A stretch of DNA of 64,000 bases, from contig WUUP01000008.1 in NCBI GenBank assembly GCA_009833045.1, positions 171,921 to 235,920 of the forward strand, written 5' to 3'. This DNA comes from Saprospirales bacterium GYS_P2D. Its GTDB lineage: Bacteria; Bacteroidota; Bacteroidia; Chitinophagales; Saprospiraceae. Below, piece by piece: positions 1 to 64,000 of the stretch. The notes beneath the pieces were generated by a model. That model saw nothing but the letters and a program-made list of their open reading frames with translations. It was not told where the DNA came from and searched no databases. Within the stretch, counting starts at the first letter, position 1; each line of letters begins with the position of its first letter. The position numbers were made by a program, and so were the translations under genes.

Positions 1-1302
1 AGATGTGAATCCTACAAAGTCAGCAAATAGTACCGAGACTGAGTCATATTTTCTGGCTTTTACTTTTCCTTTTCTTTTTAGTTCTTCAGCTACAGCATGA
101 GGGAGAATATTGAGCAATAGCTCCTCCGATCTTTCTTTCTCTTGGGCTATTATTTGATTAGATCTTTTGATGATACGATTACTCCGGTAGAGCACTATGG
201 CTAATAGACTGAGTAGGCCCAATCCAACAAAAGCCGCTGTGCTATAGGCTTTTTGAGTTTTGCGTTGCTGCTCTACGAGATCGAGTTCTGCTTGCTTTTG
301 CGATACTTCAAATTCTGTTCGCTCATTAGCCAATGCTTCGACCGTCTCTATATTATTGACGCTATCCCGTATAGTGATGTGCTGCCTGTAGTGATAGAAT
401 GCTTTGCTTTCATCATCGCTGGCCTCATATATCTCTGATAGTTTTAGATGAGCCTGACTGATTTCGGACTTGAGTCCATGCTCCTGTGCTAAGTCAAGAC
501 TTCGAAGTGTGACCTTGATAGCTTGAGGAGTGTCCCCATTATGCAGATAGATATCAGCTATATAGGTCAAGAAGACGGAAATAGGATAAAAACTTTGACG
601 GCGTTCGAATATTTCAATGGCTCGATTGAGATGGTCCTCCGCTTGTAGGTGTTTACCCTGCTCGGCGTAGACCATGCCCAGATTGCCCAGATTGAAGGCG
701 GTCCCTTCTTCATTATTGAGTGTCTCAAAAAGGGTCAAGGATTGGGTGAAGTAGTCTCCGGCCTCGCTGATATCGCCATTGCTAAAATGTGCATCACCCA
801 GATTGATCAGTAGGGTAGCAATGGATATGGTATCCTTTACTTTTTCGAGATTAGCGATAGCTCTTTTGTAGTAGGTGAATCCATTGTCAAAATTGCCACT
901 GTTGACATAGGTATCAGCGATCGAACTCTGTAGCTGACCTGCTTCTCGAGACATGTCATTGGCTATAGCCAATTCTAAACCTGGGAAAAATGAACGGAGA
1001 GCTTCTTCAAAATTGGACTGAACCAGATGAGCCTGACCCTGAGACATGGCCCCTAATACTTGATATCGCACATTTTGCTGATGCTGAGCGATGCGCACGA
1101 TCTGCTCGGCGTAGTCGATCACACGGGCGGGATCAGACTCGTAGTAAGATAGGTCGTATAGGACGGGCAGATAGGACGCATCAGAGCTGTCTAATGACTG
1201 CCAAACTGAAAACAAACTATCTGCCTTTGACTGATCTTGTGAGTATATCGGCTGTGCGGAGAGCCATACTGCCAAGATCAAGAATCCTATTTTTTTCGTC
1301 AT
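1..1302 (-). CDS. TPR-containing class III adenylate/guanylate cyclase (3' part cut by window edge)
   Basis: The reverse strand is open from an ATG at 1302 to the window edge (434 codons, no stop). The protein has a signal peptide (about residues 1-22), a long run of TPR-like helical repeats (about 50-330, with pieces such as LGDAHFSNGDISEAGDYF), one membrane segment (about 352-371), and then EELLLNILPHAVAEEL followed by VLFADFVGFT. That last pair marks the linker and first metal-binding strand of class III nucleotide cyclases. The family makes cAMP or cGMP, here probably with a periplasmic TPR sensor and a cytoplasmic catalytic domain. The substrate-specifying residues lie outside the window, so cAMP versus cGMP cannot be decided. 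Confidence 0.85.
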   Translation of the reverse strand, partial: MTKKIGFLILAVWLSAQPIYSQDQSKADSLFSVWQSLDSSDASYLPVLYDLSYYESDPARVIDYAEQIVRIAQHQQNVRYQVLGAMSQGQAHLVQSNFEEALRSFFPGLELAIANDMSREAGQLQSSIADTYVNSGNFDNGFTYYKRAIANLEKVKDTISIATLLINLGDAHFSNGDISEAGDYFTQSLTLFETLNNEEGTAFNLGNLGMVYAEQGKHLQAEDHLNRAIEIFERRQSFYPISVFLTYIADIYLHNGDTPQAIKVTLRSLDLAQEHGLKSEISQAHLKLSEIYEASDDESKAFYHYRQHITIRDSVNNIETVEALANERTEFEVSQKQAELDLVEQQRKTQKAYSTAAFVGLGLLSLLAIVLYRSNRIIKRSNQIIAQEKERSEELLLNILPHAVAEELKRKGKVKARKYDSVSVLFADFVGFTS

Positions 1303-1310
1303 AGGTCGCC

Positions 1311-1700
1311 TTAAGTAGTGCTTCCTTTCATCTTCATCTTCGGATCATCGATATACTGCTGCGGTGCACCATCCAGTTGAAATCCAATATTATAGTTTTC
1401 CATATCGCCTCCGTGAAAACCACTTTTGATAGTACCCGTAGCGGAGCCATCGCTATTGCAGGTCACGGTATTCAGGAAGTCCACGCTTCCGCTCTTAGGA
1501 GCGATGGAGGTGATCTTGCTGACACGACTGCCCGGCTTAATTACCCAGTTGATAGTATCTCCAGAAGTTACTTCTGTAGTGATGTCGTCTTGATTATTGC
1601 CGCCAGTAGCTCCGTCATGCTGTTCAGAGTCCCAGACGTGTAGTTTGTGCTGATTGTCGCCATTTGGATTGTAGTCGACTGTGATTGTGATAGTAGCCAT
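1311..1700 (-). CDS. Small beta-rich hypothetical protein
   Basis: A 129-residue protein if started at the internal ATG at 1700 (MATITITVDYNP); the frame is open to an upstream ATG at 1748, which would add 16 uncharacteristic residues. The A-rich stretch before the inner ATG fits a Bacteroidota start. The sequence is rich in Thr, Asp, Gly and short beta-type segments (DTINWVIKPGSRVSKI), has no signal peptide or membrane segment, and ends in a Lys/Met-rich tail. I do not recognise the family. It lies 8 bp upstream of the cyclase gene in the same direction, so the two are probably cotranscribed. Confidence 0.6.
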   Translation of the reverse strand: MATITITVDYNPNGDNQHKLHVWDSEQHDGATGGNNQDDITTEVTSGDTINWVIKPGSRVSKITSIAPKSGSVDFLNTVTCNSDGSATGTIKSGFHGGDMENYNIGFQLDGAPQQYIDDPKMKMKGSTT

Positions 1701-1852
1701 TTTTTGTTGATTTAAGCTGTTTAGAAATAGGATGTTTTTTTGACTCACTTAAGATAGGTATTCTGATCGACTGAACAGTCGAACTTGTCATTACTTCTTC
1801 AGCATATTGGTATATGCGGATTTGATAGTTGCTCGATAAGGTCAGCTGTGAC

Positions 1853-3052
1853 CTAACCCGCTATGGATATCTCATAAATTTCGAGTCTTTTTTGATCATA
1901 AGCTCCTACTAAGAGATAGTAGCGATTTTTATGCTTTTTGATTGTCATACCATTGTATACTGCATATCCCAGATCGATAGAGCTGATAGGCCGTAGTATG
2001 CCAGCCGGATCCAGTCTGCAGATCTGGATACCCTGATCATCACGAGTGGCTATGAATACGTATTGCTCAGTATCGCTGAGTGAGAGTAGTTCTATTCGGG
2101 TGATGCCTTTGAACCGTAGCTGCTCGTCATCAGTCACAGTACTGTGAGGATTGATGCGTCCGTCGCTGTGGATTTTGAATACATTGATGCCATCTCCGTG
2201 ATAGTCTTTTTCGGCTCCATCTGTACCATAGTGTACGTTGTGGCGATGACCAACGATTAAGTAGCTCGAGCTATCTATGGTCGTAGCAGTGAGGGAGAAA
2301 GTACCATTGAGATAGAGCTCGTCGTCATCGGAGATATGAGAGATATACTCCAGTCGGCCATCCTGAGCAACTCGATAGCTGGTCACACCTCCATCAAAAA
2401 ATGATCCGGTGAAAGCATAGAGCCGCCCAGATCGCTCGAGAGTAGTCATACCTATCATCCCGTGTACATAGTGCAGGCTATCATGTGCTATCGACTGGAC
2501 ATGTTGTAACTTGCCCTTAGGAAGAAGCTCATATACTGACATGCCTCGATCGAGCCCTCCAGCATATATGTATGAATGACCATCTATAGTGAGATGATCT
2601 ATAGTGACTACCTCCCCGATATAGCTACTATCTGTATCATAGGTACTATTGATCAGTAGAAGTGTGCCATTAGCTTGCTGTCGATATACTTCGATAGCGT
2701 CGTTTGCTTTATTGCCCATGATGATATACTCGCTGTCATCTGCAGATACCGATGTCAAGGCTCTGGCACCTCCACGACGATCTGTATGTTTGATCTCTTG
2801 AATCAGCGATAGATGATCCGATGCACTTACCTCGTATACTTGTAGCGTCTGCTGCTCTCCGGCAGCATAGGCATAGAGCTGTCCTTCGTACTCATCAAGG
2901 AGCACTGATACCAGACGTCCAGATAGATCAGTAGTATCCAGACGGATGAGTGAGATATCTCTGGCCGGGATCGTGGTAGACTGACTCTCGCAGCTTAATA
3001 GGAAGATTGTGAGGATCACCAATGAGAATAAGTAATGGTACATTTTGAGCAT
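1853..3052 (-). CDS. Beta-propeller lipoprotein
   Basis: A 399-residue protein with a lipoprotein signal (ILTIFLLSCES, Cys about residue 21), so it is anchored to a membrane after export. The rest is a run of about seven similar beta-strand units with recurring patterns such as YIYAGGLDRGMSVYEL, YLIVGHRHNVHYG and YVFIATRDDQGIQICRL, typical of a seven-bladed propeller of the lactonase/LVIVD type. No catalytic set can be assigned, so an enzymatic role is not claimed. ATG at 3043 (fourth codon) is an equally good start. Confidence 0.7.
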   Translation of the reverse strand: MLKMYHYLFSLVILTIFLLSCESQSTTIPARDISLIRLDTTDLSGRLVSVLLDEYEGQLYAYAAGEQQTLQVYEVSASDHLSLIQEIKHTDRRGGARALTSVSADDSEYIIMGNKANDAIEVYRQQANGTLLLINSTYDTDSSYIGEVVTIDHLTIDGHSYIYAGGLDRGMSVYELLPKGKLQHVQSIAHDSLHYVHGMIGMTTLERSGRLYAFTGSFFDGGVTSYRVAQDGRLEYISHISDDDELYLNGTFSLTATTIDSSSYLIVGHRHNVHYGTDGAEKDYHGDGINVFKIHSDGRINPHSTVTDDEQLRFKGITRIELLSLSDTEQYVFIATRDDQGIQICRLDPAGILRPISSIDLGYAVYNGMTIKKHKNRYYLLVGAYDQKRLEIYEISIAG

Positions 3053-3196
3053 GGGAATATGATTGATGCGAAATGAGATAATGGATTAGTACACTAAATT
3101 ATCAATTAGAATCAGAAGCTTATTTATGTAGATACACATTATGATTATGGATTCAGAGGATCACATTTTTGTCAGATTCAGTATTTTGGCCGGTCG

Positions 3197-4237
3197 ATGA
3201 GTATGACAAAACGCCTATTCTACATTTTTGTGAAAAATCTGTCTCGTTACGGATTGCCTATCTTCTTTAAGCGTCTGCGGATAGAGGGGCTCGATCGACT
3301 CCCAAAGGATAGAGCTTACATCTTAGCTCCTAATCATCAGAATGCCTTTATAGATGCTATGCTCTTAGGATCTTTTGCAGATAGGCCGGTGCATTATCTC
3401 ACAAGATCTGATGTCTTCGGAGATGGGTTTTTTCGTTGGGTACTCAATGCGCTGAATATGTGGCCCGTATATCGCATGCGAGATGGTATCGATCAGCTGG
3501 CTAAAAATGATGAGACCTTTGCTAAGTGCGAGCGACTCCTTCAGAATAAGGGAGCATTATTGATCTTTCCCGAGGCTAATACTCAGAAGCATCACTATCT
3601 CCGCTCACTCTCTAAAGGTACGGCTCGACTGGCTATGCAGACTCAGCTCAAAATGGATGAGGAGCTATATGTGGTGCCTGTAGGGATTAATTACTTTGAT
3701 CATGATCGACCTCGACATCCACTATATCTATCGATAGGGGAGCCTATCGATATCAGTACTTATAGAGCGCAGCATGATGAGCATCCTGCCAGAGCTATAA
3801 ATCAACTCCGCAAGGATATGACTCAGGGCCTTCATGCTGAATTACTCCTCCCTGATAATGGTGAATACTATCCACAGCAAAAAAGTACGATCTCTACACT
3901 CAGATCAGACTGGACATCTGCAGATATAGCGGCCATCCGATCTGGAGATCGAGTAGCAGACTATCCTGCTCCTCGTCGTGATCTATGGTCGATGCTACTT
4001 AGCCTACCTAACCTACCATTACTCTGGTTGATCCGTTATGTCATTAGGACTAAGGTCAAAGATGATCAGTTCGTCCTCTCGCTCAAGTTTGGATTTGGAA
4101 TATTCTTATTTCCTATTTATTGGTTGTTGATCGCTGGTTTGTTGGCTTACTTATTCAGTTGGCAGATAGGAGGCGGAGCTCTTTTAGTGATGATCTCGAC
4201 ATTATTTCTCTACGAGGATTATCGATATCGTAAGTAG
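3197..4237 (+). CDS. Lysophospholipid acyltransferase (PlsC-like)
   Basis: A 346-residue membrane protein of the glycerolipid acyltransferase superfamily, which moves acyl groups from acyl-CoA or acyl-ACP onto lysophospholipids. NHQNAFID (residues 46-53) is the catalytic His/Asp block; the spacing here is HX5D rather than the common HX4D, as in the NHxNxxxD subgroup. FPEA at 124-127 is the second acceptor-binding block. The C-terminal 80 residues contain two hydrophobic segments. It is flanked by a propeller lipoprotein on the other strand and by intergenic repeats. The exact acceptor cannot be told from sequence. Confidence 0.82.
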   Translation: MSMTKRLFYIFVKNLSRYGLPIFFKRLRIEGLDRLPKDRAYILAPNHQNAFIDAMLLGSFADRPVHYLTRSDVFGDGFFRWVLNALNMWPVYRMRDGIDQLAKNDETFAKCERLLQNKGALLIFPEANTQKHHYLRSLSKGTARLAMQTQLKMDEELYVVPVGINYFDHDRPRHPLYLSIGEPIDISTYRAQHDEHPARAINQLRKDMTQGLHAELLLPDNGEYYPQQKSTISTLRSDWTSADIAAIRSGDRVADYPAPRRDLWSMLLSLPNLPLLWLIRYVIRTKVKDDQFVLSLKFGFGIFLFPIYWLLIAGLLAYLFSWQIGGGALLVMISTLFLYEDYRYRK

Positions 4238-4649
4238 TTGAGAGTTAGGATTCTTGCTGTTTCCTTTATCTTCCTGTCATCTCGACCATCGGGAGAGATA
4301 CTTTGATACCAAAGGTAGGTCTCAAGCTACTGATTATCATTCGTATTAGAGTATCTGGGAGCTTGTGTTATCAGCCCTGAAGCCCATAGCCTTCTTCTTC
4401 CAAAGTCACAGTATTTCTCCTTCCTGTGTCAGTCGAAAAGACAGTTGTTTTAGACTATTCTGTTTTCTTTCCTTGTTATCTCGACGATAGGAGAGATACT
4501 TTGACGTCGGGGGTAGGTGTCAAGCTATAGATCACCAAAATTGCAGAGCATCCACCAGCTCATGTTATCAGCCCAAAAGCCCATAGCCTTCTTCTTCCAA
4601 AATCAGAATGCTTCTCCTTCCTGCGTAAGTCAAAAAGACAAGTAGTATT
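4238..4649. repeat. Imperfect tandem duplication of an intergenic element
   Basis: No gene is visible between the acyltransferase and the nuclease. The space is filled by two related units of about 190 bp (roughly 4261-4453 and 4465-4649), offset by 197-209 bp. Shared blocks, in order, are CTCGACnATnGGnAGAGATA, GGTAGGTnTCAAGCTA, GTTATCAGCCC, GCCCATAGCCTTCTTCTTCC and CTCCTTCCTG. The first block is a short inverted repeat (TCTCgac...gGAGAGA) resembling the dispersed intergenic elements common in Bacteroidota. A relative with CTCGACCATCG-like core lies at about 20015-20045. Confidence 0.75.
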
Positions 4650-5681
4650 TTATTCCACACCAATATCACTGATCTCAGCGTCAGGGGCGCTCGGTGCTGA
4701 TGGACCGGCTAAATCCTCAGACCTAACCGATGATAGCTCAAAAGTCGCTCTCCATCCGATGTGGTCAGATACAGAGTGGGCCCCCTTGAGTACGGTCTGT
4801 TGGGTTGTGCAGCTGAGAGTGGTGGATGTGGGCATACGGTGCATGCAGTAATCGAGTTTTTGGCGACCATTGTTGGTGCCGCAGTAGTGATTAGCTGAGA
4901 TGTCGACGGTATAATAGTCGTCCTGCATGTGCTGCACTGGATCAGTAAAACCCATGGTCTCTGTGATAAAACTGTAAACCGTAGATATTGGCTTATCAGT
5001 AGCTTTTGATACTTCTGGGTGACGGACATTGAGATCACCAAGTAGGAATACGGACTCATAGCTGAGCTGAGGGATGGACTGTAGTATGCTATCCATATGC
5101 TGTATCTGTATCATGCGATGACGCTCATCAGCCTCCTCGAGACCGGCATAGAGATGAGTATTGACGATATGCATAGTGCCTTCTGGTCCGTCTACAGTAG
5201 TCAGTAAGAATCCCTTCTCGCCGATGCGCTCTTCTATGCGCATCTCAGAGTAGATAGGGTATGGATAGAATGTCTCCTCAAGGATAGGGTATTTGCTGAA
5301 GGTCACGAGTCCGCCATGACAGTCTTTGACTACTGGTCCGACGATGCTACTATTGCAGTAGTAGTCACTCGCAGAGTAGTAGTGCTCGGATAGTGCAGGC
5401 ATGAGTCGCTTTCTGAATTTTTTGGCGAAAGCCTCTTGAATACATAGTATATCTGCATCCTGAGCGATCAGCTCTGCGGGTATCCGCTTATAGCGATTGA
5501 TCTGATCCGTCTTAGGTAGCCATACGGGCAGGGCCCATGCGTTGAAGCTCAACATGTGGATGCCATCTATGTTAGGCTCTGGTGCTGTGTGAGAGGGCTC
5601 TCGATCAGATGCTTGAAATGATACCACTGTATGTAACAAAATCGTAATCAAAATACTCTTAGTGACGATCGATAAGTTCAT
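4650..5681 (-). CDS. Secreted endonuclease/exonuclease/phosphatase-family phosphodiesterase (sphingomyelinase-like)
   Basis: 343 residues from the ATG at 5681, which places the hydrophobic signal peptide at the N-terminus; an upstream ATG at 5708 would prefix charged residues. The EEP fold motifs are all present: LSFNAWALP (Asn), DADILCIQEAF (catalytic Glu), LLGDLNVRH (Asp/Asn) and a terminal SDHIGW (Asp-His pair). Secreted EEP proteins with this arrangement include bacterial neutral sphingomyelinases and related phosphodiesterases. The substrate is inferred only at family level. The acidic tail after the catalytic domain is unusual and of unknown role. Confidence 0.78.
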   Translation of the reverse strand: MNLSIVTKSILITILLHTVVSFQASDREPSHTAPEPNIDGIHMLSFNAWALPVWLPKTDQINRYKRIPAELIAQDADILCIQEAFAKKFRKRLMPALSEHYYSASDYYCNSSIVGPVVKDCHGGLVTFSKYPILEETFYPYPIYSEMRIEERIGEKGFLLTTVDGPEGTMHIVNTHLYAGLEEADERHRMIQIQHMDSILQSIPQLSYESVFLLGDLNVRHPEVSKATDKPISTVYSFITETMGFTDPVQHMQDDYYTVDISANHYCGTNNGRQKLDYCMHRMPTSTTLSCTTQQTVLKGAHSVSDHIGWRATFELSSVRSEDLAGPSAPSAPDAEISDIGVE

Positions 5682-6003
5682 GCTCGTTTTGCGTTTTTCT
5701 TTGAGCACAAGAAAGAGCAGCAGTATTAAGCTGTAATGAGTAAAGGATTAAGAGATGCTTAAAGAAAGAGCACTATTATTAAGCGTAAATGAGTGTTTAG
5801 GTGTAAAGCGTAATTTCTTATTAATCAAAAGTTTAGATAATGATAACATGTTAAGGAATTCTCAAAATGGATTGTATGAACTTGTTAACATTGTCTTCAT
5901 TCGTTTAAAAAATACTTAATGTTTATTTGACAATAGCATAGCGCTAATAACTATGCATATGCTTAATGAAAAGGGCATATTTGCAAAATTGAAAACCGCT
6001 GTA

Positions 6004-7179
6004 ATGGAGAAGATAAGAGTCGCATTTTTCGCTGAGGTCTTGATCAGAGAGTATGATGGATCTACACGTACTAATTTCGAAATCATAGATCGCATTGATA
6101 CTGAGCGATTTGAGTTTTTATTCTTTTGCGGTGTGCCACCAGAGCACTCGATTGGACATGAGGTATTTCATGTGCCAGCCCTGACGATTCCATTCAATAA
6201 GGATTACAAGATGGCTTCGATGTATCGGATGGGACCGAGGATCGTGAGTCGCTTAGAGCGTTTTGATCCTCATCTGATACATGTAGCTACGCCGTCACCT
6301 TTGGGTTATTTTGCGCTGAAGTATGGGCTTAAGCGAGATCTGCCAGTGACGACTATATATCATACGCATTTCATCTCCTACGTCAAGTACTACACTAAGA
6401 ATGCGCCGATCGTGACCTCTGCGCTCGAGACAGCAGTGATCGAGCACAATAAGTCATTCTATAATAGATGTAGTCGAGTATATGTCCCTACCGATGCGAT
6501 GGCGGAGGACCTCGAGGATGTAGGATTTGATCGTAGTCTCATGGCGCTATGGCCGAGAGGTATTAAGCTGGATGTATTTTCACCTGATAAGCGGGATGAG
6601 GCCTATATTCAGTCCCTTACGGGAAATAAGAAGAAAAATATACTATTTGCCAGTAGGCTCGTATGGGAAAAAAATCTTGATACATTAGCTGATATATATA
6701 AGCAGATAGAAGATCAAAATCTCCCGTACAATCTGGTCATAGCAGGAAGTGGTGTCGCTGAAGAAGAGCTTCGACGAATCATGCCTAAAGCAGTTTTTAC
6801 AGGTCATGTCAATCATCAGCAGCTATCAGTGCTCTATGCATCAGCAGATTATTTTCTTTTCACTTCAGTGACCGAGACCTTTGGTAATGTCATCACCGAA
6901 GCGATGGCGAGTGGAGTCCCTACCATCATAGCTGACGGAGGTGGCTCTCGTAGCCTCGTGAAAGAAGGCATCAATGGCTACCTCTGCAAACCCAATGAAG
7001 CAAGTGACTACCTGCACAAGATTCAGCTACTCGAGGATCATCCAGAGTTCAGAGAGCTCATGATCAAGCAGGCCCTCACAGATGTCCGAAAGCTCTCATG
7101 GGATAGCTTAGTACATGGATTATTTGCTGACTACGAGGAGCTATCAACTGTCACAAGCACTGCCCGGGTGCATTCTTAA
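6004..7179 (+). CDS. GT4-family glycosyltransferase
   Basis: GT-B fold retaining glycosyltransferase of about 391 residues. The start at 6004 (MEKIRVAFFAEV) fits the usual first beta strand of the family; the frame is open to an ATG at 5953, which would add 17 residues. The nucleotide-sugar site is seen as VTETFGNVITEAMASGVP (EX7E motif) and a preceding KNILFASRLVWEKN. The N-terminal domain resembles membrane-lipid mannosyl/glucosyltransferases of the MgtA kind. It begins a probable three-gene operon with a flippase-like protein and a second GT4 enzyme (gaps of 54 and 15 bp), suggesting glycolipid synthesis. Confidence 0.82.
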   Translation: MEKIRVAFFAEVLIREYDGSTRTNFEIIDRIDTERFEFLFFCGVPPEHSIGHEVFHVPALTIPFNKDYKMASMYRMGPRIVSRLERFDPHLIHVATPSPLGYFALKYGLKRDLPVTTIYHTHFISYVKYYTKNAPIVTSALETAVIEHNKSFYNRCSRVYVPTDAMAEDLEDVGFDRSLMALWPRGIKLDVFSPDKRDEAYIQSLTGNKKKNILFASRLVWEKNLDTLADIYKQIEDQNLPYNLVIAGSGVAEEELRRIMPKAVFTGHVNHQQLSVLYASADYFLFTSVTETFGNVITEAMASGVPTIIADGGGSRSLVKEGINGYLCKPNEASDYLHKIQLLEDHPEFRELMIKQALTDVRKLSWDSLVHGLFADYEELSTVTSTARVHS

Positions 7180-7233
7180 TTATTGTATTTTTGCTATCAT
7201 TTTTGCCCTTAGACGCATTAGCCCAGTAGGATA

Positions 7234-8250
7234 TTGAGATATAGTCAACCGCATACTAGAGTCATCATCAAATGGATCATCGTAGCAGTGATCTTGGTAG
7301 GATTAGTAGCTTTTTTGCGGCAGACGGATCTCGATCAGGTAGGCTACTATCTGAAGGCCATGGGCTGGAATTACCTTTACATCATCTTGATCACTTTCGT
7401 GGCGATGCTCATGGGGACGATCGCATGGCGATATACATTTGAGGAGGAGACGATTCACGGTGTATCATTTTTACGTCTATTTACGATCCGATTAGTCGGA
7501 GAAAATATTGGACTGATCAATCCCTCTAATGTCATCGGCGGTGATACCTTCAAAGGATATCTGCTGTCCAAAGAAGGCATAGCTGTGCATCAGAGTGTCT
7601 CTTCTTTAGTATTGGCTCGAGTAATGATGATGGTTACGCAGATCATGACTTTCATCATAGCAGGGGTGATCTTTGCCTTTTTTGTGCGAGGGTCGGTGGA
7701 ACTGCAGTGGGTATTAGGTGCATCTATTAGCCTGCTGGTAGTCATCGCTATTATAGTATTTGTAGCGATGCGATTTGGCTTAGTCAATGTGGGAGTTCAC
7801 AAGCGACTACAGCGTTGGGGGATGTCGGGACTTCAGTATCAGCTGAAGAAGATCTACGTGCAGCTCCGATCATTTTATAGAGATCACCGCAGGAGATTTT
7901 ATATAGCTGGATTGTTCAATATGCTCAATTGGGTCATCGGATCATTAGAGTTCTGGTTGATATTTTACTTTTTATCCTCGCAGATTACGATGCTCGATGC
8001 GCTATTAGTTGATCAGGGAGTTTTAGTGTTGAAGAGCTTCGGAGCATTCATTCCTGGACAGCTGGGCGTCGAAGAATTTGCTAACAAGATCATGCTATCT
8101 ATAGTCGGAGTAAAAACGGCTGGGCTGTGGGTCGCAGCGTCGATCTTGAGGCGATCACGACAGGTGTTTTGGATATTAGTCAGTGGAGCGCTCTATGCGA
8201 TGGAGATGCAATGGGGCAAAGGGAGATCAGTGGTGACAGCCACATCATAA
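7234..8250 (+). CDS. UPF0104 / lysylphosphatidylglycerol synthase-type flippase domain membrane protein
   Basis: A 338-residue integral membrane protein with about eight hydrophobic segments, matching the flippase-like transmembrane domain family (UPF0104, the membrane half of MprF). Helpful segments are GLINPSNVIGGDTFKGYLL, typical of the first conserved loop, and FIPGQLGVEEFANKIM near the C-terminus. It starts with TTG; no upstream ATG is available. Lying between two GT4 glycosyltransferase genes, it is likely to move or organise the lipid they glycosylate, which is inference from context. Confidence 0.8.
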   Translation: MRYSQPHTRVIIKWIIVAVILVGLVAFLRQTDLDQVGYYLKAMGWNYLYIILITFVAMLMGTIAWRYTFEEETIHGVSFLRLFTIRLVGENIGLINPSNVIGGDTFKGYLLSKEGIAVHQSVSSLVLARVMMMVTQIMTFIIAGVIFAFFVRGSVELQWVLGASISLLVVIAIIVFVAMRFGLVNVGVHKRLQRWGMSGLQYQLKKIYVQLRSFYRDHRRRFYIAGLFNMLNWVIGSLEFWLIFYFLSSQITMLDALLVDQGVLVLKSFGAFIPGQLGVEEFANKIMLSIVGVKTAGLWVAASILRRSRQVFWILVSGALYAMEMQWGKGRSVVTATS

Positions 8251-8265
8251 GGACAGTAGCATATT

Positions 8266-9453
8266 ATGGAAGTATTATTCATCAGTCATAAATATCCTCC
8301 GAGCATAGGAGGCATGCAAAAACAATCCTACGAGCTCATACGTGGATACGAGGAGCATGGTATAGCTCACAAAATCACTATAGCTCCAGATGAAAATAAA
8401 GTGGCTTTTTTTGCCAAGCTACGCCGACGGGTCAATCAGCTTTTGCGACTGCATCCCACTATTGACCTCATCCATTGTAATGACGGAGTGTGTGGTTTTT
8501 TTGGTCAGCGTTTGTTGGGAGATTTGGGGATACCCATGTTTGTGACCTATCATGGTCTGGATCTACTATGGCCCAATAGCTACTACCAGAAGTGGCTCGC
8601 AGAAGGTGGCCTGAAGAAATTCGCTGGTATCATCTGCGTCAGTGACTACACCGCCGACGAAGCGATTAGGCGAGGAGCCCATCCGTCGACAGTCAGAGCC
8701 GTGCTAAATGGTGTCGACGAACCCATCTGGGATAAAACCAAAGTCCGCCCTGCTCTCATAGATAAAATATCATCGCTCCGATCCAATAAAAAGCGTCTTC
8801 TCATGTCTATTGGACGACCTGTCAAGCGAAAGGGCTTTACATGGTTTGTCAAAGAAGTGCTACCAATGCTACCGGACGATATCTACTATCTGATCGTAGG
8901 ACCTCGGGCAGAGAGGTCTGCATTATCGAAAGCTTTCAGAAGGCTGGCTCCAAAATCATTTTTGAAGCAAGTAGACTTGTTCTTGGGATCAAATTCTGAT
9001 CAAAATCATTTAGAATACATGACTGATGAGGAGGTCGGTCGACGATTTGAGTGGCTATCGGATCTCAACTATCATGAGCTACAGTATGTACTATCTCAGA
9101 TAGATCTGTCTATCATGCCCAATATCGATGTGGATGGTGACGCTGAGGGATTTGGATTAGTATCGCTCGAGGCGAATATGCATGAGAAATACGTCATCGC
9201 AGCCGATATACATGGTGTGCCGAGTGCCGTACATGATACTGAAAATGGGATACTGATAGAGTCTGAGAATAAAAATGAATGGCGAGAAGAGATCATGAAA
9301 TTCTTAATGAAATCTACTGAAGAGCAGTGTGAAATAGGTAAAAAAGCTAAGCTCTATGTCAATGAGACTTTCTCATGGGAGCGTATGGCTGCCGAATATC
9401 ACGAGGCATTCATAGAGATGCTGGACTACGCCTCGATTAATCGAACTGTCTGA
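8266..9453 (+). CDS. GT4-family glycosyltransferase
   Basis: 395 residues, GT-B fold. The N-terminus SHKYPPSIGGMQKQSYEL is the classic acceptor-domain start of GT4 enzymes, and VTYHGLD and VLNGVDEPIW follow. The C-terminal donor domain has LMSIGRPVKRKGF and GFGLVSLEANM (the EX7E region, here with a shortened second Glu context). It starts 15 bp after the flippase-like gene, so it is the last gene of that operon. Its end overlaps the convergent BLUF gene by 28 bp. Donor and acceptor sugars are unknown. Confidence 0.82.
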   Translation: MEVLFISHKYPPSIGGMQKQSYELIRGYEEHGIAHKITIAPDENKVAFFAKLRRRVNQLLRLHPTIDLIHCNDGVCGFFGQRLLGDLGIPMFVTYHGLDLLWPNSYYQKWLAEGGLKKFAGIICVSDYTADEAIRRGAHPSTVRAVLNGVDEPIWDKTKVRPALIDKISSLRSNKKRLLMSIGRPVKRKGFTWFVKEVLPMLPDDIYYLIVGPRAERSALSKAFRRLAPKSFLKQVDLFLGSNSDQNHLEYMTDEEVGRRFEWLSDLNYHELQYVLSQIDLSIMPNIDVDGDAEGFGLVSLEANMHEKYVIAADIHGVPSAVHDTENGILIESENKNEWREEIMKFLMKSTEEQCEIGKKAKLYVNETFSWERMAAEYHEAFIEMLDYASINRTV

Positions 9454-9824
9454 GTTCTAATGGCATCCAGATCATCTTGATCGAGCGATTCAGATTTGAT
9501 TAGCTTTTTTAACTCTTCTGGAGTATCTGCGGCAAATGCCATTCCCCAATTGTCAAAAAGTCTAAAGCGTGTAGATTCGGATATCAGATCTACACCCTCA
9601 TGCCGATGGTCGTCTTTTATTTTGTTGAATAGTGATTTTACTTTTTTCTCGGTACCCTCGAGGATCTGAAAGAAGCACCTGTCACAGATTAGCAGACATC
9701 CTGTGATACCACTGGCAGCATTATTGAGTATGCTTTTAGTCATCAGGTCAGAGATCGCATCACGATCCATGTCCTCCGAGATATGAGAGCGGTATATTAT
9801 TTCATAGACTGTATCAGACATCAT
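9426..9824 (-). CDS. BLUF-domain blue-light photoreceptor
   Basis: A 132-residue stand-alone BLUF (FAD-binding blue light sensing) protein. Tyr11 (YEIIYRS), Asn34/35 in NNAASGITG, Gln53 in CFFQILEG, and Trp93 with Met95 in NWGMAF correspond to the photocycle residues known from AppA/PixD-type BLUF domains. There is no fused effector domain, so signalling must go through a partner. The C-terminal 35 residues are charged and helical. The gene is followed on the same strand by an NTF2-like and a PhzF-like gene upstream, but I see no evident partner. Confidence 0.88.
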   Translation of the reverse strand: MMSDTVYEIIYRSHISEDMDRDAISDLMTKSILNNAASGITGCLLICDRCFFQILEGTEKKVKSLFNKIKDDHRHEGVDLISESTRFRLFDNWGMAFAADTPEELKKLIKSESLDQDDLDAIRTQTVRLIEA

Positions 9825-9865
9825 TTGTTAGTTTGATAGGGTTGTTAGTTCAGCTTTACGTTACG

Positions 9866-10237
9866 TCAAAACATTCCGTTTTCATTTTCCATATACTTGG
9901 GTACGGCCTGTCCAAAATCCCAGAGTTCTACGATCTTATCTCCTTCAAATCTAAAGATGTGAATCACGGCTGCACCACGGTCTTCTTGATTTTGACGTAT
10001 CCATGAGTGAATGGCCACACTTTGATCTTGGGAAATTGTCTGCTGGATGTCAATAATTTTATCTGGTGCCTCGACTGCAGACAGTCTCATGGCATTGAGT
10101 AGGGTCTGAGCATCTCCAGCGAAGTAGGCATTGTGATGCTTAAATCGATCCATGTCGACATATCGCTCAAAAGCGATATGTACATCTTTAGTCGCTGCTA
10201 ATAGCAAAAAGTCTATAGCTATTTCTGTATAGGTCAT
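9866..10237 (-). CDS. SnoaL/NTF2-like protein
   Basis: 123 residues with the length and pattern of the nuclear-transport-factor-2-like SnoaL family: an N-terminal helix pair, a central beta sheet (QDQSVAIHSWIRQNQED), and the characteristic end IHIFRFEGDKIVELWDF. Such small cone-shaped proteins are often isomerases, hydrolases or simply ligand-binding. It lies 6 bp downstream of the PhzF-like gene, so the two are very likely one transcript. The reaction is unknown. Confidence 0.75.
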   Translation of the reverse strand: MTYTEIAIDFLLLAATKDVHIAFERYVDMDRFKHHNAYFAGDAQTLLNAMRLSAVEAPDKIIDIQQTISQDQSVAIHSWIRQNQEDRGAAVIHIFRFEGDKIVELWDFGQAVPKYMENENGMF

Positions 10238-10243
10238 CAGTGA

Positions 10244-11038
10244 TTATTGAGGTATATGAATCTCGCCTGTGAGATAGGGTACAGCTCGTCCTGATATTAG
10301 CACTCGATCATCTCGGAGGCTTACTTGTAAGGCTCCTCCTCGATCAGACAGCTGGAGAGCCGTCATGTCAGTTTTGTTAAGTCGTGGGGACCAGAGTGCT
10401 GCTAAGCTTGTATGTGCAGAACCCGTGACAGGATCCTCGACGATACCGCATTTCGGGGCAAAAAATCTACTGACAAAATCCACCTCGTCTCCAAGAGCTG
10501 TCACAATGATGCCTCGCTGGTCTATCTGGTGGAGTAGTGTGATATCTGGATCTATAGATCTGATAGTCTGCTCATCTGGATAGACTAATATCAGATCATC
10601 CCTCCCGATATAGGCCGATGTGGGAGACTGACCGATAGCATCGCTGTAGATATCCAGTATGGCCGTTTCACTGAGCTTATCTACTGGAAAGTCTAAAGTC
10701 AAAAGATCCTCTTCCTTATTCACGCTAAGTGGTCCACTGAGACTATCAAAGTGGATTCTATCTCCCTCATAGCTATCATAGTGATAGATCACATAGGCAG
10801 TAGCCAATGTAGCATGACCACACAGCCGCACCTCTGTCTCAGGAGTGAACCAGCGGATATGGTAGCTGCCATCTTCATTTTGACGATAGTAGGCCGTCTC
10901 CGAGAGGTTATTCTCCATGGCTATGGACTGTAGGAGCGTATCTGATGGCCATGATCCTACGATCGGACATACCGCAGCCGGATTCCCTTTAAAGACGGCT
11001 TCGGCAAAAGCATCTACCTGATAGATCTTCAGTTTCAT
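10244..11038 (-). CDS. PhzF-family isomerase
   Basis: 264 residues of the PhzF/diaminopimelate-epimerase-like fold. The N-terminus MKLKIYQVDAFAEAVFKGNP is diagnostic, Glu47 in NNLSETAY aligns with the catalytic Glu of PhzF, and the second half has CGIVEDPVTGSAHTSLA, the conserved DPVTGSAH block. Isolated PhzF genes outside phenazine operons are common and of unknown substrate; none of the other phenazine genes is nearby. Probably cotranscribed with the downstream SnoaL-like gene. Confidence 0.85.
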   Translation of the reverse strand: MKLKIYQVDAFAEAVFKGNPAAVCPIVGSWPSDTLLQSIAMENNLSETAYYRQNEDGSYHIRWFTPETEVRLCGHATLATAYVIYHYDSYEGDRIHFDSLSGPLSVNKEEDLLTLDFPVDKLSETAILDIYSDAIGQSPTSAYIGRDDLILVYPDEQTIRSIDPDITLLHQIDQRGIIVTALGDEVDFVSRFFAPKCGIVEDPVTGSAHTSLAALWSPRLNKTDMTALQLSDRGGALQVSLRDDRVLISGRAVPYLTGEIHIPQ

Positions 11039-11235
11039 GTGTGTTTTTTAGTGTAGATCTTTGCAGTATCACAATATGCATAAGAATGCTTATTTCATCA
11101 AACTTTCAAATAGGCTAAATCGTATATGTTAAATTTAATATGGAGTTGATCTGCTTAACAAGAAGTTCATATAGCTGAAATATGGGCCTAATATTGGAGC
11201 ACTACATTAGTAGGACTAATAAGTAAGACACTATT

Positions 11236-11769
11236 ATGCCTCATCAAAATGCTCCGATCTCCACTGCTCCTTCGCACTTGGATATAGTGCCGTCTCATAA
11301 GAAGGTCATCCTCTCCTATCAATGTGCTAAGCCCTATGCCCAATATATGGCCAGCAATGTTCTCCCAAAATTAGAGAATACTGTCATGATAGTATTAGGA
11401 GAAGTAGCGCCCTCTACGATGTGGTCTTTATTTGACTGGATGAAGGGAGGCCAATATATTGGTGATCAGAGTTATGATCGATATGTCCGACATAGTCGTC
11501 ATGTGAGGCAGAGGGATCTCGCTCAGTGGATCGATCGAGCAGATATAGTCTGCCTGACCAATAGTCAGAATCGGTTGACATACGCCCCACTGGCGCATGC
11601 TATAGCTGAGGCTGATGATACTCAGGTAGTATATGCAGATGATATGGGGGAGACTATACGTGACCAGGTCAAGGCCTGGGCTCAATTACTGGGCGTGAGA
11701 TATCAGATGGATCAGTCAGAGACTATCACTACTAAAACTGTGAGACCATCACTTATCATGGGGGCATGA
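11236..11769 (+). CDS. Hypothetical protein paired with a glycosyltransferase
   Basis: 177 residues, no signal peptide or membrane helix. Contains alternating hydrophobic strands and helices (KKVILSYQCAKPYAQYMA, VMIVLGEVAPSTMW, ADIVCLTNSQNRLTYAPLA), suggesting a Rossmann-like alpha/beta protein, but I do not recognise the family. Its TGA overlaps the ATG of the next gene by four bases (ATGA), so translation is probably coupled and it is likely to work with the glycosyltransferase. Confidence 0.6.
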   Translation: MPHQNAPISTAPSHLDIVPSHKKVILSYQCAKPYAQYMASNVLPKLENTVMIVLGEVAPSTMWSLFDWMKGGQYIGDQSYDRYVRHSRHVRQRDLAQWIDRADIVCLTNSQNRLTYAPLAHAIAEADDTQVVYADDMGETIRDQVKAWAQLLGVRYQMDQSETITTKTVRPSLIMGA

Positions 11770-12944
11770 AGCGGCGAGTAGTGTTCATCGTGCAGGGAGA
11801 GGGCCGAGGTCACCTGACACAGGCTATAGCCATGGCGGAGCTACTCAGAGAGTCATCTTATGAGGTGGTGGCCTGCATGATAGGACGTGCACATGATATG
11901 GATATCCCCGCAGTGATCGATGGAGAGATAGACTGTCCGCTGATCCCATTTAGGAGTCCTAATCTAATCTACTCTAAGCGTACGGGAGCACTCAATATCA
12001 AAAGAACAGTGACCAATGCCATCATGCATTTTGGTCGTTACTTCAATAATATCAATCGCATCCAAGATATCGTAATAGCCTATCGGGCAGACGTCATCAT
12101 CAATTTTTACGATGTCTTGGGTGGATTGTATAATCTTTTCATTAATCAAAATCGAATCCCCTTTGTCGCTGTGGCGCATCAGTATTACATGATGCATCGA
12201 GATTTTGTACATCCATCTGGTCAACCGATATCTCGATGGCTCCTACAGCTTAATAGTCGTATCACTTCCGCCAAAGCAATACGCCGATTGGGTTTGTCTT
12301 TTTCTCCAGAGTCCAGTGATGGGAGACGACGGATCACGGTGGTCCCTCCTCTCCTTCGGAGATCTGCGATCGCTTCAGACCAGCCCTCGGTAGATGAGGG
12401 ATTCATATTAGCCTACTGTACGCAGGAGAGTATGGAGCGAGAGCTCGTCCGACTGGGGCAGGAGCTCCAGAGGCCTATACATTGCTATTCTAATCGTATA
12501 GCGACCAGAGAGCAGGAGTATGTTGCCGATGGGATTCATTTTCATCAGGTGAATGGCCAGCGATTTTTAGATCATATGAGGCGCTGTAGTATGATCGTCT
12601 CCACGGCAGGGTTTGAGTCAGTATGCGAAGCTTTTTATCGAGGTAAGCCGGCACTCCTGATGCCACTGCCTAATCACTATGAGCAGCTTTGCAATGCTAT
12701 CGATGCTGAGCGAGTAGGGGCAGGGCAGCGGCTGGCGATATATGGTAGCACGATGCAGGATGTCCAGTATGATGAATCCAGTGTGGCATTCAAGTCATGG
12801 ATAGCTGAGGCTCGTGAGCACTTTTTAATAGCTCTCGATAGTGCCATCGACCGACCACCAAAACGAGTCATCTATCGCTCTACAGATGTACTCTTGAAAT
12901 ATTCGGTTTGGCCGCTCAGGAGAGGTTTAGACTTGATTTACTGA
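11766..12944 (+). CDS. GT-B glycosyltransferase (MJ1255/MurG-like type)
   Basis: 392 residues. The start RVVFIVQGEGRGHLTQA contains the G-x-GHxxQA loop of MurG-like and MJ1255-type glycosyltransferases, and the C-terminal part has MIVSTAGFESVCEAFYRGKP followed by PNHYEQLCNA, the donor nucleotide-binding region of that group. It probably glycosylates a lipid or surface sugar. Its stop codon directly abuts the convergent stop of the next gene, with no intergenic bases. Specific substrates are unknown. Confidence 0.75.
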   Translation: MKRRVVFIVQGEGRGHLTQAIAMAELLRESSYEVVACMIGRAHDMDIPAVIDGEIDCPLIPFRSPNLIYSKRTGALNIKRTVTNAIMHFGRYFNNINRIQDIVIAYRADVIINFYDVLGGLYNLFINQNRIPFVAVAHQYYMMHRDFVHPSGQPISRWLLQLNSRITSAKAIRRLGLSFSPESSDGRRRITVVPPLLRRSAIASDQPSVDEGFILAYCTQESMERELVRLGQELQRPIHCYSNRIATREQEYVADGIHFHQVNGQRFLDHMRRCSMIVSTAGFESVCEAFYRGKPALLMPLPNHYEQLCNAIDAERVGAGQRLAIYGSTMQDVQYDESSVAFKSWIAEAREHFLIALDSAIDRPPKRVIYRSTDVLLKYSVWPLRRGLDLIY

Positions 12945-13703
12945 TTATTGTTCTTTCGGTAGTTTTCTGATGTTCAGCACATTCACCATGCAGCTGCGCA
13001 TGTCACCTGCAGTGAGTACGAAGTTTTGTGCTACGGTCTCTCCATCAGCATATTGAGCCGCTTTCCATTTAGGCATATTGCAGACGGCCTCGATCAGGAT
13101 GGCGTCTGTAGCTTCGTCGTCTGTAGTGTTTTGAACCTTTACGTCAGTGATATGGCCCGATTCATCTACAGTGAAAGCCATCGCCGAAAGTCCATGCTCC
13201 CTGAATATATCAGTTGGTATATCCATCACACCTTGCTCTGATAGATAGGCTTTGAGTTCTTCTGGGGTGCCAGGATATTGAGCATCTATCATGGGATCGA
13301 TAGTGATGTCATATTCCATGAGTTGAGCGGTATTATTCTTCAGATTATTCTCTGGTATATAGCTGATTTTGATATTGATATCAGAGGCATTGTCGGCGGC
13401 CAGTATCGCATCGAGTTGAGCTTGATTTAGCAGCTCACTATTTCCATGTAGGAGTTTATCTTGACCATTGATCTGGACAGTGACGGTTACATCGAGGACC
13501 TCTCTGATCCATTCTGATTTGTGCTGCGGATGGAGATCGCTGATAGTTTTGACTGTAGTCAATGCGCCTTGATTGATAGTCATTTTGGGATTGACCCGGT
13601 GGAGCTCATAGGAGACAAAATCATTGGTCACCTTAGAGCTCAGTAGGTCCACATCAGCCTGAGCATAGAGAAAGAAGAAATAGACAAGAGCGAGATATTT
13701 CAT
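12945..13703 (-). CDS. Exported protein with TonB C-terminal-like domain
   Basis: 252 residues. The first 16 residues are a short hydrophobic signal (YLALVYFFFLYAQA). The last 75 residues read AFTVDESGHITDVKVQNT and later AVCNMPKWKAAQYADGE, the pattern of the TonB C-terminal domain used in energy transducers. The Pro-rich spacer and the N-terminal ExbB/D-contacting helix of true TonB are missing, so this is probably a periplasmic protein that borrows the fold rather than an energy transducer. Middle segment unrecognised. Confidence 0.65.
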   Translation of the reverse strand: MKYLALVYFFFLYAQADVDLLSSKVTNDFVSYELHRVNPKMTINQGALTTVKTISDLHPQHKSEWIREVLDVTVTVQINGQDKLLHGNSELLNQAQLDAILAADNASDINIKISYIPENNLKNNTAQLMEYDITIDPMIDAQYPGTPEELKAYLSEQGVMDIPTDIFREHGLSAMAFTVDESGHITDVKVQNTTDDEATDAILIEAVCNMPKWKAAQYADGETVAQNFVLTAGDMRSCMVNVLNIRKLPKEQ

Positions 13704-13862
13704 GATAGTGATTTCAATAGGTAGTAAGATATGGATTTTAAACTATTTTGAAGCTCCATTTCTTATAAAACGTATTTGTATTTACAGCTCATTAACGATT
13801 TTCTATCCCTTAGAGGCATTATCAGAGTATACTCACTGAGGTAAAGTGATCGTTTCTCCTGT

Positions 13863-14750
13863 ATGAATTCACATCGAGCATTTTTATTATTCCTGATTCT
13901 TTCATTCTTCACACTGATCTTGTCATGCACTGATGATGAGATGATGGATGATCCAGGGCTGGATCCTATGGTAGCGTATATAGAGACGGAGATTGCTTAT
14001 GGCAATGATCCTCTACAGACCTATGATCTATACCTCCCCGCTGGTCGCTCTGAGAGCGATACCGATGTCATCGTACTAATACATGGGGGTGGCTGGACAG
14101 GAGGTGACAAGGTGGATGTGGCGGGCATCGTAGATTTACTCCAAGAGACCATGCCTGACCATGCCGTCATCAATATGAACTATCGACTGGATATCGATCC
14201 TACGGACTTATTTGGAGATCATCTGGCTGATGTCGAGAGTGTAGTGCGTCAGGTCGCTGATCAAAATGAGGACTGGCAGGTCAGTGAGGAGATGATCATG
14301 GCTGGTGTCAGTGCCGGTGGTCATATGACTCTACAGTACGCCTATGATAATAATGTGAATGACTACGTCAAGGTGGCCTGCAACATAGTAGGACCGACTT
14401 ACTTTTTAGATCCAGCCTATACGATGACTACTGTACCGACTCATGCTGCGACTTTAGTGGCCATAGTTGCTTTCACACAGGTAGCCCTGTCTAATGCAGA
14501 ATACTACGATGCGGTGAGTCCACTCAAGGTAGCGACAGCTAATGCTGTGCCGACTATACAGTTTCACGGAGATATGGATCCACTCATCCCTGTATCTCAG
14601 GGCCAGCTGTTAGCCGATCGCCTCAATGAGCTAAATGTACCCAACGAACTCATCATCTACGAAGGTGAGGGGCATGGTTGGTCCGATCTCGCTAATTGGA
14701 CAGTTACTGCCGTAAAGTTTAAAGCCTTCGTAGAAGCGAATATGGATTGA
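13863..14750 (+). CDS. Alpha/beta-hydrolase esterase lipoprotein
   Basis: 295 residues with a lipobox (LTLILSCTDDEM, Cys22), so a membrane-anchored exported enzyme. The oxyanion-hole block VIVLIHGGGWTGGDK, the nucleophile elbow MAGVSAGGH, the acid in HGDMDPLIPV and the terminal His in EGEGHGWSD form a full catalytic triad of the hormone-sensitive-lipase/carboxylesterase type. The probable role is ester hydrolysis on the cell surface or in the periplasm. Followed on the same strand by a T/G-rich tract and a heptad array. Confidence 0.83.
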   Translation: MNSHRAFLLFLILSFFTLILSCTDDEMMDDPGLDPMVAYIETEIAYGNDPLQTYDLYLPAGRSESDTDVIVLIHGGGWTGGDKVDVAGIVDLLQETMPDHAVINMNYRLDIDPTDLFGDHLADVESVVRQVADQNEDWQVSEEMIMAGVSAGGHMTLQYAYDNNVNDYVKVACNIVGPTYFLDPAYTMTTVPTHAATLVAIVAFTQVALSNAEYYDAVSPLKVATANAVPTIQFHGDMDPLIPVSQGQLLADRLNELNVPNELIIYEGEGHGWSDLANWTVTAVKFKAFVEANMD

Positions 14751-14875
14751 TTTGAGTGTTCTGGTTTGGTGAGTTTTCTTGTTTAATTGGTTGATTTAAG
14801 TGTTCTGGTTTGATATGTGTTTTTGTTTAATTGGTTGAATTGTTTTGATAGTTCAGTTGTAGATTTTTGTTTTGC
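14751..14875 (+). repeat. T/G-rich imperfect repeat tract
   Basis: Immediately after the esterase stop the plus strand becomes T/G-rich with recurring pieces GTTCTGGTTTG, TTTAATTGGTTGA, TATGTGTTTTTG and GTTTTGATAGTTC. The same words fill 57110-57600. It has no coding sense and runs straight into a 7-bp tandem array. Confidence 0.7.
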
Positions 14876-14880
14876 TAACT

Positions 14881-14998
14881 GACTACTGACTACTGACTAC
14901 TGACTACTGACTACTGACTACTGACTACTGACTACTGACTACTGACTACTGACTACTGACTACTGACTACTGACTACTGACTACTGACTACTGACTAC
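14881..14998. repeat. Tandem heptad array (GACTACT)16.9
   Basis: Sixteen perfect 7-bp units GACTACT plus six bases. The last CTA of the array (14995-14997) is, on the minus strand, the TAG stop codon of the DUF4252 gene. Downstream on that coding strand the unit reads TAGTCAG, so TAG occurs in all three frames every 21 bp. There are no spacers, so this is not a CRISPR. Confidence 0.95.
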
Positions 14999-15474
14999 CT
15001 CCCCTGATTCGCCTTCACGAGATGTGGTCCTATTTCTTTAGTAAATCTCTCTTTCGACATTTTACCGATGAGAGCGACTATGACAGACTCTTGATCGGCA
15101 CCGAGAGACAGTACGATTTCATGGATATTGTCATCATCCTCTCGAGTATATAGATCGATATTAGTTTCGTCATCACGGAGATAGAGGTAGCTCAGGTATC
15201 CATGAGTCTCCGCATGAGACCGAAAGTCTTGATATATCTGATCATCTTGTTCTTCATTGTAGAGGACTTTGATACGTCTCATACCTTCTGACATAGATTT
15301 GACGACTTTTCGATCTTCTTTATCAATGAATGGCATGGCGGCCCACTTTGGGAAGCTCAGAGCGAAGTCTACATCTTGAGAATGTGCATTATAAAAGCTC
15401 TGATAATTGCCTCGCTGAGAGCTACAGGACGATAGTAGCAGGATCACTGTGATAGCGTATAGGATAGATTTCAT
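14995..15474 (-). CDS. DUF4252-type lipoprotein
   Basis: 159 residues with lipobox VILLLSSCSSQ (Cys17). The body has the pattern of the DUF4252 family of Bacteroidota lipoproteins, including VKSMSEGMRRIKVLYN and a strand pair around YLYLRDDETNIDLYTRED, and ends in a helix carrying KERFTKEIG. Function of the family is unknown. Its TAG stop is supplied by the final unit of a 7-bp tandem array. Confidence 0.75.
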   Translation of the reverse strand: MKSILYAITVILLLSSCSSQRGNYQSFYNAHSQDVDFALSFPKWAAMPFIDKEDRKVVKSMSEGMRRIKVLYNEEQDDQIYQDFRSHAETHGYLSYLYLRDDETNIDLYTREDDDNIHEIVLSLGADQESVIVALIGKMSKERFTKEIGPHLVKANQGR

Positions 15475-15592
15475 TTCGGCAGATTGTAAGAGATAGACGG
15501 AGCTATTTTTTGTTTTGTTACAGTTAAAAATAGGAGAATAATCAGGAGCGAGCTATTTTACCTTCATCTGTTCACTAATAAATCCTTTCGTA

Positions 15593-16840
15593 TTGAGCCT
15601 ACCATTTACTAATGATGCAATAGTCTTGGGGATATTGATGGCTGTATTAGCCTTTGTTTTCCATACCTCTCGATTAGACAGCTTTTCTCGGTTTTACAAG
15701 TTTGTACCGACCTTGGTGCTGTGTTATTTTATCCCAGCATTGCTCAATTGGCCTTTGGGTATCATCGATGTAGAAAGCTCGAATTTATACTTCGTAGCCT
15801 CTCGATACCTCTTGCCTGCATGTCTTATTTTATTGTGTCTGAGCATTGATTTTCAGGGTATATTAAACTTGGGATCCAAGGCGCTGATTGCATTTTTTGC
15901 AGCTACTCTGGGCATTATATTAGGTGGGCCTATAGCGGTCATGTTTGTCTCTTGGGTTTTGCCTGATGCGATATCTGTCAATGCCGATCAGCTCTGGCGA
16001 GGACTGAGTACTATCGCAGGTAGCTGGATAGGAGGAGGTGCTAATCAGACAGCCATGAAAGAAATCTTTGAGGTTAGTGATGATCTATTTGGTAGTATGC
16101 TGGTCGTCGATATCGTCATGGCTAATGTTTGGCTGGCTTTCTTATTTTATGGAGCGGAGAATACCAAGAAGATAGATAAATGGCTGGGGGCTGATGTCAC
16201 TGCGATAGAAGAACTCAAGCAAAAAGTAGCTGACTATAAAGCAAAAGTGAACCGCATCCCAACTACTACGGATCTATTCATTTTGATGGCGGTTGCATTT
16301 GGCGGAGTGGCTATATCGCATCTCTTTGCTGATATCGTGACTCCCTGGATGAATCAGTATGAGGAGACACTGACAGACCTGCGGCTCAACTCTCTTATGT
16401 CTGGCTTCTTTTGGCTGATCGTGGTAGCTACTACCATAGGTTTAGCGCTGTCATTTACTAAGGCTCGCTCGCTCGAGGGAGTAGGAGCCTCCAGTTGGGG
16501 TAGCATCTTCATCTATGTATTAGTAGCCACGATAGGTATGAAGATGGATCTGAAAGAAGTCTTTAATAATCTGGACTTATTCGCTATAGGTGTCGTCTGG
16601 ATGATCATACATGTCCTCATACTGCTCATAGTAGCTAAACTAATTAAGGCACCATTCTTCTTCGTCGCAGTCGGGAGTCAGGCTAATGTGGGAGGAGCTG
16701 CCTCTGCGCCTATCGTAGCTTCTGCATTTAGTCCAGCATTAGCTCCTGTCGGTGCTCTCATGGCAGTATTGGGATATGCTGTCGGTACCTATGGGGCGAT
16801 CATCTGTGCCTATCTCATGCAGTGGGTCAGTGGAGGATAG
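15593..16840 (+). CDS. DUF819-family membrane protein
   Basis: 415 residues, TTG start, ten or so hydrophobic segments arranged in two halves, as in the DUF819 (YjcL-like) family. Diagnostic blocks are GSWIGGGANQTAMKEIFEV in the first half and VGSQANVGGAASAPIVASAF in the second, the inverted-repeat Gly-rich crossover loops of a transporter of the sodium-symporter fold type. The ligand is unknown. Stands alone between oppositely oriented and unrelated genes. Confidence 0.82.
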   Translation: MSLPFTNDAIVLGILMAVLAFVFHTSRLDSFSRFYKFVPTLVLCYFIPALLNWPLGIIDVESSNLYFVASRYLLPACLILLCLSIDFQGILNLGSKALIAFFAATLGIILGGPIAVMFVSWVLPDAISVNADQLWRGLSTIAGSWIGGGANQTAMKEIFEVSDDLFGSMLVVDIVMANVWLAFLFYGAENTKKIDKWLGADVTAIEELKQKVADYKAKVNRIPTTTDLFILMAVAFGGVAISHLFADIVTPWMNQYEETLTDLRLNSLMSGFFWLIVVATTIGLALSFTKARSLEGVGASSWGSIFIYVLVATIGMKMDLKEVFNNLDLFAIGVVWMIIHVLILLIVAKLIKAPFFFVAVGSQANVGGAASAPIVASAFSPALAPVGALMAVLGYAVGTYGAIICAYLMQWVSGG

Positions 16841-16924
16841 GATTTTTAAATTTTTACAAATTGACTTAATTATCTTAGGAGCTAAAATCACGATATAATA
16901 ATTTTTGAAAAAACAAAATTGTCC

Positions 16925-17734
16925 ATGAAAAGCTATCTCTCTCTACTCATCATTGGCATCAGTCTGATCCTCTCCTCCTGCAGCTCTACTAATCAAATGA
17001 AGTGGGGTAAATGGCAGACTCTTTTCAACGGTAAAGATTTCACAGGATGGGATATTAAGACAAATAAGCATCCGCTCAATGATAACTATGGCAACATCTG
17101 GAGAGTAGAAGATGGTATCATCAAGGTCGATTATTCGGAGATGGATACTTTTCAGAATGAATTTAGCCATCTCTACTATGAAAAGCCCTACTCGCACTAT
17201 CATCTGAAGCTACAGTATCGCATCGTCGGTGAGGCACTACCTGGTACTCCGTCCTATGCTGTGGCGAATAGTGGTGTGATGCTTCATAGCCAGTCTGCAG
17301 CTGATCAGCAGCTCAATCAGGGATTCCCCGCTTCTATCGAGATGCAGTTTCTTGGAGCGGTAGATGGCGAAAATAGAACTATCGGAAATCTCGCTTCTCC
17401 GGGTACGCACGTGACCTACATGGGTGCTCAGTATGAAGCGCACATGCTGTACTCTGATACACCTGCGCCACCAGTAGGTGAGCAGTGGGTCGATGCAGAG
17501 GCGATCGTGCTGGGCGACTCGATCGTCCATCATATCATCAATGGAGATACCGTCTTGAGCTATACTAATCCGATCATCGGAGGCTGGGAACAGCCAGATC
17601 AGACATTTTGGGTAGAGGATAAGACTTGGGTCAATGCTAATGCATATAAGCCACTCCAAAGTGGATACATAGCGCTCCAAGCAGAAGGACATCCTATACA
17701 CTTCAGAAATATCAAGATCCGAGAGCTGAAGTAG
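16925..17734 (+). CDS. DUF1080 (3-keto-disaccharide hydrolase-like) lipoprotein
   Basis: 269 residues from the ATG at 16925 (a TTG two codons upstream at 16919 is less likely). Lipobox LILSSCSST. Then the DUF1080 jellyroll: WQTLFNGKDFTGWDIK, SHYHLKLQYRI, ANSGVMLHSQS, FPASIEMQFLG and a final GYIALQAEGHPIHFRNIKI, all strongly typical. The family acts on glycosides such as 3-keto sugars or related carbohydrate substrates in the periplasm. Length fits the single-domain form. Confidence 0.87.
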   Translation: MKSYLSLLIIGISLILSSCSSTNQMKWGKWQTLFNGKDFTGWDIKTNKHPLNDNYGNIWRVEDGIIKVDYSEMDTFQNEFSHLYYEKPYSHYHLKLQYRIVGEALPGTPSYAVANSGVMLHSQSAADQQLNQGFPASIEMQFLGAVDGENRTIGNLASPGTHVTYMGAQYEAHMLYSDTPAPPVGEQWVDAEAIVLGDSIVHHIINGDTVLSYTNPIIGGWEQPDQTFWVEDKTWVNANAYKPLQSGYIALQAEGHPIHFRNIKIRELK

Positions 17735-17791
17735 GTCAATAAACGTAGCTTTGAGCCATATCTCTCATATTATCGTAAAACTCAATTTTAT

Positions 17792-18748
17792 ATGAAGACA
17801 AGGATATGGATCAGTATAGCGCTACTACTGAGCTGTGCTGCTATGCTCTCTGCTCAGTCGGCGAATGACTCAATGATCGCCTATGTCTCCTACTGGGAGG
17901 TCGGTGATACGCTACACTTTGAGGTGACTAAAGTCAAAAAACAATGGCGAAATGGCGAGCTCCAAGAGCAAGACTCGTCTTCTTACTTAGCGACATTTAG
18001 CGTGATAGATTCTACTGCTGATAGCTATACGATCAGCTGGGACTATGGAAAGTCGCTCACTGAGGAGCTGGGTGTACATCAGGACCTGATCCGTATGGCT
18101 GGCCTGGAACCCATATCGCAGATCATATATACGACCTCCGAGCTGGGCGAATTTCAAGGAATCGAAAACTGGGAAGAAATATCTCAATGGACGACTATGA
18201 TGCTCGATCAGCTGATGGAGTCACAGGCGGCTCAGGATAGTATTGATCTGGAGGCATTCGGACAGTACATGCAGCCTTTCATAGATATCTTTTCGACTCG
18301 GGAGGGTGTGGAGTCACTATTGGCGGCGGAGCTTCAGTTCTTTCATTTCCCTTTTGGCTATGAGTTTAATGTATACGACACGCTGAGCTATCAGGATGAG
18401 CTACCCAATATGCTCGGTGGAGCACCATTCACTGGTGAGGCCCAGATTTATTTTGATGATGTGCAGATGGATCAGGACTATAGTGTGATGATCAAGACCC
18501 TATCTCTGGAGCCCGAGCAGATGATCAGATTCATGAAGGATCTTTTCAGCTCCATGGGGATGTCTGATGCTGAGATGGAGCTACAGATGAGTCAAGCCAG
18601 ATTGGACATCAGTGACTACAATATATTTGAATATCTCTACTATCCGGGCATCCCGATCAATGTGATAGCCACTCGATCTTCCTACTTTGAGATGGCTGGT
18701 GAGGATATGCAAAAGATTGATCAGACCTTCATCAGGTGGATTGATTAA
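17792..18748 (+). CDS. Secreted hypothetical protein
   Basis: 318 residues with a clear signal peptide (about 1-21, ending SAQS). The body is acidic, rich in Asp, Glu, Gln and aromatic residues, with Met-rich amphipathic helices near 215-270 (MIRFMKDLFSSMGM). No motif that I recognise. It is 57 bp downstream of the DUF1080 gene in the same direction, so the two may be cotranscribed. Confidence 0.65.
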   Translation: MKTRIWISIALLLSCAAMLSAQSANDSMIAYVSYWEVGDTLHFEVTKVKKQWRNGELQEQDSSSYLATFSVIDSTADSYTISWDYGKSLTEELGVHQDLIRMAGLEPISQIIYTTSELGEFQGIENWEEISQWTTMMLDQLMESQAAQDSIDLEAFGQYMQPFIDIFSTREGVESLLAAELQFFHFPFGYEFNVYDTLSYQDELPNMLGGAPFTGEAQIYFDDVQMDQDYSVMIKTLSLEPEQMIRFMKDLFSSMGMSDAEMELQMSQARLDISDYNIFEYLYYPGIPINVIATRSSYFEMAGEDMQKIDQTFIRWID

Positions 18749-18821
18749 ATTAGCACATCGTTTCTTCGAACATACAATGTGATAAAGTCGTTTTTAAAAT
18801 CATCAATAATAGGATAAAACT

Positions 18822-19841
18822 ATGCAAGTAAACGATACTTACAGCCATGAGCTGTATCAAGCATCATCGACTCGCTATGACTCGATGAAATATAGAAAAT
18901 GCGGAAATTCTGGACTCTTTCTGCCTGCTATCTCCATCGGCCTATGGCACAACTTTGGCCATGCCAATGATGTAGAGATCGGCAGATCGATCCTCAGGAC
19001 CGCATTTGATCATGGAGTGACACACTTTGATCTGGCTAATAACTACGGACCTCCCTATGGCTCTGCTGAAGAAAATTTTGGACATATTTTTCGTCGTGAC
19101 TTTCGACCCTATCGAGACGAGTTGATCCTATCTACTAAGGCAGGATATGACATGTGGCCGGGCCCTTACGGGAATGGTAGCTCTCGAAAATACCTCATCT
19201 CAAGTCTCAATCAGAGTCTCAAGCGTATGGGAGTAGATTATGTGGATATATTCTACTCACACCGGAGAGATCCTGAGACACCGATCGAGGAGACGATGAT
19301 GGCGCTCGATCAAATCGTACGTCAGGGCAAAGCGCTCTATGTAGGTATCTCATCGTACAATGCTGCAGATACTGCCACTGCCTATGAGATACTTCGTGAT
19401 CTTGGTACACCACTATTCATCCATCAGCCACGCTACAATATGATGGACAGATGGGTCGAGGATGGTCTCATGGACGTACTCGGTGACAAGCAGGTGGGAT
19501 GTATACCATTCTCACCACTCGAGCAGGGCGTCCTCACCAGTAAGTACCTCAAGGGTATCCCAGAAGACTCCCGTGCTGCTAAAGACGGCCGCTACCTCAA
19601 AGAGAATCAAATCACCGAAGAAGTCATAGAGAAAGTGCGTAAGCTCAATGAGATCGCTCAAAATAGAGGCCAATCAATGGCGCAGATGGCTATCGCATGG
19701 CTACTCAAGGATGAGCGAGTAACCTCCGTACTCGTAGGTGCCAGCAGTCCTAAGCAGATGAAAGATAATGTCGCTGCAGTAGATAATCTGGACTGGACTT
19801 CTGACGAGCTCGAGCGCATCGAGCAGATTTTGAAAGGGTAG
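18822..19841 (+). CDS. Aldo/keto reductase (YghZ/L-glyceraldehyde-3-phosphate reductase type)
   Basis: 339 residues, TIM-barrel AKR. The catalytic Tyr is in FDLANNYGPPYGSAEENFG, the Lys in LILSTKAGYDM, the His in VDIFYSHRRDP, and the NADPH-binding tail in TSVLVGASSPKQM. The insert MWPGPYGNGSSRKYL is characteristic of the YghZ/Gpr subgroup that reduces L-glyceraldehyde 3-phosphate and methylglyoxal. An intrinsic terminator follows at 19871. Confidence 0.88.
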   Translation: MQVNDTYSHELYQASSTRYDSMKYRKCGNSGLFLPAISIGLWHNFGHANDVEIGRSILRTAFDHGVTHFDLANNYGPPYGSAEENFGHIFRRDFRPYRDELILSTKAGYDMWPGPYGNGSSRKYLISSLNQSLKRMGVDYVDIFYSHRRDPETPIEETMMALDQIVRQGKALYVGISSYNAADTATAYEILRDLGTPLFIHQPRYNMMDRWVEDGLMDVLGDKQVGCIPFSPLEQGVLTSKYLKGIPEDSRAAKDGRYLKENQITEEVIEKVRKLNEIAQNRGQSMAQMAIAWLLKDERVTSVLVGASSPKQMKDNVAAVDNLDWTSDELERIEQILKG

Positions 19842-19870
19842 TAGTAGAATAGATTTCAGAAAGAATATAT

Positions 19871-19904
19871 AGGGCGTGATCACTGGAGGTCATGCCCTTT
19901 TTTA
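19871..19904 (+). terminator. Intrinsic terminator after aldo/keto reductase
   Basis: Stem AGGGCGTGA (19871-19879) pairs with TCATGCCCT (19890-19898) with one mismatch, a 10-base loop, and a run of six Ts follows. Confidence 0.85.
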
Positions 19905-20304
19905 GTTAAAAGTTGACAAGCAGCAAGTTTACAAATTGGCTTTATGTCTTTCCCTGAAATAGGTTCCTACTTCAAGGTAAAACACTCTCGCTACTCGCCA
20001 CTCACTAATACCTCTCATGTCGACCATCGTGGAGAAATCTTCAGCTATCGGAGCCAGAGAACTGAAGATCTTTCGACTTCGCTCAACATGAAAAACTACT
20101 TTTGGTGCAAAATCTCTATCACTTGAAAACGTAGAGTATCATCCTTCTTTTTCAAGAGAAGGACAGGAGGATGAGTTCAGTGATCGAACAAAAGAACTTT
20201 AGACTTTCAAACTTTTCACTTGATACTCTAATCGACAGGAGGAGGAGTTCTGATGGCTGATCTTATGTCCTCAATACTCGCTACTCCCCACTCAATACTC
20301 CCTC
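19905..20304. repeat. Intergenic patch of dispersed repeats and degenerate heptads
   Basis: No credible gene. Contents in order: degenerate 7-bp units at about 19984-20015 (CTCTCGC, TACTCGC, CACTCAC); a CTCGACCATCG-like element at 20017-20050 related to the 4.3 kb repeats; the complement of TTGAGCGAAGTCGAAAGATC (about 20073-20092), a widespread intergenic word in Bacteroidota; a TTTTCAAGAGAAGGACAGGA word at about 20147; and degenerate heptads at 20270-20304. A short plus-strand open frame at 19944-20126 is made of these repeats and is rejected. Confidence 0.7.
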
Positions 20305-20307
20305 TCA
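20270..20307. repeat. Degenerate heptad array at a gene 3' end
   Basis: Five heptads in strict 7-bp register, CTCAATA-CTCGCTA-CTCCCCA-CTCAATA-CTCCCTC, followed by TCA, which is the TGA stop of the minus-strand gene. This is the same arrangement as at 14881 and 54067, but decayed. Confidence 0.65.
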
Positions 20308-21498
20308 CATCTTCACAAGATTTTCTATCCAGAGCTGAGCATACGTACGATCTTGGATGCGGATGAAGTAGACGCCACTGGGTAGGCTTGATATGTCAAA
20401 AGTACTTTCTGTACCAGTATTGTCGAGAGTATGATGTACCTGTCCGAGACTGTCGATGATCTGGAGGTGAAATCTCGATAACTCTCCCTCAATGACTAAA
20501 AGCTGATCACAGGGATTAGGATGAAAGGTGATGCCTGAGGCATCGACAGTGAGATCTGCTGTGGATGTAGTCACCGGCTCATCGCAAAATACTCTGCTGG
20601 TCCCATCTGCATAGTCAAAGTCCCGCAGCTCCTGCCAGATGAGATCTCTGAGGGCGTTATAGTTATTAGCTATGATGGGATGGATGAACGTCTGATCTGA
20701 AGTGAAGTTAGCGGGCGTTTGTTCTTCGTAAAGTGCCATATAGGTGATCATACCGGCTAAGAAGTAGAGATTAGGATGTCCATGGGGATCTGGATCTTCA
20801 TAGATGTCTTCCAAAGGAATCTGATCATATGGCGTAGATAATAGGATATCACTGATTATTGGGCCGACAGGTATCATTGAGATACATGAGTTTGGATATG
20901 ACGCAGTCAGTGAGTCATGATATGCGATGAACCAGTCGTGATAGCCACCCTGTAGGTAGTTGTTGTAATTGTTCCATTCTGTAGTAGAGGGAGGGATGCC
21001 TCCTGGGGCATAGCTGCTCATCTCGGGCCAGTGCTCATAGATATAAAGCTTGATATCTGATTTTTGCTGGATACACCAATCAAATACTGTCTCAGTAGCA
21101 CTGATTGGGCTGTATTGAAAGCCTCCCTCATAGTTTAAATGAGGTGCTTGATACTGTTCAAAATTACTCGGCATGATGATGATGCCCTCAAACCCAACAT
21201 CTGAAAAACTCTGGGTGTCACCATCCCAAGCGCCTTCTACATCGGTGATTCCCCAGTTGGGTTGTACATTCAGATCTCTATGTTGGTGAAGCTGGCCCCA
21301 TTGACCACTCATTTGATAGGTGTTGCCAGCAGCTTCAGCAAATTGGCTGAGCCAGTATGGGGTCGTAGTCAGATGGGGAGGATTAATTGAACTAACATGA
21401 TTGATTAAGCTATGTCCAAATATATGTGTCTTCACTTCCTCTTGCCCATGTCCGATTACATAGCAGAGCATTGCTATCGCTATCAGTAGCCTCTTCAT
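20305..21498 (-). CDS. Secreted SGNH-like protein with type IX secretion sorting domain
   Basis: 397 residues. Signal peptide (about 1-18), then THIFGHSLINH, which resembles the GxSL nucleophile block of SGNH hydrolases. The last 75 residues form a type IX secretion C-terminal domain: FHPNPCDQLLVIEGE, LQIIDSLGQVHHTL, then DISSLPSGVYFIRIQD and a short tail. The protein should therefore be exported by the T9SS and anchored or released at the cell surface. The catalytic Asp/His of SGNH enzymes could not be assigned with certainty. Confidence 0.75.
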   Translation of the reverse strand: MKRLLIAIAMLCYVIGHGQEEVKTHIFGHSLINHVSSINPPHLTTTPYWLSQFAEAAGNTYQMSGQWGQLHQHRDLNVQPNWGITDVEGAWDGDTQSFSDVGFEGIIIMPSNFEQYQAPHLNYEGGFQYSPISATETVFDWCIQQKSDIKLYIYEHWPEMSSYAPGGIPPSTTEWNNYNNYLQGGYHDWFIAYHDSLTASYPNSCISMIPVGPIISDILLSTPYDQIPLEDIYEDPDPHGHPNLYFLAGMITYMALYEEQTPANFTSDQTFIHPIIANNYNALRDLIWQELRDFDYADGTSRVFCDEPVTTSTADLTVDASGITFHPNPCDQLLVIEGELSRFHLQIIDSLGQVHHTLDNTGTESTFDISSLPSGVYFIRIQDRTYAQLWIENLVKM

Positions 21499-21543
21499 TG
21501 TTTTGTGTTTTTTGAGAATGCTAAAATAACGCCATATAGTGGC

Positions 21544-21744
21544 TCAATCATCTGCTGATAGCTCAAATATTTCATTGACAGTCACCCCGAATAGGCGAGA
21601 GAGCTTGAGCGCTAAGACAGTAGACGGAGTATAGCGATTCTTCTCGATGGAGCTGATGGTTTGTCGGGATACTCCGATAGCCTGAGCGAGATCCGCTTGT
21701 GTCATATCGTGGATGGCTCGATGTACTTTGATTTTATTTGTCAT
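21544..21744 (-). CDS. XRE-family HTH transcriptional regulator
   Basis: A 66-residue single-domain Cro/CI helix-turn-helix protein: MTQADLAQAIGVSRQTISSI is helix 2-3, and KNRYTPSTVLALKLSRLF completes the fold, of the YozG-like kind. Its start overlaps the stop of the upstream membrane-protein gene by one base. Such regulator/membrane-protein pairs are common in Bacillota and Bacteroidota, and the regulator probably controls the pair. Confidence 0.9.
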   Translation of the reverse strand: MTNKIKVHRAIHDMTQADLAQAIGVSRQTISSIEKNRYTPSTVLALKLSRLFGVTVNEIFELSADD

Positions 21745-22175
21745 CAGCCGAGTCGCTTAAATAAAGAGTAGTATCCCATCTGTATCATCAGCATGAATCC
21801 CAAAATGGAGGCTACGCCTATCTCCTTGAATCCTGGATCATTAAAAAATACAGTATCAACCGCTACCTCGACAAATGGCATGAGGATGGCATAGCAGATG
21901 GTCATCAGAAAAGCTACCTGATAGCTGCGCATGCGCAGTGCTACACTCCGCTCGTCCTCGTGCTGCTCCTGTGCTAATGATGCCAAAAATAAGAATACAA
22001 TCAAGGCGTATTTTAGAATGATGCGGATGCTTCTCTCTTCGGGAAATTGATATTTAGCTATGATCATTAAGACTAAACTGCAAAAGGCCAAGATTAATCC
22101 ATATCGTTGAAACTGAGTAGGCAGCCTCCAAGCGGTGAGCCAATTCGCAAATTGCATATCCTTATTAGTAGTCAT
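21744..22175 (-). CDS. Small four-helix membrane protein paired with XRE regulator
   Basis: 143 residues with about four hydrophobic segments (roughly 25-40, 50-65, 85-105, 120-138) and a central charged stretch AQEQHEDERSVALRMRSYQ. This resembles the membrane proteins routinely found upstream of YozG-like regulators. Function unknown. Coupled to the regulator by overlapping stop and start codons. Confidence 0.7.
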   Translation of the reverse strand: MTTNKDMQFANWLTAWRLPTQFQRYGLILAFCSLVLMIIAKYQFPEERSIRIILKYALIVFLFLASLAQEQHEDERSVALRMRSYQVAFLMTICYAILMPFVEVAVDTVFFNDPGFKEIGVASILGFMLMIQMGYYSLFKRLG

Positions 22176-22296
22176 TTTTATCTGTTTTTATATCACAATA
22201 GTAAAGCAAACTATCATAAATGTAAAGAATGTTTTACATAATGGTCTGAATACACGACATACGAGTCCATTTTTGCGATAAGCAGAAAAACAAAAA

Positions 22297-22323
22297 AGCC
22301 CTGATACAATCTGCATCAGGGCT
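22297..22323 (-). terminator. Intrinsic terminator of the Oar-like receptor gene
   Basis: Perfect 9-bp stem AGCCCTGAT (22297-22305) / ATCAGGGCT (22315-22323). On the minus strand it is followed by a run of six Ts, 47 bp after the stop of the receptor gene. Confidence 0.9.
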
Positions 22324-22369
22324 ATCTTGATTAGTCATGTGATCCGGAAGATCGATGATCTATTTCGGT

Positions 22370-25300
22370 TTAGAAGATATATCTCAATCCTGTCTGAAGT
22401 CTCCATCTACTTGCGATGCTGAAGTCATTTTGGAAAGTCTGAGTCAAGGCTGAGTCAAACGAGTAAGTAGGTACTGCATCTGCATCTACTGATACTCCGA
22501 TCACCTGAGCGAGTGATGTCGTGGTAGCGTACTGTCTCACACCCCAGCTGGAGTTGATGAGATTGCCCACATTGAGGATATCAAAGCTCAACTGAAATTT
22601 GTTGTCACTATTTGGGATGCCGATGTCTTGTAGGATTCTCATATCCCAAGTGTTATACCAAGGGGAGAGTGATCCGTACTTCTCAGCATAATCTCCTCTG
22701 CGTGATGAGAGGTACTCGTCCTGCTCGATGAATGCATTAAACGCTTCTGCCTGTCCTGCAGCAGCAAAGTTCATTTGGCTTACTTCTGCCTCAGTCGGGA
22801 TGTAGATCAGGTCATTGAGTCCTGATCCATCATTATTGACGTCTCCTGCGTATGTGTAGCTATATCTGCCTCCCTCAGCATACTCCATGAAGATACTCAC
22901 TGTAGTAGAGAGATTTGGATTAGCCCACTGAAACTTCTTAGACGCTACACCTACGATCCGGTGTCTATTACCATAGAGTGACGGCGATACGAGAGGGTCA
23001 TTAGTATGAGCGATGTTCGCAGGATTTCTATCATAGGCATCACCTGAGATCTCAGCGTCGATAGACATCACATCAGTAGCTTTCAGATAGTTATATCCGA
23101 GTTTGACGTATGTGTTATTCCAGTTGCGCTCTATGTTGAATGAAGCATTAAATGAATAGCCTCCTGATACATTCGTAAAGACATAAGCATTAGTAGGTGC
23201 TCCGAATACTAAGACTCTGTCCTCTGTGCGATATACAGGACGATTATCCACTCCGCCGAGCGTGCCATTTGGTAGTCTGAGGCCATAGTTATTCACCACC
23301 TGAGCCTGTAGATCCTTAGTGTAGAGGAGGTCGACTGTACCTACCCAGCCATCACCAAACTGCTTGTCATAGCCCAATGATGTACGCCATACCTGAGGAA
23401 ACTTAAAGTCAGGGTCTGTCATGTTGTAAAAGAAGAAGTTAGGATTAGCTACTTGATTGCCCACCCATACGAATGGGAATCTACCAGAGAATAATCCTGT
23501 ACCACCTCGGAGCTGCTCTGAGCGGTCACCCTTGATATCATAGTTGAAGCCAAATCGAGGATTGATCAATGGTGTGCTCGATGGGAGATCTGTATGATCA
23601 AATGTCACATCATTTCCTTCTTCATCAGAGTACACTATGTCTGGATTGTAGCAGCAGTTTCGATCGATGTTTTCTTGGATCTTATCTGCCGTGTTGAAGT
23701 ATAGTGGCATGTCAATTCTCAATCCAAATGTCAAAGAGAGTTGATCATTGACCTGTAGCTCATCCTGTGCGTATAGAGAAAACTGTCCAAGATTAGTCTC
23801 GGCAAGTGCCCACGAGTCAGCAGCATTATTTGATTCGAATATTTCTCCCGCACTATTCACTGCATCATCGAGTCCACCAGAGGTGATGTACTCCTCTATA
23901 TTATTGATATCGATCTCCTGATCAAAGAATGCACCCGAATAGAGACCAAGGTTAAATGAATTGTCAAAATCAAAACGCTCAAAAGCGGCACCAAATGTCA
24001 AAGTGTGCTTGTCAGCGAATATGGTCAATTCATCCTTGATCTGAAGCACTTTCTGATCAAGAGTATTATTCACAGAGAATGGCTCATGTCCTGCCACGAT
24101 GTAGCGTATACCATCTTTGGTCACATTGAGTGATGGGAATGGTGTACTCTTCGGCTCTCTGAAGTCATCAAAGTGAGTATATCCGGCAGTGAACTTGTTA
24201 GAGTATTTATTACCAAAGAAAGACTTCAGCTCAGCTCTAAACTGCTGGATCTGATTATTGATTCTATAGCCACTATTCTCAAACTGTAAGGTCTGGAAAT
24301 CGGGCCCTCTACGACCTAATGCTGATGGGTGTGCATTTTGGTCATCGTAGGCATCGAGGAAATTGTAAGTAGCGCTCAGTTTATGATTGTCACTTAGGTT
24401 GAAGTCCAGCTTGAATAGACCCTTGATATTGTCCGCTTCGTGGATGTATCCAGATCCGAGACCTGTATCATATCCATATCTATCGCTCAGGAGATTAGAC
24501 ACGAGATTCATGTCTGCAGCTGATACACGAGAGATGTTTCCTTCGCTGGTACCTGATCCACTTGGCGTCCAGAGCGAGCCGAGGTCAGATCTATCTTCTT
24601 TTTCAAAGTTGGCAAAGAAAAATACTTTGTTTTTAACGATTGGTCCACCTACAGAAAATCCAAACTGAGTTTGCTTTGGATCACCTTTGAAGATCTCATC
24701 GCCGTCTACTTTGCCGCCAGTCATAGCGGCATTTCTGAAGAATCCGAATACCGTACCAGTGAATTCGTTAGTACCCGACTTAGATACACTATTGATCGAT
24801 GCACCGGTGAATCCCGACTGCGTCACATCAAAAGGCGCTATCGATACGCTGATCTGCTCGATCGCATCGAGAGATACTGGCTGCGCATTAGTCTGTCCAC
24901 CAGGTGTCGCCGCATCCAGACCGAAAGGGTTGTTGAATATCGCTCCGTCCAGCGAGTAATTGTTAAACTGATCATTGCGTCCAGCGAATGATCCGCCTTC
25001 TGCCGCCATCGTATTCAGACGAGTGTAGTCCTCGGCTGATCTACTGATCGTCGGGAGATTGTCCAGTTGCTCCCGGCTCACAGATGTCGCAGGTCCCGTA
25101 CGGTCACTATTGAGGATGGGATCTGCAGTAGCTGAGATGACCACCTCTTGGCCGACGATACCTTCCTCCTCCATAGAGAAGTTTTGGATGAATCGCTGAC
25201 CGAGTGTCAGATAAACATTTTCTTCGGTAGCTGTGGCATAGCCGAGGTAGCTCACCTCTACAGTGTAGGGGCCTCCGACACGCATATTGGGTATGACAAA

Positions 25301-25495
25301 GCGGCCAGTCTCAGAGGTGACTACGCCATACACAGTCCCAGATGGTGTATGAGTGGCCTGTACAGCCGCACCGATGAGAGACTCACCAGTCTGATCAGTC
25401 ACAGTACCTGACATAGTCGAAGTCGTGACCTGGGCACTCGCTACCTGCACTCCGATGATCAATGCAGTAATGAAAAGTGTAAACAGTTTTTTCAT
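22370..25495 (-). CDS. TonB-dependent receptor with carboxypeptidase-regulatory domain (Oar-like)
   Basis: 1041 residues. Signal peptide 1-21; a carboxypeptidase-regulatory-like beta sandwich at about 25-110 (SGTVTDQTGESLIGAAVQAT, GRFVIPNMRVGGPYTVEVSY); a plug domain at about 130-220 (LPTISRSAEDYTRLN, NQFNNYSLDGAIFNNPFGL); then an outer-membrane barrel ending in RWRLQTGLRYIF with the terminal Phe expected for BAM recognition. This is the Oar-like architecture of Bacteroidota and myxobacteria. The transported ligand is unknown. A promoter-like -7 box lies 54 bp upstream and an intrinsic terminator downstream, so it is monocistronic. Confidence 0.9.
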   Translation of the reverse strand: MKKLFTLFITALIIGVQVASAQVTTSTMSGTVTDQTGESLIGAAVQATHTPSGTVYGVVTSETGRFVIPNMRVGGPYTVEVSYLGYATATEENVYLTLGQRFIQNFSMEEEGIVGQEVVISATADPILNSDRTGPATSVSREQLDNLPTISRSAEDYTRLNTMAAEGGSFAGRNDQFNNYSLDGAIFNNPFGLDAATPGGQTNAQPVSLDAIEQISVSIAPFDVTQSGFTGASINSVSKSGTNEFTGTVFGFFRNAAMTGGKVDGDEIFKGDPKQTQFGFSVGGPIVKNKVFFFANFEKEDRSDLGSLWTPSGSGTSEGNISRVSAADMNLVSNLLSDRYGYDTGLGSGYIHEADNIKGLFKLDFNLSDNHKLSATYNFLDAYDDQNAHPSALGRRGPDFQTLQFENSGYRINNQIQQFRAELKSFFGNKYSNKFTAGYTHFDDFREPKSTPFPSLNVTKDGIRYIVAGHEPFSVNNTLDQKVLQIKDELTIFADKHTLTFGAAFERFDFDNSFNLGLYSGAFFDQEIDINNIEEYITSGGLDDAVNSAGEIFESNNAADSWALAETNLGQFSLYAQDELQVNDQLSLTFGLRIDMPLYFNTADKIQENIDRNCCYNPDIVYSDEEGNDVTFDHTDLPSSTPLINPRFGFNYDIKGDRSEQLRGGTGLFSGRFPFVWVGNQVANPNFFFYNMTDPDFKFPQVWRTSLGYDKQFGDGWVGTVDLLYTKDLQAQVVNNYGLRLPNGTLGGVDNRPVYRTEDRVLVFGAPTNAYVFTNVSGGYSFNASFNIERNWNNTYVKLGYNYLKATDVMSIDAEISGDAYDRNPANIAHTNDPLVSPSLYGNRHRIVGVASKKFQWANPNLSTTVSIFMEYAEGGRYSYTYAGDVNNDGSGLNDLIYIPTEAEVSQMNFAAAGQAEAFNAFIEQDEYLSSRRGDYAEKYGSLSPWYNTWDMRILQDIGIPNSDNKFQLSFDILNVGNLINSSWGVRQYATTTSLAQVIGVSVDADAVPTYSFDSALTQTFQNDFSIASRWRLQTGLRYIF

Positions 25496-25548
25496 AGTTT
25501 CTAATTATCAGAGGTTTAGATATAGAAGTTTTTAGTATTAATTTTTCG

Positions 25549-25556
25549 CAAATGTA
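25549..25556 (-). promoter_or_regulatory. Candidate -7 box for the Oar-like receptor gene
   Basis: On the minus strand the bases read TACATTTG, a perfect TAnnTTTG box, 53 bp upstream of the start codon. No good TTG -33 element stands at the usual distance, so this is a moderate call. Confidence 0.4.
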
Positions 25557-25715
25557 ATGTGAAGAAAAAGTTTCCAGTGTTAATTTTCCCTCTCTATCGT
25601 AACCTCCAGCTCATAGACTACGTCAAACGTTCAATCCAGATATGTAGAGGATTTTTCTATTTGTAAAATAACATTCGTGGATTTCTTGTCTTTAGTAGAT
25701 TTATTTTGGGTGTTG

Positions 25716-25736
25716 ATAGATTTTTAAAAAATCTAT
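25716..25736. promoter_or_regulatory. 21-bp AT-rich palindrome upstream of the beta-lactamase-like gene
   Basis: ATAGATTTTT and AAAAATCTAT flank a single A in a perfect inverted repeat, 44 bp before the start codon of the hydrolase gene. It could be an operator or a weak hairpin. Confidence 0.4.
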
Positions 25737-25779
25737 TTATTGCCCCATTTACCTTGATGTTACTTTAAATGTGATAGCT

Positions 25780-27105
25780 ATGACACGTTTCTTTTTGATA
25801 TTTTTTATTGCCGCTACTATGATATCTGTAGGAGGCGCCCAATCTCTCGATACTGATAAGCTGGATCAGTACTTTGATACTTTAGATAAATATGACAAAT
25901 GGATGGGCTCAGTAGGAATCTCTCGTGACGGGGAGATCATCTATCGTCGGGCTATTGGCATGGCGGATATAGAGGGCGAGGTGTCAGCTACACCGGCTTC
26001 GATATATCGGATAGGCTCCATCTCTAAGACCTTCACGACTGTGCTCGTGATGATGGCAGTAGATGAAGGCGCCTTGTCACTGGATCAGCCACTGTCGGAA
26101 TACTACCCTGATATTGAGCATGCGGATCAGATCCAGATCAGTGACCTCCTGTACCATCGCAGTGGCATACACAATATCACCAGTGATGCCGACTATCAAG
26201 AGTACTACACTGAGCCGAAGAGTAGGGATGAGCTTCTGGCTTTGATAGTGGAGAAAGGTAGTGATTTTACTCCTGGAGAAAAGGCAGAATATAGCAATTC
26301 AAATTTCCTTTTGTTGACATTCATTTTAGAAGAGGTCTTTCAGCTGTCATATGATCAGTTAGTCGAGCGGATGATTACTGCTCAGATAGGTCTCAAGGAT
26401 ACCTATGTAGGTGGGCCGATCGATGTGACTGCAGGAGAAGTCAAGTCTTATAAAAGACTGGGAGACTGGACGCTGGAGGCAGAGACTGATATGTCCATAC
26501 CATTAGGAGCAGGAGCGGTGGTGTCTACACCATCTGATTTAGTGAGATTTGCAGATGCTTTATTTGGTGCGGAGCTGATCGACCAGCCCTATGTAGATAT
26601 GATGAAGGAGCTCAAGGATGATTACGGTATGGGCTTATTTAAGTTTCCATTCCACGATAAGTGGGCCTATGGTCACAATGGAGGTATCGATGGATTCCGG
26701 TCCAACTTTGCACACTTTGAAGATGAGGGTGTGAGCTTTGCTATGATTTCTAATGGGTCAAACTATAATGACAATGATATTGCCTTGGCGGTACTAAGTG
26801 CCATATTTGATCAGCCATATGAGATACCCGTGTTTTCAGATTATAAGGTAGAGGCGAGTGCGCTGCATCAATATGTGGGGTACTACACCTCTGAGCAGAT
26901 GCCACTGGACATCGAGATCACGAGAGAGGGTAATGTACTGATAGCTCAGGCCACTGGTCAGGGCCCGCTATCTCTGGAGGCGGCCTCAGAGCATGTCTTT
27001 ACTTTTGCCCCGGCTGGAGTAGAGTTGACCTTCGATCCGACTATAGGTCAGATGATTCTCAAGCAAAATGGCGCTACCTTTTATTTTGATAAACAGGAAA
27101 AATAA
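25780..27105 (+). CDS. Class C beta-lactamase-like serine hydrolase
   Basis: 441 residues from the ATG at 25780 (a GTG three codons upstream is possible). Signal peptide ends near GGAQS. The serine-hydrolase set is intact: SISK (Ser83-Lys86 counted from the GTG) in the SxxK motif, YSNSNF as the YxN motif, and GHNGGIDG in place of the KTG/HxG box. Family members are DD-peptidases, esterases or beta-lactamases; a C-terminal domain of about 100 residues after the catalytic part fits the PBP4*-like group. Its stop overlaps the next start by one base. Confidence 0.83.
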   Translation: MTRFFLIFFIAATMISVGGAQSLDTDKLDQYFDTLDKYDKWMGSVGISRDGEIIYRRAIGMADIEGEVSATPASIYRIGSISKTFTTVLVMMAVDEGALSLDQPLSEYYPDIEHADQIQISDLLYHRSGIHNITSDADYQEYYTEPKSRDELLALIVEKGSDFTPGEKAEYSNSNFLLLTFILEEVFQLSYDQLVERMITAQIGLKDTYVGGPIDVTAGEVKSYKRLGDWTLEAETDMSIPLGAGAVVSTPSDLVRFADALFGAELIDQPYVDMMKELKDDYGMGLFKFPFHDKWAYGHNGGIDGFRSNFAHFEDEGVSFAMISNGSNYNDNDIALAVLSAIFDQPYEIPVFSDYKVEASALHQYVGYYTSEQMPLDIEITREGNVLIAQATGQGPLSLEAASEHVFTFAPAGVELTFDPTIGQMILKQNGATFYFDKQEK

Positions 27106-27458
27106 TGGCATACGACGAGTACCAACAAGATCGGATCAATCAAATCCTAAGTGACAAAAAGCTGGAGTATCATAGCAAGAAAATGATGGGCGGACTCTGC
27201 TATATGCTCGATGACAAGATGCTATGTGGTCTGGTAAGTGATCAGCTCATGGCACGCATTGGGCCAGATAGATATGAGGAGGTGCTCGGGGAAGATGGCG
27301 TCCATGAGATGACCTTCACAGGGCGCAAGATGAAAGGCTATGTATTCATAGATCTCGAAGCAGTAGACACCGATGAGTTACTGGAGCGCTGGCTGCAGTA
27401 CTGCATAGACTTCAATCCTCTGGCCAAGAGTAGTAAAAAACGAAAGAAGAAAGCTTAG
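27105..27458 (+). CDS. TfoX N-terminal domain protein
   Basis: 117 residues with the TfoX/Sxy N-terminal fold: KKMMGGLCYMLDDKMLCGLV, LMARIGPDRYEEVL, and GRKMKGYVFIDLEAVDTDEL are all standard. The C-terminal half of true Sxy competence regulators is absent and a basic tail (KSSKKRKKKA) replaces it. Single-domain TfoX proteins have no established function. Translationally coupled to the hydrolase upstream by a TAATG overlap. Confidence 0.87.
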   Translation: MAYDEYQQDRINQILSDKKLEYHSKKMMGGLCYMLDDKMLCGLVSDQLMARIGPDRYEEVLGEDGVHEMTFTGRKMKGYVFIDLEAVDTDELLERWLQYCIDFNPLAKSSKKRKKKA

Positions 27459-28255
27459 AATGATCGCTCTATCAGAATCACCATTTTAGCATCAGAGTGA
27501 CATACGATTTCATGCTTTTCCATGCTTTCAAAATGTATCAAGTCTCCAGCTGTAAGTGTGGTACGTGATACAGTCTCGGTGATGCTACCCTCTATGCACA
27601 TGATGGTCTCAGGCTGCAGGTGATAGTGTAGGTCAAATATGGAGTCTTTCTGGGACCGATTTAGGATCACCAGATGCTTAGTGTAGTCGACGCCTCTGAG
27701 AGCGGGCTCAAATATCCTCTCCCAGTCTTCTTTGTAGTCATTTTCATCAGTCATAGTCCTATCGTAGAGACCAGGTTTGATCTCTATGTATTCATCCGAT
27801 GGGATGTCTATGAGATTCCAGTTGATGAGTTTTCCTTTATTGTTGAGAGAGGTGTATGAGATGTTTTGTATTGGGTGTGCTTGCGGAGCTATGCTATTTT
27901 GAGTTTCGTGGGCTTTGAGCTGAGACTTGAGCAGTGCGATCTGTTCATTTTTGCTATCTATCAGGTCTTTTTTGAGATTTATGATCTTTTTGAGTGATTC
28001 GATTTGTTCCTTCAGATGCTGGATAAGCGCCGACTGTTGATTATCAGAGGGTTCATCCGTTTTTTCGTAAGATTCGATTTCCTCAAAGTGTTCCTTTAGA
28101 TTGAGCAGCTGCTCATAGGATAGTCTCTCCTTATAGTTTTCGATGCGGCTGAGTCGGCTGCGGCTCACTTCGAGGATATCACTGAGATCCTGCTGTGACA
28201 GGTTGTTGTCTTTTCTCAGCCTTTTGAGATCGTATTCTTGATAGTTTATGGGCAT
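27455..28255 (-). CDS. XRE-family regulator with coiled coil and cupin domain
   Basis: 266 residues. HTH at about 8-60 (NNLSQQDLSDILEVSRSRLS), a long coiled coil at about 78-115 (HLKEQIESLKKIINLKKDLI), and a C-terminal cupin (LHYHLQPETIMCIEGSITE, then AGDLIHFESMEKHEIVCHS). The cupin has the His/Glu ligand pattern of metal- or ligand-binding RmlC-like barrels, so the protein probably senses a small molecule. A strong Bacteroidota promoter and a palindrome lie in its leader, suggesting autoregulation. The stop overlaps the convergent TfoX gene by 4 bp. Confidence 0.82.
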   Translation of the reverse strand: MPINYQEYDLKRLRKDNNLSQQDLSDILEVSRSRLSRIENYKERLSYEQLLNLKEHFEEIESYEKTDEPSDNQQSALIQHLKEQIESLKKIINLKKDLIDSKNEQIALLKSQLKAHETQNSIAPQAHPIQNISYTSLNNKGKLINWNLIDIPSDEYIEIKPGLYDRTMTDENDYKEDWERIFEPALRGVDYTKHLVILNRSQKDSIFDLHYHLQPETIMCIEGSITETVSRTTLTAGDLIHFESMEKHEIVCHSDAKMVILIERSF

Positions 28256-28267
28256 TGCTGATACTCA

Positions 28268-28282
28268 GCCCCTTTAAAGGGC
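28268..28282. promoter_or_regulatory. Palindrome in the leader of the XRE-cupin gene
   Basis: GCCCCTTTAAAGGGC, a near-perfect 15-bp inverted repeat (one unpaired C), 13 bp upstream of the start codon and downstream of the promoter: a candidate operator. Confidence 0.5.
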
Positions 28283-28321
28283 ATTCTTTTAGAAAGTGAA
28301 GAATTTGTTAAGGTGCGTCTT

Positions 28322-28358
28322 TATTCGCCAAATTTAATAAAATGTAATATTCATTCAA
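28322..28358 (-). promoter_or_regulatory. Bacteroidota promoter of the XRE-cupin gene
   Basis: Minus strand: TTG (28358-28356), a 19-bp spacer, then TAAATTTG (28336-28329). Both match the Bacteroidota primary sigma consensus, giving a leader of about 65 nt. Confidence 0.7.
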
Positions 28359-28760
28359 ATCATTCTAAATGTAATGAATATGTGAGCAAAGCATGATTTG
28401 TCGATTCTTTGGTATCCGTATTACTACGGATGTTTTGTTGGTTTGAGATCAGATTTTGCTTTTCGTTATGCTTTGTGTAGGAGTATTCTATGATCTTGGT
28501 TTGGCACGGGATACTTTGATGGGATGAGATGTTATATTTCGGTTGGTATGTTTAGTTGATGAAATCGATTGTGTTTTAATTTCCTGATTGAGGATTATTA
28601 CTCATGCTTGAGGAATAGTGACTTTTGTCAAAATCCACCTTTTATCATTGTGATCTACCGAAGGGCGTAATTGCGCTCATTTAATGATATCTTGTTTATA
28701 GTTGATATTCAACCTGATATGCATTATAGAAATCTTCAATGTAAATAAGCGATAATAAAA

Positions 28761-28790
28761 ATAGCCCATATGGATCATTGCATGGGCTAT
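28761..28790. terminator. Hairpin terminator
   Basis: Perfect 9-bp stem ATAGCCCAT (28761-28769) / ATGGGCTAT (28782-28790) with A-run on the left and a T/C-rich right flank. It could act in either direction, but no intact gene reads into it. Confidence 0.65.
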
Positions 28791-28924
28791 TCTCTCCTAA
28801 TAATTTAGCCATAGAAATTTTGTCAAAACCATTTAGCTCAAATTGCCTGAGAATTCATTAGTCGAAAATTATTCATAGATGAAACATGACTTACTAATGT
28901 GTATAGCTATAGATACAAAATAGT

Positions 28925-29116
28925 ATGTATGCGGCTCCCCCAGTGCGTATCGCTCCTCGAGAACAAGAAGTACTAACTTAAGTATCTAATGGATTTGCCG
29001 ATCACGAGATCATAGATAGATTATACATGAGTCAACATACCGTCACGAGTCACCGTAAAAACCTACTCGAAAAACAAAGGCAAAGAATACCGCAATTCTC
29101 ATACGGATCGACATGA
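28925..29116 (+). pseudogene. Remnant of a LuxR-type HTH regulator C-terminus
   Basis: In one frame the DNA reads RIAPREQEVLT, stop (TAA 28979-28981), VSNGFADHEIIDRLYMSQHT, VTSHRKNLLEKQRQ and a TGA at 29114. This is the C-terminal helix-turn-helix of NarL/LuxR-type response regulators (consensus REQEVL...G....EIA..L..S..TV..HR.NLLEK). It has an in-frame stop and no receiver domain upstream, so it is a relic. Confidence 0.8.
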
Positions 29117-29190
29117 TCAGAGGATCGATCACATATAGATCAGTGAATCAGTATATAGTAAGCCCAAGGCTCAACCCTTGACATTCCTTC

Positions 29191-29217
29191 GGAGCTCTCG
29201 TTTGAGAGTTCCTTTTC
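29191..29217 (+). terminator. Intrinsic terminator after LuxR-type remnant
   Basis: Stem GGAGCTCTC (29191-29199) / GAGAGTTCC (29204-29212) with one G-T pair, a GTTT loop, then TTTTC. Probably the old terminator of the decayed regulator gene. Confidence 0.8.
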
Positions 29218-29605
29218 ATTTTGACAGTAAATGTGATAAAAAAGAAATAACAATGTACAGTTGAAATTTTATCGATAAGTTATAGAATCCAATTTATAAA
29301 ACCTTTAAGTGGTTGTATATATAAGTAGATAGATACATTTGGGGCTGTTAACAAATTATTTGTGATAAAAATGTGTAATAAATTGTGCGATGTTAGATCG
29401 ATGTTATATACTTGTATCGGAATTAACTACGATGTTATTTATCAGTAGATTTAATAATGTCAATGATGCTTCCTTTCATGACCATGCCATTGACCACACT
29501 GTTGACCATACGCCTTTATGTTTCTAATGAGGAAATGATGTTTTTTACGACTTTATATCAATAGATATTTATTAGAAAGTTTCTCAGAAAAGTTTTTCGA
29601 ATTTC

Positions 29606-29633
29606 AGGAGTCCATCGATGGCTCCTTTTTTTA
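29606..29633 (+). terminator. Hairpin terminator just upstream of an acetyltransferase gene
   Basis: AGGAG-T-CCAT pairs with ATGG-CTCCT (29606-29626), followed by seven Ts. It ends 11 bp before the ATG at 29644, an unusual place: it either ends an unrecognised upstream transcript or acts as an attenuator. Confidence 0.7.
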
Positions 29634-29643
29634 TTTTGGACCT

Positions 29644-30147
29644 ATGATATTGCAATCTGAGCGGCTGACTATTGAATCATTAGACTATGATGATGCTGAC
29701 TTCATCATAGCATTGATGAACACTCCTGGCTGGCTTAGATATATTGGTGACCGAAATATGCACGATCATCCAGCGGCGAGAGCCTATATCGATGATCAGC
29801 GCCAATACAACGAAAAAGCTCCGATGGGCATGTACGCTATACGGCTCAATAATACTGGAGACGTCATAGGTATATGCGGCATACTACAGAGAGACTATCT
29901 GCAGGTGCCAGATATAGGCTTTGCACTGCTGCCTGAGTATCATCGGAGAGGATATGCCAGAGAGGCGTGCCATATGCTTATGGACTTTTACTGGAGTCAG
30001 GGGCGGGGCCAGCTGCTCGGGATCACTTCTCCTGACAATATTGCATCTCAGCAGTTATTACTTACCTTAGGATTTGAAAGGTCTACTGAAGTGGTATCGA
30101 GTAGGGATCTTGCGATTTTTGAAATACATAAAAGATACAAAGGATGA
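29644..30147 (+). CDS. GNAT-family N-acetyltransferase (RimJ/RimL type)
   Basis: 167 residues. Start MILQSERLTIESLDYDDADF and the acetyl-CoA-binding region PDIGFALLPEYHRRGYARE (motif A, R/Q-x-x-G-x-G/A) are typical of RimJ/RimL-like acetyltransferases, as is the closing ITSPDNIASQQLLLTLGFE. The substrate could be a ribosomal protein N-terminus, an amino acid or an antibiotic; nothing in the context decides. Overlaps the next gene by four bases (ATGA). Confidence 0.85.
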   Translation: MILQSERLTIESLDYDDADFIIALMNTPGWLRYIGDRNMHDHPAARAYIDDQRQYNEKAPMGMYAIRLNNTGDVIGICGILQRDYLQVPDIGFALLPEYHRRGYAREACHMLMDFYWSQGRGQLLGITSPDNIASQQLLLTLGFERSTEVVSSRDLAIFEIHKRYKG

Positions 30148-30380
30148 AAAAGATGACATGTAGAGAGCTGGGCGGCGCCTGTGATCGAATATTTATGGGA
30201 AGCACTTTTGAGGAGATAGAGCAGCAAAGCAAGGCACATGCAAAAGAAATGATGCAGATCAGAGATGCCGATCATCTCCAAGCGATGAAAGCTATGATGG
30301 AGCTCATGCAAGATCCTCAGGCTATGAAGTCATGGATGGATGATCGTCGTCGGGCATTTCAGAATGCTCCTGAGGTGTAG
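30144..30380 (+). CDS. DUF1059-like small protein
   Basis: 78 residues. MTCRELGGACDRIFMGSTFE with two cysteines matches the start of DUF1059-type small proteins, followed by a helical part with AHAKEMMQIRDADHLQAMKA and MMELMQDP. Function unknown. Start codon overlaps the acetyltransferase stop (translational coupling), and its end overlaps the convergent protease gene by 59 bp. Confidence 0.75.
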   Translation: MKKMTCRELGGACDRIFMGSTFEEIEQQSKAHAKEMMQIRDADHLQAMKAMMELMQDPQAMKSWMDDRRRAFQNAPEV

Positions 30381-32433
30381 TGAGTATAGTGTCTATGACT
30401 TCTGATTGATATGTCAATAGCTTTTTCTCTCTGAGTTGTTCTTCTTCTGTAATTATTTGACCAAAAGCATTGATTGATAAAAGCATCCTTTGGACGGCAT
30501 CTGTCCTTATTTGAGTATCGAAGTACTGCCATGTTCTTGAAACGTATTTTTCCAAGTCTGCTCGAATTGACGGCATGATTTGATCATTATACTCATTGTT
30601 TTTGAGCATTTCCTTGATTTCTTCTTTGAGAAATACTTCCAGGTTGGATAGTTCTTGGAATTTCTCCTGAACTTCATCAATTATACCGCCTTCAAATAAG
30701 AATTGTGTGGCGGTGGTTAGGTCTTTATACAGCTTTTGCTGTGCTTGAGTCTCAGTCTTATAGCTAATGTAAGAATGGTAAAGTGCTCTCAGCCCTGTGC
30801 TATTGATAGATTGTTCATAGCTCGTTAGTTTGTCGTAGATATCTTGATCATTCATCCAGAGCTCCTTTTCTTTTGATCGGAGCTCATCTGTTAGTTGTTT
30901 TTTTAGCTCCGGGATGTCGCTTCTATACTTCTTGATACCGTCGTAGTCAAATGTTTTAATGTCACTATTTACTGATTCAAGTTGCTCCAGTATCTGGATA
31001 TCCTGGGTTAATCCAGCTACTTGCAGGGTGGTTTTTACACATTTATCACTATAGTGTGTGCAGATGTGATCTTCTGTAGAGTATGATTTGGTTACTGGTT
31101 GTGAGATATCGATTGGAGATACTTTATGATTGTCATAGTATCCATTATATACTTTAGGTGAGCTGTTTTTCTCAAAGTCCGCTTGCCATTCTTTAGTGAA
31201 CTCATTGTTTGTTTGGATATGAGGTGAATGTATCTCTGGTGCATCACGATACCAAAGCTCAGTCATTTTCTTTTCGATTGATTCTTTATTCTCTAATATG
31301 TTAACAGCGAGTTGATGCATACTTTCTTTAGTAGCTATGTTTAATTCTGTAAGCTTGTTATATCGCTGTTCTATAGTAGGGTGTGAGGCCCATTGATCCT
31401 CTATGGTGATTTTTGATATTTTGTATTTGTCGAGATCAGACAGTTTGATATTAGGGAGATTATGAATTTTTGGGAGTTTTTCCTTGGTGGATAATACTTC
31501 TATTGCTATTCTGTGTTTCTCATATATATTGTCTGAAATAGTATTGAAGTCAGATTTGTACTGATAAAATTGCTGAACGTTGACTAAGGCATTATTAATA
31601 AAATCTAATCTAAGCAGAGACTCTTGCAATGGTGCATGTCCAGTCACCTGGGCGGCTATCTCATCTGCGTGAAACTCCATCTCACGAGATAGAGCCATGT
31701 AGTTGTTATTTAATATTGCATATACTTCTTTGAGTATATATTGTACTTGTCGAATTGCGAAAATTGAAGCAGCTATAGCCAGAGCGAAATAAGCGTTGCT
31801 CTCTCCCCATCTAACCAATTTTCTATCAAAGTCATCATTTTCATAAAGGAGGTTGTGTATAATATGATTCACATTATAAACGTAGCTTCCCACTTTCATC
31901 TCTTTTTGTGAAAAATGACCAAACTCATGAGCTAATATTGATTTTAATTCTGTCTGTGTTACTCCATTCATCAGACCAAGCCCGATTTCAAGATTCTTTT
32001 TTATAGGAAATAGCATGCTCAATATGTTTGAATCGTAAAATACACGAGCATTTACTTCTTCACTGAGGTACACTCTTTTGGGGGATTTGGTGCCAACTTT
32101 TACGACGATATCGTCAATAATTTCGAATAATTGGGGTTGGTCTCCACGAGTGATTTCTATAAGTCGTGATCGATCAATTTTGTTCGATTTGAATAAGAAC
32201 TTCACCATGAAAAACATGATGAATCCAGCGAAGCTCAGCAGGGCTAAACTTATGAATATTGTGGCTATGCTTGGATGTGACAGTATTAGTTTGTAAGCGA
32301 TCCATCCTGTGAGTATGAGCAGCTGGATTGAAATGATAAATAAAATCAAATATGAGAAGACAAACAGAATAATAGACCAGATTGACCGAGAAGTATATTT
32401 TTTGAACTGAGGAGAGAGGTTTACCGAATTCAT
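30322..32433 (-). CDS. M48-family membrane metalloprotease
   Basis: 703 residues from the ATG at 32433 (MNSVNLSPQF); an upstream ATG at 32493 is open but adds an atypical leader. Two membrane segments near the N-terminus, then the zinc motif HEFGH in LKSILAHEFGHFSQKEMKVG (about residue 190 counted from 32493), and the downstream Glu ligand in LSREMEFHADEIAAQ. This is the HtpX/Ste24-like M48 group. The C-terminal half (about 350 residues) is charged and coiled-coil-rich, much longer than in HtpX, and is unrecognised. Confidence 0.85.
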   Translation of the reverse strand: MNSVNLSPQFKKYTSRSIWSIILFVFSYLILFIISIQLLILTGWIAYKLILSHPSIATIFISLALLSFAGFIMFFMVKFLFKSNKIDRSRLIEITRGDQPQLFEIIDDIVVKVGTKSPKRVYLSEEVNARVFYDSNILSMLFPIKKNLEIGLGLMNGVTQTELKSILAHEFGHFSQKEMKVGSYVYNVNHIIHNLLYENDDFDRKLVRWGESNAYFALAIAASIFAIRQVQYILKEVYAILNNNYMALSREMEFHADEIAAQVTGHAPLQESLLRLDFINNALVNVQQFYQYKSDFNTISDNIYEKHRIAIEVLSTKEKLPKIHNLPNIKLSDLDKYKISKITIEDQWASHPTIEQRYNKLTELNIATKESMHQLAVNILENKESIEKKMTELWYRDAPEIHSPHIQTNNEFTKEWQADFEKNSSPKVYNGYYDNHKVSPIDISQPVTKSYSTEDHICTHYSDKCVKTTLQVAGLTQDIQILEQLESVNSDIKTFDYDGIKKYRSDIPELKKQLTDELRSKEKELWMNDQDIYDKLTSYEQSINSTGLRALYHSYISYKTETQAQQKLYKDLTTATQFLFEGGIIDEVQEKFQELSNLEVFLKEEIKEMLKNNEYNDQIMPSIRADLEKYVSRTWQYFDTQIRTDAVQRMLLSINAFGQIITEEEQLREKKLLTYQSEVIDTILTTPQEHSEMPDDDHPSMTS

Positions 32434-32695
32434 ACCTATTATTTTTTTTACTGGATACCTTGTATGCATTAAAATAGGCAAAATTTGAGCCAAGAATAAA
32501 TGGTAGCAAATTATTTTACTATAGAAGGTGATTTGTTAGCTCTACGCATTTTCCCTCATATGGATTAACATATAATTACATACATACCCTATGTCAATCG
32601 GCAGGGCTGGGAGAGTTATATAGAGACATATTTAAAACAGTAATATCAAATACAAATCACATGCTATAGACTTACTCCACCAAACACTTATTATT

Positions 32696-33172
32696 ATGAA
32701 TACTGCAAATGATCAATTCAACCCAGACACTGCTACGCTCAATGGACTCATAAGTCTATATCGTCGACATCAGCGACTACTCGCCAATCTCAATGAGCAG
32801 ATCGACCAAAGTCATCCAGCCGATGACAATGTATGGAGCCTCAAGACCAGCAAGCTCTATCACTCCAAGATGGCTTCAGAGCTAAAACTACTCATCCAGA
32901 AGAAGTATAGTGACACCCAGATCTACACTGTGCAGAGCGGAGATAATGTCATTGATATCTATCAAGTAGATGAGCTATCCTATAGAAAATTTGCCAGACA
33001 AATCATGGATAAAATGAAGCTGATACTGACCACTCAAGTAGTGCCCCTATATGTGAGAAATCTCCTGATCAAGCATCGTATATCACTGTACAATCTGTAC
33101 TTCAGAAACTCTATGTTGACTACGGGAGGTGCTCGTATCAAGCGACTACCCGTACATCCGCAGGCCAGCTAA
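32696..33172 (+). CDS. Hypothetical protein
   Basis: 158 residues, basic, mostly helical, no signal peptide. Recognisable pieces only in composition: LYRRHQRLLANLNEQIDQ forms an N-terminal amphipathic helix, and a basic C-terminal region ends in ARIKRLPVHPQAS. Codon use resembles the neighbours. No family recognised. Convergent with the DUF3010 gene (5 bp apart). Confidence 0.55.
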   Translation: MNTANDQFNPDTATLNGLISLYRRHQRLLANLNEQIDQSHPADDNVWSLKTSKLYHSKMASELKLLIQKKYSDTQIYTVQSGDNVIDIYQVDELSYRKFARQIMDKMKLILTTQVVPLYVRNLLIKHRISLYNLYFRNSMLTTGGARIKRLPVHPQAS

Positions 33173-33177
33173 GAGCA

Positions 33178-33594
33178 TCAGTCTGTCGTAGCTAATAAGT
33201 AATAAGCCAAGACCATAGCCTCTTTTTGATAGGCTTTGACGAGAGAGGTGTCTATGATGGCGTCTTTAGTTTTGGACTTGATACTATTAGCATGGACGAT
33301 GGCTACGGGATAGTCACTGGTCTGTAGTAGGCCTTCGATCTTGAAGGTGATGGCTCCTCCAGCGAATCTCCCTTTGCTCATGCGCTCTCGGATGCCGATA
33401 GCATGAAAGTCTTCGTATCCAAAAAACTCGAGGAGCTCCTCTCTGAATCTGCGGACGGTCTCTTGGTCCTTAGAGTCCTTGAGGGGATAGCTATCGTAGG
33501 GAGTAGGGACGACTTGATAGTCATTGGTGGTTCCTTCGAGGACGACTGAGATGAGTTTATTCGCCTTGAGTGTGATGCCGCATACTTTTTTCAT
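33178..33594 (-). CDS. DUF3010-family protein
   Basis: 138 residues. KKVCGITLKANKLISVVLEG at the start and IRERMSKGRFAGGAITFKIE in the middle are the hallmarks of DUF3010, an RNase H-like-fold family of unknown function found widely in proteobacteria and Bacteroidota. Full family length. A promoter lies so close upstream that the mRNA may be leaderless. Confidence 0.85.
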   Translation of the reverse strand: MKKVCGITLKANKLISVVLEGTTNDYQVVPTPYDSYPLKDSKDQETVRRFREELLEFFGYEDFHAIGIRERMSKGRFAGGAITFKIEGLLQTSDYPVAIVHANSIKSKTKDAIIDTSLVKAYQKEAMVLAYYLLATTD

Positions 33595-33599
33595 GCTGC

Positions 33600-33628
33600 C
33601 AAAAGTACAACATGATAGTGGATGCCAA
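33600..33628 (-). promoter_or_regulatory. Promoter of DUF3010 gene, apparently leaderless
   Basis: Minus strand: TTG (33628-33626), 18-bp spacer, TACTTTTG (33607-33600), then only five bases to the ATG (33594). Both boxes fit the Bacteroidota consensus, so the start site would fall at or next to the start codon. Confidence 0.6.
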
Positions 33629-33651
33629 AATCAGGGGGAAATCAGCAGGAG

Positions 33652-33687
33652 CGGTAACGCCAATAACACTTCACGAAAACGTTACCG
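33652..33687. promoter_or_regulatory. Inverted repeat CGGTAACG-N20-CGTTACCG
   Basis: Perfect 8-bp arms at 33652-33659 and 33680-33687 between two divergent transcripts. A -7 box TAAATTTG lies at 33707-33714 with no -33 TTG, so a regulator bound here may control the short gene downstream. Confidence 0.5.
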
Positions 33688-33728
33688 AATAATTACTTGG
33701 CTGTTTTAAATTTGTACCATTATAAAAA

Positions 33729-33836
33729 ATGAGATCAATGAAAATCAATAAAGTATCAGACAAAGTTGTTCAAAGAGTAATCGTGGTGACTCGAGATGAT
33801 GATAGTCTCGAGAAGCTGGCGGAGTATGGCGATTAG
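33729..33836 (+). CDS. Putative 35-residue small protein
   Basis: ATG after an A-rich leader, 15 bp downstream of a TAAATTTG box. The product is MRSMKINKVSDKVVQRVIVV followed by an acidic tail (TRDDDSLEKLAEYGD). There is no proof of translation, but promoter box, start context and an intact frame agree. Its end overlaps the convergent rlmI gene by 4 bp. Confidence 0.4.
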   Translation: MRSMKINKVSDKVVQRVIVVTRDDDSLEKLAEYGD

Positions 33837-35011
33837 TCTATCGCTAACACTAAACCTTTGAGATATTTGCCCTCTGGGTGAAAAATACTGACCGGGTGAT
33901 CGGCCCCTTGAGACAGATGGTGCAGCACTCTGCACGGACGACCCGCCTCGATAGCTGCTGCAGTGATAGCTCCATAAAATAGCTGCATGTCTATGACCTG
34001 CGAGCAAGAAAAAGTGAAAATGAAACCCTTCGTTTTCACTTTTTCTATTGCGGCTCGATTCACTCGCTGATAAGCCTGTAGGGCATTGTGCTTTTTGCGG
34101 ATACTTTTGGCGAAAGCCGGAGGATCTACCACGATGATGTCATACTGATCGCTCGGGATCGACTTTAGATATCGATTGACATCTTCAGTGAGACTGGTAT
34201 GATGAGGATAGTCTCCATTCAGTTTTACATTTTCTTCGAGAGTAGCTATGGCGGTCTTCGAGGAGTCGATACTGCACACTTCGGTGGCTCCCTGATTGAG
34301 CGCATAGATGGAGAATCCTCCTGTGTAGCAATATAGATTGAGCACGGAGCGACCTTGGGCCATCTCGCCCAGTAGTTGCCGATTGTCCCGCTGATCTAGG
34401 AAAAATCCCGTTTTCTGACTATTGACGAGGTCGATTTTAAATGTATGACCATTCTCTCGCACCTGTACTACATCGGTATCCCCGACGAGTAGCTGATCAC
34501 CTGCGTATTCCTGAGCGTAGTCTCGAGGTAGGGTAGCATAGCTCTTATCGTATATCGTCTCTATATCCGACCCGTATACTTGCACGATAGCCGTCTGGAT
34601 CATAGATAGCATGCGATGCATACCAATAGAGTGGCACTGTATGACTGCCGCCGTACCATAGATATCGATGATGAGGCCGGGTAGGCCATCTCCCTCGCCA
34701 TGGATCAGTCTATAGGCGTCAGTATCGGCGCTCGGCAGTCCGATTCGATTGCGAAGTGAGTGAGCATTTTCTATTTTTTCATTCCAAAATGCCTGATCAA
34801 TTTCTCTCTGCTCAAAGGAGATGATCCTCACCATGATGCTGCCATCTCGATAGTAGCCAGTGGCGAGATAGTCTCCTTTTTTAGACTGGACCTCGACGAT
34901 ATCTCCATCGGAGCAGCCCTCTGCACTGATCACTCCTCGAGAAAATATCCATGGGTGGCGACGCTCTATACTGGCTATCCGATCGTTTTTGATGACTACT
35001 ACTGGGTACAT
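33833..35011 (-). CDS. rlmI: RlmI-like 23S rRNA cytosine methyltransferase
   Basis: 392 residues. N-terminal PUA domain (RRHPWIFSRGVIS, then DYLATGYYRDGSIMVRIISF), a central EEHEE-like domain, and a C-terminal SAM methyltransferase with NLYCYTGGFSIYALNQGA (motif I), DIIVVDPPAFAKS (motif IV with catalytic context) and FTFSCSQVID, with the Cys that is conserved in m5C enzymes. RlmI methylates C1962 of 23S rRNA in E. coli. Length and architecture match. Confidence 0.87.
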   Translation of the reverse strand: MYPVVVIKNDRIASIERRHPWIFSRGVISAEGCSDGDIVEVQSKKGDYLATGYYRDGSIMVRIISFEQREIDQAFWNEKIENAHSLRNRIGLPSADTDAYRLIHGEGDGLPGLIIDIYGTAAVIQCHSIGMHRMLSMIQTAIVQVYGSDIETIYDKSYATLPRDYAQEYAGDQLLVGDTDVVQVRENGHTFKIDLVNSQKTGFFLDQRDNRQLLGEMAQGRSVLNLYCYTGGFSIYALNQGATEVCSIDSSKTAIATLEENVKLNGDYPHHTSLTEDVNRYLKSIPSDQYDIIVVDPPAFAKSIRKKHNALQAYQRVNRAAIEKVKTKGFIFTFSCSQVIDMQLFYGAITAAAIEAGRPCRVLHHLSQGADHPVSIFHPEGKYLKGLVLAID

Positions 35012-35174
35012 ATGGATCTATCTATTTTCTGAAGAGGTAAAAGTACAGTTACTCCCAGTATTTAGATGAATTTTGTGGGTATCGACTAAGATTTAGTCTA
35101 AAAAGGAATGAATAGTTACTACAGGTTGTCAATAGTTTATATATTAGATTATTATTTAATATGTAATAGGACCT

Positions 35175-35717
35175 ATGGTAGAATATCGCTTTCTACATCC
35201 AGCCATATTAATAGCCTCTGGATTTGAATGTTTGAGCTCTGCAGACGTGAGATTTCTCAATGCCTGCAAGAAGCATTTTAATCCGACTCAAGACAACTTT
35301 GCTCAAGTAAGACTCATCTCACCTCAGGATTTTGAACTTGGTGGTATATTCAATCCTGATGATCACATGATCGATCCATTCACGGCCTATCGGCAGATGT
35401 CGGAGCGTATCCCTGACTTCCCATACCTCAATAAGTATCAGATCATCCGCTATGTCTATGATGAAAAACTGGAGGTGACCTTTCAGCGAGTGATACAGGA
35501 GCTCCTCCATACTATCAAGCGCACACTGGGCGTGAATGATATGAATATCGCCAGACTATTCGATGGATCTGCCACGAGCGCCCGAGCTATCAAGCTCATC
35601 CAAAAAACAGATATATATCGTCAGGTCAATGCGCTACATAAGTGTGGAGTAGGAGACCGTCTATCAGATGCCTTTGCATGGGTATTTCATAAGTATCGTC
35701 TGTATCATATGGATTAG
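35175..35717 (+). CDS. Hypothetical protein
   Basis: 180 residues, soluble, mixed alpha/beta. I do not recognise it. Visible segments are MVEYRFLHPAILIASGFECL at the start and a helical C-terminus with SATSARAIKLIQKTDIYRQV. Spaced well away from neighbours on both sides, so probably monocistronic. Confidence 0.55.
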   Translation: MVEYRFLHPAILIASGFECLSSADVRFLNACKKHFNPTQDNFAQVRLISPQDFELGGIFNPDDHMIDPFTAYRQMSERIPDFPYLNKYQIIRYVYDEKLEVTFQRVIQELLHTIKRTLGVNDMNIARLFDGSATSARAIKLIQKTDIYRQVNALHKCGVGDRLSDAFAWVFHKYRLYHMD

Positions 35718-35723
35718 AGGTGT

Positions 35724-35936
35724 TTATCGTCTGGACGCTCTCTTTTTGGTCGGTGCTTGAGGTTTTATGCTCGTGGGAGCTCCTGAGAAGTCTTCATCGT
35801 CACATGCGTGACCCCAGATTCCGTTGTTTTCGATATTTTTGTTTACCACAAAACTGAATGGACTTTGGATCTTCTCACCATTGAGATTGAGGATGTGGAT
35901 GAGTAACGTTCCTGATACACTGCTCGTGCTGATCAA
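35724..35936 (-). CDS. Doubtful small open frame
   Basis: 70 codons from a TTG, no ATG and an in-frame stop shortly upstream. SVSGTLLIHILNLNGEKIQS looks protein-like and the tail is basic (TKKRASRR), so it could be the end of a decayed gene, but support is weak. Confidence 0.25.
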   Translation of the reverse strand: MISTSSVSGTLLIHILNLNGEKIQSPFSFVVNKNIENNGIWGHACDDEDFSGAPTSIKPQAPTKKRASRR

Positions 35937-36124
35937 GATGGGATTATCCCCTATAGGTGTCGCAAATCACTGTTTCTGGGTAGGCTTTTGACTTGGCAGG
36001 ATAGCTGTACCAAAATAGGTGTTGGTTGAGTTATTATTGCTTAGTTTTTTTCTTATTTAGGTTAGGCTGTCTTGTCGTTTTTATTTTTCAATTAAAATGA
36101 CTCGATTTCACTTATTTTCACGGC

Positions 36125-37240
36125 ATGAAGACACGTCAACTATCCGATCATTTTAAGGCATATTTCACCGTAGGTGATGGCTATCGTGGAGGCAGCTCTG
36201 GAGATCCCACACAGCATCAGACCATTCATAAGCTTTCCTCTAATGAAAATCCCTACGGCGCATCGCCGAAAGTCATAGAAGCCCTGAGCTCAGCGGCCAG
36301 GGATCTACATATCTATCCAGATCATACGGATACTGCTGTCAGAGAGCAGCTGACATTGGTGCATGAGGGAGTAGCCAGTGATCAGTTCATCGTAGCTAAT
36401 AGTGGCTCAGAGGTCCTGCAGATGATCATTAAAGGATTTGTCAAAGTAGGAGACAATGTGATAGTGTCATCTCCTTACTTCGTGCCGTATCGATCTTTTT
36501 CGCTGTGGGAGGGAGCCGAGGTGGTAGATGTGCCTCTCATCCAGCCAGACTATCGGCTCGATGTAGCAGGTATCCTATCGGCAGTGGATGAGCGTACACG
36601 TATAGTCTTCCTCACCAGTCCTAATAATCCTACAGGATCTTACATCAGTAGAAAGGAGCTTGACGAGCTGATGCACGGACTGCCGTCAGATGTACTCGTG
36701 GTCTATGATGAGGTCTACTGGCACTACATTGATCAGCCAGACTATCCAAGAGCTGTGGATTATCTGGATCGCTATGACAATATTGTAGGGCTCAATAGCT
36801 TCTCAAAGGCTTATGGCTTAGCTTCGATGCGGATCGGATATGGATATTTTAGCTCTTCAGTAGCCCACTATTTACGCCAGATCTGCCGACCTTTCTTGTT
36901 ACCAAAATTCAGTATAGTGGCCGCCATAGCGGCACTATCTGATCAAGAGTGGATACAGAGCTGTGTCAAGCACAATGCTATAGAGCGAGACTATCTCTAC
37001 AGTGCTATCGAGGACCTGGATATCCCTGTATGGAGCTCCAATGCTAACTTCTTGATGATCAAGCCTGCCGGAGACCATATCGCATTAGTCGATTATCTCG
37101 CTGATCAAGGGATCTATGTGAGACCTCTGGACAACTATATGGCACCTGGTGCTGTCCGCATCACCGTTGGCACAAGAGCTAACTCTGAGGCATTACTCAA
37201 AGCCTTGAGAGGGTATCCAGGAATTCGACAAGTAGACTAA
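36125..37240 (+). CDS. HisC-like class I/II aminotransferase
   Basis: 371 residues, fold-type I PLP enzyme of the histidinol-phosphate aminotransferase group. LSSNENPYGASPKV near the N-terminus, SPNNPTG (165-171), YDEVY (194-198) and SFSKAYGLASMRIGY with PLP-binding Lys228 and Arg236 are all canonical. No other histidine genes are nearby, so it may act on another amino acid or phosphonate. The N-terminal 30 residues before the first conserved block are somewhat long. Confidence 0.82.
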   Translation: MKTRQLSDHFKAYFTVGDGYRGGSSGDPTQHQTIHKLSSNENPYGASPKVIEALSSAARDLHIYPDHTDTAVREQLTLVHEGVASDQFIVANSGSEVLQMIIKGFVKVGDNVIVSSPYFVPYRSFSLWEGAEVVDVPLIQPDYRLDVAGILSAVDERTRIVFLTSPNNPTGSYISRKELDELMHGLPSDVLVVYDEVYWHYIDQPDYPRAVDYLDRYDNIVGLNSFSKAYGLASMRIGYGYFSSSVAHYLRQICRPFLLPKFSIVAAIAALSDQEWIQSCVKHNAIERDYLYSAIEDLDIPVWSSNANFLMIKPAGDHIALVDYLADQGIYVRPLDNYMAPGAVRITVGTRANSEALLKALRGYPGIRQVD

Positions 37241-37277
37241 GTTTTAGATCTCACATGCTCAAAGTATATATGCGACC

Positions 37278-38084
37278 TCATCGGGTCCACCAATAATACG
37301 TGGTTATGCTGAATAATATAGCCATGACCATCCATGGAGCCTGAAGACAATGGATGGATAAGCTCTCTACCTCTACATTAGCCTGAAATAATCCAGCAGG
37401 AATCGCTTGACCGATCTGCTCTGTCCGTAAGTCAAATATGCTGATCGTTGCAAAATTAGCTCCTGTGTGGACTCCCAATGAAGCACCTAATCTACCAGTC
37501 TTAAAGTAAATGATACTGAAGAATATCGTATGAAGAGCAGGGATCAGGATACTGTACAAGAGTAGCGCTCCTTCAGCTCCCGGAGAGTAGCTCTTTAAGC
37601 TCACAAACAAGACCATGACTGCGATCGCTATTTTGGCGCCAAAGCTCTCTTTTAACTTAGTGAGTGGGTAGCCTCGAGTGAATAGCTCCGTGCCCAAGTC
37701 TGCTATGAAAATAAAGAAGAGTCCATATGCGAGATTAAACAAGGCCAGAGAAGGTCTCAGCTCCCAAGAGAATCCGGCGAAGTAAGCTTGGCTAAGCGAT
37801 ACGATGCTCCATAGTGCAGCTCCGATAAGCAGGCCGATCAAAAAGTCTTTCCTGTTCTTTTGATCCCAAGATATGCCCAAATCGCTGAGTTGCTTTTGCT
37901 CTGCTCTGATATACCATCCTGATATATACCAAGCACAAATAGCAAATACAGTAAAGAGTAAGAGAATATTGAGATTAGCCGGGAGGCGGAATGGGAGAAA
38001 ATGACCAACAAGTCCTTTTCGAAAGAATAAATCCAGAATCGTAAGAATTCCTAAGAAAATAAAAGCTTTTACATAAGGCTTCAT
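37278..38084 (-). CDS. CPBP-family intramembrane protease homologue, catalytic Glu changed
   Basis: 268 residues, about eight membrane segments. The CPBP/CAAX protease signature is recognisable as GTELFTRGYPL (132-141) and GASLGVHTGANF (about 207). The first motif is normally EExxxR; here it is T-E-L-F-T-R, so one of the paired glutamates is Thr132. Either the protein is catalytically weak or inactive, or it belongs to a divergent subgroup. Start overlaps the stop of the upstream lipoprotein gene by 4 bp. Confidence 0.7.
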   Translation of the reverse strand: MKPYVKAFIFLGILTILDLFFRKGLVGHFLPFRLPANLNILLLFTVFAICAWYISGWYIRAEQKQLSDLGISWDQKNRKDFLIGLLIGAALWSIVSLSQAYFAGFSWELRPSLALFNLAYGLFFIFIADLGTELFTRGYPLTKLKESFGAKIAIAVMVLFVSLKSYSPGAEGALLLYSILIPALHTIFFSIIYFKTGRLGASLGVHTGANFATISIFDLRTEQIGQAIPAGLFQANVEVESLSIHCLQAPWMVMAILFSITTYYWWTR

Positions 38085-38788
38085 TCCGGAAATCTATTTA
38101 TTCTTTTGAATTTGCGAATTACCGTTGTGTCAGAGTTGAGAAGTTCTAAGATGATCTCATTGTCTGTAAACTGAATCGTCCAAAAATCTCTTTTGAGAGG
38201 CTCTCCATATGGTATGAGCTCAACTTCAGGTTTGTGTCCATGGACATTGTAGACGCCATTTATCCTACCTTGGTCAGACTGTATTATGAATCTTTTGTCC
38301 CATCGGAAAAAAACATAATCCTTTAGTTCTCGATTTTTCGATTCGCTGAAATAGCGACCATTGGTCGTGGCTTCTTCTAATTGCCAAAGGCCCAGTATTC
38401 TATCACCGTATGTTTCTGGCAGTTGAGATATACGTTCTAAGATGACTTTGACAGCTTGTCCTTCTTCCTGCCTTTGCCAGATCATTTCATCATCATTTAT
38501 CGATATTTCAAAGGGCTCATTTGAATCAATTAGACCGTTAGAATTGTCAATCTTCAGTTGATTAGTTTTTTCATTAAGCGTCCATGTCCCGTACGAATGT
38601 TGAAATCTTCCATTTCCTGATTCTTGCGTTAAGTCAGCATTAAATCGGGTCCATCTTGCATTAGGAGTCATTTCTTCTTCACCGACCTGTACTGATTTGA
38701 CCATCCATAATCCTTCTATGGTGATGTCATCCTTGCAGCTGAAGAATGTACAAAGTATCACAAGACTTAGTGCTGTGCTTGGTTTCAT
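38081..38788 (-). CDS. Lipocalin-like lipoprotein
   Basis: 235 residues from the ATG at 38788; an upstream ATG at 38833 would put charged residues ahead of the signal. Lipobox ILCTFFSCKDD. Two similar beta-rich halves, each starting near GLW (EGLWMVKSVQVG, LGLWQLEEATTNG), resemble tandem lipocalin-like repeats. Ligand unknown. Probably cotranscribed with the CPBP-like gene (4-bp overlap). Confidence 0.65.
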   Translation of the reverse strand: MKPSTALSLVILCTFFSCKDDITIEGLWMVKSVQVGEEEMTPNARWTRFNADLTQESGNGRFQHSYGTWTLNEKTNQLKIDNSNGLIDSNEPFEISINDDEMIWQRQEEGQAVKVILERISQLPETYGDRILGLWQLEEATTNGRYFSESKNRELKDYVFFRWDKRFIIQSDQGRINGVYNVHGHKPEVELIPYGEPLKRDFWTIQFTDNEIILELLNSDTTVIRKFKRINRFPE

Positions 38789-38871
38789 TAGCTTTCGATT
38801 GATATCTGATATAGAGAGCATGACTGCATACACCCTAAGTTAGCATATTAATTTCATGATCTGTAGGAGTC

Positions 38872-39840
38872 TCATTTGCTCGATAGTTGAGATTTTGATT
38901 TATGCTTTGACTCACGCCAGGCTTTTACATCTTCTTCATTGTAGTAGCTCCAGACTAATATGCGTGCTTTTTTATTGCCAGTAAAAAGATCGATCACTCG
39001 AGTCTGAGCAGGATTGTATTGTGCAAGGTGCTTTTGAAGGGGCTCGAGGTTTGATTCTTTTGACACGAGACAGCTATACCAGAAGCAGGAACCTGAATAC
39101 TGATCGCTCTCGGAGATGAGTGTGGAGATGAATTGTAGTTCGCCTCCCTCCGTGATGAGCTCAGGGTGTATGCCAGAAAAATTTAGAGTAGGCTTCTTTT
39201 GTGTTTTTCCAGAGAGGTTTTTGAGCTTTCTGCGAGTCCCTTTTTCTGCCTCCTCCACAGAGCTATGAAAAGGAGGATTACACACGAGTATATCAAAGTT
39301 ATCATTCTCCCGGATGATTCCTTCGAGTATGTGCGTGCTGTTCTTTTGTCTGCGTAGACGGATGTTTTTTCGGAGTTTGGGATTCATATTGGCGACAGCC
39401 TCAGCGACCTTTAGAGAGGGTAGATGTATATCAGTTCCTATGCACTGCCAGCCATATTCTGCGACAGCTATGATAGGATAGATCATAGTCGCTCCAGTCC
39501 CGATATCCAGACATCTATAGTTGCGACCTTGAGGGAGCGCGCCGTCGAGTGACTCACTGAGGAGATCAGCCACATAGTGGATGTAGTCAGCTCGGCCAGG
39601 TATAGGTGGTGTGAGATGCTCATCGGGGTAGTCCCAGTACTCTATACCATAGTAATGGTGTAGGAGTGCACGATTGAGCATTTTGACAGCTCGGGGATCA
39701 CTAAAGTTGATACTGTCCTCCCCATTTTTATTGCTTTGGATATATTCCGCTATAGCGGGCATAGTCTGCTGCATAGCTGCGAGATCATAGCGATCCTGAT
39801 TGCGATTTCGAGGATGGAGAGGAGAGTCTTGTGTAGGCAT
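38872..39840 (-). CDS. rlmF: 23S rRNA adenine-N6 methyltransferase RlmF
   Basis: 322 residues from the ATG at 39840 (MPTQDSPLHPRNRN), which keeps the typical HPRN start; the longer frame to 39903 runs into the LysE gene. RALLHHYYGIEYWDYPDEHL, CLDIGTGATMIYPI (SAM motif I) and LVCNPPFHSS (catalytic NPPF) are diagnostic of RlmF, which methylates A1618 of 23S rRNA. Length fits. Confidence 0.92.
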   Translation of the reverse strand: MPTQDSPLHPRNRNQDRYDLAAMQQTMPAIAEYIQSNKNGEDSINFSDPRAVKMLNRALLHHYYGIEYWDYPDEHLTPPIPGRADYIHYVADLLSESLDGALPQGRNYRCLDIGTGATMIYPIIAVAEYGWQCIGTDIHLPSLKVAEAVANMNPKLRKNIRLRRQKNSTHILEGIIRENDNFDILVCNPPFHSSVEEAEKGTRRKLKNLSGKTQKKPTLNFSGIHPELITEGGELQFISTLISESDQYSGSCFWYSCLVSKESNLEPLQKHLAQYNPAQTRVIDLFTGNKKARILVWSYYNEEDVKAWRESKHKSKSQLSSK

Positions 39841-39848
39841 TTGCGATA

Positions 39849-40475
39849 TTATAGCGCTAATAACGATATTCCTAAGATCAATAGCACGATTACTTTGCCC
39901 CATTTAGTCACTGACCAAAATCGGGGGCTATTCAGATAGGAGCTGAGCTGTCCTGCCAGTAGTGCGATCCCTGAGAATATCAAGAGCGCCTGCAGCATGA
40001 AGATCACACCCAGTACTATCATCTGTAGGGTGATCGAGAGTGAGGCGTCTGTGGATACAAACTGTGGTAGAAAAGCGATAAAAAATAGCGAAACTTTAGG
40101 GTTGAGCACATTCATGAAAAAACCCTGTCGAATGAGTGATACTGTCGGCTTTTGCTCCTCATCGCTGAGAGTACCCATAGACACCTCCATCGGTTGCTCC
40201 TGAGTAGCACCATAGGCCAGATAGAGTAGATAGGTGGCTCCTGCGTACATCAGGATAGAGTAGGCCATCTCTGACTGCTGGACGATCAGGGATAGACCAG
40301 TCGCTGCTGCGAGTGTATGTATCAGCACTCCTGTACAGAGTCCTACGGATATAGCGATACCTGTCCGAGCGCCTCGAGTGATACTCTCTGTCAGGACATA
40401 GATATTGTCAGGGCCAGGCATCAGAGATAGCAGTACCGATGCCAGCAAAAATGATAGTGTCAGTGTGATCGACAT
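39849..40475 (-). CDS. LysE/RhtB-family amino-acid exporter
   Basis: 208 residues, six hydrophobic segments. LMPGPDNIYVLTESITRGAR is the diagnostic LysE/RhtB N-terminal block, and LNPKVSLFFIAFLPQFV is the second. The family exports amino acids such as lysine, threonine or homoserine. It lies 4 bp after the nitrilase gene, so the two are cotranscribed, and 8 bp before rlmF. Confidence 0.9.
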   Translation of the reverse strand: MSITLTLSFLLASVLLSLMPGPDNIYVLTESITRGARTGIAISVGLCTGVLIHTLAAATGLSLIVQQSEMAYSILMYAGATYLLYLAYGATQEQPMEVSMGTLSDEEQKPTVSLIRQGFFMNVLNPKVSLFFIAFLPQFVSTDASLSITLQMIVLGVIFMLQALLIFSGIALLAGQLSSYLNSPRFWSVTKWGKVIVLLILGISLLAL

Positions 40476-40479
40476 AGCC

Positions 40480-41430
40480 TTATTCAGAAAATTTAACTAT
40501 CGACTGTCGCTCTCGATTGACATGTAGCTGTGTGACGCTCGGTCGGGAGTAGTGACCAGATGGATCAAAATTTTGGCGCTCCATACGGACCTGTAGATGG
40601 TCTATCGTAGCGGTGTATAGTCCCTCCTCACCGACCTGTGGTGGGATGACCCATGATCCATCAGGGGCTGCGATACAGGAGCCGCCATCTGACAGGAGCT
40701 CAGGAGCTTGCGCTACGATCTTGTCAAAGTGGGGCGTATCTGTCGGGATATCTGATCGGCGCATGAGGCCACTCACAGATATGCTGTAGGAGCGAGATTC
40801 TTTAGCGATGTGTCGGGTGAGGTCCTGGGTGTTGCGGAGGGCGCCGGGCCACACAGCGACATGTAGATCTTCGCCCTGAGCATAGAGGGATGAGCGCACG
40901 AGTGGCATCCAGTTTTCCCAGCAGTTCAGCCCTCCGATGGTGAATCTCCCCAGCTCATGAACTCTCAGGCCATGACCATCCCCCATCGACCAGACCAGTC
41001 GCTCCTCATAGGTGGGCTGTAGCTTGCGATGTATGGACTGGATCTGTCCTGCCTGATCGATGTAGACGAGTGTGCAGTACAGGCTATGACCAGCTCGATC
41101 CATCGGCCGCTCGATGGTGCCGAGATATATCGCCAACTCATACTCCACTGCGAGTCGGCAGATAGGGTCGAGATCGCCAGCTTCTATCTGTATGGTATTA
41201 GCCGAGTAGTGAGCGAATATCTCTTTTTGGTCCTGCTGATCCCAGGCAGAGCCATCAGTGATAGATAGCCAATAGGGGTAGCCCGGTAGTAGCGCCTCGC
41301 CAAATACCACCAGATCGCAGTCTTCTCGGCCTGCCTGATGGATGTAGTCCATGATTTTATCAGTAGTCTTGGCTTTGTTGAGCCATATAGGAGCCATCTG
41401 GGCTAAGCCTATTTTGAGGGTCTCTTGCAT
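40480..41430 (-). CDS. Nitrilase-family carbon-nitrogen hydrolase
   Basis: 316 residues with the complete Glu-Lys-Cys set: Glu45 in VVFGEALLPGYP, Lys136 in HRKLQPTYEERLVW, Cys170 in GGLNCWENWMPLVR. The last block is specific for true nitrilases (nitrile to carboxylic acid), as opposed to amidases. Cotranscribed with a LysE-type exporter. Confidence 0.88.
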   Translation of the reverse strand: MQETLKIGLAQMAPIWLNKAKTTDKIMDYIHQAGREDCDLVVFGEALLPGYPYWLSITDGSAWDQQDQKEIFAHYSANTIQIEAGDLDPICRLAVEYELAIYLGTIERPMDRAGHSLYCTLVYIDQAGQIQSIHRKLQPTYEERLVWSMGDGHGLRVHELGRFTIGGLNCWENWMPLVRSSLYAQGEDLHVAVWPGALRNTQDLTRHIAKESRSYSISVSGLMRRSDIPTDTPHFDKIVAQAPELLSDGGSCIAAPDGSWVIPPQVGEEGLYTATIDHLQVRMERQNFDPSGHYSRPSVTQLHVNRERQSIVKFSE

Positions 41431-41506
41431 CCTGTATCTTGATATATCAGAGGCAAAAGATAGGAGGACTTCTTTAAATTGTCGCTTTCGAGATCGGAGT
41501 ATTTTC

Positions 41507-41902
41507 TTATCTCATTCTGGAGCTTTTTGGCAAAATAGCACTTAGTGCATCTAAGTCTATTGGCTTGTCGCAGATAGTGATGTCTCCTTGGTCACCATGA
41601 GGGAGCTCTATTGGGCTCGAGTCTTGAGCATCTCTCAGTAGGATGAGTTTAGGATGAGCCTGAGGATCGATTTGTAGTTTGCCGAATTTTTCCATGCAGG
41701 CCCAGTCATTCTTTTTAGCAGCGCTGTATGTGCATATGATGAGGTGAGGGACGAGACCATTCGTCATGGATTGTATCGCATGATCACTCCGAGTAAAGCA
41801 GCTGAGCTTGATCCCTGAGAAATTGTTGGATATGATCAGCTTCTGCTCATTTAGGTCAGAGACATTCGCATCCACGAGGATGATTCTATAGTTTTCGGTC
41901 AT
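41507..41902 (-). CDS. Degenerate response-regulator receiver-like protein
   Basis: 131 residues from ATG at 41902 (an upstream ATG at 41950 precedes a basic leader). YRIILVDANVSD is the first strand of a REC domain and DITICDKPIDLDALSAIL is the terminal Lys/Pro block. The phosphoacceptor Asp expected at the end of strand 3 is missing (HLIICTYSAAKKNDW). It is therefore likely a non-phosphorylated pseudo-receiver. No histidine kinase is nearby. Confidence 0.6.
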   Translation of the reverse strand: MTENYRIILVDANVSDLNEQKLIISNNFSGIKLSCFTRSDHAIQSMTNGLVPHLIICTYSAAKKNDWACMEKFGKLQIDPQAHPKLILLRDAQDSSPIELPHGDQGDITICDKPIDLDALSAILPKSSRMR

Positions 41903-42130
41903 GACGTTATGGTGTTTGTTTTCGTGCTGTCTTGAAGGTTGATCAAGCACAGCAGAGTAAAATTAGTAGCAAAACTATCTTAGTCGCCAACTCGTATACA
42001 TTTAAGTATTTTGAAAATATCTGACGCAATCGATACCGATTCGCTTTAAGCTTTATGAGTATTTACCTGCGTAGGAAATTCGTCCAATCAGTCTTTCCCT
42101 TTCTATTAGTATTCCTTCTGTATTTTTAGA

Positions 42131-42259
42131 TTATGTCTTCTTTTGGAGGATTTGCTCTGTCGCTGCGATTAGCTTATCGATGAGGCTGCTGTCATAGGCA
42201 TCGCTGTGAGCCTGATTGTATCTGCCACTATCATTGTCATAGTACTCGCCTGAGTGGAT
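42131..42259 (-). pseudogene. Frameshifted C-terminal tail of the SDR gene
   Basis: In another minus-strand frame the DNA right after the SDR stop encodes GEYYDNDSGRYNQAHSDAYD then a helix ending ATEQILQKKT and TAA (42131-42133). This is the usual C-terminus of short-chain dehydrogenases of this group (GxYFxxx..G......D....). One base inserted or lost near 42250-42258 explains it. Confidence 0.75.
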
Positions 42260-42938
42260 TGAGATGCTTTTTAGCTGTAGCCAAATCCACCAGTATCGAA
42301 GATCCTTTATCAGCAGAAGACCAGTGTCTACCGTAGGCCTCTTGTACCATTTTAGTGTTGAGTAGGGAGCCGGGATTGACGGCTATGGTGGTGATGTCGG
42401 GGTGCTCCTGCGCATATCTAAAACTCCACATGAGTAGGGCAAGCTTACTCTGCGCATAGGCCTCACTGGCAGAGGTGGATGACTCACCTCGGAGCAGTGA
42501 TAGTGACACTGACGCCTGAGCAGCGGAGCTGAGATTGATCACTCTGGGTTCGAAGGAGGTAGTCAGTAGGGATGTGAGTCTTTGGGTGAGTAGATAGGGG
42601 GCGAGATAGTTGACTACCATGCGGATGTCTATACCGTCTTTATTTGTCTGAGTGGGACTTTTGAAGATGCCTGCATTATTGATCAATACATCGATGTGGT
42701 CAAAATCTGCATTTACTTGATCTGCCATTTGAGCTACTGCTAATAGATCTGAAAGGTCAGCTACGTATCCAGAGATTTGATCAGGGTTAGCGATGCTTTT
42801 CGCTTCAGGAATGACTTTATTGAGTTTGCTTTCATTGCGTCCATGTAGGATAATTTGATGACCAGCTTTAGCGAGCTCGAGTGCTGTGAGGCGACCTACA
42901 CCATCGGTGCTGCCAGTGATTAGGATTGTTTTGCTCAT
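42237..42938 (-). CDS. Short-chain dehydrogenase/reductase, C-terminus lost by frameshift
   Basis: 233 residues as read. Cofactor loop ITGSTDGVGRLTAL (TGxxxGxG), NNAG in VLINNAGIF, and the catalytic YAQSK with Ser in VINLSSAAQ are intact. After VDLATAKKHLN the reading frame leaves the family sequence and ends within five codons, while the expected C-terminal 40 residues are encoded in another frame just downstream. The catalytic core is complete, so partial activity is possible, but the active-site lid is missing. Overlaps the LLM oxidoreductase stop by 4 bp. Confidence 0.8.
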   Translation of the reverse strand: MSKTILITGSTDGVGRLTALELAKAGHQIILHGRNESKLNKVIPEAKSIANPDQISGYVADLSDLLAVAQMADQVNADFDHIDVLINNAGIFKSPTQTNKDGIDIRMVVNYLAPYLLTQRLTSLLTTSFEPRVINLSSAAQASVSLSLLRGESSTSASEAYAQSKLALLMWSFRYAQEHPDITTIAVNPGSLLNTKMVQEAYGRHWSSADKGSSILVDLATAKKHLNPLRRVL

Positions 42939-43909
42939 GAGATGGCGTTTTCTGTTTTGATATTGAAATGTGGTAAAATCTTCTCCGCTATCCGCTCGAT
43001 GGCTTTATCGATTGGGCTACTACTAAATCTCAGATTGAGTCCGATATGATTGACTCCGAGGCTGCGCAGCTGCTCAAAATACTCAATAGCGTGATGTGCT
43101 CCCATCCTGAATCCCAGATGTATCGGCTGTGGGATGAAGTCATCATCAGCCATCAGATCGAGATATAAGGGCTGCATGAAGGGCTTATCATAGTCGCCTG
43201 TAGCCTGTGCTTTCTGTTTGAATTCTTGAATGTTGTACTGTTGCATGTAGAGATTGCGAGGATAGTACATCCAGCCATCTCCATGCTCAGCGATCCAGTC
43301 TATCGTCTGCCGGCTGTGACCAGTGATGAGTATAGGGAGTTTATGCCCAGTAGGCTTAGGCAGTACATCTATCTGGCCATTCATATGGCCGTATAGCTCA
43401 GACTGGTGATGAGGAAATGACCCCGCAGCTGCTCTGATATACTCAAAAGCCTCTCTGAAGGCCTGATCTCTCTGCTCGAAGTTCATCTGCATCGCTGGAT
43501 ACTCCTCTGGTCGATCGCCAGAAGCGACGCCGAGTATGAGTCGTCCGCCCGATAGCTGATCTATGGTGGCGGCACTCTTAGCTACGTGTACGGGATAGTG
43601 TAGTGGGAGCGCTATACTGCCAGTCGCCAGTGCGATGTGCTCAGTGTGCGCTGCGAGATAGCCGAGATAGGTGAATGGATCAAAGGTCTGTCCAGCATCA
43701 CCAAAGCTCGGTACATTAAATGGGACATCACGGACCCATATGGCGGCGAATCCTGCGGCCTCGGCCAGCTTGACACGCTCCAGATGGCGCTCCAGGCTCG
43801 GTACGGGACTCTGAGTGTATCGCTCGATAGGTGATACGATCCCGATGTTGAGCTCTCCAGGTCTGAATACTGTATTGTAGGCTTTATTAATGGGTTCAAA
43901 TTGACTCAT
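42935..43909 (-). CDS. LLM-class flavin-dependent oxidoreductase
   Basis: 324 residues, bacterial luciferase-like TIM barrel. GFAAIWVRDVPFNVPSFGDA, ALATGSIALPLHYPVHVAKS and GRLILGVASGDRPEEYPAM are family-typical, as is PILITGHSRQTIDWIAEHGD. These enzymes use FMN or F420 to oxidise aldehydes, alkanes or heterocycles; the exact substrate is unknown. Coupled to the SDR gene downstream by a 4-bp overlap and part of a redox cluster with cupin and nitroreductase genes upstream. Confidence 0.86.
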   Translation of the reverse strand: MSQFEPINKAYNTVFRPGELNIGIVSPIERYTQSPVPSLERHLERVKLAEAAGFAAIWVRDVPFNVPSFGDAGQTFDPFTYLGYLAAHTEHIALATGSIALPLHYPVHVAKSAATIDQLSGGRLILGVASGDRPEEYPAMQMNFEQRDQAFREAFEYIRAAAGSFPHHQSELYGHMNGQIDVLPKPTGHKLPILITGHSRQTIDWIAEHGDGWMYYPRNLYMQQYNIQEFKQKAQATGDYDKPFMQPLYLDLMADDDFIPQPIHLGFRMGAHHAIEYFEQLRSLGVNHIGLNLRFSSSPIDKAIERIAEKILPHFNIKTENAIS

Positions 43910-43922
43910 CGCTTTCTTTTTA

Positions 43923-44414
43923 TTATTTGCTGGCTTTCAGATAGTCTGGAAGCTCATCACTAAGCCAATCTTGGCGGACTGGCACGTGCACGTCCAGGTC
44001 TACCGTCCGCTCTATAGCCCAAAATTCATGAGGCACATTCTCTGGGAAGATAATGACTTCGCCAGCACTGACGGTTTTATAGACTTCTTTTCCATCTTCT
44101 ATGGTTTTGATCTTTACTTTCCCCTCGAGGATATAGGTGATCTGCTCATTAGGATGGCTATGCCATGGGATGTGCGCCCCCGGCTCCAGATAAAAGTAGG
44201 CCATCTGTCCCATCTCTCCATGAAACCATCTACGTGTGATACCCTCTGATATCGTGTCCAGTGGTAGCTCGTCAAATGTAAAATGATCCACCTTGGTGTC
44301 AAACACCTGTGGCAGAAGTGGGATGGAAGTCTTCTCATGGGCCCTGTAGGCGCCATATAGCGCAGATGCTAAGATGATCAGCGTAAGGAGGAGATTTGTT
44401 CTTTTTTGTGGCAT
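43923..44414 (-). CDS. Membrane-anchored cupin protein
   Basis: 163 residues. N-terminal hydrophobic anchor (about 7-23) and a single-domain cupin with the metal ligands visible: PGAHIPWHSHPNEQITYILE (His-x-His and Glu) and FPENVPHEFWAIE (second His). Such cupins bind metal ions and quench or sense small molecules. It lies 13 bp upstream of the LLM oxidoreductase on the same strand. Confidence 0.78.
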   Translation of the reverse strand: MPQKRTNLLLTLIILASALYGAYRAHEKTSIPLLPQVFDTKVDHFTFDELPLDTISEGITRRWFHGEMGQMAYFYLEPGAHIPWHSHPNEQITYILEGKVKIKTIEDGKEVYKTVSAGEVIIFPENVPHEFWAIERTVDLDVHVPVRQDWLSDELPDYLKASK

Positions 44415-44445
44415 GATGTAGTGTTTTATCTGTTGATGAGGATAT

Positions 44446-44475
44446 AGATCAAGACCTACGAGTAGGCCTTGATCT
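44446..44475 (-). terminator. Imperfect hairpin downstream of nitroreductase gene
   Basis: AGATCAAG/CTTGATCT and CCTAC/GTAGG make a 13-bp interrupted stem with a 2-base loop. There is no T-run on the minus strand, so termination would be weak or factor-dependent. Confidence 0.45.
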
Positions 44476-44492
44476 TGTGATTATGATTTGTC

Positions 44493-45167
44493 TTAGATGA
44501 TAGTCATAGTCTCTGACTGAGGCAGTCGAGACTTAGGGGTATGAGCATTGAAGTCCGTAGCCGTACGAAAGCCCAGCGATACAGCCACGACTGCTGTAGA
44601 GCCCTGCTCTCTGAGGCCAAACTCTTCATCCAATGCCTTGAGGTCGATACCCTCCATAGGGAGTGCGTCGATGCCAAGCGCTGCAGCTCCGAGGAGGAGT
44701 CCGCCGACATTGAGGTACACTTGCTTCTCCAGCCAGTGAGGAAAGTCCTTTAGGTCATATCTATGGATATCTGCGAATGTCTTTCGTCCGCCATGCATGC
44801 CCTGCTTGATCTCCTCATTAGGATATCTGCCATCCTTGTCTTCTTGCTCCAAGAGATGCTGCATGTAGCTCTCATCGATGTCTGTCTTAGCACAGAATAG
44901 GACTACATGAGAAGCATTGAGGACTTTAGCCTCGTTAAACTGAAAAAAGCCTTGAGTACCTTTTGCGATTCTCTTTTTGCCTTCTTCGGTGTGTGCGATG
45001 ACGAAATGCCAAGGCTGTATATTAGTACTGGATGCACTCATCTGGAGTAGGGCTCTGATCTGATCAAAGTCTTCCTCTGATATTTTCTTTGCTGGATCAA
45101 ACTCTTTAGTTGAGTATCTCCAGTTGACGATTTCCTTGATATCTATTTTTTCTGCTACTGCTTGCAT
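44493..45167 (-). CDS. NfsB-like nitroreductase
   Basis: 224 residues of the FMN-dependent nitroreductase family: NWRYSTKEFDPAKKISEEDF and MSASSTNIQPWHFVIAHTEE at the N-terminus, GGLLLGAAALGIDALPMEG, and a final AVVAVSLGFR. The NfsB/NfnB group reduces quinones, nitro compounds and enals with NAD(P)H. Divergent from the AraC regulator, which therefore likely controls it. Confidence 0.87.
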   Translation of the reverse strand: MQAVAEKIDIKEIVNWRYSTKEFDPAKKISEEDFDQIRALLQMSASSTNIQPWHFVIAHTEEGKKRIAKGTQGFFQFNEAKVLNASHVVLFCAKTDIDESYMQHLLEQEDKDGRYPNEEIKQGMHGGRKTFADIHRYDLKDFPHWLEKQVYLNVGGLLLGAAALGIDALPMEGIDLKALDEEFGLREQGSTAVVAVSLGFRTATDFNAHTPKSRLPQSETMTII

Positions 45168-45246
45168 TATGATTTAGTTTTTTATGTGATGATTTTAATC
45201 TGGTGTTTGTTAGTTTGACACAAAAATGATGGTATTTTGTTAGGTT

Positions 45247-45274
45247 TTGATTGTATAAAAAGAGGTTAAATTTG
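45247..45274 (+). promoter_or_regulatory. Promoter of AraC-type regulator gene
   Basis: TTG (45247-45249), 17-bp spacer, TAAATTTG (45267-45274). Both boxes match the Bacteroidota consensus; the leader to the ATG is about 74 nt. Confidence 0.6.
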
Positions 45275-45354
45275 TATTTTAAGGGGTATTTTTTGTCTTT
45301 TGTTGGATATTTAGGAGTGGTTAATCATATATTTATCCTCTAAAATGTATAAAA

Positions 45355-46236
45355 ATGGAAGTCAGGCAGGTTTTTAAGCCTTTTGATATACAAGAAGTGA
45401 GTCTATCAGTATGGGAAGATCGTCCTGTGAAGAATAATTTCTTTGAGTTAGTACTGATCAAAGAGGGGCGAGGTACACAGTGTATCAATTATAATCTCTA
45501 TGAATACAGCAGGGGCAGTTTGTTTTTGTTGCCTCCGCTAAAGTGTCATTCTTTTCAGATAGTGGAGCCGACTCGATTTGTGTTTTTGAAGTTCACTTCT
45601 GACTTTTTTCAGGATCGAGAGCTACATGATCAGCAGGAGTGGTTTCGAGAGGCGGCCTACATCCTGTCCAACTATAATCAGCTCCCTGGCGATATCATCT
45701 CTGAGCCTCTGGATCGTCAGCATCTTCATACACTGATCGACATGATCCTGCAGGAGAATAAAAATTTCCGTCAAGGATCCATCTCTCTCATCCGTAGTCT
45801 GATGACCAGTATACTCGAGATCCTGATGCGAAATATTAAAGCCAGTAGCTACTATACGCCCGACCAGCAGGAAGATCCAGATGAGCGTATCACGCAGATC
45901 GTCAGCTATATCAATCAGCATATCTCAGAGCCGCATCTGCTCAAGGTAGATCAGCTCGCTCAGACCTTCTTGCTCGCACCTACTTATTTCTCCGAGTATT
46001 TTCGCAAGAAGATGAATGTCTCACTGAGAGACTATATCATCAAGTCTCGACTGAAGCAGGTGGAGATCCGACTGCTCAATTCGGACTTCACACTGACCGA
46101 GATCGCCGAGGAGTTAGGCTTCACCGATGTGAGTCATTTATCACGTACATTCAAGAAATATACGGGCATGACGATGCGGCAGTTCAGAAAAGAAGGGGAG
46201 TATCAACTCCTGAAGCGAAATGTCTGTGTCGCATAG
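45355..46236 (+). CDS. AraC-family transcriptional regulator
   Basis: 293 residues. N-terminal cupin-like sensor (about 25-110, VLIKEGRGTQCINYNLY, LPPLKCHSFQIVEP) and a C-terminal two-HTH AraC domain (about 192-285: VDQLAQTFLLAPTYFSEYFR and DFTLTEIAEELGFTDVSHLS). It stands between the nitroreductase on the other strand and the KefF/KefC pair downstream, and is the natural candidate regulator of both. The effector may be a quinone or electrophile (inference). Confidence 0.88.
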   Translation: MEVRQVFKPFDIQEVSLSVWEDRPVKNNFFELVLIKEGRGTQCINYNLYEYSRGSLFLLPPLKCHSFQIVEPTRFVFLKFTSDFFQDRELHDQQEWFREAAYILSNYNQLPGDIISEPLDRQHLHTLIDMILQENKNFRQGSISLIRSLMTSILEILMRNIKASSYYTPDQQEDPDERITQIVSYINQHISEPHLLKVDQLAQTFLLAPTYFSEYFRKKMNVSLRDYIIKSRLKQVEIRLLNSDFTLTEIAEELGFTDVSHLSRTFKKYTGMTMRQFRKEGEYQLLKRNVCVA

Positions 46237-46297
46237 CCGTTTGGTCAACTTTTATCGTTTTGAGGGTTTATTGATCTTAGCATAACTGACTATTACT

Positions 46298-46897
46298 ATG
46301 AATAAAATATTGATCCTATTTGCTCATCCCAAGTACGAGCGCTCCACGACTAATAGTGTCATGGTCGATCAGGTCAAGGACTTGGCTGGGGTGACGTTCG
46401 TAGATCTCTATGAGTGCTATCCAGACTTTGATATAGATGTGCCACGAGAGCAGCGGCTACTGCTGGAGCATGATATAGTGATCTGGCATCATCCGCTCTA
46501 TTGGTATAGCTGCCCACCACTCATGAAGCAGTGGATCGATATGGTCTTGGAGTTTGACTGGGCTTATGGCCCAAAGGGACATGCGCTGGCAGGTAAAAAA
46601 GTCCTACAAGTCATCACTACTGGTGCCTCTCGAGAAGTCTACTGTAGCGAGGGGCGTAATCTCTATTCCATCAATGAGTTCTTGCGCCCCTTTGAGCAGA
46701 CGGCTCGACTCTGTCATATGCAGTATATGGCCCCGTATGCAGTTATGGGCACGCATCGGCTCAATCGTGATCAGGTGACGCTCTATGCTGATCAGTATCG
46801 TCAGATCATCGAGTGTCTACACAGCGGTGCGGATATCGAGCAGGTCAAAGGCTGTGTCTTCGAGCGGGATCTCCCTTTATCTCAAGTAAGCGACTAA
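46298..46897 (+). CDS. KefF-like NAD(P)H oxidoreductase
   Basis: 199 residues, flavodoxin-like fold of the NQO1/KefF family. ILFAHPKYERSTTNSVMVDQ binds FMN phosphate, HPLYWYSCPPLMKQWIDMVL and TGASREVYC are family-typical. In E. coli KefF sits beside KefC and is both a quinone oxidoreductase and a required activator of the antiporter. Here the next gene, 3 bp downstream, is the antiporter, so the same role is likely. Confidence 0.87.
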   Translation: MNKILILFAHPKYERSTTNSVMVDQVKDLAGVTFVDLYECYPDFDIDVPREQRLLLEHDIVIWHHPLYWYSCPPLMKQWIDMVLEFDWAYGPKGHALAGKKVLQVITTGASREVYCSEGRNLYSINEFLRPFEQTARLCHMQYMAPYAVMGTHRLNRDQVTLYADQYRQIIECLHSGADIEQVKGCVFERDLPLSQVSD

Positions 46898-46900
46898 GGC

Positions 46901-48814
46901 ATGACAGGTAGTATTTTATTCGAGGCGATTGTATTTCTGGCTGGTGCGGTGGTAGCCGTACCGATAGCTAAGCGTTTTGGGCTCAGCGCTGTGCTGGGCT
47001 ATCTGATTGCAGGTATATTGATAGGTCCCTACGTCTTGGGATTCGTTGGTGAGGAGGGAGATGATATTTTGCACTTTGCGGAGTTTGGCGTGGTGATGAT
47101 GCTCTTTTTGATAGGCCTTGAGATTGAGCCAAAGAACTTCTGGCGCATGCGAAAAGCCATCATCGGTATGGGAGGTGCTCAGGTAGCACTCACGATGGCA
47201 GCGGCTTATGGTGGCTTCATGCTGCTCGGCTATGAGTGGAGAGTGGCTCTGACTATAGCCATGGCAATAGCGCTGTCCTCCACGGCGATCACCCTGCAGT
47301 CGATTAAAGAGAATGGACTATGGAATACCACCTATGGTGCCTCTTCATTTGCCATATTACTCTTTCAGGATATCATCGTGATCTTCATGATCGGTGCGCT
47401 ACCACTCCTGTCTACGGGTCCTGTTGCCGTAGATGATGGACATGGCGGAGGTGAGGGCCTCTTGTCAGGATTTCCGACTTGGGTGCAGACGATAGCGATC
47501 CCAGTATCAGTAGCGATCGTAGTAGTAGCTGGACGATATCTCATCGTGCCGATGCTGAGGCGTGTAGCTACTGCTCGAGTACGAGAGCTGCTTACAGCAT
47601 CCGCATTATTGATCGTGTTGAGTATTTCTTTTCTCATGGAGCAGGTGGGACTCAGCCCTGCCTTAGGCGCATTTTTAGGTGGAGTCGTCCTGGCTAATAG
47701 TGAATTTAAACATGAGCTCGAGAGCACGCTGGAGCCTTTTAAAGATCTCCTGCTGGGCCTTTTCTTCATGGCGGTAGGTGCCTCTATTAATTTCATTGTG
47801 ATACAGGATAATCCCCTGATGATCAGTGGATTATTGCTCGGTACTGTCTTTCTTAAGGCAGTAGTACTCTATGTGGTAGGCTTACTCTTTAATATGAAGA
47901 CAGATCAGCGGATATTGTTGACGGTTGGCTTAGCGCAAATAGGAGAATTTGCTTTTGTCCTGTTGTCATTTGCCTTTGGGCTGCACATCATCGATAAAGA
48001 GGTGATGGACATGATGCTCGTGGTCACTGCGCTGACTATGACTGTCACTCCGATCCTGAGTATCGTGACCGATCGACTCATCCTGCCTCGAGTAGGTACG
48101 CTCCAAGAGGAGAAACATGCCGTAGATCATATCGCTAAGACCCACAAAGTGATATTGGCGGGATTCGGGCATTTTGGAAGCTCTGTTGGGCGATTTCTCA
48201 GAGCCTCGGGGATCGAGGCGACGATCCTGGACAATGACTCAAATCGGGTAGACCTGCTGCGCAAAATGGGATTTGAAGTATACTACGGAGATGCGACTCG
48301 CCTTGCCCTATTGGAGTCTGCGGGCATAGCTGATGCTAAGCTATTCATCAGTGCACTGGATGAGCCCGATGCGGTATCTGAGCTGGTCGAGCTACTACAG
48401 CACAAGTATCCACAGGTCAAGCTGATGGTCCGAGCTAAGGATCGCTATCATGCCTATGACCTGATCAATATGGGCGTCGAGCATATCTATCGAGAGTCAC
48501 TGGATACCTCTGTCCGTATGGCTGCAGACGCACTGCATGAGCTGGGGCATCGGAAGTATACAGCCTATCGGCAGGCTCAAAAATTCATCAAATCAGATGA
48601 CGAAGCTATCCGTCGATTGGCCAAGGAAAAGAGAAATAGCGAGGAGTATATATTCTTAGCCCGTGAGGAGATCTCGCTACAAGAAAAAATCCTCGAGGAA
48701 GATATAAAGCGAGGACTCATCGAGGATGACCATCACTGGGATAGTGAGCAGATGAAGATATTAGCCAAAGAATCTCTGCCCAAAGATAGTCGCCAATCAC
48801 AGTCCTCAAGTTAA
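46901..48814 (+). CDS. KefB/KefC-type potassium:proton antiporter
   Basis: 637 residues of the CPA2 family. Twelve or so membrane segments at about 1-380, with FLIGLEIEPKNFWRM and ALSSTAITLQSIKENG in the transport core; then a RCK/TrkA-N domain at about 405-520 (VILAGFGHFGSSVGRFLRAS, GDATRLALLESAG) that binds nucleotide or glutathione adducts in KefC. The tail is charged. In KefC the antiporter opens on glutathione-electrophile adducts to acidify the cytoplasm. Cotranscribed with the KefF-like activator. Confidence 0.9.
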   Translation: MTGSILFEAIVFLAGAVVAVPIAKRFGLSAVLGYLIAGILIGPYVLGFVGEEGDDILHFAEFGVVMMLFLIGLEIEPKNFWRMRKAIIGMGGAQVALTMAAAYGGFMLLGYEWRVALTIAMAIALSSTAITLQSIKENGLWNTTYGASSFAILLFQDIIVIFMIGALPLLSTGPVAVDDGHGGGEGLLSGFPTWVQTIAIPVSVAIVVVAGRYLIVPMLRRVATARVRELLTASALLIVLSISFLMEQVGLSPALGAFLGGVVLANSEFKHELESTLEPFKDLLLGLFFMAVGASINFIVIQDNPLMISGLLLGTVFLKAVVLYVVGLLFNMKTDQRILLTVGLAQIGEFAFVLLSFAFGLHIIDKEVMDMMLVVTALTMTVTPILSIVTDRLILPRVGTLQEEKHAVDHIAKTHKVILAGFGHFGSSVGRFLRASGIEATILDNDSNRVDLLRKMGFEVYYGDATRLALLESAGIADAKLFISALDEPDAVSELVELLQHKYPQVKLMVRAKDRYHAYDLINMGVEHIYRESLDTSVRMAADALHELGHRKYTAYRQAQKFIKSDDEAIRRLAKEKRNSEEYIFLAREEISLQEKILEEDIKRGLIEDDHHWDSEQMKILAKESLPKDSRQSQSSS

Positions 48815-48897
48815 AGCAGGCCTTAGTACGTCTCTTATACCACAATGATTTTTGAGGTGTCAGGTTTGAGGTTTTAAGACTGAGGGTTGATATTTTC

Positions 48898-50304
48898 ATG
48901 ATTATGAAAAATTCACTGCTTTTTGCTTTTCTGCTCTTATGTTATTCGTGCTCCACCTCTGAGTCGCAGGAGCATGATCAGCCAAATATCATTATAGTTT
49001 TCACTGATGATCAGGGCTATCAAGACTTGGGATGCTATGGCTCTCCTGATATCAAGACACCTCATATTGATGCTATGGCTCGAGAGGGTATGCGATTCAC
49101 CGACTATTATGTGGCTTCTTCAGTATGCAGTCCCTCAAGGGCGGCGCTGCTGACAGGTATGCTACCTCAAAATAATGGAGTTGGTAGGGTTTATTTTCAA
49201 GATGAGCCCGGGATGTCTCCCGAGCAAGTCACTATCGCTGAGCTGCTGAGGGATGATGGCTATCGCACCGCTTGCTTTGGTAAGTGGCATCTGGGTGATC
49301 TCACTGGATACCTGCCTACAGATCAGGGTTTTGATACATATTTCGGGGTGCCTTATAGCAATGATATGAGTATCGGTAGTACGCATGAGTTTGAGGAGGA
49401 GGTGACCTTTCACGATGGCTATGATTTGGCTACAGCCAAAGCAGATCAAGATAGCGTACGAGCAGATCAAGATCGAGAAAATAAACCATGGGAGCAAGGC
49501 AAACGAAACATGGTTCCACTATTTGAAGGGGAGAAAATCGTCGAGTACCCTGCTGACCAAGCCAGCTTGACTCAGCGGTATTTTGATAGAGCTATAGATT
49601 ATATTGATCGGGCTCAGGATGATCCCTTTTTCATCTATGTGACGCCCGCTATGCCACATGTGCCGTTATACGCTTCTGAGGACTTCAGCGGACGCAGTGA
49701 GAGAGGTCTCTATGGAGATGTGATAGAGGAGATCGATCATCATATGGGGCGGCTGCTCGACCATCTACGGACATCGGGATTGGATGATCATACTTTGGTG
49801 ATATTTGCCTCAGATAATGGGCCTTGGACAGATAAGGGTGATCATGCTGGATCAGCTGGGTCGTTACGTGGAGGTAAGTTTAGCAACTACGAAGGCGGAG
49901 TGCGAGTGCCTGGGATCTTCTGGGGCCCTGGCCTACTGGCACAGACAGGAGTCTCTGAATATGTCTGTTCGACTATGGATATCCTGCCGACTGTCGCTGA
50001 GCTGGCCGGTGTAAATATCTCTCATCTGGATATTGACGGTCATGTCCTGCCGATCATCAAGGAGGTACAGATGCCTGACGAGTCGCCGGTACATATCTAT
50101 AGTCAAAACGAACACATCTGGGGCATCCGGCAGGGAGACTGGAAGTATCTCCCACATAATGGGAAAGCATGGGCATCAAGGCAAGATAGCGCTGAACTAT
50201 ATCACCTCGGCGGGGATGTCGGTGAGCAAAATAATTTGATATCACAGCACCCCGACAAAGTCAAAGAGCTGCAGGCTATACTCGATGAGTATGAAACCCA
50301 ATAG
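48898..50304 (+). CDS. Sulfatase lipoprotein (type I)
   Basis: 468 residues. Lipoprotein signal ending LLLCYSCST; ATG at 48904 two codons in is an alternative. VFTDDQGYQDLG gives the metal-binding Asp pair (37, 38), and VCSPSRAALLTG (Cys77) is the type I sulfatase motif whose Cys becomes formylglycine. FIYVTPAMPHVPLYAS and FASDNGPWTDKGDHAGSAGS follow as in arylsulfatases. Acts on sulfated glycans outside the cytoplasm; the matching maturase is not in this window. Confidence 0.88.
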   Translation: MIMKNSLLFAFLLLCYSCSTSESQEHDQPNIIIVFTDDQGYQDLGCYGSPDIKTPHIDAMAREGMRFTDYYVASSVCSPSRAALLTGMLPQNNGVGRVYFQDEPGMSPEQVTIAELLRDDGYRTACFGKWHLGDLTGYLPTDQGFDTYFGVPYSNDMSIGSTHEFEEEVTFHDGYDLATAKADQDSVRADQDRENKPWEQGKRNMVPLFEGEKIVEYPADQASLTQRYFDRAIDYIDRAQDDPFFIYVTPAMPHVPLYASEDFSGRSERGLYGDVIEEIDHHMGRLLDHLRTSGLDDHTLVIFASDNGPWTDKGDHAGSAGSLRGGKFSNYEGGVRVPGIFWGPGLLAQTGVSEYVCSTMDILPTVAELAGVNISHLDIDGHVLPIIKEVQMPDESPVHIYSQNEHIWGIRQGDWKYLPHNGKAWASRQDSAELYHLGGDVGEQNNLISQHPDKVKELQAILDEYETQ

Positions 50305-50323
50305 TCACTTCTGATATGCGACT

Positions 50324-50737
50324 TCAGTGGTCTCCAATAGTGGCTCCTGCGGTGACCTCGATCCGATTTTGGTCAGGATCGAGTGTCTCAAACTCATAAT
50401 AGCCATCTCCCGTGACCCTCGGGCCGCTGAGTATGGGGTGTCCTGCTGCTTTGAGTTCGGCCGCTTTGGCGTCGACAGCCTCTCGACTACCGACGCTGAT
50501 CGCCATATGGATCAGGCCTAAGTGCTGATGTGTCACCGTATCATTAGCATTGGTGGGTATATCGGCTCGAGACATGATCTCCAGCCTTGCTCCTGTATCA
50601 AAGCTCAAAAAGTAACTCTCAAAGCCCTTTTTGGGGTTAGTGTATTTCTCATTAGACTTTGCACGAAAGTGCTCCATGTAGTAGGCTCTCAGTCTCGCTA
50701 TGTCTCTGGTCCAAATAGCTATATGCTCGATTATCAT
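50324..50737 (-). CDS. VOC-family (glyoxalase-like) protein
   Basis: 137 residues from the ATG at 50737 (MIIEHIAIWTRD), the usual first strand; the frame extends to 50806 but that part is uncharacteristic. Paired beta-alpha-beta units with IEHIAIWTRDIARLRAYY, HLGLIHMAISVG and YYEFETLDPDQNRIEVTAG give the His/Glu metal ligands of the vicinal-oxygen-chelate fold. Probably a lactoylglutathione lyase relative or a resistance protein; substrate unknown. Confidence 0.83.
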   Translation of the reverse strand: MIIEHIAIWTRDIARLRAYYMEHFRAKSNEKYTNPKKGFESYFLSFDTGARLEIMSRADIPTNANDTVTHQHLGLIHMAISVGSREAVDAKAAELKAAGHPILSGPRVTGDGYYEFETLDPDQNRIEVTAGATIGDH

Positions 50738-50833
50738 TGATCTGTATATTTTGCTTTGTGCAAATCTCATACATCGAGAGAGCTCAAAATTGTAAAAAAC
50801 ATTCAATTATTCTTAGTACTGCAAATAATTTGT

Positions 50834-50846
50834 AATAGTTACTATT
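50834..50846. promoter_or_regulatory. 13-bp palindrome upstream of MazEF
   Basis: AATAGTTACTATT is an inverted repeat about a central T, flanked on both sides by TTTGTAAT direct repeats (50829-50836, 50846-50853). It lies 32 bp before the antitoxin start and fits an autoregulatory operator. Confidence 0.5.
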
Positions 50847-50877
50847 TGTAATTAGATTGTAAATACAAAATTAAACA

Positions 50878-51123
50878 ATGGAGGCGAAAGTGATCCAAAT
50901 CGGCAACTCTAAAGGAATAAGGCTGAGTAAGACTATACTTAAGCAATATGAGATCCATGAAAAAGTCGAAATCATCCTCGAAAAGGATCATATAGTCATA
51001 CGACCAATCGATAAGCCGAGAGCAGGATGGGCAGAACAATTCGCCCAGATGGCAAAGGATGGAGAAGATGAATTATTGATGCCAGATGTATTCAGCGAAG
51101 AGGAGATCGAAGAGTGGAGCTAA
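50878..51123 (+). CDS. MazE-type AbrB antitoxin
   Basis: 81 residues. The N-terminal swapped-hairpin AbrB/MazE DNA-binding fold reads AKVIQIGNSKGIRLSKTILK with VEIILEKDHIVIRPI. The C-terminal acidic tail (DVFSEEEIEEW) would wrap the toxin. It overlaps the toxin start by 10 bp, the classic coupled arrangement. Confidence 0.9.
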   Translation: MEAKVIQIGNSKGIRLSKTILKQYEIHEKVEIILEKDHIVIRPIDKPRAGWAEQFAQMAKDGEDELLMPDVFSEEEIEEWS

Positions 51124-51533
51124 CACAATATCAGATAGTCATAGTCAATCTGGATCCTACTAAAGATAGTGAAATAAAAAAGACCAGACCCTGCCTCGTC
51201 ATATCACCGGATGAGATGAATAAGTACCTCAAGACGGTGGTCGTCGCTCCCTTGACCAGTTCGGTCAAAAATCATCCTACACGAGTGCCCGTAACCTATC
51301 AAGGGCGTCATGGGAGCATCGCTATCGATCAGATACGGACTATTGATAAGTCTCGAGTCGTACATGCTACTGATCATATATCATCAGCTGAGATCCTACA
51401 GGTCAAGAAAGTGATCGAGATGACCTATGTGAAAATGTGTATTGAAAAAATCCTTGGTGAAACTGCTCACTACGCAGGAGATAGCTCACAAAACTGCCGA
51501 GCTTATGCTCTTTTCGCATGCATGCGTCTATGA
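51114..51533 (+). CDS. MazF/PemK-type endoribonuclease toxin
   Basis: 139 residues from a GTG overlapping the antitoxin end. QYQIVIVNLDPTKDSEIKKT, RPCLVISPDEMNKYLKTVVV, APLTSSVKNHPTRVPV and IAIDQIRTIDKSRV are all MazF family blocks; the Arg/Thr catalytic pair is present. The last 30 residues (after EMTYVKMCIEKILG) go beyond the usual 110-residue length and are not homologous to anything I recognise. mRNA cleavage specificity cannot be predicted. Confidence 0.88.
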   Translation: MELTQYQIVIVNLDPTKDSEIKKTRPCLVISPDEMNKYLKTVVVAPLTSSVKNHPTRVPVTYQGRHGSIAIDQIRTIDKSRVVHATDHISSAEILQVKKVIEMTYVKMCIEKILGETAHYAGDSSQNCRAYALFACMRL

Positions 51534-51607
51534 AAATACACTCAGATAATGTGGAATACTCAGAGTATTCGCTACCTTAAGATCTAATACTAAACATGTA
51601 GTAGATC

Positions 51608-52867
51608 ATGGATAAGCGTCATTTTATTAAGAGCTTGGCTGGGCTATCATTTGCGGCTACTCCGTTTTTCAGAGAGTTAGAAGCATTTGTGCGAAATTAT
51701 GATGATATCACTCCACAGGATATAGCTAAAGATGAGCTCTTCTGGGAGAGGATCAGGGGAGACTATCGCCTCAAAAAGGACTATATCAATCTCGAAAATG
51801 GATACTATTGCTTCATACCGCAGCCGACCTTAGAGCACTATCTCGATCATATCAAAGAGGTGAATACCCAAGGCTCTTACTATATGCGCACTGTACAGTG
51901 GGAAAATAAAGCGAAAAGTGCGGCTGCATTGGCTGAGATCGCAGGATGTGATGAGGATGAGATCATCATCACGAGGAATACTACAGAGTCACTCGATACG
52001 GTCATCAGTGGATATGACTGGCAGGAAGGTGATGAGGCGGTGATGGCTCAGCAAGACTATGGAGCTATGATCAATCAGTTTAAACTCATGTCTCGGCGCT
52101 ATGGCATGGTCAATAAGACCATCTCCATACCTAATCATCCCAAGTCGGATGCCAAGATCGTAGAGCTATACGAGAGAGCTATCACAGATCGGACTAAGCT
52201 ACTGATGGTCTGTCATATGATCAATATCACTGGCCACATCCTGCCGATAAAGAAAATCTGTGACATGGCACATGCTCGTGGAGTGGATGTGATGGTGGAT
52301 GGGGCTCATGCTTTTGCGCATATTGATTTCTCTCTGCATGATTTAGGTTGTGATTATTATGGGACGAGTCTGCATAAGTGGATGAGCGTCCCACTGGGAG
52401 CAGGATTTCTGTATGTCAAGCGAGGAAAGGTAGAGGGGCTCTGGCCAATGTTCGCTGAGTGGAATGTCGAAGACGGTGATATCAAAAAGCTCAATCATAC
52501 GGGGACTCATCCTGTAGCGACAGATCTCGCTGTGCTCAATGCTATCCAGTACTATGAGCTAATCGGCGCTCAGCGAAAAGAGGCAAGGCTCCGATACTTG
52601 CAAAACTATTGGACAGATCAGGTCCGTGATGTGCCGGGTATCACTGTCAATACACCTGTCGAGAGACATCGATCATGCGGTATCGCTAATGTGGGTATCG
52701 ATCGATTAAAACCGAAGGAAATGTCCTCGATGCTCATGGACAAGTATAATATCTGGACAGTCGCTATCGATGGGGCAGGAGTCCATGGCTGCAGGATCAC
52801 GCCTAATATCTATACCAGTCTGACAGAGTTAGATCATTTCGTCACTGCGCTCCGAGAGATGGCGTGA
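51608..52867 (+). CDS. Class V aminotransferase-fold PLP enzyme
   Basis: 419 residues, isopenicillin-N-epimerase/cysteine-desulfurase fold. The N-terminal 25 residues (MDKRHFIKSLAGLSFAATPF) look like an export signal of the twin-Arg-like SxRxFxK type without the second Arg. ITRNTTESLDTVISGYDWQ, MVDGAHAFAHIDFSLHDLG (PLP-ring Asp and Ala-His) and TSLHKWMSVPLGAGF with PLP Lys257 are family-typical. Substrate unknown. Confidence 0.83.
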   Translation: MDKRHFIKSLAGLSFAATPFFRELEAFVRNYDDITPQDIAKDELFWERIRGDYRLKKDYINLENGYYCFIPQPTLEHYLDHIKEVNTQGSYYMRTVQWENKAKSAAALAEIAGCDEDEIIITRNTTESLDTVISGYDWQEGDEAVMAQQDYGAMINQFKLMSRRYGMVNKTISIPNHPKSDAKIVELYERAITDRTKLLMVCHMINITGHILPIKKICDMAHARGVDVMVDGAHAFAHIDFSLHDLGCDYYGTSLHKWMSVPLGAGFLYVKRGKVEGLWPMFAEWNVEDGDIKKLNHTGTHPVATDLAVLNAIQYYELIGAQRKEARLRYLQNYWTDQVRDVPGITVNTPVERHRSCGIANVGIDRLKPKEMSSMLMDKYNIWTVAIDGAGVHGCRITPNIYTSLTELDHFVTALREMA

Positions 52868-52877
52868 TGATTACGAT

Positions 52878-53993
52878 TTAGTTTTGACTATGGAGCGCAT
52901 AGATCGCAAAGCTGCCGAGCCAGTGACCGCCCTCATAGTCATCACCGACTACTTCGCCTATGGAGTGATGGATATGCTCATCAGCTATCGTCCTGAGGTG
53001 TCCATAGGTAGGTAGTGTATGGGCTATCCCGTACAGGCACCAGGCCCGGCTAAAATTGAGCCCATCCAAATGCACGAGATGACCATCTGTACGATCGGAT
53101 ACGATCCCCGGCGCTAAGGTGAACGCAGGGTCTGATAGCGTTGGCATGAATTCGCTGAGCCACGACCTGAAATCTTCTGGCTCCAGCACTCTCCTCATGA
53201 TATCGATCTCCTCCAGACAGGGCGACAAGAAGTCATGCCCACTAGGCTCCCAGCCGATCGGACAGTCTCGGTCTGCTTGATAAAATTCTTTTGCTCTTTC
53301 TGAGATTAGCTTCTTCAGGGATTCAAGGCCTACAGTCTCCGCATAGTCATAGGCGAAGCTGAGTCCAAAGGCCGTATTAGTATGAGTGCCGACTCGGATA
53401 GGGTAGTTGAGCTTGGGTAGATAGCCGAGGTAGCCATTGATGATTTTGTCGACGAGTGGTTGTAGATTTTCATGTAGTTCCTGAGCGATCGGATCATCCC
53501 AAGTATAGAGCTCCTCTGAGAGCTTGAGTAGCCATGCCCATCCATAGGTGCGCTCATAGCTACTATTGTGCTTAGCGTCGAAGTAAGCCGCCTCCTGCAG
53601 AATTTTTTCTGCTGACATGCGGTCTTGTAGCTGCTGCAAGATCTGGTCTCGATCAGCTATCTCAGGAAAGTGCTTCAGCAGATATACGATCGACCAGTGC
53701 CCGTGCACCGCCGAGTGCCAGTCAAAGCAACCATAAAAAGTAGGATGCAGCTCGCCGGGAGAGCCCAGATCAGTAGCTGCGGACAGAGTCTGGCCGAGTT
53801 TATTAGGATATTCTACACCGATACAGTTGAGCGGCATGGTGATCAGATTTTCGGCCTGATCCAGATCGAGGGTTATTTTGCTTTCTTTTACTGATGCAGT
53901 AACTTCATCTGATACAGGACCTTCAGCAGTGGGCGCATCACAGCCTATGGCCAATATAATGCACGCCAATACGAAATAGTTATGGAGCTTCAT
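52878..53993 (-). CDS. DUF2891 lipoprotein
   Basis: 371 residues. Lipobox IILAIGCDAP (Cys18). The body is an all-helical alpha/alpha barrel of the DUF2891 family: HPTFYGCFDWHSAVHGHWSI and YERTYGWAWLLKLSEEL, then GTHTNTAFGLSFAYDYAE and WEPSGHDFLSPCLEE, all strongly conserved blocks with His and Trp that suggest a carbohydrate-processing toroid. Biochemical function unknown. Confidence 0.85.
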   Translation of the reverse strand: MKLHNYFVLACIILAIGCDAPTAEGPVSDEVTASVKESKITLDLDQAENLITMPLNCIGVEYPNKLGQTLSAATDLGSPGELHPTFYGCFDWHSAVHGHWSIVYLLKHFPEIADRDQILQQLQDRMSAEKILQEAAYFDAKHNSSYERTYGWAWLLKLSEELYTWDDPIAQELHENLQPLVDKIINGYLGYLPKLNYPIRVGTHTNTAFGLSFAYDYAETVGLESLKKLISERAKEFYQADRDCPIGWEPSGHDFLSPCLEEIDIMRRVLEPEDFRSWLSEFMPTLSDPAFTLAPGIVSDRTDGHLVHLDGLNFSRAWCLYGIAHTLPTYGHLRTIADEHIHHSIGEVVGDDYEGGHWLGSFAIYALHSQN

Positions 53994-54066
53994 GTTAAGT
54001 TCTTTGGGTAGTAAAAGTAAGTCAATAGCTAAAAATTAAACTATGTAGTCAAATATGTGCATTTTT

Positions 54067-54127
54067 CACTACTCACTACTCACTACTCACTACTCACTAC
54101 TCACTACTCACTACTCACTACTCACTA
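54067..54127. repeat. Tandem heptad array (CACTACT)8.7
   Basis: Eight perfect 7-bp units plus five bases. The final CTA (54125-54127) is the TAG stop of the TonB receptor gene on the minus strand. On that strand the unit is TAGTGAG, giving TAG and TGA stops in every frame downstream of the gene. Same layout as 14881-14998, with one base different in the unit. Confidence 0.95.
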
Positions 54128-56509
54128 AAGCCTCTTAGCCGCCCCAAACTCCATCGCCTCGCCCTTGCCAAAGCCATAGCTAAATCCTAAAGTGACAAAT
54201 CGTCCTCGCTGTCTGAATGAGTATAGCTGAAACGCTGGCTGAAAAGTATACGACTCATTGATCCGTGATGCGAATAGATCTCGTACGCTCAGGCTGAATA
54301 CTCCTTTGCCGTTCATGATTTTCTTTCGCACTCCCAGATCAGTGAATAAAATGTCTTCAGTCTCTCCCTGTATGGTCTCTGTGGCAGACTGGTACTGGAT
54401 AGTGGCCTCTGCCTCAAAGTTAGCAGGTAGCTTGATCTTGTTGGTGTACTTAGCCGTCCAGACATTATTGTCGAATCCGATGTCATTACCTTCGAAGACT
54501 CCCTCCCGATTGAAGAAATTGAAATTGACATCTCCATTCATCGACCATTTATTGGATGGGCTATACTTGAAGTTGTACTCGATCCCTGTGGCTTTATTCG
54601 TTCCAATGTTAAATGGTCGGACGGTACTCACGCCCTCTGAGAAGGTAGATATCCGCTCGATGACATCCGTGGTATATCGATAGTAGACGCCAAGATTCAT
54701 AGACACTTGACCTACGATATAGATACTCGTGATCTCGTAGGAGGAAGTATACTCCGGGAGTAGATCAGGATTTCCAGTTCGGATGCTAAAGTTGTTTCTG
54801 ATATTGAAAAACGGATTGAGGTCCCATAGTCTCGGTCTGAAGATCCGCTTAGAGTAGCCAGCCTGCAGGGATAGTGCAGGAGATATCTTATAGGAGGTGT
54901 GCAGCGTGGGGAAAAAATTAGAAAAGGTCTGATTGTTTCCTTCATCCGTATTGACGAGTAGAGTGCTTAGATCAGTATGCTCCATACGTAGTCCGGCCTT
55001 CACTCCCCAGACATCATCTTCATACGCAGCAGTAGTGTATACGCCTAATACGTTTTGCTGATATTCAAAGTCATTGGTGAGGTTTGGATCTTCTACGTAG
55101 CTGCCGTTGACGAGATTGCTCACGCCATAGTCATTCGCTACGTCATTGAGCACATATTGAGATCCCACCTCGAGTGTATACTTCTCTGCGAGTGGCTTAG
55201 TATAGTCTAACTTGAAGGTGTGTCTGGTCTCCCCAAAATCAGTTCGTGTGATCTGATCATTGTCTCGGTCGGAGCCTGATATCGTCCGATCAAAAAACTC
55301 AGAGCTCTGATCTTTAGTAAAGAGATTGCCAATGGCACTGATCAATAAGGAGTGGTCCTCATCATCCTCAAAAGTGCTCTTGTACTGTAGCTCGTATTGA
55401 TATTTGGGATTAGTCGCTGAGGTCTCCTCAGTACGGACCCATTGATCAGTGATACCTCCCGCCCGCTGAAAAGTAAATGCCGTCTCAGATGGCTGATCTT
55501 CGATCTCATAGGCAAAACTTCCCGAAAGGGTGATGATATTGTTCTCATTGATATAGTAGTCGGTGCCCAATATGAGATTATAAAATTGCTCATTTCTGAA
55601 CTCCTCACCATCACTATCCAGTCGAGTCGCATCGGTGAGATTGACATTGGAGGTGCGACTATCCGTAGGTAGCTCTCGGTATCCTACACCGAGCTGACTG
55701 AATAGATTAAATTTTTCGGTCCTTTGATTGAGGCTGAGGCCAATACTGTGATTGTGCGGTGCGCCGACATTGAGCGTGACAGAGCCATTGATACCTTGAC
55801 GCTCGTCTTTTTTGAGGACGATATTGATGATGCCCGAGGTGCCTTCGGCCTCATATTTGGCTGAGGGATTAGTGATGACTTCGATTTTTTCGATCATGTC
55901 GGCGGTGATAGTGCCGAGGGCATTTCCTTGCTCGCTGGCGATGACGGAGGGCTTACCATTGATGAGTATCTGTACGCCCGAGCTACCTCTGAGGCTGACT
56001 TTACCTTCGATATTGACATTGACAGATGGGACATTATTGAGGACCTCGAGAGCGCCTGCACCAGTGCTACTGAGATCTTGACCGACATTGAATACTCTTT
56101 TGTCCAGTTTGAACTCTGTGCTTGATTTTTCCGCTCGGACGACTATTTCGTCCAGTGTCTCACTATCTGCTCCGAGGGTGATTTCGCCCAGATCGGCTTT
56201 GCCTTTCACGACAGTGATATCATCTATCCGCTGTGTCTCATATCCTATGAACCTGATCTCTACATAATAGTCCGTGGCAGTCGTGCTCACCTCAAATACT
56301 CCGTCCAAATCTGTCGTCGTCCCCGTGATAGCGGTGCCTGTACTCTGATCGGAGATCATCACTGTGGCAAACTCTATAGGCGCTCCACTGCCTTGGTCGA
56401 TGATTTTTCCAGTGATGAGTGTGCTTTTGCTTTGCGCAAAGACTATCAGCTGTGCGAATAAAACTGCAAATAGAGTCAGGGGTAGATGCTTTTTCATTTT
56501 TGATTTCAT
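54125..56509 (-). CDS. TonB-dependent receptor of the outer-membrane-beta-barrel (OMP_b-brl_3) type
   Basis: 794 residues from the ATG at 56509. Signal peptide, then a carboxypeptidase-regulatory-like domain (about 25-110: ITGKIIDQGSGAPIEFATVM), a plug with ADMIEKIEVITNPSAKYEAE (SuvA/TonB-box-adjacent plug end) and a 14-strand-type barrel domain. The C-terminal TLGFSYGFGKGEAMEFGAAK is a barrel end followed by a short tail. Family members import or sense oligosaccharides and other ligands. Its stop codon lies in a heptad array. Confidence 0.87.
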   Translation of the reverse strand: MKSKMKKHLPLTLFAVLFAQLIVFAQSKSTLITGKIIDQGSGAPIEFATVMISDQSTGTAITGTTTDLDGVFEVSTTATDYYVEIRFIGYETQRIDDITVVKGKADLGEITLGADSETLDEIVVRAEKSSTEFKLDKRVFNVGQDLSSTGAGALEVLNNVPSVNVNIEGKVSLRGSSGVQILINGKPSVIASEQGNALGTITADMIEKIEVITNPSAKYEAEGTSGIINIVLKKDERQGINGSVTLNVGAPHNHSIGLSLNQRTEKFNLFSQLGVGYRELPTDSRTSNVNLTDATRLDSDGEEFRNEQFYNLILGTDYYINENNIITLSGSFAYEIEDQPSETAFTFQRAGGITDQWVRTEETSATNPKYQYELQYKSTFEDDEDHSLLISAIGNLFTKDQSSEFFDRTISGSDRDNDQITRTDFGETRHTFKLDYTKPLAEKYTLEVGSQYVLNDVANDYGVSNLVNGSYVEDPNLTNDFEYQQNVLGVYTTAAYEDDVWGVKAGLRMEHTDLSTLLVNTDEGNNQTFSNFFPTLHTSYKISPALSLQAGYSKRIFRPRLWDLNPFFNIRNNFSIRTGNPDLLPEYTSSYEITSIYIVGQVSMNLGVYYRYTTDVIERISTFSEGVSTVRPFNIGTNKATGIEYNFKYSPSNKWSMNGDVNFNFFNREGVFEGNDIGFDNNVWTAKYTNKIKLPANFEAEATIQYQSATETIQGETEDILFTDLGVRKKIMNGKGVFSLSVRDLFASRINESYTFQPAFQLYSFRQRGRFVTLGFSYGFGKGEAMEFGAAKRL

Positions 56510-56723
56510 ATGGATAAAGGACAAAACTGGGAAAATAGCTTAGACGCCAGAGAGCTAACAAGGTTTAATCGCAAATTGTTAACACCATAGAGGAAGTAGT
56601 ATTGAAGGCTGCGATATTAAGTGATCTATATCGCTCTGCAACTCTGATAAGTAAAACTTATGTGTTGCCGGTGCTGTTCTACTATTGAATGTTTTATTCA
56701 CTTTGATAAAAAAAGATAGAGCT

Positions 56724-57107
56724 ATGAGATTTCACACGAGAAAATGGATAAAGCCAGAAGACCTCAATCCAAATAAGTCCTTATTCGGAGGACGACTCCT
56801 GGCCTGGATCGACGAGGAGGCAGCACTATACGCCATCATACAGCTCGAGAATAACTACGTCGTGACGAAGTACATCTCTACGATCAACTTCATCTCCTCC
56901 GCTAAGCAAAACGATATCATCGAGATCGGCATCACTCCTGTCAAATATGGTAAGACCTCTCTCACTCTACGAGCAGAAGTCCGCAATAAGATGACTCGAG
57001 AGCCTATACTCACGATCGACGAGATCATCATGGTCAATCTCAACGAGCAGGGAGAGCCCACTCCACACGGCAAGACCGAGATAGAGTATGTCAAGGATAG
57101 GCTGTGA
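56724..57107 (+). CDS. Acyl-CoA thioesterase (hotdog fold, YciA-like)
   Basis: 127 residues from the ATG at 56724 (MRFHTRKWIKPEDLNPN), preferred over an in-frame ATG at 56685. NKSLFGGRLLAWIDEEAALY holds the hotdog central helix with the catalytic Asp/Glu of YciA-type thioesterases; FISSAKQNDIIEIGITPVKY follows. These enzymes hydrolyse acyl-CoA. Last host-type gene before the integron-like region. Confidence 0.85.
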   Translation: MRFHTRKWIKPEDLNPNKSLFGGRLLAWIDEEAALYAIIQLENNYVVTKYISTINFISSAKQNDIIEIGITPVKYGKTSLTLRAEVRNKMTREPILTIDEIIMVNLNEQGEPTPHGKTEIEYVKDRL

Positions 57108-57604
57108 TTGATATGATTTTGTTGTTTGGATGGTTTGGATTGATTATAAGAGCGCTCGTTTTGTATGTGTTCAGGTTTAATTGGTTGATTTTATTGTTTG
57201 GATTGTTCTGATGGTTGAATTGGTTATACGTGATCTGGTTTGATTGGTTGATTTTTGTTGTTTTGATGGTTTTGATTGTTGAATTGGTTTGCAGTACGCT
57301 CGTTTTATATGTGCCCTTGTTTAGTTGGTTTGTTTTGAATGTTTGAATAGTTCCTGTGGTTGGGATAGTTGAATTGGCGAGCCGTACGCTCGTTTTATTT
57401 GTGTTGTTGTTTTATTCGTTCTGATTGTTCTGATTGTTCTGAGATGTGCGCACGATTATAAGTGTTCTGGTTTGATTGGTTGATTTTATTGTTTGGATAG
57501 TTCTGATAGTTTGAATAGTTGAATTGGTTATACGTGCTTTTGTTTTGTATGTGTTCTGGTTTAATTGGTTTTGATTGTTGATTTGTATTGCCGTCAAGGC
57601 TCGA
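57108..57604 (+). repeat. T/G-rich imperfect repeat tract upstream of the integrase
   Basis: About 0.5 kb with no coding sense. Words such as TTTAATTGGTTGATTTTATT, GGATTGTTCTGATGG, GTTGAATTGGTTATACGTG and TACGCTCGTTTTAT recur up to four times in an irregular order. The same word family follows the esterase gene at 14751-14875. A minus-strand open frame here (57412-57597) encodes only Asn/Gln/Thr repeats and is rejected. Confidence 0.7.
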
Positions 57605-57618
57605 CTACTGACAAAAGG

Positions 57619-57723
57619 CTATCGACTATGGACTAACAACTAAAGTCTGATATCTATGGACTACCGACTTCGGTCTAAAAACTAAGCACTAAAATCTAAA
57701 AACTAAGGACTAAACTCACTATA
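57619..57723. repeat. Degenerate heptad array directly upstream of the integrase
   Basis: Fifteen consecutive 7-bp units in strict register, the first fourteen beginning CT and mostly CTA: for example CTATCGA, CTATGGA, CTAACAA, CTAAAGT, CTGATAT, CTACCGA, CTAAAAA, CTAAGCA, CTAAAAT, CTAAGGA. It ends 13 bp before the integrase ATG. Probably a decayed relative of the 14881 and 54067 arrays. Confidence 0.75.
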
Positions 57724-57735
57724 TTAGACCGTGCA

Positions 57736-59493
57736 ATGAATGAGGCAAGGTCACATAGGATCGAAATCGAAAAGGTAGAACATCGAGGAGAAACTCGGAT
57801 AGCACTCCGATGTGGCTATGATACCGAGCTGATAGCTCAGATCAAACGCATCTCAGGAAGGAAGTATAGCCGCACCATGCGCTGCTGGCATATACCCTAC
57901 ACACAGATCGCCTATCATGAGCTGCGACAGATGCCATATGAGATCATCATAAGAGATCCCTCTACTCTCGGGACCGGGCCGGCTGATCTATCGCCCGATA
58001 CTACCGACATATCTGCCAACGGTGAATCCAGGGCAGAGACCCACTCAGTACGTGAAAACGACAGCAAAAATCACAAGGCTGACATAAATGGGGGCAAAAG
58101 CCCATTGAACTCGATCTCCTATAATGCTCAAAAGTTCATACTCGCTATCGACTATCATCCAGAGACTGTAGCATGGATCAAGTCGCTACCAGGTGCCTAC
58201 TGGCACAAGGATGAAAAAAAATGGCTCTGCAATGCATCTCTGGAGACACTCGATCTGCTCCAGAGTCGCTGGTCATGCTGGAGTACTACAGACTATGACC
58301 GGATCAAAGGACTGATCTCGCAGTCAGCATCTGTGCCTACTATCTATCTAAGCATGACACCTGATGATACGGATCGTGTGCGTATCCAGAGCAATGGTAT
58401 CTCACAGCTACCTCAAGCGGTCAAATCACTGTCTGATAGAAAGTATGACAAAGAGGCAAAAGCATGGGTGATACCCTATCACTATCAGGTGATCAGGAGA
58501 CTCATCGTACAGCTCAAGACGGATGGATATCGGGTCTATGATCACACGGCTAATCCCTCTAAGATCGCTCAACAAAGCCGTGACTGGAGTAAGCGGAAGC
58601 AATACATACTCGATAAAGCGCCCGCAAGTCATCAGCCTCAGCTATCCGCCTATCTCGACGCTCTCATGGCTGAGCGGTATAGCTGGCGCACGATCCAAAA
58701 CTATACAGGATCGCTCATCAGATATCTGCGTGCTACAGTAGAGCAGGGACGTCCCTATGACTCGCATGACACTGTCAAGGGGTATATATATGAGGTCGCT
58801 GTGAGTGACGTGAGCTTTCAGACGATCAATAGGGTACAGAGCGCCCTGAGAGCCTATTTTGATAAAGTAGAGCCGGATAAAAAGATTCAATTTGATAAGA
58901 TACCTGGGCCTCGACGTCCTAAGACCCTACCCAAAGTCATGAGCAAGGGCGAAATCGTAAGACTACTCGCTCAAGTCAAAAACAAGAAGCATATAATGAT
59001 GCTCTATCTCGCATACGGTAGCGGCCTGAGGAGTGGAGAGATCCTATCCCTCAAGGTGCATGATATCGACTACGAAAATCAGCAAATATGGATCCGATCA
59101 GGTAAGGGTAACAAGGATCGAGTAGTGCCGATGCCGCACTCGATCATCATATTGCTCCGAGACTATGTGCTCACGTACCAGCCAAAGTATTGGCTATTTG
59201 AAGGACAAAAGAAAAACACGCCATACAGTAGTACCAGTCTGGGGCTGATATTCAGGAGGGCTCGAGCTAAGGCAGGACTGCCAAAACACTATACGCTCCA
59301 TTCTATGAGACATAGCTACGCCACTCATCTGCTCGATAGCGGTACCGACGTCCGTCTCATCAAGGAGCTACTCGGGCATAAAGACATCAAGACCACCCTG
59401 ATCTACACGCATATCACTGATCAATCACTGAACAAGGTAAAGAGTCCTTTGGACGAATTATTAGGAAAAACAGATCAAAAACATGGGAATTGA
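57736..59493 (+). CDS. Integron-type tyrosine recombinase with three N-terminal HARP-like repeats
   Basis: 585 residues. Residues 25-60, 137-170 and 225-255 are three repeats with exact spacing K-x6-[Y/W]-x6-W (Lys37/Tyr44/Trp51, Lys149/Trp156/Trp163, Lys230/Tyr237/Trp244), as in the HARP domain of SMARCAL1, which binds forked or partly single-stranded DNA. A SAM-like core-binding domain follows (about 298-380), then the catalytic domain: Arg432, Lys457, His522, Arg525, His548, Tyr557. The ending KSPLDELL echoes IntI. The Lys-His interval is 65 residues, as in XerD (72) and far below IntI1 (106), so the IntI-specific insertion is absent. Codon and base use look like the host. A Xer-like or transposon recombinase is the alternative. 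Confidence 0.85.
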   Translation: MNEARSHRIEIEKVEHRGETRIALRCGYDTELIAQIKRISGRKYSRTMRCWHIPYTQIAYHELRQMPYEIIIRDPSTLGTGPADLSPDTTDISANGESRAETHSVRENDSKNHKADINGGKSPLNSISYNAQKFILAIDYHPETVAWIKSLPGAYWHKDEKKWLCNASLETLDLLQSRWSCWSTTDYDRIKGLISQSASVPTIYLSMTPDDTDRVRIQSNGISQLPQAVKSLSDRKYDKEAKAWVIPYHYQVIRRLIVQLKTDGYRVYDHTANPSKIAQQSRDWSKRKQYILDKAPASHQPQLSAYLDALMAERYSWRTIQNYTGSLIRYLRATVEQGRPYDSHDTVKGYIYEVAVSDVSFQTINRVQSALRAYFDKVEPDKKIQFDKIPGPRRPKTLPKVMSKGEIVRLLAQVKNKKHIMMLYLAYGSGLRSGEILSLKVHDIDYENQQIWIRSGKGNKDRVVPMPHSIIILLRDYVLTYQPKYWLFEGQKKNTPYSSTSLGLIFRRARAKAGLPKHYTLHSMRHSYATHLLDSGTDVRLIKELLGHKDIKTTLIYTHITDQSLNKVKSPLDELLGKTDQKHGN

Positions 59494-59510
59494 TCAGATA
59501 TAAACAAGTT
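59494..59510 (+). other. attI-like junction at the 3' end of the integrase gene
   Basis: The first cassette begins at GTTGGCTGTA (59508), 14 bp after the integrase TGA. The integrase side reads AACAAG before TT, so recombination would be G^TT at 59508/59509. An imperfect direct repeat, CAGATCAAAAACA at 59471 and CAGATATAAACAA at 59495, could be accessory binding sites; the attI boundary to the left is unknown. Confidence 0.65.
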
Positions 59511-59552
59511 GGCTGTAATAAGAAAAAATAAACGAAAGTATAAATCAAGTAT

Positions 59553-60338
59553 ATGGATTGGATAAATAATAACTCAGATGCTATTTTGGCGGGAATTATT
59601 TCATCTGGAATTGTAGTCTTACTTCAAGTATTTATAAATACTTTCTCACAAGTAATAAGTTACCTGATAACAAATCGATTAAGGCTTCATAGAGTCTTAA
59701 GAATGAAAAATGGAGAGACAATCTATGTAACATCTGGTATTATACCTAATTTGCAAACTACAACAGCAGGAGGAGCGACACAGCCAATTGATAGAGCTGC
59801 AACAATTAAAGGACCCGATAGTAAAGCTGCGAATCTTATAATCCATACACTTCAAGACATTTATGAAGAATCTGTTGTGCGTCATATTTATACAGGACAA
59901 AATGACAAAGTGCAAACAAGTCATGAAAATATATTTACAATTGGTGGACCTAAGTATAATGCGACAACAAAACTTTTCATGTCCCATTTGCCTGATGAAG
60001 TTAAATTCGAACAATCAGGAAAACTAAAAGTATATGATAAAGAATATACAAAAGATACGACCAATAATGTGGATTACGGCTTAATTGCAAAAATTAAAAA
60101 TCCATATATGGATGGAAAGTATATTTATATCGTAGGGGGATGCGGAACTTATGGTGTATTGGCTGCTTCTTATGCTATCTCAAATCAAAAATACTTTCCT
60201 AAATTAAAAAAACAACTACTAAATAAAATGGGCTGGTTTTGGTTTTCAAGAAGAAAAGAATTTGTTGCGGTAATAAAATGTGAAACGAATAATAATGAAG
60301 TTGGTAACCCTAAAATAGAATTATTAAAAAAATTTTAG
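59553..60338 (+). CDS. Cassette-borne membrane-anchored protein of unknown function
   Basis: 261 residues, first gene of cassette 1. One membrane segment near the N-terminus (about 11-35), then a cytoplasmic alpha/beta domain with NIFTIGGPKYNATTKLFM, VDYGLIAKIKNPYMDGKYIY and IVGGCGTYGVLAASYAI. The two Gly-rich turns and DYG...NP pattern look like a nucleotide-binding Rossmann-type sensor, but I cannot name the family. AT-rich, unlike the host genes. It precedes a hydrolase by 3 bp. Confidence 0.7.
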   Translation: MDWINNNSDAILAGIISSGIVVLLQVFINTFSQVISYLITNRLRLHRVLRMKNGETIYVTSGIIPNLQTTTAGGATQPIDRAATIKGPDSKAANLIIHTLQDIYEESVVRHIYTGQNDKVQTSHENIFTIGGPKYNATTKLFMSHLPDEVKFEQSGKLKVYDKEYTKDTTNNVDYGLIAKIKNPYMDGKYIYIVGGCGTYGVLAASYAISNQKYFPKLKKQLLNKMGWFWFSRRKEFVAVIKCETNNNEVGNPKIELLKKF

Positions 60339-60341
60339 TTT

Positions 60342-61097
60342 ATGATAATCACGAACGATGGTCACAATGTGACTTATATTGAAAAAAGAGTTGACTCAAG
60401 TTCACCTTTAATTATATTTTCTCATGGAATAACTGTAAATAAATCAGAGAATGGTTTATTTGAGGAATTTGAAAAATATTTCAATAAAGAAGGTCTAAAT
60501 ACGATAAGATATGATTTTCGAGGGCATGGTGAATCTCCAATAAAAGACCAAGATTGTACTATAATGGGTATGATTCAAGATTTCATTTCAATATATAAAT
60601 ACTCAGAATTGCACTATGATAAGGTGTTTTTAATTAGTACAAGTTTTGGTTGTAGTATAAACCTTCTTGCACTAAATGAATTAGCTACACCAAAACTTAA
60701 AAAGATTATTTTTATTAATCCTGTTGTAGATTACAAAAAAACTTTTACTAAAACTAAACTGCCTTGGGCAAAATCTTTTTTTCCGCAAACAGGAATGCAA
60801 GATGCAATTGCCAATTCTCCACTAATTGTTGGCAGTAGAAAATTTAAATTAGGCTCAAAAATGGCTATGGAAATGTATTATTTAGAGCCAGAAATGGTGA
60901 CATTGAGTTCAAAGATTTCAATGGATTATCACCATGGCACATTAGATACTATGGTGCCTTATGAATCAACCGTTGAGCTTTACAACAAATCAAAGTGCAA
61001 TTCTAAGTTATATACTTATGAAGCATCTCATGGTATAAAAGAAGAACGTGAGACTTTAATTTTAAATGTCAAAAGAAGCATTAAAGAAGCATTATGA
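60342..61097 (+). CDS. Cassette-borne alpha/beta hydrolase (S33/serine-aminopeptidase-like)
   Basis: 251 residues. IIFSHGITVNKSENGLFEEF is the oxyanion region, TIRYDFRGHGES follows, ISTSFGCSINLL carries the nucleophile Ser, HGTLDTMVPYES the acid Asp and ASHGIKEERE the His: a complete triad. Middle gene of cassette 1, AT-rich. Its stop overlaps the next start by 4 bp. Substrate unknown. Confidence 0.82.
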   Translation: MIITNDGHNVTYIEKRVDSSSPLIIFSHGITVNKSENGLFEEFEKYFNKEGLNTIRYDFRGHGESPIKDQDCTIMGMIQDFISIYKYSELHYDKVFLISTSFGCSINLLALNELATPKLKKIIFINPVVDYKKTFTKTKLPWAKSFFPQTGMQDAIANSPLIVGSRKFKLGSKMAMEMYYLEPEMVTLSSKISMDYHHGTLDTMVPYESTVELYNKSKCNSKLYTYEASHGIKEERETLILNVKRSIKEAL

Positions 61098-61747
61098 CGT
61101 ATGTTCATCCAACATCTACCATAGGACAAAACGTAATTCTTGGCAAGAATATATATATAGGACCACATTGCATAATTGGATTTCCAACGTACAATGAACC
61201 TATTGAATATTTACAGAATCAAGAATTCAAGAAAACAATTATCGGTGACGGAACAAGAATACTTGGTCACTCTGTAGTTTGCGAGAATTCATCATTAGGA
61301 AAAAACTGCAATTTAGACTACTTCACTTATGTTGGAAGCGATACAAAGATTGGAACAAATGTTAACTTAAAATATGGTGCAAAAATTTATTCACGTGTCT
61401 TAATTGGGAATTATAATTCAATTTCTGGATTTATTGCGAACGATTGCATTATCGGAAATAATTCAGTTATTCAAGGTAACTTAATCCATATATTTAAAGA
61501 TGTTAATTATGGGACTCCAGAACCAGCACCTAAAATTGAGGACAATGTTTTTATTGGAATGAATGCAATGATAATTGGAGGTATAATTATAAAAGAAAGG
61601 TGCTATATCGGTTCTTGTGCCGTAGTAACAAAAACTACAGAAAAAGGAAAATTGTATGTTGGAAATCCAGCAATTGAAAAAGGAGATGCACCAAATCCTT
61701 ATAAAATATCACCCTGGAAAAAGAATACTACAGCCAACAAAGGCTAA
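61094..61747 (+). CDS. Cassette-borne left-handed beta-helix acyltransferase
   Basis: 217 residues of hexapeptide repeats: VHPTSTIGQNVILGKNIYIG, NCNLDYFTYVGSDTKIGTNV, then FIGMNAMIIGGIIIKERCYI and AVVTKTTEKGKLYVGNPAIE. This is the LpxA/WbbJ-type transferase fold that adds acetyl or acyl groups to sugars or related compounds. Last gene of cassette 1; its stop falls inside the attC stem region. Confidence 0.82.
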   Translation: MTYVHPTSTIGQNVILGKNIYIGPHCIIGFPTYNEPIEYLQNQEFKKTIIGDGTRILGHSVVCENSSLGKNCNLDYFTYVGSDTKIGTNVNLKYGAKIYSRVLIGNYNSISGFIANDCIIGNNSVIQGNLIHIFKDVNYGTPEPAPKIEDNVFIGMNAMIIGGIIIKERCYIGSCAVVTKTTEKGKLYVGNPAIEKGDAPNPYKISPWKKNTTANKG

Positions 61748-61798
61748 AACGGCAAGTGGGGCTATGCGCCCCACCTGCGTTTAGCCAGACCGTTGTCG
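61732..61798 (+). other. attC-like site of cassette 1
   Basis: 67 bp between R'' AGCCAAC (61732-61738) and R' GTTGTCG (61792-61798). Stem 1 GGCTAAA/TTTAGCC (61742-61748, 61780-61786), stem 2 GTGGGGC/GCCCCAC (61756-61762, 61768-61774), loop TATGC. Geometry from AAC to GTT: 3-7-7-7-5-7-5-7-5. Confidence 0.85.
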
Positions 61799-62516
61799 GT
61801 CATTAGAAAAAAGAAAAAATGAAACTATATGGAATAAGTGGACTTGGAGCAGATAAAAGAGTTTTTAAATATCTAACTCTTGACTGCACACTTATTCCAA
61901 TAGAATGGATTGAACCTTTAAAAAACGAGACAATAGAAAATTATTCGATTAGGTTTTCAAAATCAATTAATAGAAAAGAAGATTTTGGAGTTATGGGAGT
62001 GAGTTTCGGTGGATTAATTGCAGTTGAAATCAGTAAAAGACTTAATCCCAAATTAACGATTCTGATTTCTTCAGCAGAAACCAAAAAGGAATTAAGGACA
62101 ATTTATCGAATAATCGGGAAGACAAAATTGCTCAAAATTATACCACAGTTTCTTTTTGACCCGCCACGAATTATCGCAAATTGGATTTTTGGAGCAAAAA
62201 AGAAGAAATTGTTGAATCAGATTTTAGATGATACAGATTTGAAATTTGCAAAATGGGCAGTTAATGAATTGACAAATTGGAAGAACAATGAAAAGTTATT
62301 AAATCCGATACTGAAAATTGGAGGAGTTAACGACAAATTGATTCCTCCGAAAAAAGATGAGAATCAAAAGCTAATTGATGAAGGAGAACATTTTATGATT
62401 GTAGATAAAGCGGATGAAATTAGTCGAATAATAAATAATGAAATAAAAAAACGAACCGACAACAATGTGTAAAATGTTCATAGTGGCTAAACGCCACTAC
62501 GCCATTTACACTAAAC
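61792..62516 (+). mobile_element. Cassette 2
   Basis: 725 bp. First bases GTTGTCGGT; the R'' end of its attC (62455-62463, ACCGACAAC) is their exact reverse complement over nine bases. Confidence 0.85.
61819..62472 (+). CDS. Cassette-borne alpha/beta hydrolase
   Basis: 217 residues. KLYGISGLGADKRVFKYL at the start, GVMGVSFGGLIAVEISKRL with the nucleophile Ser, and DEGEHFMIVDKADEI with the terminal His. The acid residue is less certain (IGGVNDKLIPP). AT-rich. The last codons AAC-AAT-GTG-TAA lie inside the attC, so the R'' box and first stem base encode the C-terminus. Only gene of cassette 2. Confidence 0.8.
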   Translation: MKLYGISGLGADKRVFKYLTLDCTLIPIEWIEPLKNETIENYSIRFSKSINRKEDFGVMGVSFGGLIAVEISKRLNPKLTILISSAETKKELRTIYRIIGKTKLLKIIPQFLFDPPRIIANWIFGAKKKKLLNQILDDTDLKFAKWAVNELTNWKNNEKLLNPILKIGGVNDKLIPPKKDENQKLIDEGEHFMIVDKADEISRIINNEIKKRTDNNV

Positions 62517-62523
62517 GTTAGTC
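62457..62523 (+). other. attC-like site of cassette 2
   Basis: 67 bp: R'' CGACAAC (62457-62463), R' GTTAGTC (62517-62523). Stem 1 GTGTAAA/TTTACAC (62467-62473, 62505-62511), stem 2 TAGTGGC/GCCACTA (62481-62487, 62493-62499), loop TAAAC. Geometry identical to attC 1, sequence different. Confidence 0.87.
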
Positions 62524-63238
62524 TCAATTTGAATGAAGAAAAACAAAGTCATAGCAATATTGATTGGAATATCCCTAATAGCATACTTGGCAATTCATGC
62601 ACTTGAATTCAAAATAAAGATAAACTCACCTTATTGGACAGTATTTGCCAAATTAGGATTAGCATTATTGATAACAATTGCTCCTCTTACATTAAAGGTG
62701 AAATGGACAAACAGGATTGGACTGTCAACCTTGATGGCACTAATTTTAGTGTTTCTTATCCCCAAATTAGGAATCTGGAATATTTCATTAAATCAATATG
62801 TGAACAATGAGTCTGACAAATACGAGAAATATATAGTTCTACACAATAATGAATTAGATCAACGAGTCAAATATTTGTCATGTAGAGACGGTGAACTTTT
62901 TACCAAACCAAAATTAGACGAAGAATCCTCAAATGCATCTGTATGTGAATCATTTGAAAAGTTAGATGTTAATGAAGTGTTCATCAATCAAACTAATTCA
63001 AAATATCTGTTTGCAATGCATCGATTCATTGACAATGGCTATGGCCTTCTATATACAAAAGAGAGTTTTGTTCGCGAAGAATTTTATAAAGAAAGAGTAA
63101 ACGGACTTCAACTAACTTCAATAAAGAAAGTAAGAGAAAATTGGTATTACGTTACCTTTACATAGAATGAAAACTGAGACTAACATGTGATATGAGATCA
63201 AACTTGCTATCGCTGCGTCCGCTCCATATCACAGAACC
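62517..63238 (+). mobile_element. Cassette 3
   Basis: 722 bp. First bases GTTAGTCTCA; the R'' end (63175-63184, TGAGACTAAC) is their exact reverse complement over ten bases. Confidence 0.85.
62533..63165 (+). CDS. Cassette-borne membrane protein
   Basis: 210 residues. Three hydrophobic segments at about 5-22, 33-52 and 58-80, then a soluble domain of about 125 residues with two Cys (LSCRDGELF, VCESFEKL) that could form a disulfide outside the membrane. No family recognised. AT-rich, single gene of cassette 3, starting 16 bp after the recombination junction. Confidence 0.6.
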   Translation: MKKNKVIAILIGISLIAYLAIHALEFKIKINSPYWTVFAKLGLALLITIAPLTLKVKWTNRIGLSTLMALILVFLIPKLGIWNISLNQYVNNESDKYEKYIVLHNNELDQRVKYLSCRDGELFTKPKLDEESSNASVCESFEKLDVNEVFINQTNSKYLFAMHRFIDNGYGLLYTKESFVREEFYKERVNGLQLTSIKKVRENWYYVTFT

Positions 63239-63245
63239 GTTATGT
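63178..63245 (+). other. attC-like site of cassette 3 (atypical)
   Basis: 68 bp: R'' GACTAAC (63178-63184), R' GTTATGT (63239-63245). Outer stem GTGATATG/CATATCAC (63187-63194, 63225-63232), 8 bp. The inner stem seen in the other three sites is not visible, and the AAC-GTT interval is 54 rather than 53. Confidence 0.75.
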
Positions 63246-63880
63246 ATGATTAAAAAATGAAAATCGAAATACTATATAAAGACAGATTTGAAAATAGTGG
63301 TCAACTATTAATAGATAAGTTGACCAAACAGGAAAAATACGAATTAATTGATTTTAGTGATGTACTTAGAAGGCATATAAATAGTGAATCTGAATTAGGA
63401 CTGAAACTTCAATCCTATCTAAATAAAGGACAATTAATACCCGCAGAATTGACAAATGAAATTATGACAACCGAGATCAATCAAATTCAAACAGATAAAG
63501 TTCTTCTAAAGAATTACCCTAAATCCAAAGAGCAAATTGAACTATTCATAGAATTCTGCAAAGAAAAAAAGATAGAACTAAAAAGAGCTTGGCATATGGT
63601 GAGTTTAAACGTACTTGCGAATCTTGAAAAAATACCGAAGCATTCGAAAATGGCAGCTAAATACAAATCACATGAATATATAGAAATGAACCATGAAAGG
63701 AGTAATAAAGCCAATAGTGAATCAATTCAGGAAATTGCAAACTATTGTGAAACGATAACTTTTGAAAGTGAATCGTATGGTGTAAATATTGAAAACGATA
63801 AGATTCGAATAAGTAACCATACATAACAATGTACATGACGATCATGTCGGCTAAACGCCGCCACGCCGCATGTACTAGAC
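63239..63880 (+). mobile_element. Cassette 4
   Basis: 642 bp. First bases GTTATGTATG; the R'' end (63818-63827, CATACATAAC) is their exact reverse complement over ten bases. Confidence 0.85.
63257..63826 (+). CDS. Cassette-borne hypothetical protein
   Basis: 189 residues, soluble, mainly helical, Lys/Glu/Asn-rich. Visible pieces: MKIEILYKDRFENSGQLLID at the start and EFCKEKKIELKRAWHMVSLN in the middle. I do not recognise it. AT-rich. Its stop TAA (63824-63826) lies in the R'' box of attC 4. Confidence 0.6.
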   Translation: MKIEILYKDRFENSGQLLIDKLTKQEKYELIDFSDVLRRHINSESELGLKLQSYLNKGQLIPAELTNEIMTTEINQIQTDKVLLKNYPKSKEQIELFIEFCKEKKIELKRAWHMVSLNVLANLEKIPKHSKMAAKYKSHEYIEMNHERSNKANSESIQEIANYCETITFESESYGVNIENDKIRISNHT

Positions 63881-63887
63881 GTTGAAC
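63821..63887 (+). other. attC-like site of cassette 4
   Basis: 67 bp: R'' ACATAAC (63821-63827), R' GTTGAAC (63881-63887). Stem 1 GTACATG/CATGTAC (63831-63837, 63869-63875); stem 2 TGTCGGC/GCCGCCA (63845-63851, 63857-63863, one mismatch); loop TAAAC as in attC 2. Same 3-7-7-7-5-7-5-7-5 geometry. Confidence 0.87.
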
Positions 63888-63908
63888 AAACCGCACCCTG
63901 ATAAAGGC

Positions 63909-63937
63909 TTGACTGACAGTATGTTACACTATTTTTG
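63909..63937 (+). promoter_or_regulatory. Promoter inside the fifth unit
   Basis: TTG (63909-63911), 18-bp spacer, TATTTTTG (63930-63937): a good Bacteroidota promoter, about 37 bp before an ATG at 63974. It shows that the last unit carries its own promoter, whether it is a fifth cassette or flanking chromosome. Confidence 0.6.
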
Positions 63938-63973
63938 ATAAGATAAAATAGACTTATCAAAATCAATAAAACA

Positions 63974-64000
63974 TGGAATCCAGACAGCCGATCAATACCC
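63974..64000 (+). CDS. Start of a gene cut by the window edge
   Basis: ATG preceded by an A-rich leader and a promoter; only nine codons (MESRQPINT) are visible. No function can be given. Confidence 0.4.

Follow-up and report, generated by a model that had tools for sequence, protein, structure and literature searches.

Organization of the locus

The window, i.e. the whole stretch of 64,000 nucleotides that was analysed, probably stems from a member of the Bacteroidota and stops at the end of its contig. Its last part codes for a tyrosine recombinase and contains a putative attI site and four complete cassettes, each with an attC site (Table 1). The first-pass annotation had proposed a tyrosine recombinase gene, a GTT junction close to its 3' end and four consecutive cassettes with attC-like hairpins, and our analyses agree on these points. 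The 585-aa recombinase matches the Pfam family Phage_integrase with 130.7 bits and harbours a SAM-like core-binding domain. The first GTT junction, at 59508, is 15 nt past the end of the recombinase stop codon, and those of the next three cassettes are at 61792, 62517 and 63239. The R'' arms lie near 61738, 62463, 63184 and 63827, and they match the starts of their own cassettes over 10, 9, 10 and 10 nt, respectively. In the 4 × 4 matrix of starts and R'' arms, the 12 wrong pairings all match over 3-4 nt only. The four cassettes thus share the integron trait of being cut at G|TT, with a start complementary to their own R''. No cassette chain was obtained from 300 random anchors placed in positions 1-55000 of the window.

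Table 1. Features of the recombinase gene and cassette array, numbered from the first nucleotide of the window
Feature	Position	Strand	Basis or remark
Insertion-less tyrosine recombinase (integrase), 585 aa	57736..59493	+	Profile searches, 33-row alignment
HARP-like repeat 1 (aa 8-72)	57757..57951	+	Pfam HARP 35.4 bits; structure model
HARP-like repeat 2 (aa 124-179)	58105..58272	+	Structure model; profile of repeat 3, E 4e-10
HARP-like repeat 3 (aa 202-270)	58339..58545	+	
SAM-like core-binding domain (aa 304-376)	58645..58863	+	Domain search
Catalytic domain (aa 401-563)	58936..59424	+	Domain search
Place of IntI insertion (aa 487-497)	59194..59226	+	Local alignment ends and motif gap
Putative attI: inverted repeat GATCAA-N11-TTGATC, then AGATATAAACAA and G|TT	59472..59510	+	14 genome copies
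Cassette 1, three ORFs	59509..61792	+	Start vs own R'' match, 10 nt
ORF, 261 aa, without Pfam match at E 0.01	59553..60338	+	
ORF, 251 aa, alpha/beta hydrolase	60342..61097	+	Profile search
ORF, 217 aa, hexapeptide-repeat acyltransferase	61094..61747	+	Profile search
attC1	61729..61800	+	
Cassette 2	61793..62517	+	Start vs own R'' match, 9 nt
Cassette 2 ORF, weak alpha/beta hydrolase-type matches	61819-62472	+	
attC2	62454..62525	+	
Cassette 3	62518..63239	+	Start vs own R'' match, 10 nt
Cassette 3 ORF, 210 aa, no function assigned	62533-63165	+	
attC3	63175..63248	+	
Cassette 4	63240..63881	+	Start vs own R'' match, 10 nt
Cassette 4 ORF, 189 aa, ADK profile match	63257-63826	+	
attC4	63818..63889	+	
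Fifth cassette start, ORF-less, cut by contig end	63882..64000	+	

The fifth cassette measures 361 bp where it is complete, and full or partial copies are present on contigs C1, C6, C22, C23 and C25. G|TT is kept at five of the seven left junctions of these copies and is degenerate at the other two.

Our attC hairpin detector gave scores of 19-22.6 for the four sites of the window and 17.9 for an extra hairpin inside attC1, while mononucleotide shuffling of this 7-kb segment, repeated five times, yielded 0 or 1 match each time at score 19. The covariance model missed attC3. The bottom strand is the more stable one for all four attC sites (25% of random windows), and the same holds for 57/60 attC sites of the genus of Winogradskyella ursingii (41% of random windows) and for 12/13 of those at loci L018, L028 and L043 (51%). 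The folds of the four window sites have a single unpaired T at the same position. In an alignment of 12 attC sequences, including nine from L018, both sides have changed in 7 of 14 stem pairs, a number reached by 5 of 500 shuffles. Hence, the attC sites of the window also share the integron traits of pairing R and L arms and of a bottom strand that is favoured over the top strand.

The recombinase is devoid of the IntI insertion and carries HARP-like repeats

The recombinase has the full tyrosine recombinase catalytic set. Residues R432, K457, H522, R525, H548 and Y557, which we take to be catalytic, are invariant across the 33-row alignment. The initial proposal that there is no space for the IntI insertion was confirmed: two catalytic motifs are separated by 66 aa, compared with 107 in six IntI and 71-73 in four Xer proteins, and 11 residues are unaligned at the place of the insertion, compared with 54 in the 2A3V chain (positions 189-242). 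The score with the IntI profile TIGR02249, 196.4 bits, is below the cut-off of 265, and those with the Xer profiles TIGR02224 (168.9 vs 335.15) and TIGR02225 (160.9 vs 329.6) are also below their curated cut-offs. The top NCBIfam match is NF040815 (XerA), with 199.5 bits for a cut-off of 220. In Foldseek, the best match is the IntI of 2A3V, level with XerA 5HXY (E 9.6e-15 each). The Xer sequences form a separate branch of the tree (support 100), and the recombinase lies outside it, in an assemblage that also holds IntI. It does not group with ordinary, attC-less integrases, as its relatives have attC arrays in the corresponding place 3' of the gene. The host genome encodes its own XerD, over the cut-off, and a second Xer-type protein.

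The three N-terminal HARP-like repeats reported initially are all present, but only repeat 1 is known to Pfam: HARP (PF07443) reports a single stretch, at aa 25-53, with 35.4 bits for a gathering cut-off of 25. Repeat 2 has no match to Pfam HARP, and the HARP kinship of repeats 2 and 3 rests on repeat profiles and the structure model. In that model, repeat 1 is composed of strand-strand-helix-strand-strand-helix, and the elements of repeat 2 come in the same order. The HARP-like profiles match the recombinases of 27/27 loci of the window's family and 19/19 loci of the Winogradskyella genus, and none of six IntI, four Xer and 129 shuffled sequences. HARP and XPB domains have a role in binding branched DNA. 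The three repeats are likely to bind unusual DNA shapes, and they may replace the IntI insertion.

Dispersed copies of attI

The attI site, ~45 bp long, overlaps the 3' end of the integrase gene and holds the first cassette junction. With up to three mismatches, 14 copies were found in the host genome, in the window and 13 other places, and the arms of the inverted repeat are 9 nt long in several of them. The same pattern read backwards gave 0 copies in that genome. A cassette with an attC follows 10 of the 14 copies, compared with 18 of 720 controls (p about 9e-14). Some dispersed copies have degenerate downstream ends, e.g. CGTCC for CGTT. An attI adjoining the 3' end of the integrase gene was identified as the entry point in 21/31 cases vs 33/620 windows.

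Arrays in related genomes

Mobility among close relatives was assessed within the genus of W. ursingii, where kin of the recombinase with one HARP-like repeat are encoded in 20 of 68 genomes. The first cassette starts shortly after the integrase gene in 14 of 19 readable loci, two of which have a single cassette; the other 12 have 2-14 chained cassettes, the first at 39-82 nt past the integrase stop codon. Three loci with 13-15 kb of flank have no chain from attI, and three linked attC sites lie further down in one of these genomes. Integrases 93.6-96.5% identical, with near-identical attI sites, are followed by different first cassettes, and a cassette common to two genomes (97.6% identity) is third in one and second in the other. 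The cassettes are thus not fixed in order, contrary to what immobile arrays would show, as judged from these one-HARP kin rather than from the species of the window.

In the window's own family, one chained cassette was found in 7/27 readable loci and a second multi-cassette array in none of the 27, and 26 of 38 contigs extend no more than 1.5 kb beyond the integrase gene on its 3' side. Three of the seven loci whose 3' flank measures at least 2 kb have one cassette, one of them weakly. Two loci of a single genome of the family, encoding integrases of 610 and 395 aa (G204, L295 and L313), have the same attI and different cassette starts. No match to the recombinase at 1e-60 was found in two genomes of the same genus, one of which is 58% complete.

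Insertion-less integrases encoded on IMG/VR contigs have no HARP-like repeat (0/14). Four of their loci, L096, L114, L121 and L146, have arrays of 3-11 cassettes located 5' of the integrase gene, an arrangement shared with the IntI locus L083, and a fifth, L093, has three cassettes on the 3' side. As these HARP-less proteins also adjoin arrays, HARP-like repeats are not the sole way to dispense with the insertion.

Proposed function and alternative explanations

We propose, with a probability of roughly 85%, that the window harbours an integron-type gene-capture platform, in which the insertion-less recombinase most likely integrates circular gene cassettes into, and removes them from, the attI adjoining the 3' end of the recombinase gene, via the folded bottom strand of attC. 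The substrate would be single-stranded attC. The cassette boundaries are compatible with release as circles after cleavage at G|TT, and the recombinase is presumably active in its host today. The HARP-like repeats may provide, at least partly, the hairpin grip that IntI owes to its I2 helix.

That hairpins lie beside a Xer-like or phage integrase by chance hardly enters into consideration. Single hairpins do arise randomly, up to one per shuffle of 7 kb in five shuffles, and shuffled 3' flanks of relatives (n=136) gave one-cassette chains in seven cases. However, none gave two cassettes, and this explanation was discarded on the basis of the start/R'' matrix, the random anchors and the cassettes at 10/14 attI copies. 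That a classical IntI encoded elsewhere moves the cassettes, with the recombinase a bystander, is very improbable. Arrays that lack an IntI nearby (CALIN) are indeed known (PMC9024848). However, the attI overlaps the 3' end of the recombinase gene, and first cassettes follow the recombinase closely in the above-mentioned Winogradskyella loci. Furthermore, no protein exceeded the TIGR02249 cut-off in 16 host genomes, mostly drafts or of untold completeness, and all 21 hits listed end at profile positions 177-181, before the insertion. An IntI search of the window's genome gave nothing at 1e-30. The IntI search also gave no hit in its 14 control genomes and hence is without a positive control of its own, but L083 (454 bits) shows that the profile works. 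The motif gap, the absence of IntI in these searches and the arrays beside the recombinase therefore indicate that integron arrays occur together with insertion-less integrases, in spite of the view that the insertion is necessary.

The array might instead be the relic of past capture, with an integrase that is now dead. The degenerate boundaries of some dispersed attI copies and of two left junctions of the repeated cassette would fit such decay, and the contig ends leave most of the array unseen. Yet the catalytic residues are intact in an open frame of 585 aa, the matches of the four cassettes still extend over 9-10 nt and most left junctions of the ORF-less cassette have kept G|TT, making this scenario improbable.

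As for the repeats, we tentatively envisage a second class of integrons, with HARP-like repeats in place of I2 as the reader of folded attC and one integrase serving at least 14 scattered attI sites, the chromosome being a distributed integron; we give this proposal somewhat less than an even chance. It is also possible, but less probable than not, that the insertion-less catalytic core is enough for attC recombination and that the repeats have another task, on the attI inverted repeat or on single-stranded DNA at forks. The arrays of the five HARP-less IMG/VR loci argue for a sufficient core. Conversely, when genome contigs reaching at least 2 kb past the 3' end of the integrase gene are considered, arrays are found next to 9/16 HARP-bearing and 0/11 HARP-less insertion-less integrases (Fisher p 0.003, uncorrected for kinship), and the repeat profile detects 15/15 N-termini, of which 12 belong to array-bearing integrases.

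Significance

The I2 insertion of IntI is held to be necessary for cassette capture and to confer single-strand recombination; it is described as found in no other protein, with intermediates lacking (PMC7790495). IntegronFinder identifies IntI via the insertion domain (PMC9668308, PMC9024848), and insertion-less integrons would therefore be classed as orphan attC arrays or overlooked. Earlier surveys reported intI genes in Bacteroidota (PMC2426708, PMC9668308), and the parts of the 2022 IntegronFinder survey that we consulted name one complete integron for Bacteroidetes proper, in Salinibacter ruber. Insertion-less platforms would be a sign of gene exchange in Bacteroidota by a system that has largely gone uncounted. 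They would make directly testable how folded attC is read without I2 and whether IntI originated from such a recombinase.

Comparison with known systems

Conservation of the insertion is incomplete in an 'Integron-like' subgroup of tyrosine recombinases, although the insertion is called essential for integron function; in the sections consulted, the insertion-less members are not tied to cassette arrays (PMC8138268). Like the locus in the window, phage and archaeal integrons (PMC9892861, PMC9668308) have attC cassettes outside the usual hosts. The IntI-specific domain was a requirement for accepting archaeal integrases (PMC9668308), and a term search did not retrieve this domain from the accessible text on phage integrons (PMC9892861).

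The recombinase shares with XerA, XerC and XerD a catalytic domain without insertion, but it exceeds no Xer cut-off, and the Xer proteins branch separately. The fold matches of the repeats to the HARP domain of SMARCAL1 (4O66) and the N-terminal domain of XPB (2FZ4, 6P4F) are below the level of certainty; those domains belong to other DNA enzymes, whereas the repeats in the window are fused to a recombinase.

Classical integrons usually have a divergent array on the 5' side of the integrase gene, and in some known integrons the integrase gene runs in the direction of the cassettes. Like integrons with IntI (classes 1-3 and chromosomal), the locus has G|TT boundaries, attC sites of the R''-L''-L'-R' type with a bottom-strand bias, an attI adjoining the integrase, cassette ORFs that point away from attI and an SPL motif near the integrase C-terminus. 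In contrast with them, its integrase has a HARP-like N-terminus and no I2 insertion, its array lies 3' of the integrase gene in the same direction, and its attI harbours an inverted repeat and is present in many copies in this one genome.

Recombinase and cassettes of the window

The window covers the terminal part of contig C27 of the host genome (4.95 Mb, 28 contigs), and its base 64000 is the final base of that contig. Judged by its relatives, the host probably belongs to the Bacteroidota. The first-pass annotation proposed that its tyrosine recombinase lacks room for the insertion specific to IntI integrases, and this was borne out. A phmmer alignment with the IntI chain of 2A3V falls into two pieces, one running to query residue 486 and chain residue 188, the other starting at 498 and 243, and leaves 11 residues at the place of IntI's 54. 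Similarly, the gap between the GKGxKDR and HxxRH motifs measures 66 residues, versus 107 in six IntI (L069, L071, L078, L082, L083 and L088) and 71-73 in four Xer genes of genomes that host such integrases. Profile searches placed HARP over its cut-off and all of the following NCBIfam models under theirs: XerA with 199.5 bits against a cut-off of 220, the integron integrase model TIGR02249 with 196.4 bits, split over two stretches, against 265, XerC with 168.9 and XerD with 160.9.

The first junction lies within AGATCAAAAACATGGGAATTGATCAGATATAAACAA|GTT, a site (attI) that overlaps the last integrase codons. An excised integron circle rebuilds attC by joining the start of a cassette to the R'' arm of that same cassette, and the two must therefore match. 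In the four consecutive cassettes they do so over 10, 9, 10 and 10 nt, versus only 3-4 nt in all 12 wrong pairings, which upholds the array as initially described. All six cassette ORFs are directed away from the integrase. Folding with DNA parameters predicted a bottom strand stabler than the top one for all four attC (mean difference -3.7 kcal/mol), compared with 25% of random windows, and each bottom-strand fold has a single unpaired T, which lies in the 3' arm behind 7-8 outer pairs. In classical attC, according to the accessible text of PMC3053210, IntI recognises the bottom strand with its extrahelical bases; in sites that are excised most readily these are T-N6-G. A weak match to a microRNA family at 61823-61905, over an ORF and below the gathering score, was taken as chance.

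Features of the window and of the host genome (G000; C-numbers are its contigs)
Feature	Location	Strand	Remarks
Recombinase ORF (585 aa)	window 57736-59493	+	Pfam: Phage_integrase 130.7 bits, HARP 35.4 bits (cut-off 25), SAM-like core-binding domain
GTT junctions	window 59508, 61792, 62517, 63239, 63881		
13 attI-like copies away from the integrase	C5:14092, 17288, 19610; C6:793; C11:821802; C21:440623; C22:748, 137738; C23:6361, 18747, 51263, 311048; C28:23155		same-direction gene directly behind most
ORF-less cassette (361 bp)	L181:2154-2514; ends of C6, C22, C23, C25, C27		repeated at several attC junctions

Cassette arrays of related integrases

We examined the best 80 of 589 candidates on genome contigs and the best 80 of 567 on IMG/VR contigs. 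The recombinase might have had no attC-containing relatives; this is contradicted by arrays downstream of insertion-less integrases at eight of the loci listed, from Rufibacter (L018), Flavobacteriaceae (L022), Flavobacterium aciduliphilum (L028), Sphingobacteriales (L029), Algibacter onchidii (L039), GWF2 (L043), Winogradskyella ursingii (L048) and Seonamhaeicola (L050). In controls, the detector of cassette chains found a chain at 0/300 random anchors; in shuffled flanks it found one cassette in 7/136 and two in 0/136. At 320 extra anchors inside 20 loci, some of them array-bearing, it gave 36 chains, 33 of a single cassette. At two Bacteroidota loci (L038 and L046) it gave a chain of two cassettes located 5' of the integrase. 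Two insertion-less integrases are present on an Undinarchaeales contig (L031), and one of them falls beside IntI with support 95.

The genus of W. ursingii yielded 23 integrase matches at E 1e-100 or better, in 20 of its 68 genomes; we read 20 of these loci, 19 of them with a readable integrase. At least two chained cassettes are present in 12/19, up to 11 and 14 (L246 and L247), starting 39-82 nt past the integrase stop; two loci have one cassette, and at the remaining five, of which two have hardly any flank, there is none. Their attC are mostly 118-124 nt long. The possibility that such cassettes lack mobility and stand in the same order everywhere did not survive comparison of three of these loci (L244, L245 and L247): their integrases share 93.6-96.5% identity and their attI differ at no more than one of 45 bases, but each has a different first cassette. 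The only pair shared among all chained cassettes compared is at L240 and L241 (integrases 95.8% identical), where one cassette, 97.6% identical, occupies the third versus the second position.

Array evidence from the window's own family is weak. At 1e-60, 64 of its 398 genomes match; we read 35 of the 67 non-window matches, 27 with a readable integrase (mostly 534-612 aa, one of 395). A single chained cassette was found in seven of these 27, and two in none. However, counting the 35 read and those of G019, G016 and G028, a contig end lies within 500 nt of the integrase 3' end at 17/38 loci versus 1/38 for the 5' end, and nearer to the 3' than to the 5' end at 35/38 (p 7e-8), as repeated arrays would cause. 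An attI-type motif follows the integrase stop at 21/31 family loci, versus 33/620 control windows.

attI copies and a repeated cassette in the host genome

The 39-base attI pattern occurs 14 times in the host genome with up to three mismatches, and the backward-read pattern not at all. The conserved stretch, ~45 bases ahead of G|TT, ends there, as would be expected of a site but not of a relic of a gene. A complementary stretch (9/10) lies within 5 kb of 13/14 copies versus 85/480 random GTT; with a stricter criterion (AAC plus stem) the counts are 10/14 versus 18/720. Same-direction ORFs of at least 90 aa start within 106 nt of 13/14 copies, a count made without a control. Because the copies come with such stretches and adjoining ORFs, the host genome appears to hold many entry sites for a single integrase. 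Among eight family genomes searched, related patterns number three in G204 (two after integrase genes), four in G243 and one each in three others, with none found in the remaining three; the four copies in G243, the genome with loci L299, L347, L349, L351 and L352, end in AAG|AT instead of AAG|TT. Of five Winogradskyella-genus genomes, three have a single copy of an attI of that genus, one has two copies and one has none.

The host-genome scan that had been called for used a covariance model built from 12 short attC; three window sites belong to it, and their matches therefore do not count. Three further sites that it returned are strong, at 44-60 bits, and lie near the ends of C6, C22 and C25; four others are weak, at 22-29 bits. 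Directly after several attC comes one ORF-less cassette, in which the longest open stretch has 61 codons. Its start, GTTGAACAAAC, differs from the R'' arm at 1/11 positions in copies whose arm is intact. Of the seven left junctions read, five are G|TT and two are degenerate; the four right junctions read each have a different follower. A search with 344 bp as query gave 14 matches, mostly partial. The assembly is broken inside this cassette at five contig ends, and the window array therefore stops with its contig.

HARP-like repeats and integrases without them

The three N-terminal HARP-like repeats that were noticed initially are recovered by AlphaFold2 as strand-strand-helix-strand-strand-helix units (aa 8-72, 124-179 and 202-270), for the most part at pLDDT 82-93. 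Behind the first the model has a disordered stretch, and the relative placement of the three is uncertain (pTM 0.42). Their profiles match one another. The sole match of the N-terminus among solved-structure sequences is 4O66, the SMARCAL1 HARP domain (E 0.77), and a fold search gave weak matches to XPB and HARP. Since these domains are parts of enzymes acting on branched DNA, a role of the repeats as hairpin readers would be plausible.

The first-repeat profile matches all 15 N-termini tested, 12 belonging to array-bearing integrases. At least one profile matches at 27/27 family loci (some maybe near-copies of the profile-building proteins), 19/19 Winogradskyella-genus loci and 31/53 insertion-less genome loci among those listed, as well as in 1/6 recombinases with a gap of 70-72; none matches in six IntI, four Xer, 129 shuffles or the 14 insertion-less IMG/VR integrases listed. 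Among listed genome contigs whose flank reaches 2 kb or more, 3' arrays accompany 9/16 HARP-bearing versus 0/11 HARP-less insertion-less integrases (p 0.003, kinship ignored).

Five insertion-less IMG/VR integrases with gaps of 60-66, none with HARP in the repeat-profile search, also adjoin arrays: at L096, L114, L121 and L146 the arrays comprise 3-11 cassettes and lie 5' of the gene, where the IntI locus L083 also has its array, whereas the three cassettes of L093 lie 3' of it. At the former four, the attC bottom strand is stabler in 21/22, a leaning shared by 70% of random windows there. Since these HARP-less enzymes adjoin arrays, there would be more than one way to do without the insertion, or else the core may suffice. 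Another IMG/VR contig (L112) has 24 attC-like hairpins on one strand over 19.7 kb, next to a relative of the recombinase.

Comparison with known integrons

The accessible portions of the integron literature contained no link between insertion-less integrases and cassette arrays. In the text available of PMC7790495, the I2 helix of the insertion is needed for cassette capture, gives IntI single-strand recombination and is present in no other protein; the domain that contains it is described, in the parts seen of PMC9668308 and PMC9024848, as the mark separating IntI from other recombinases.
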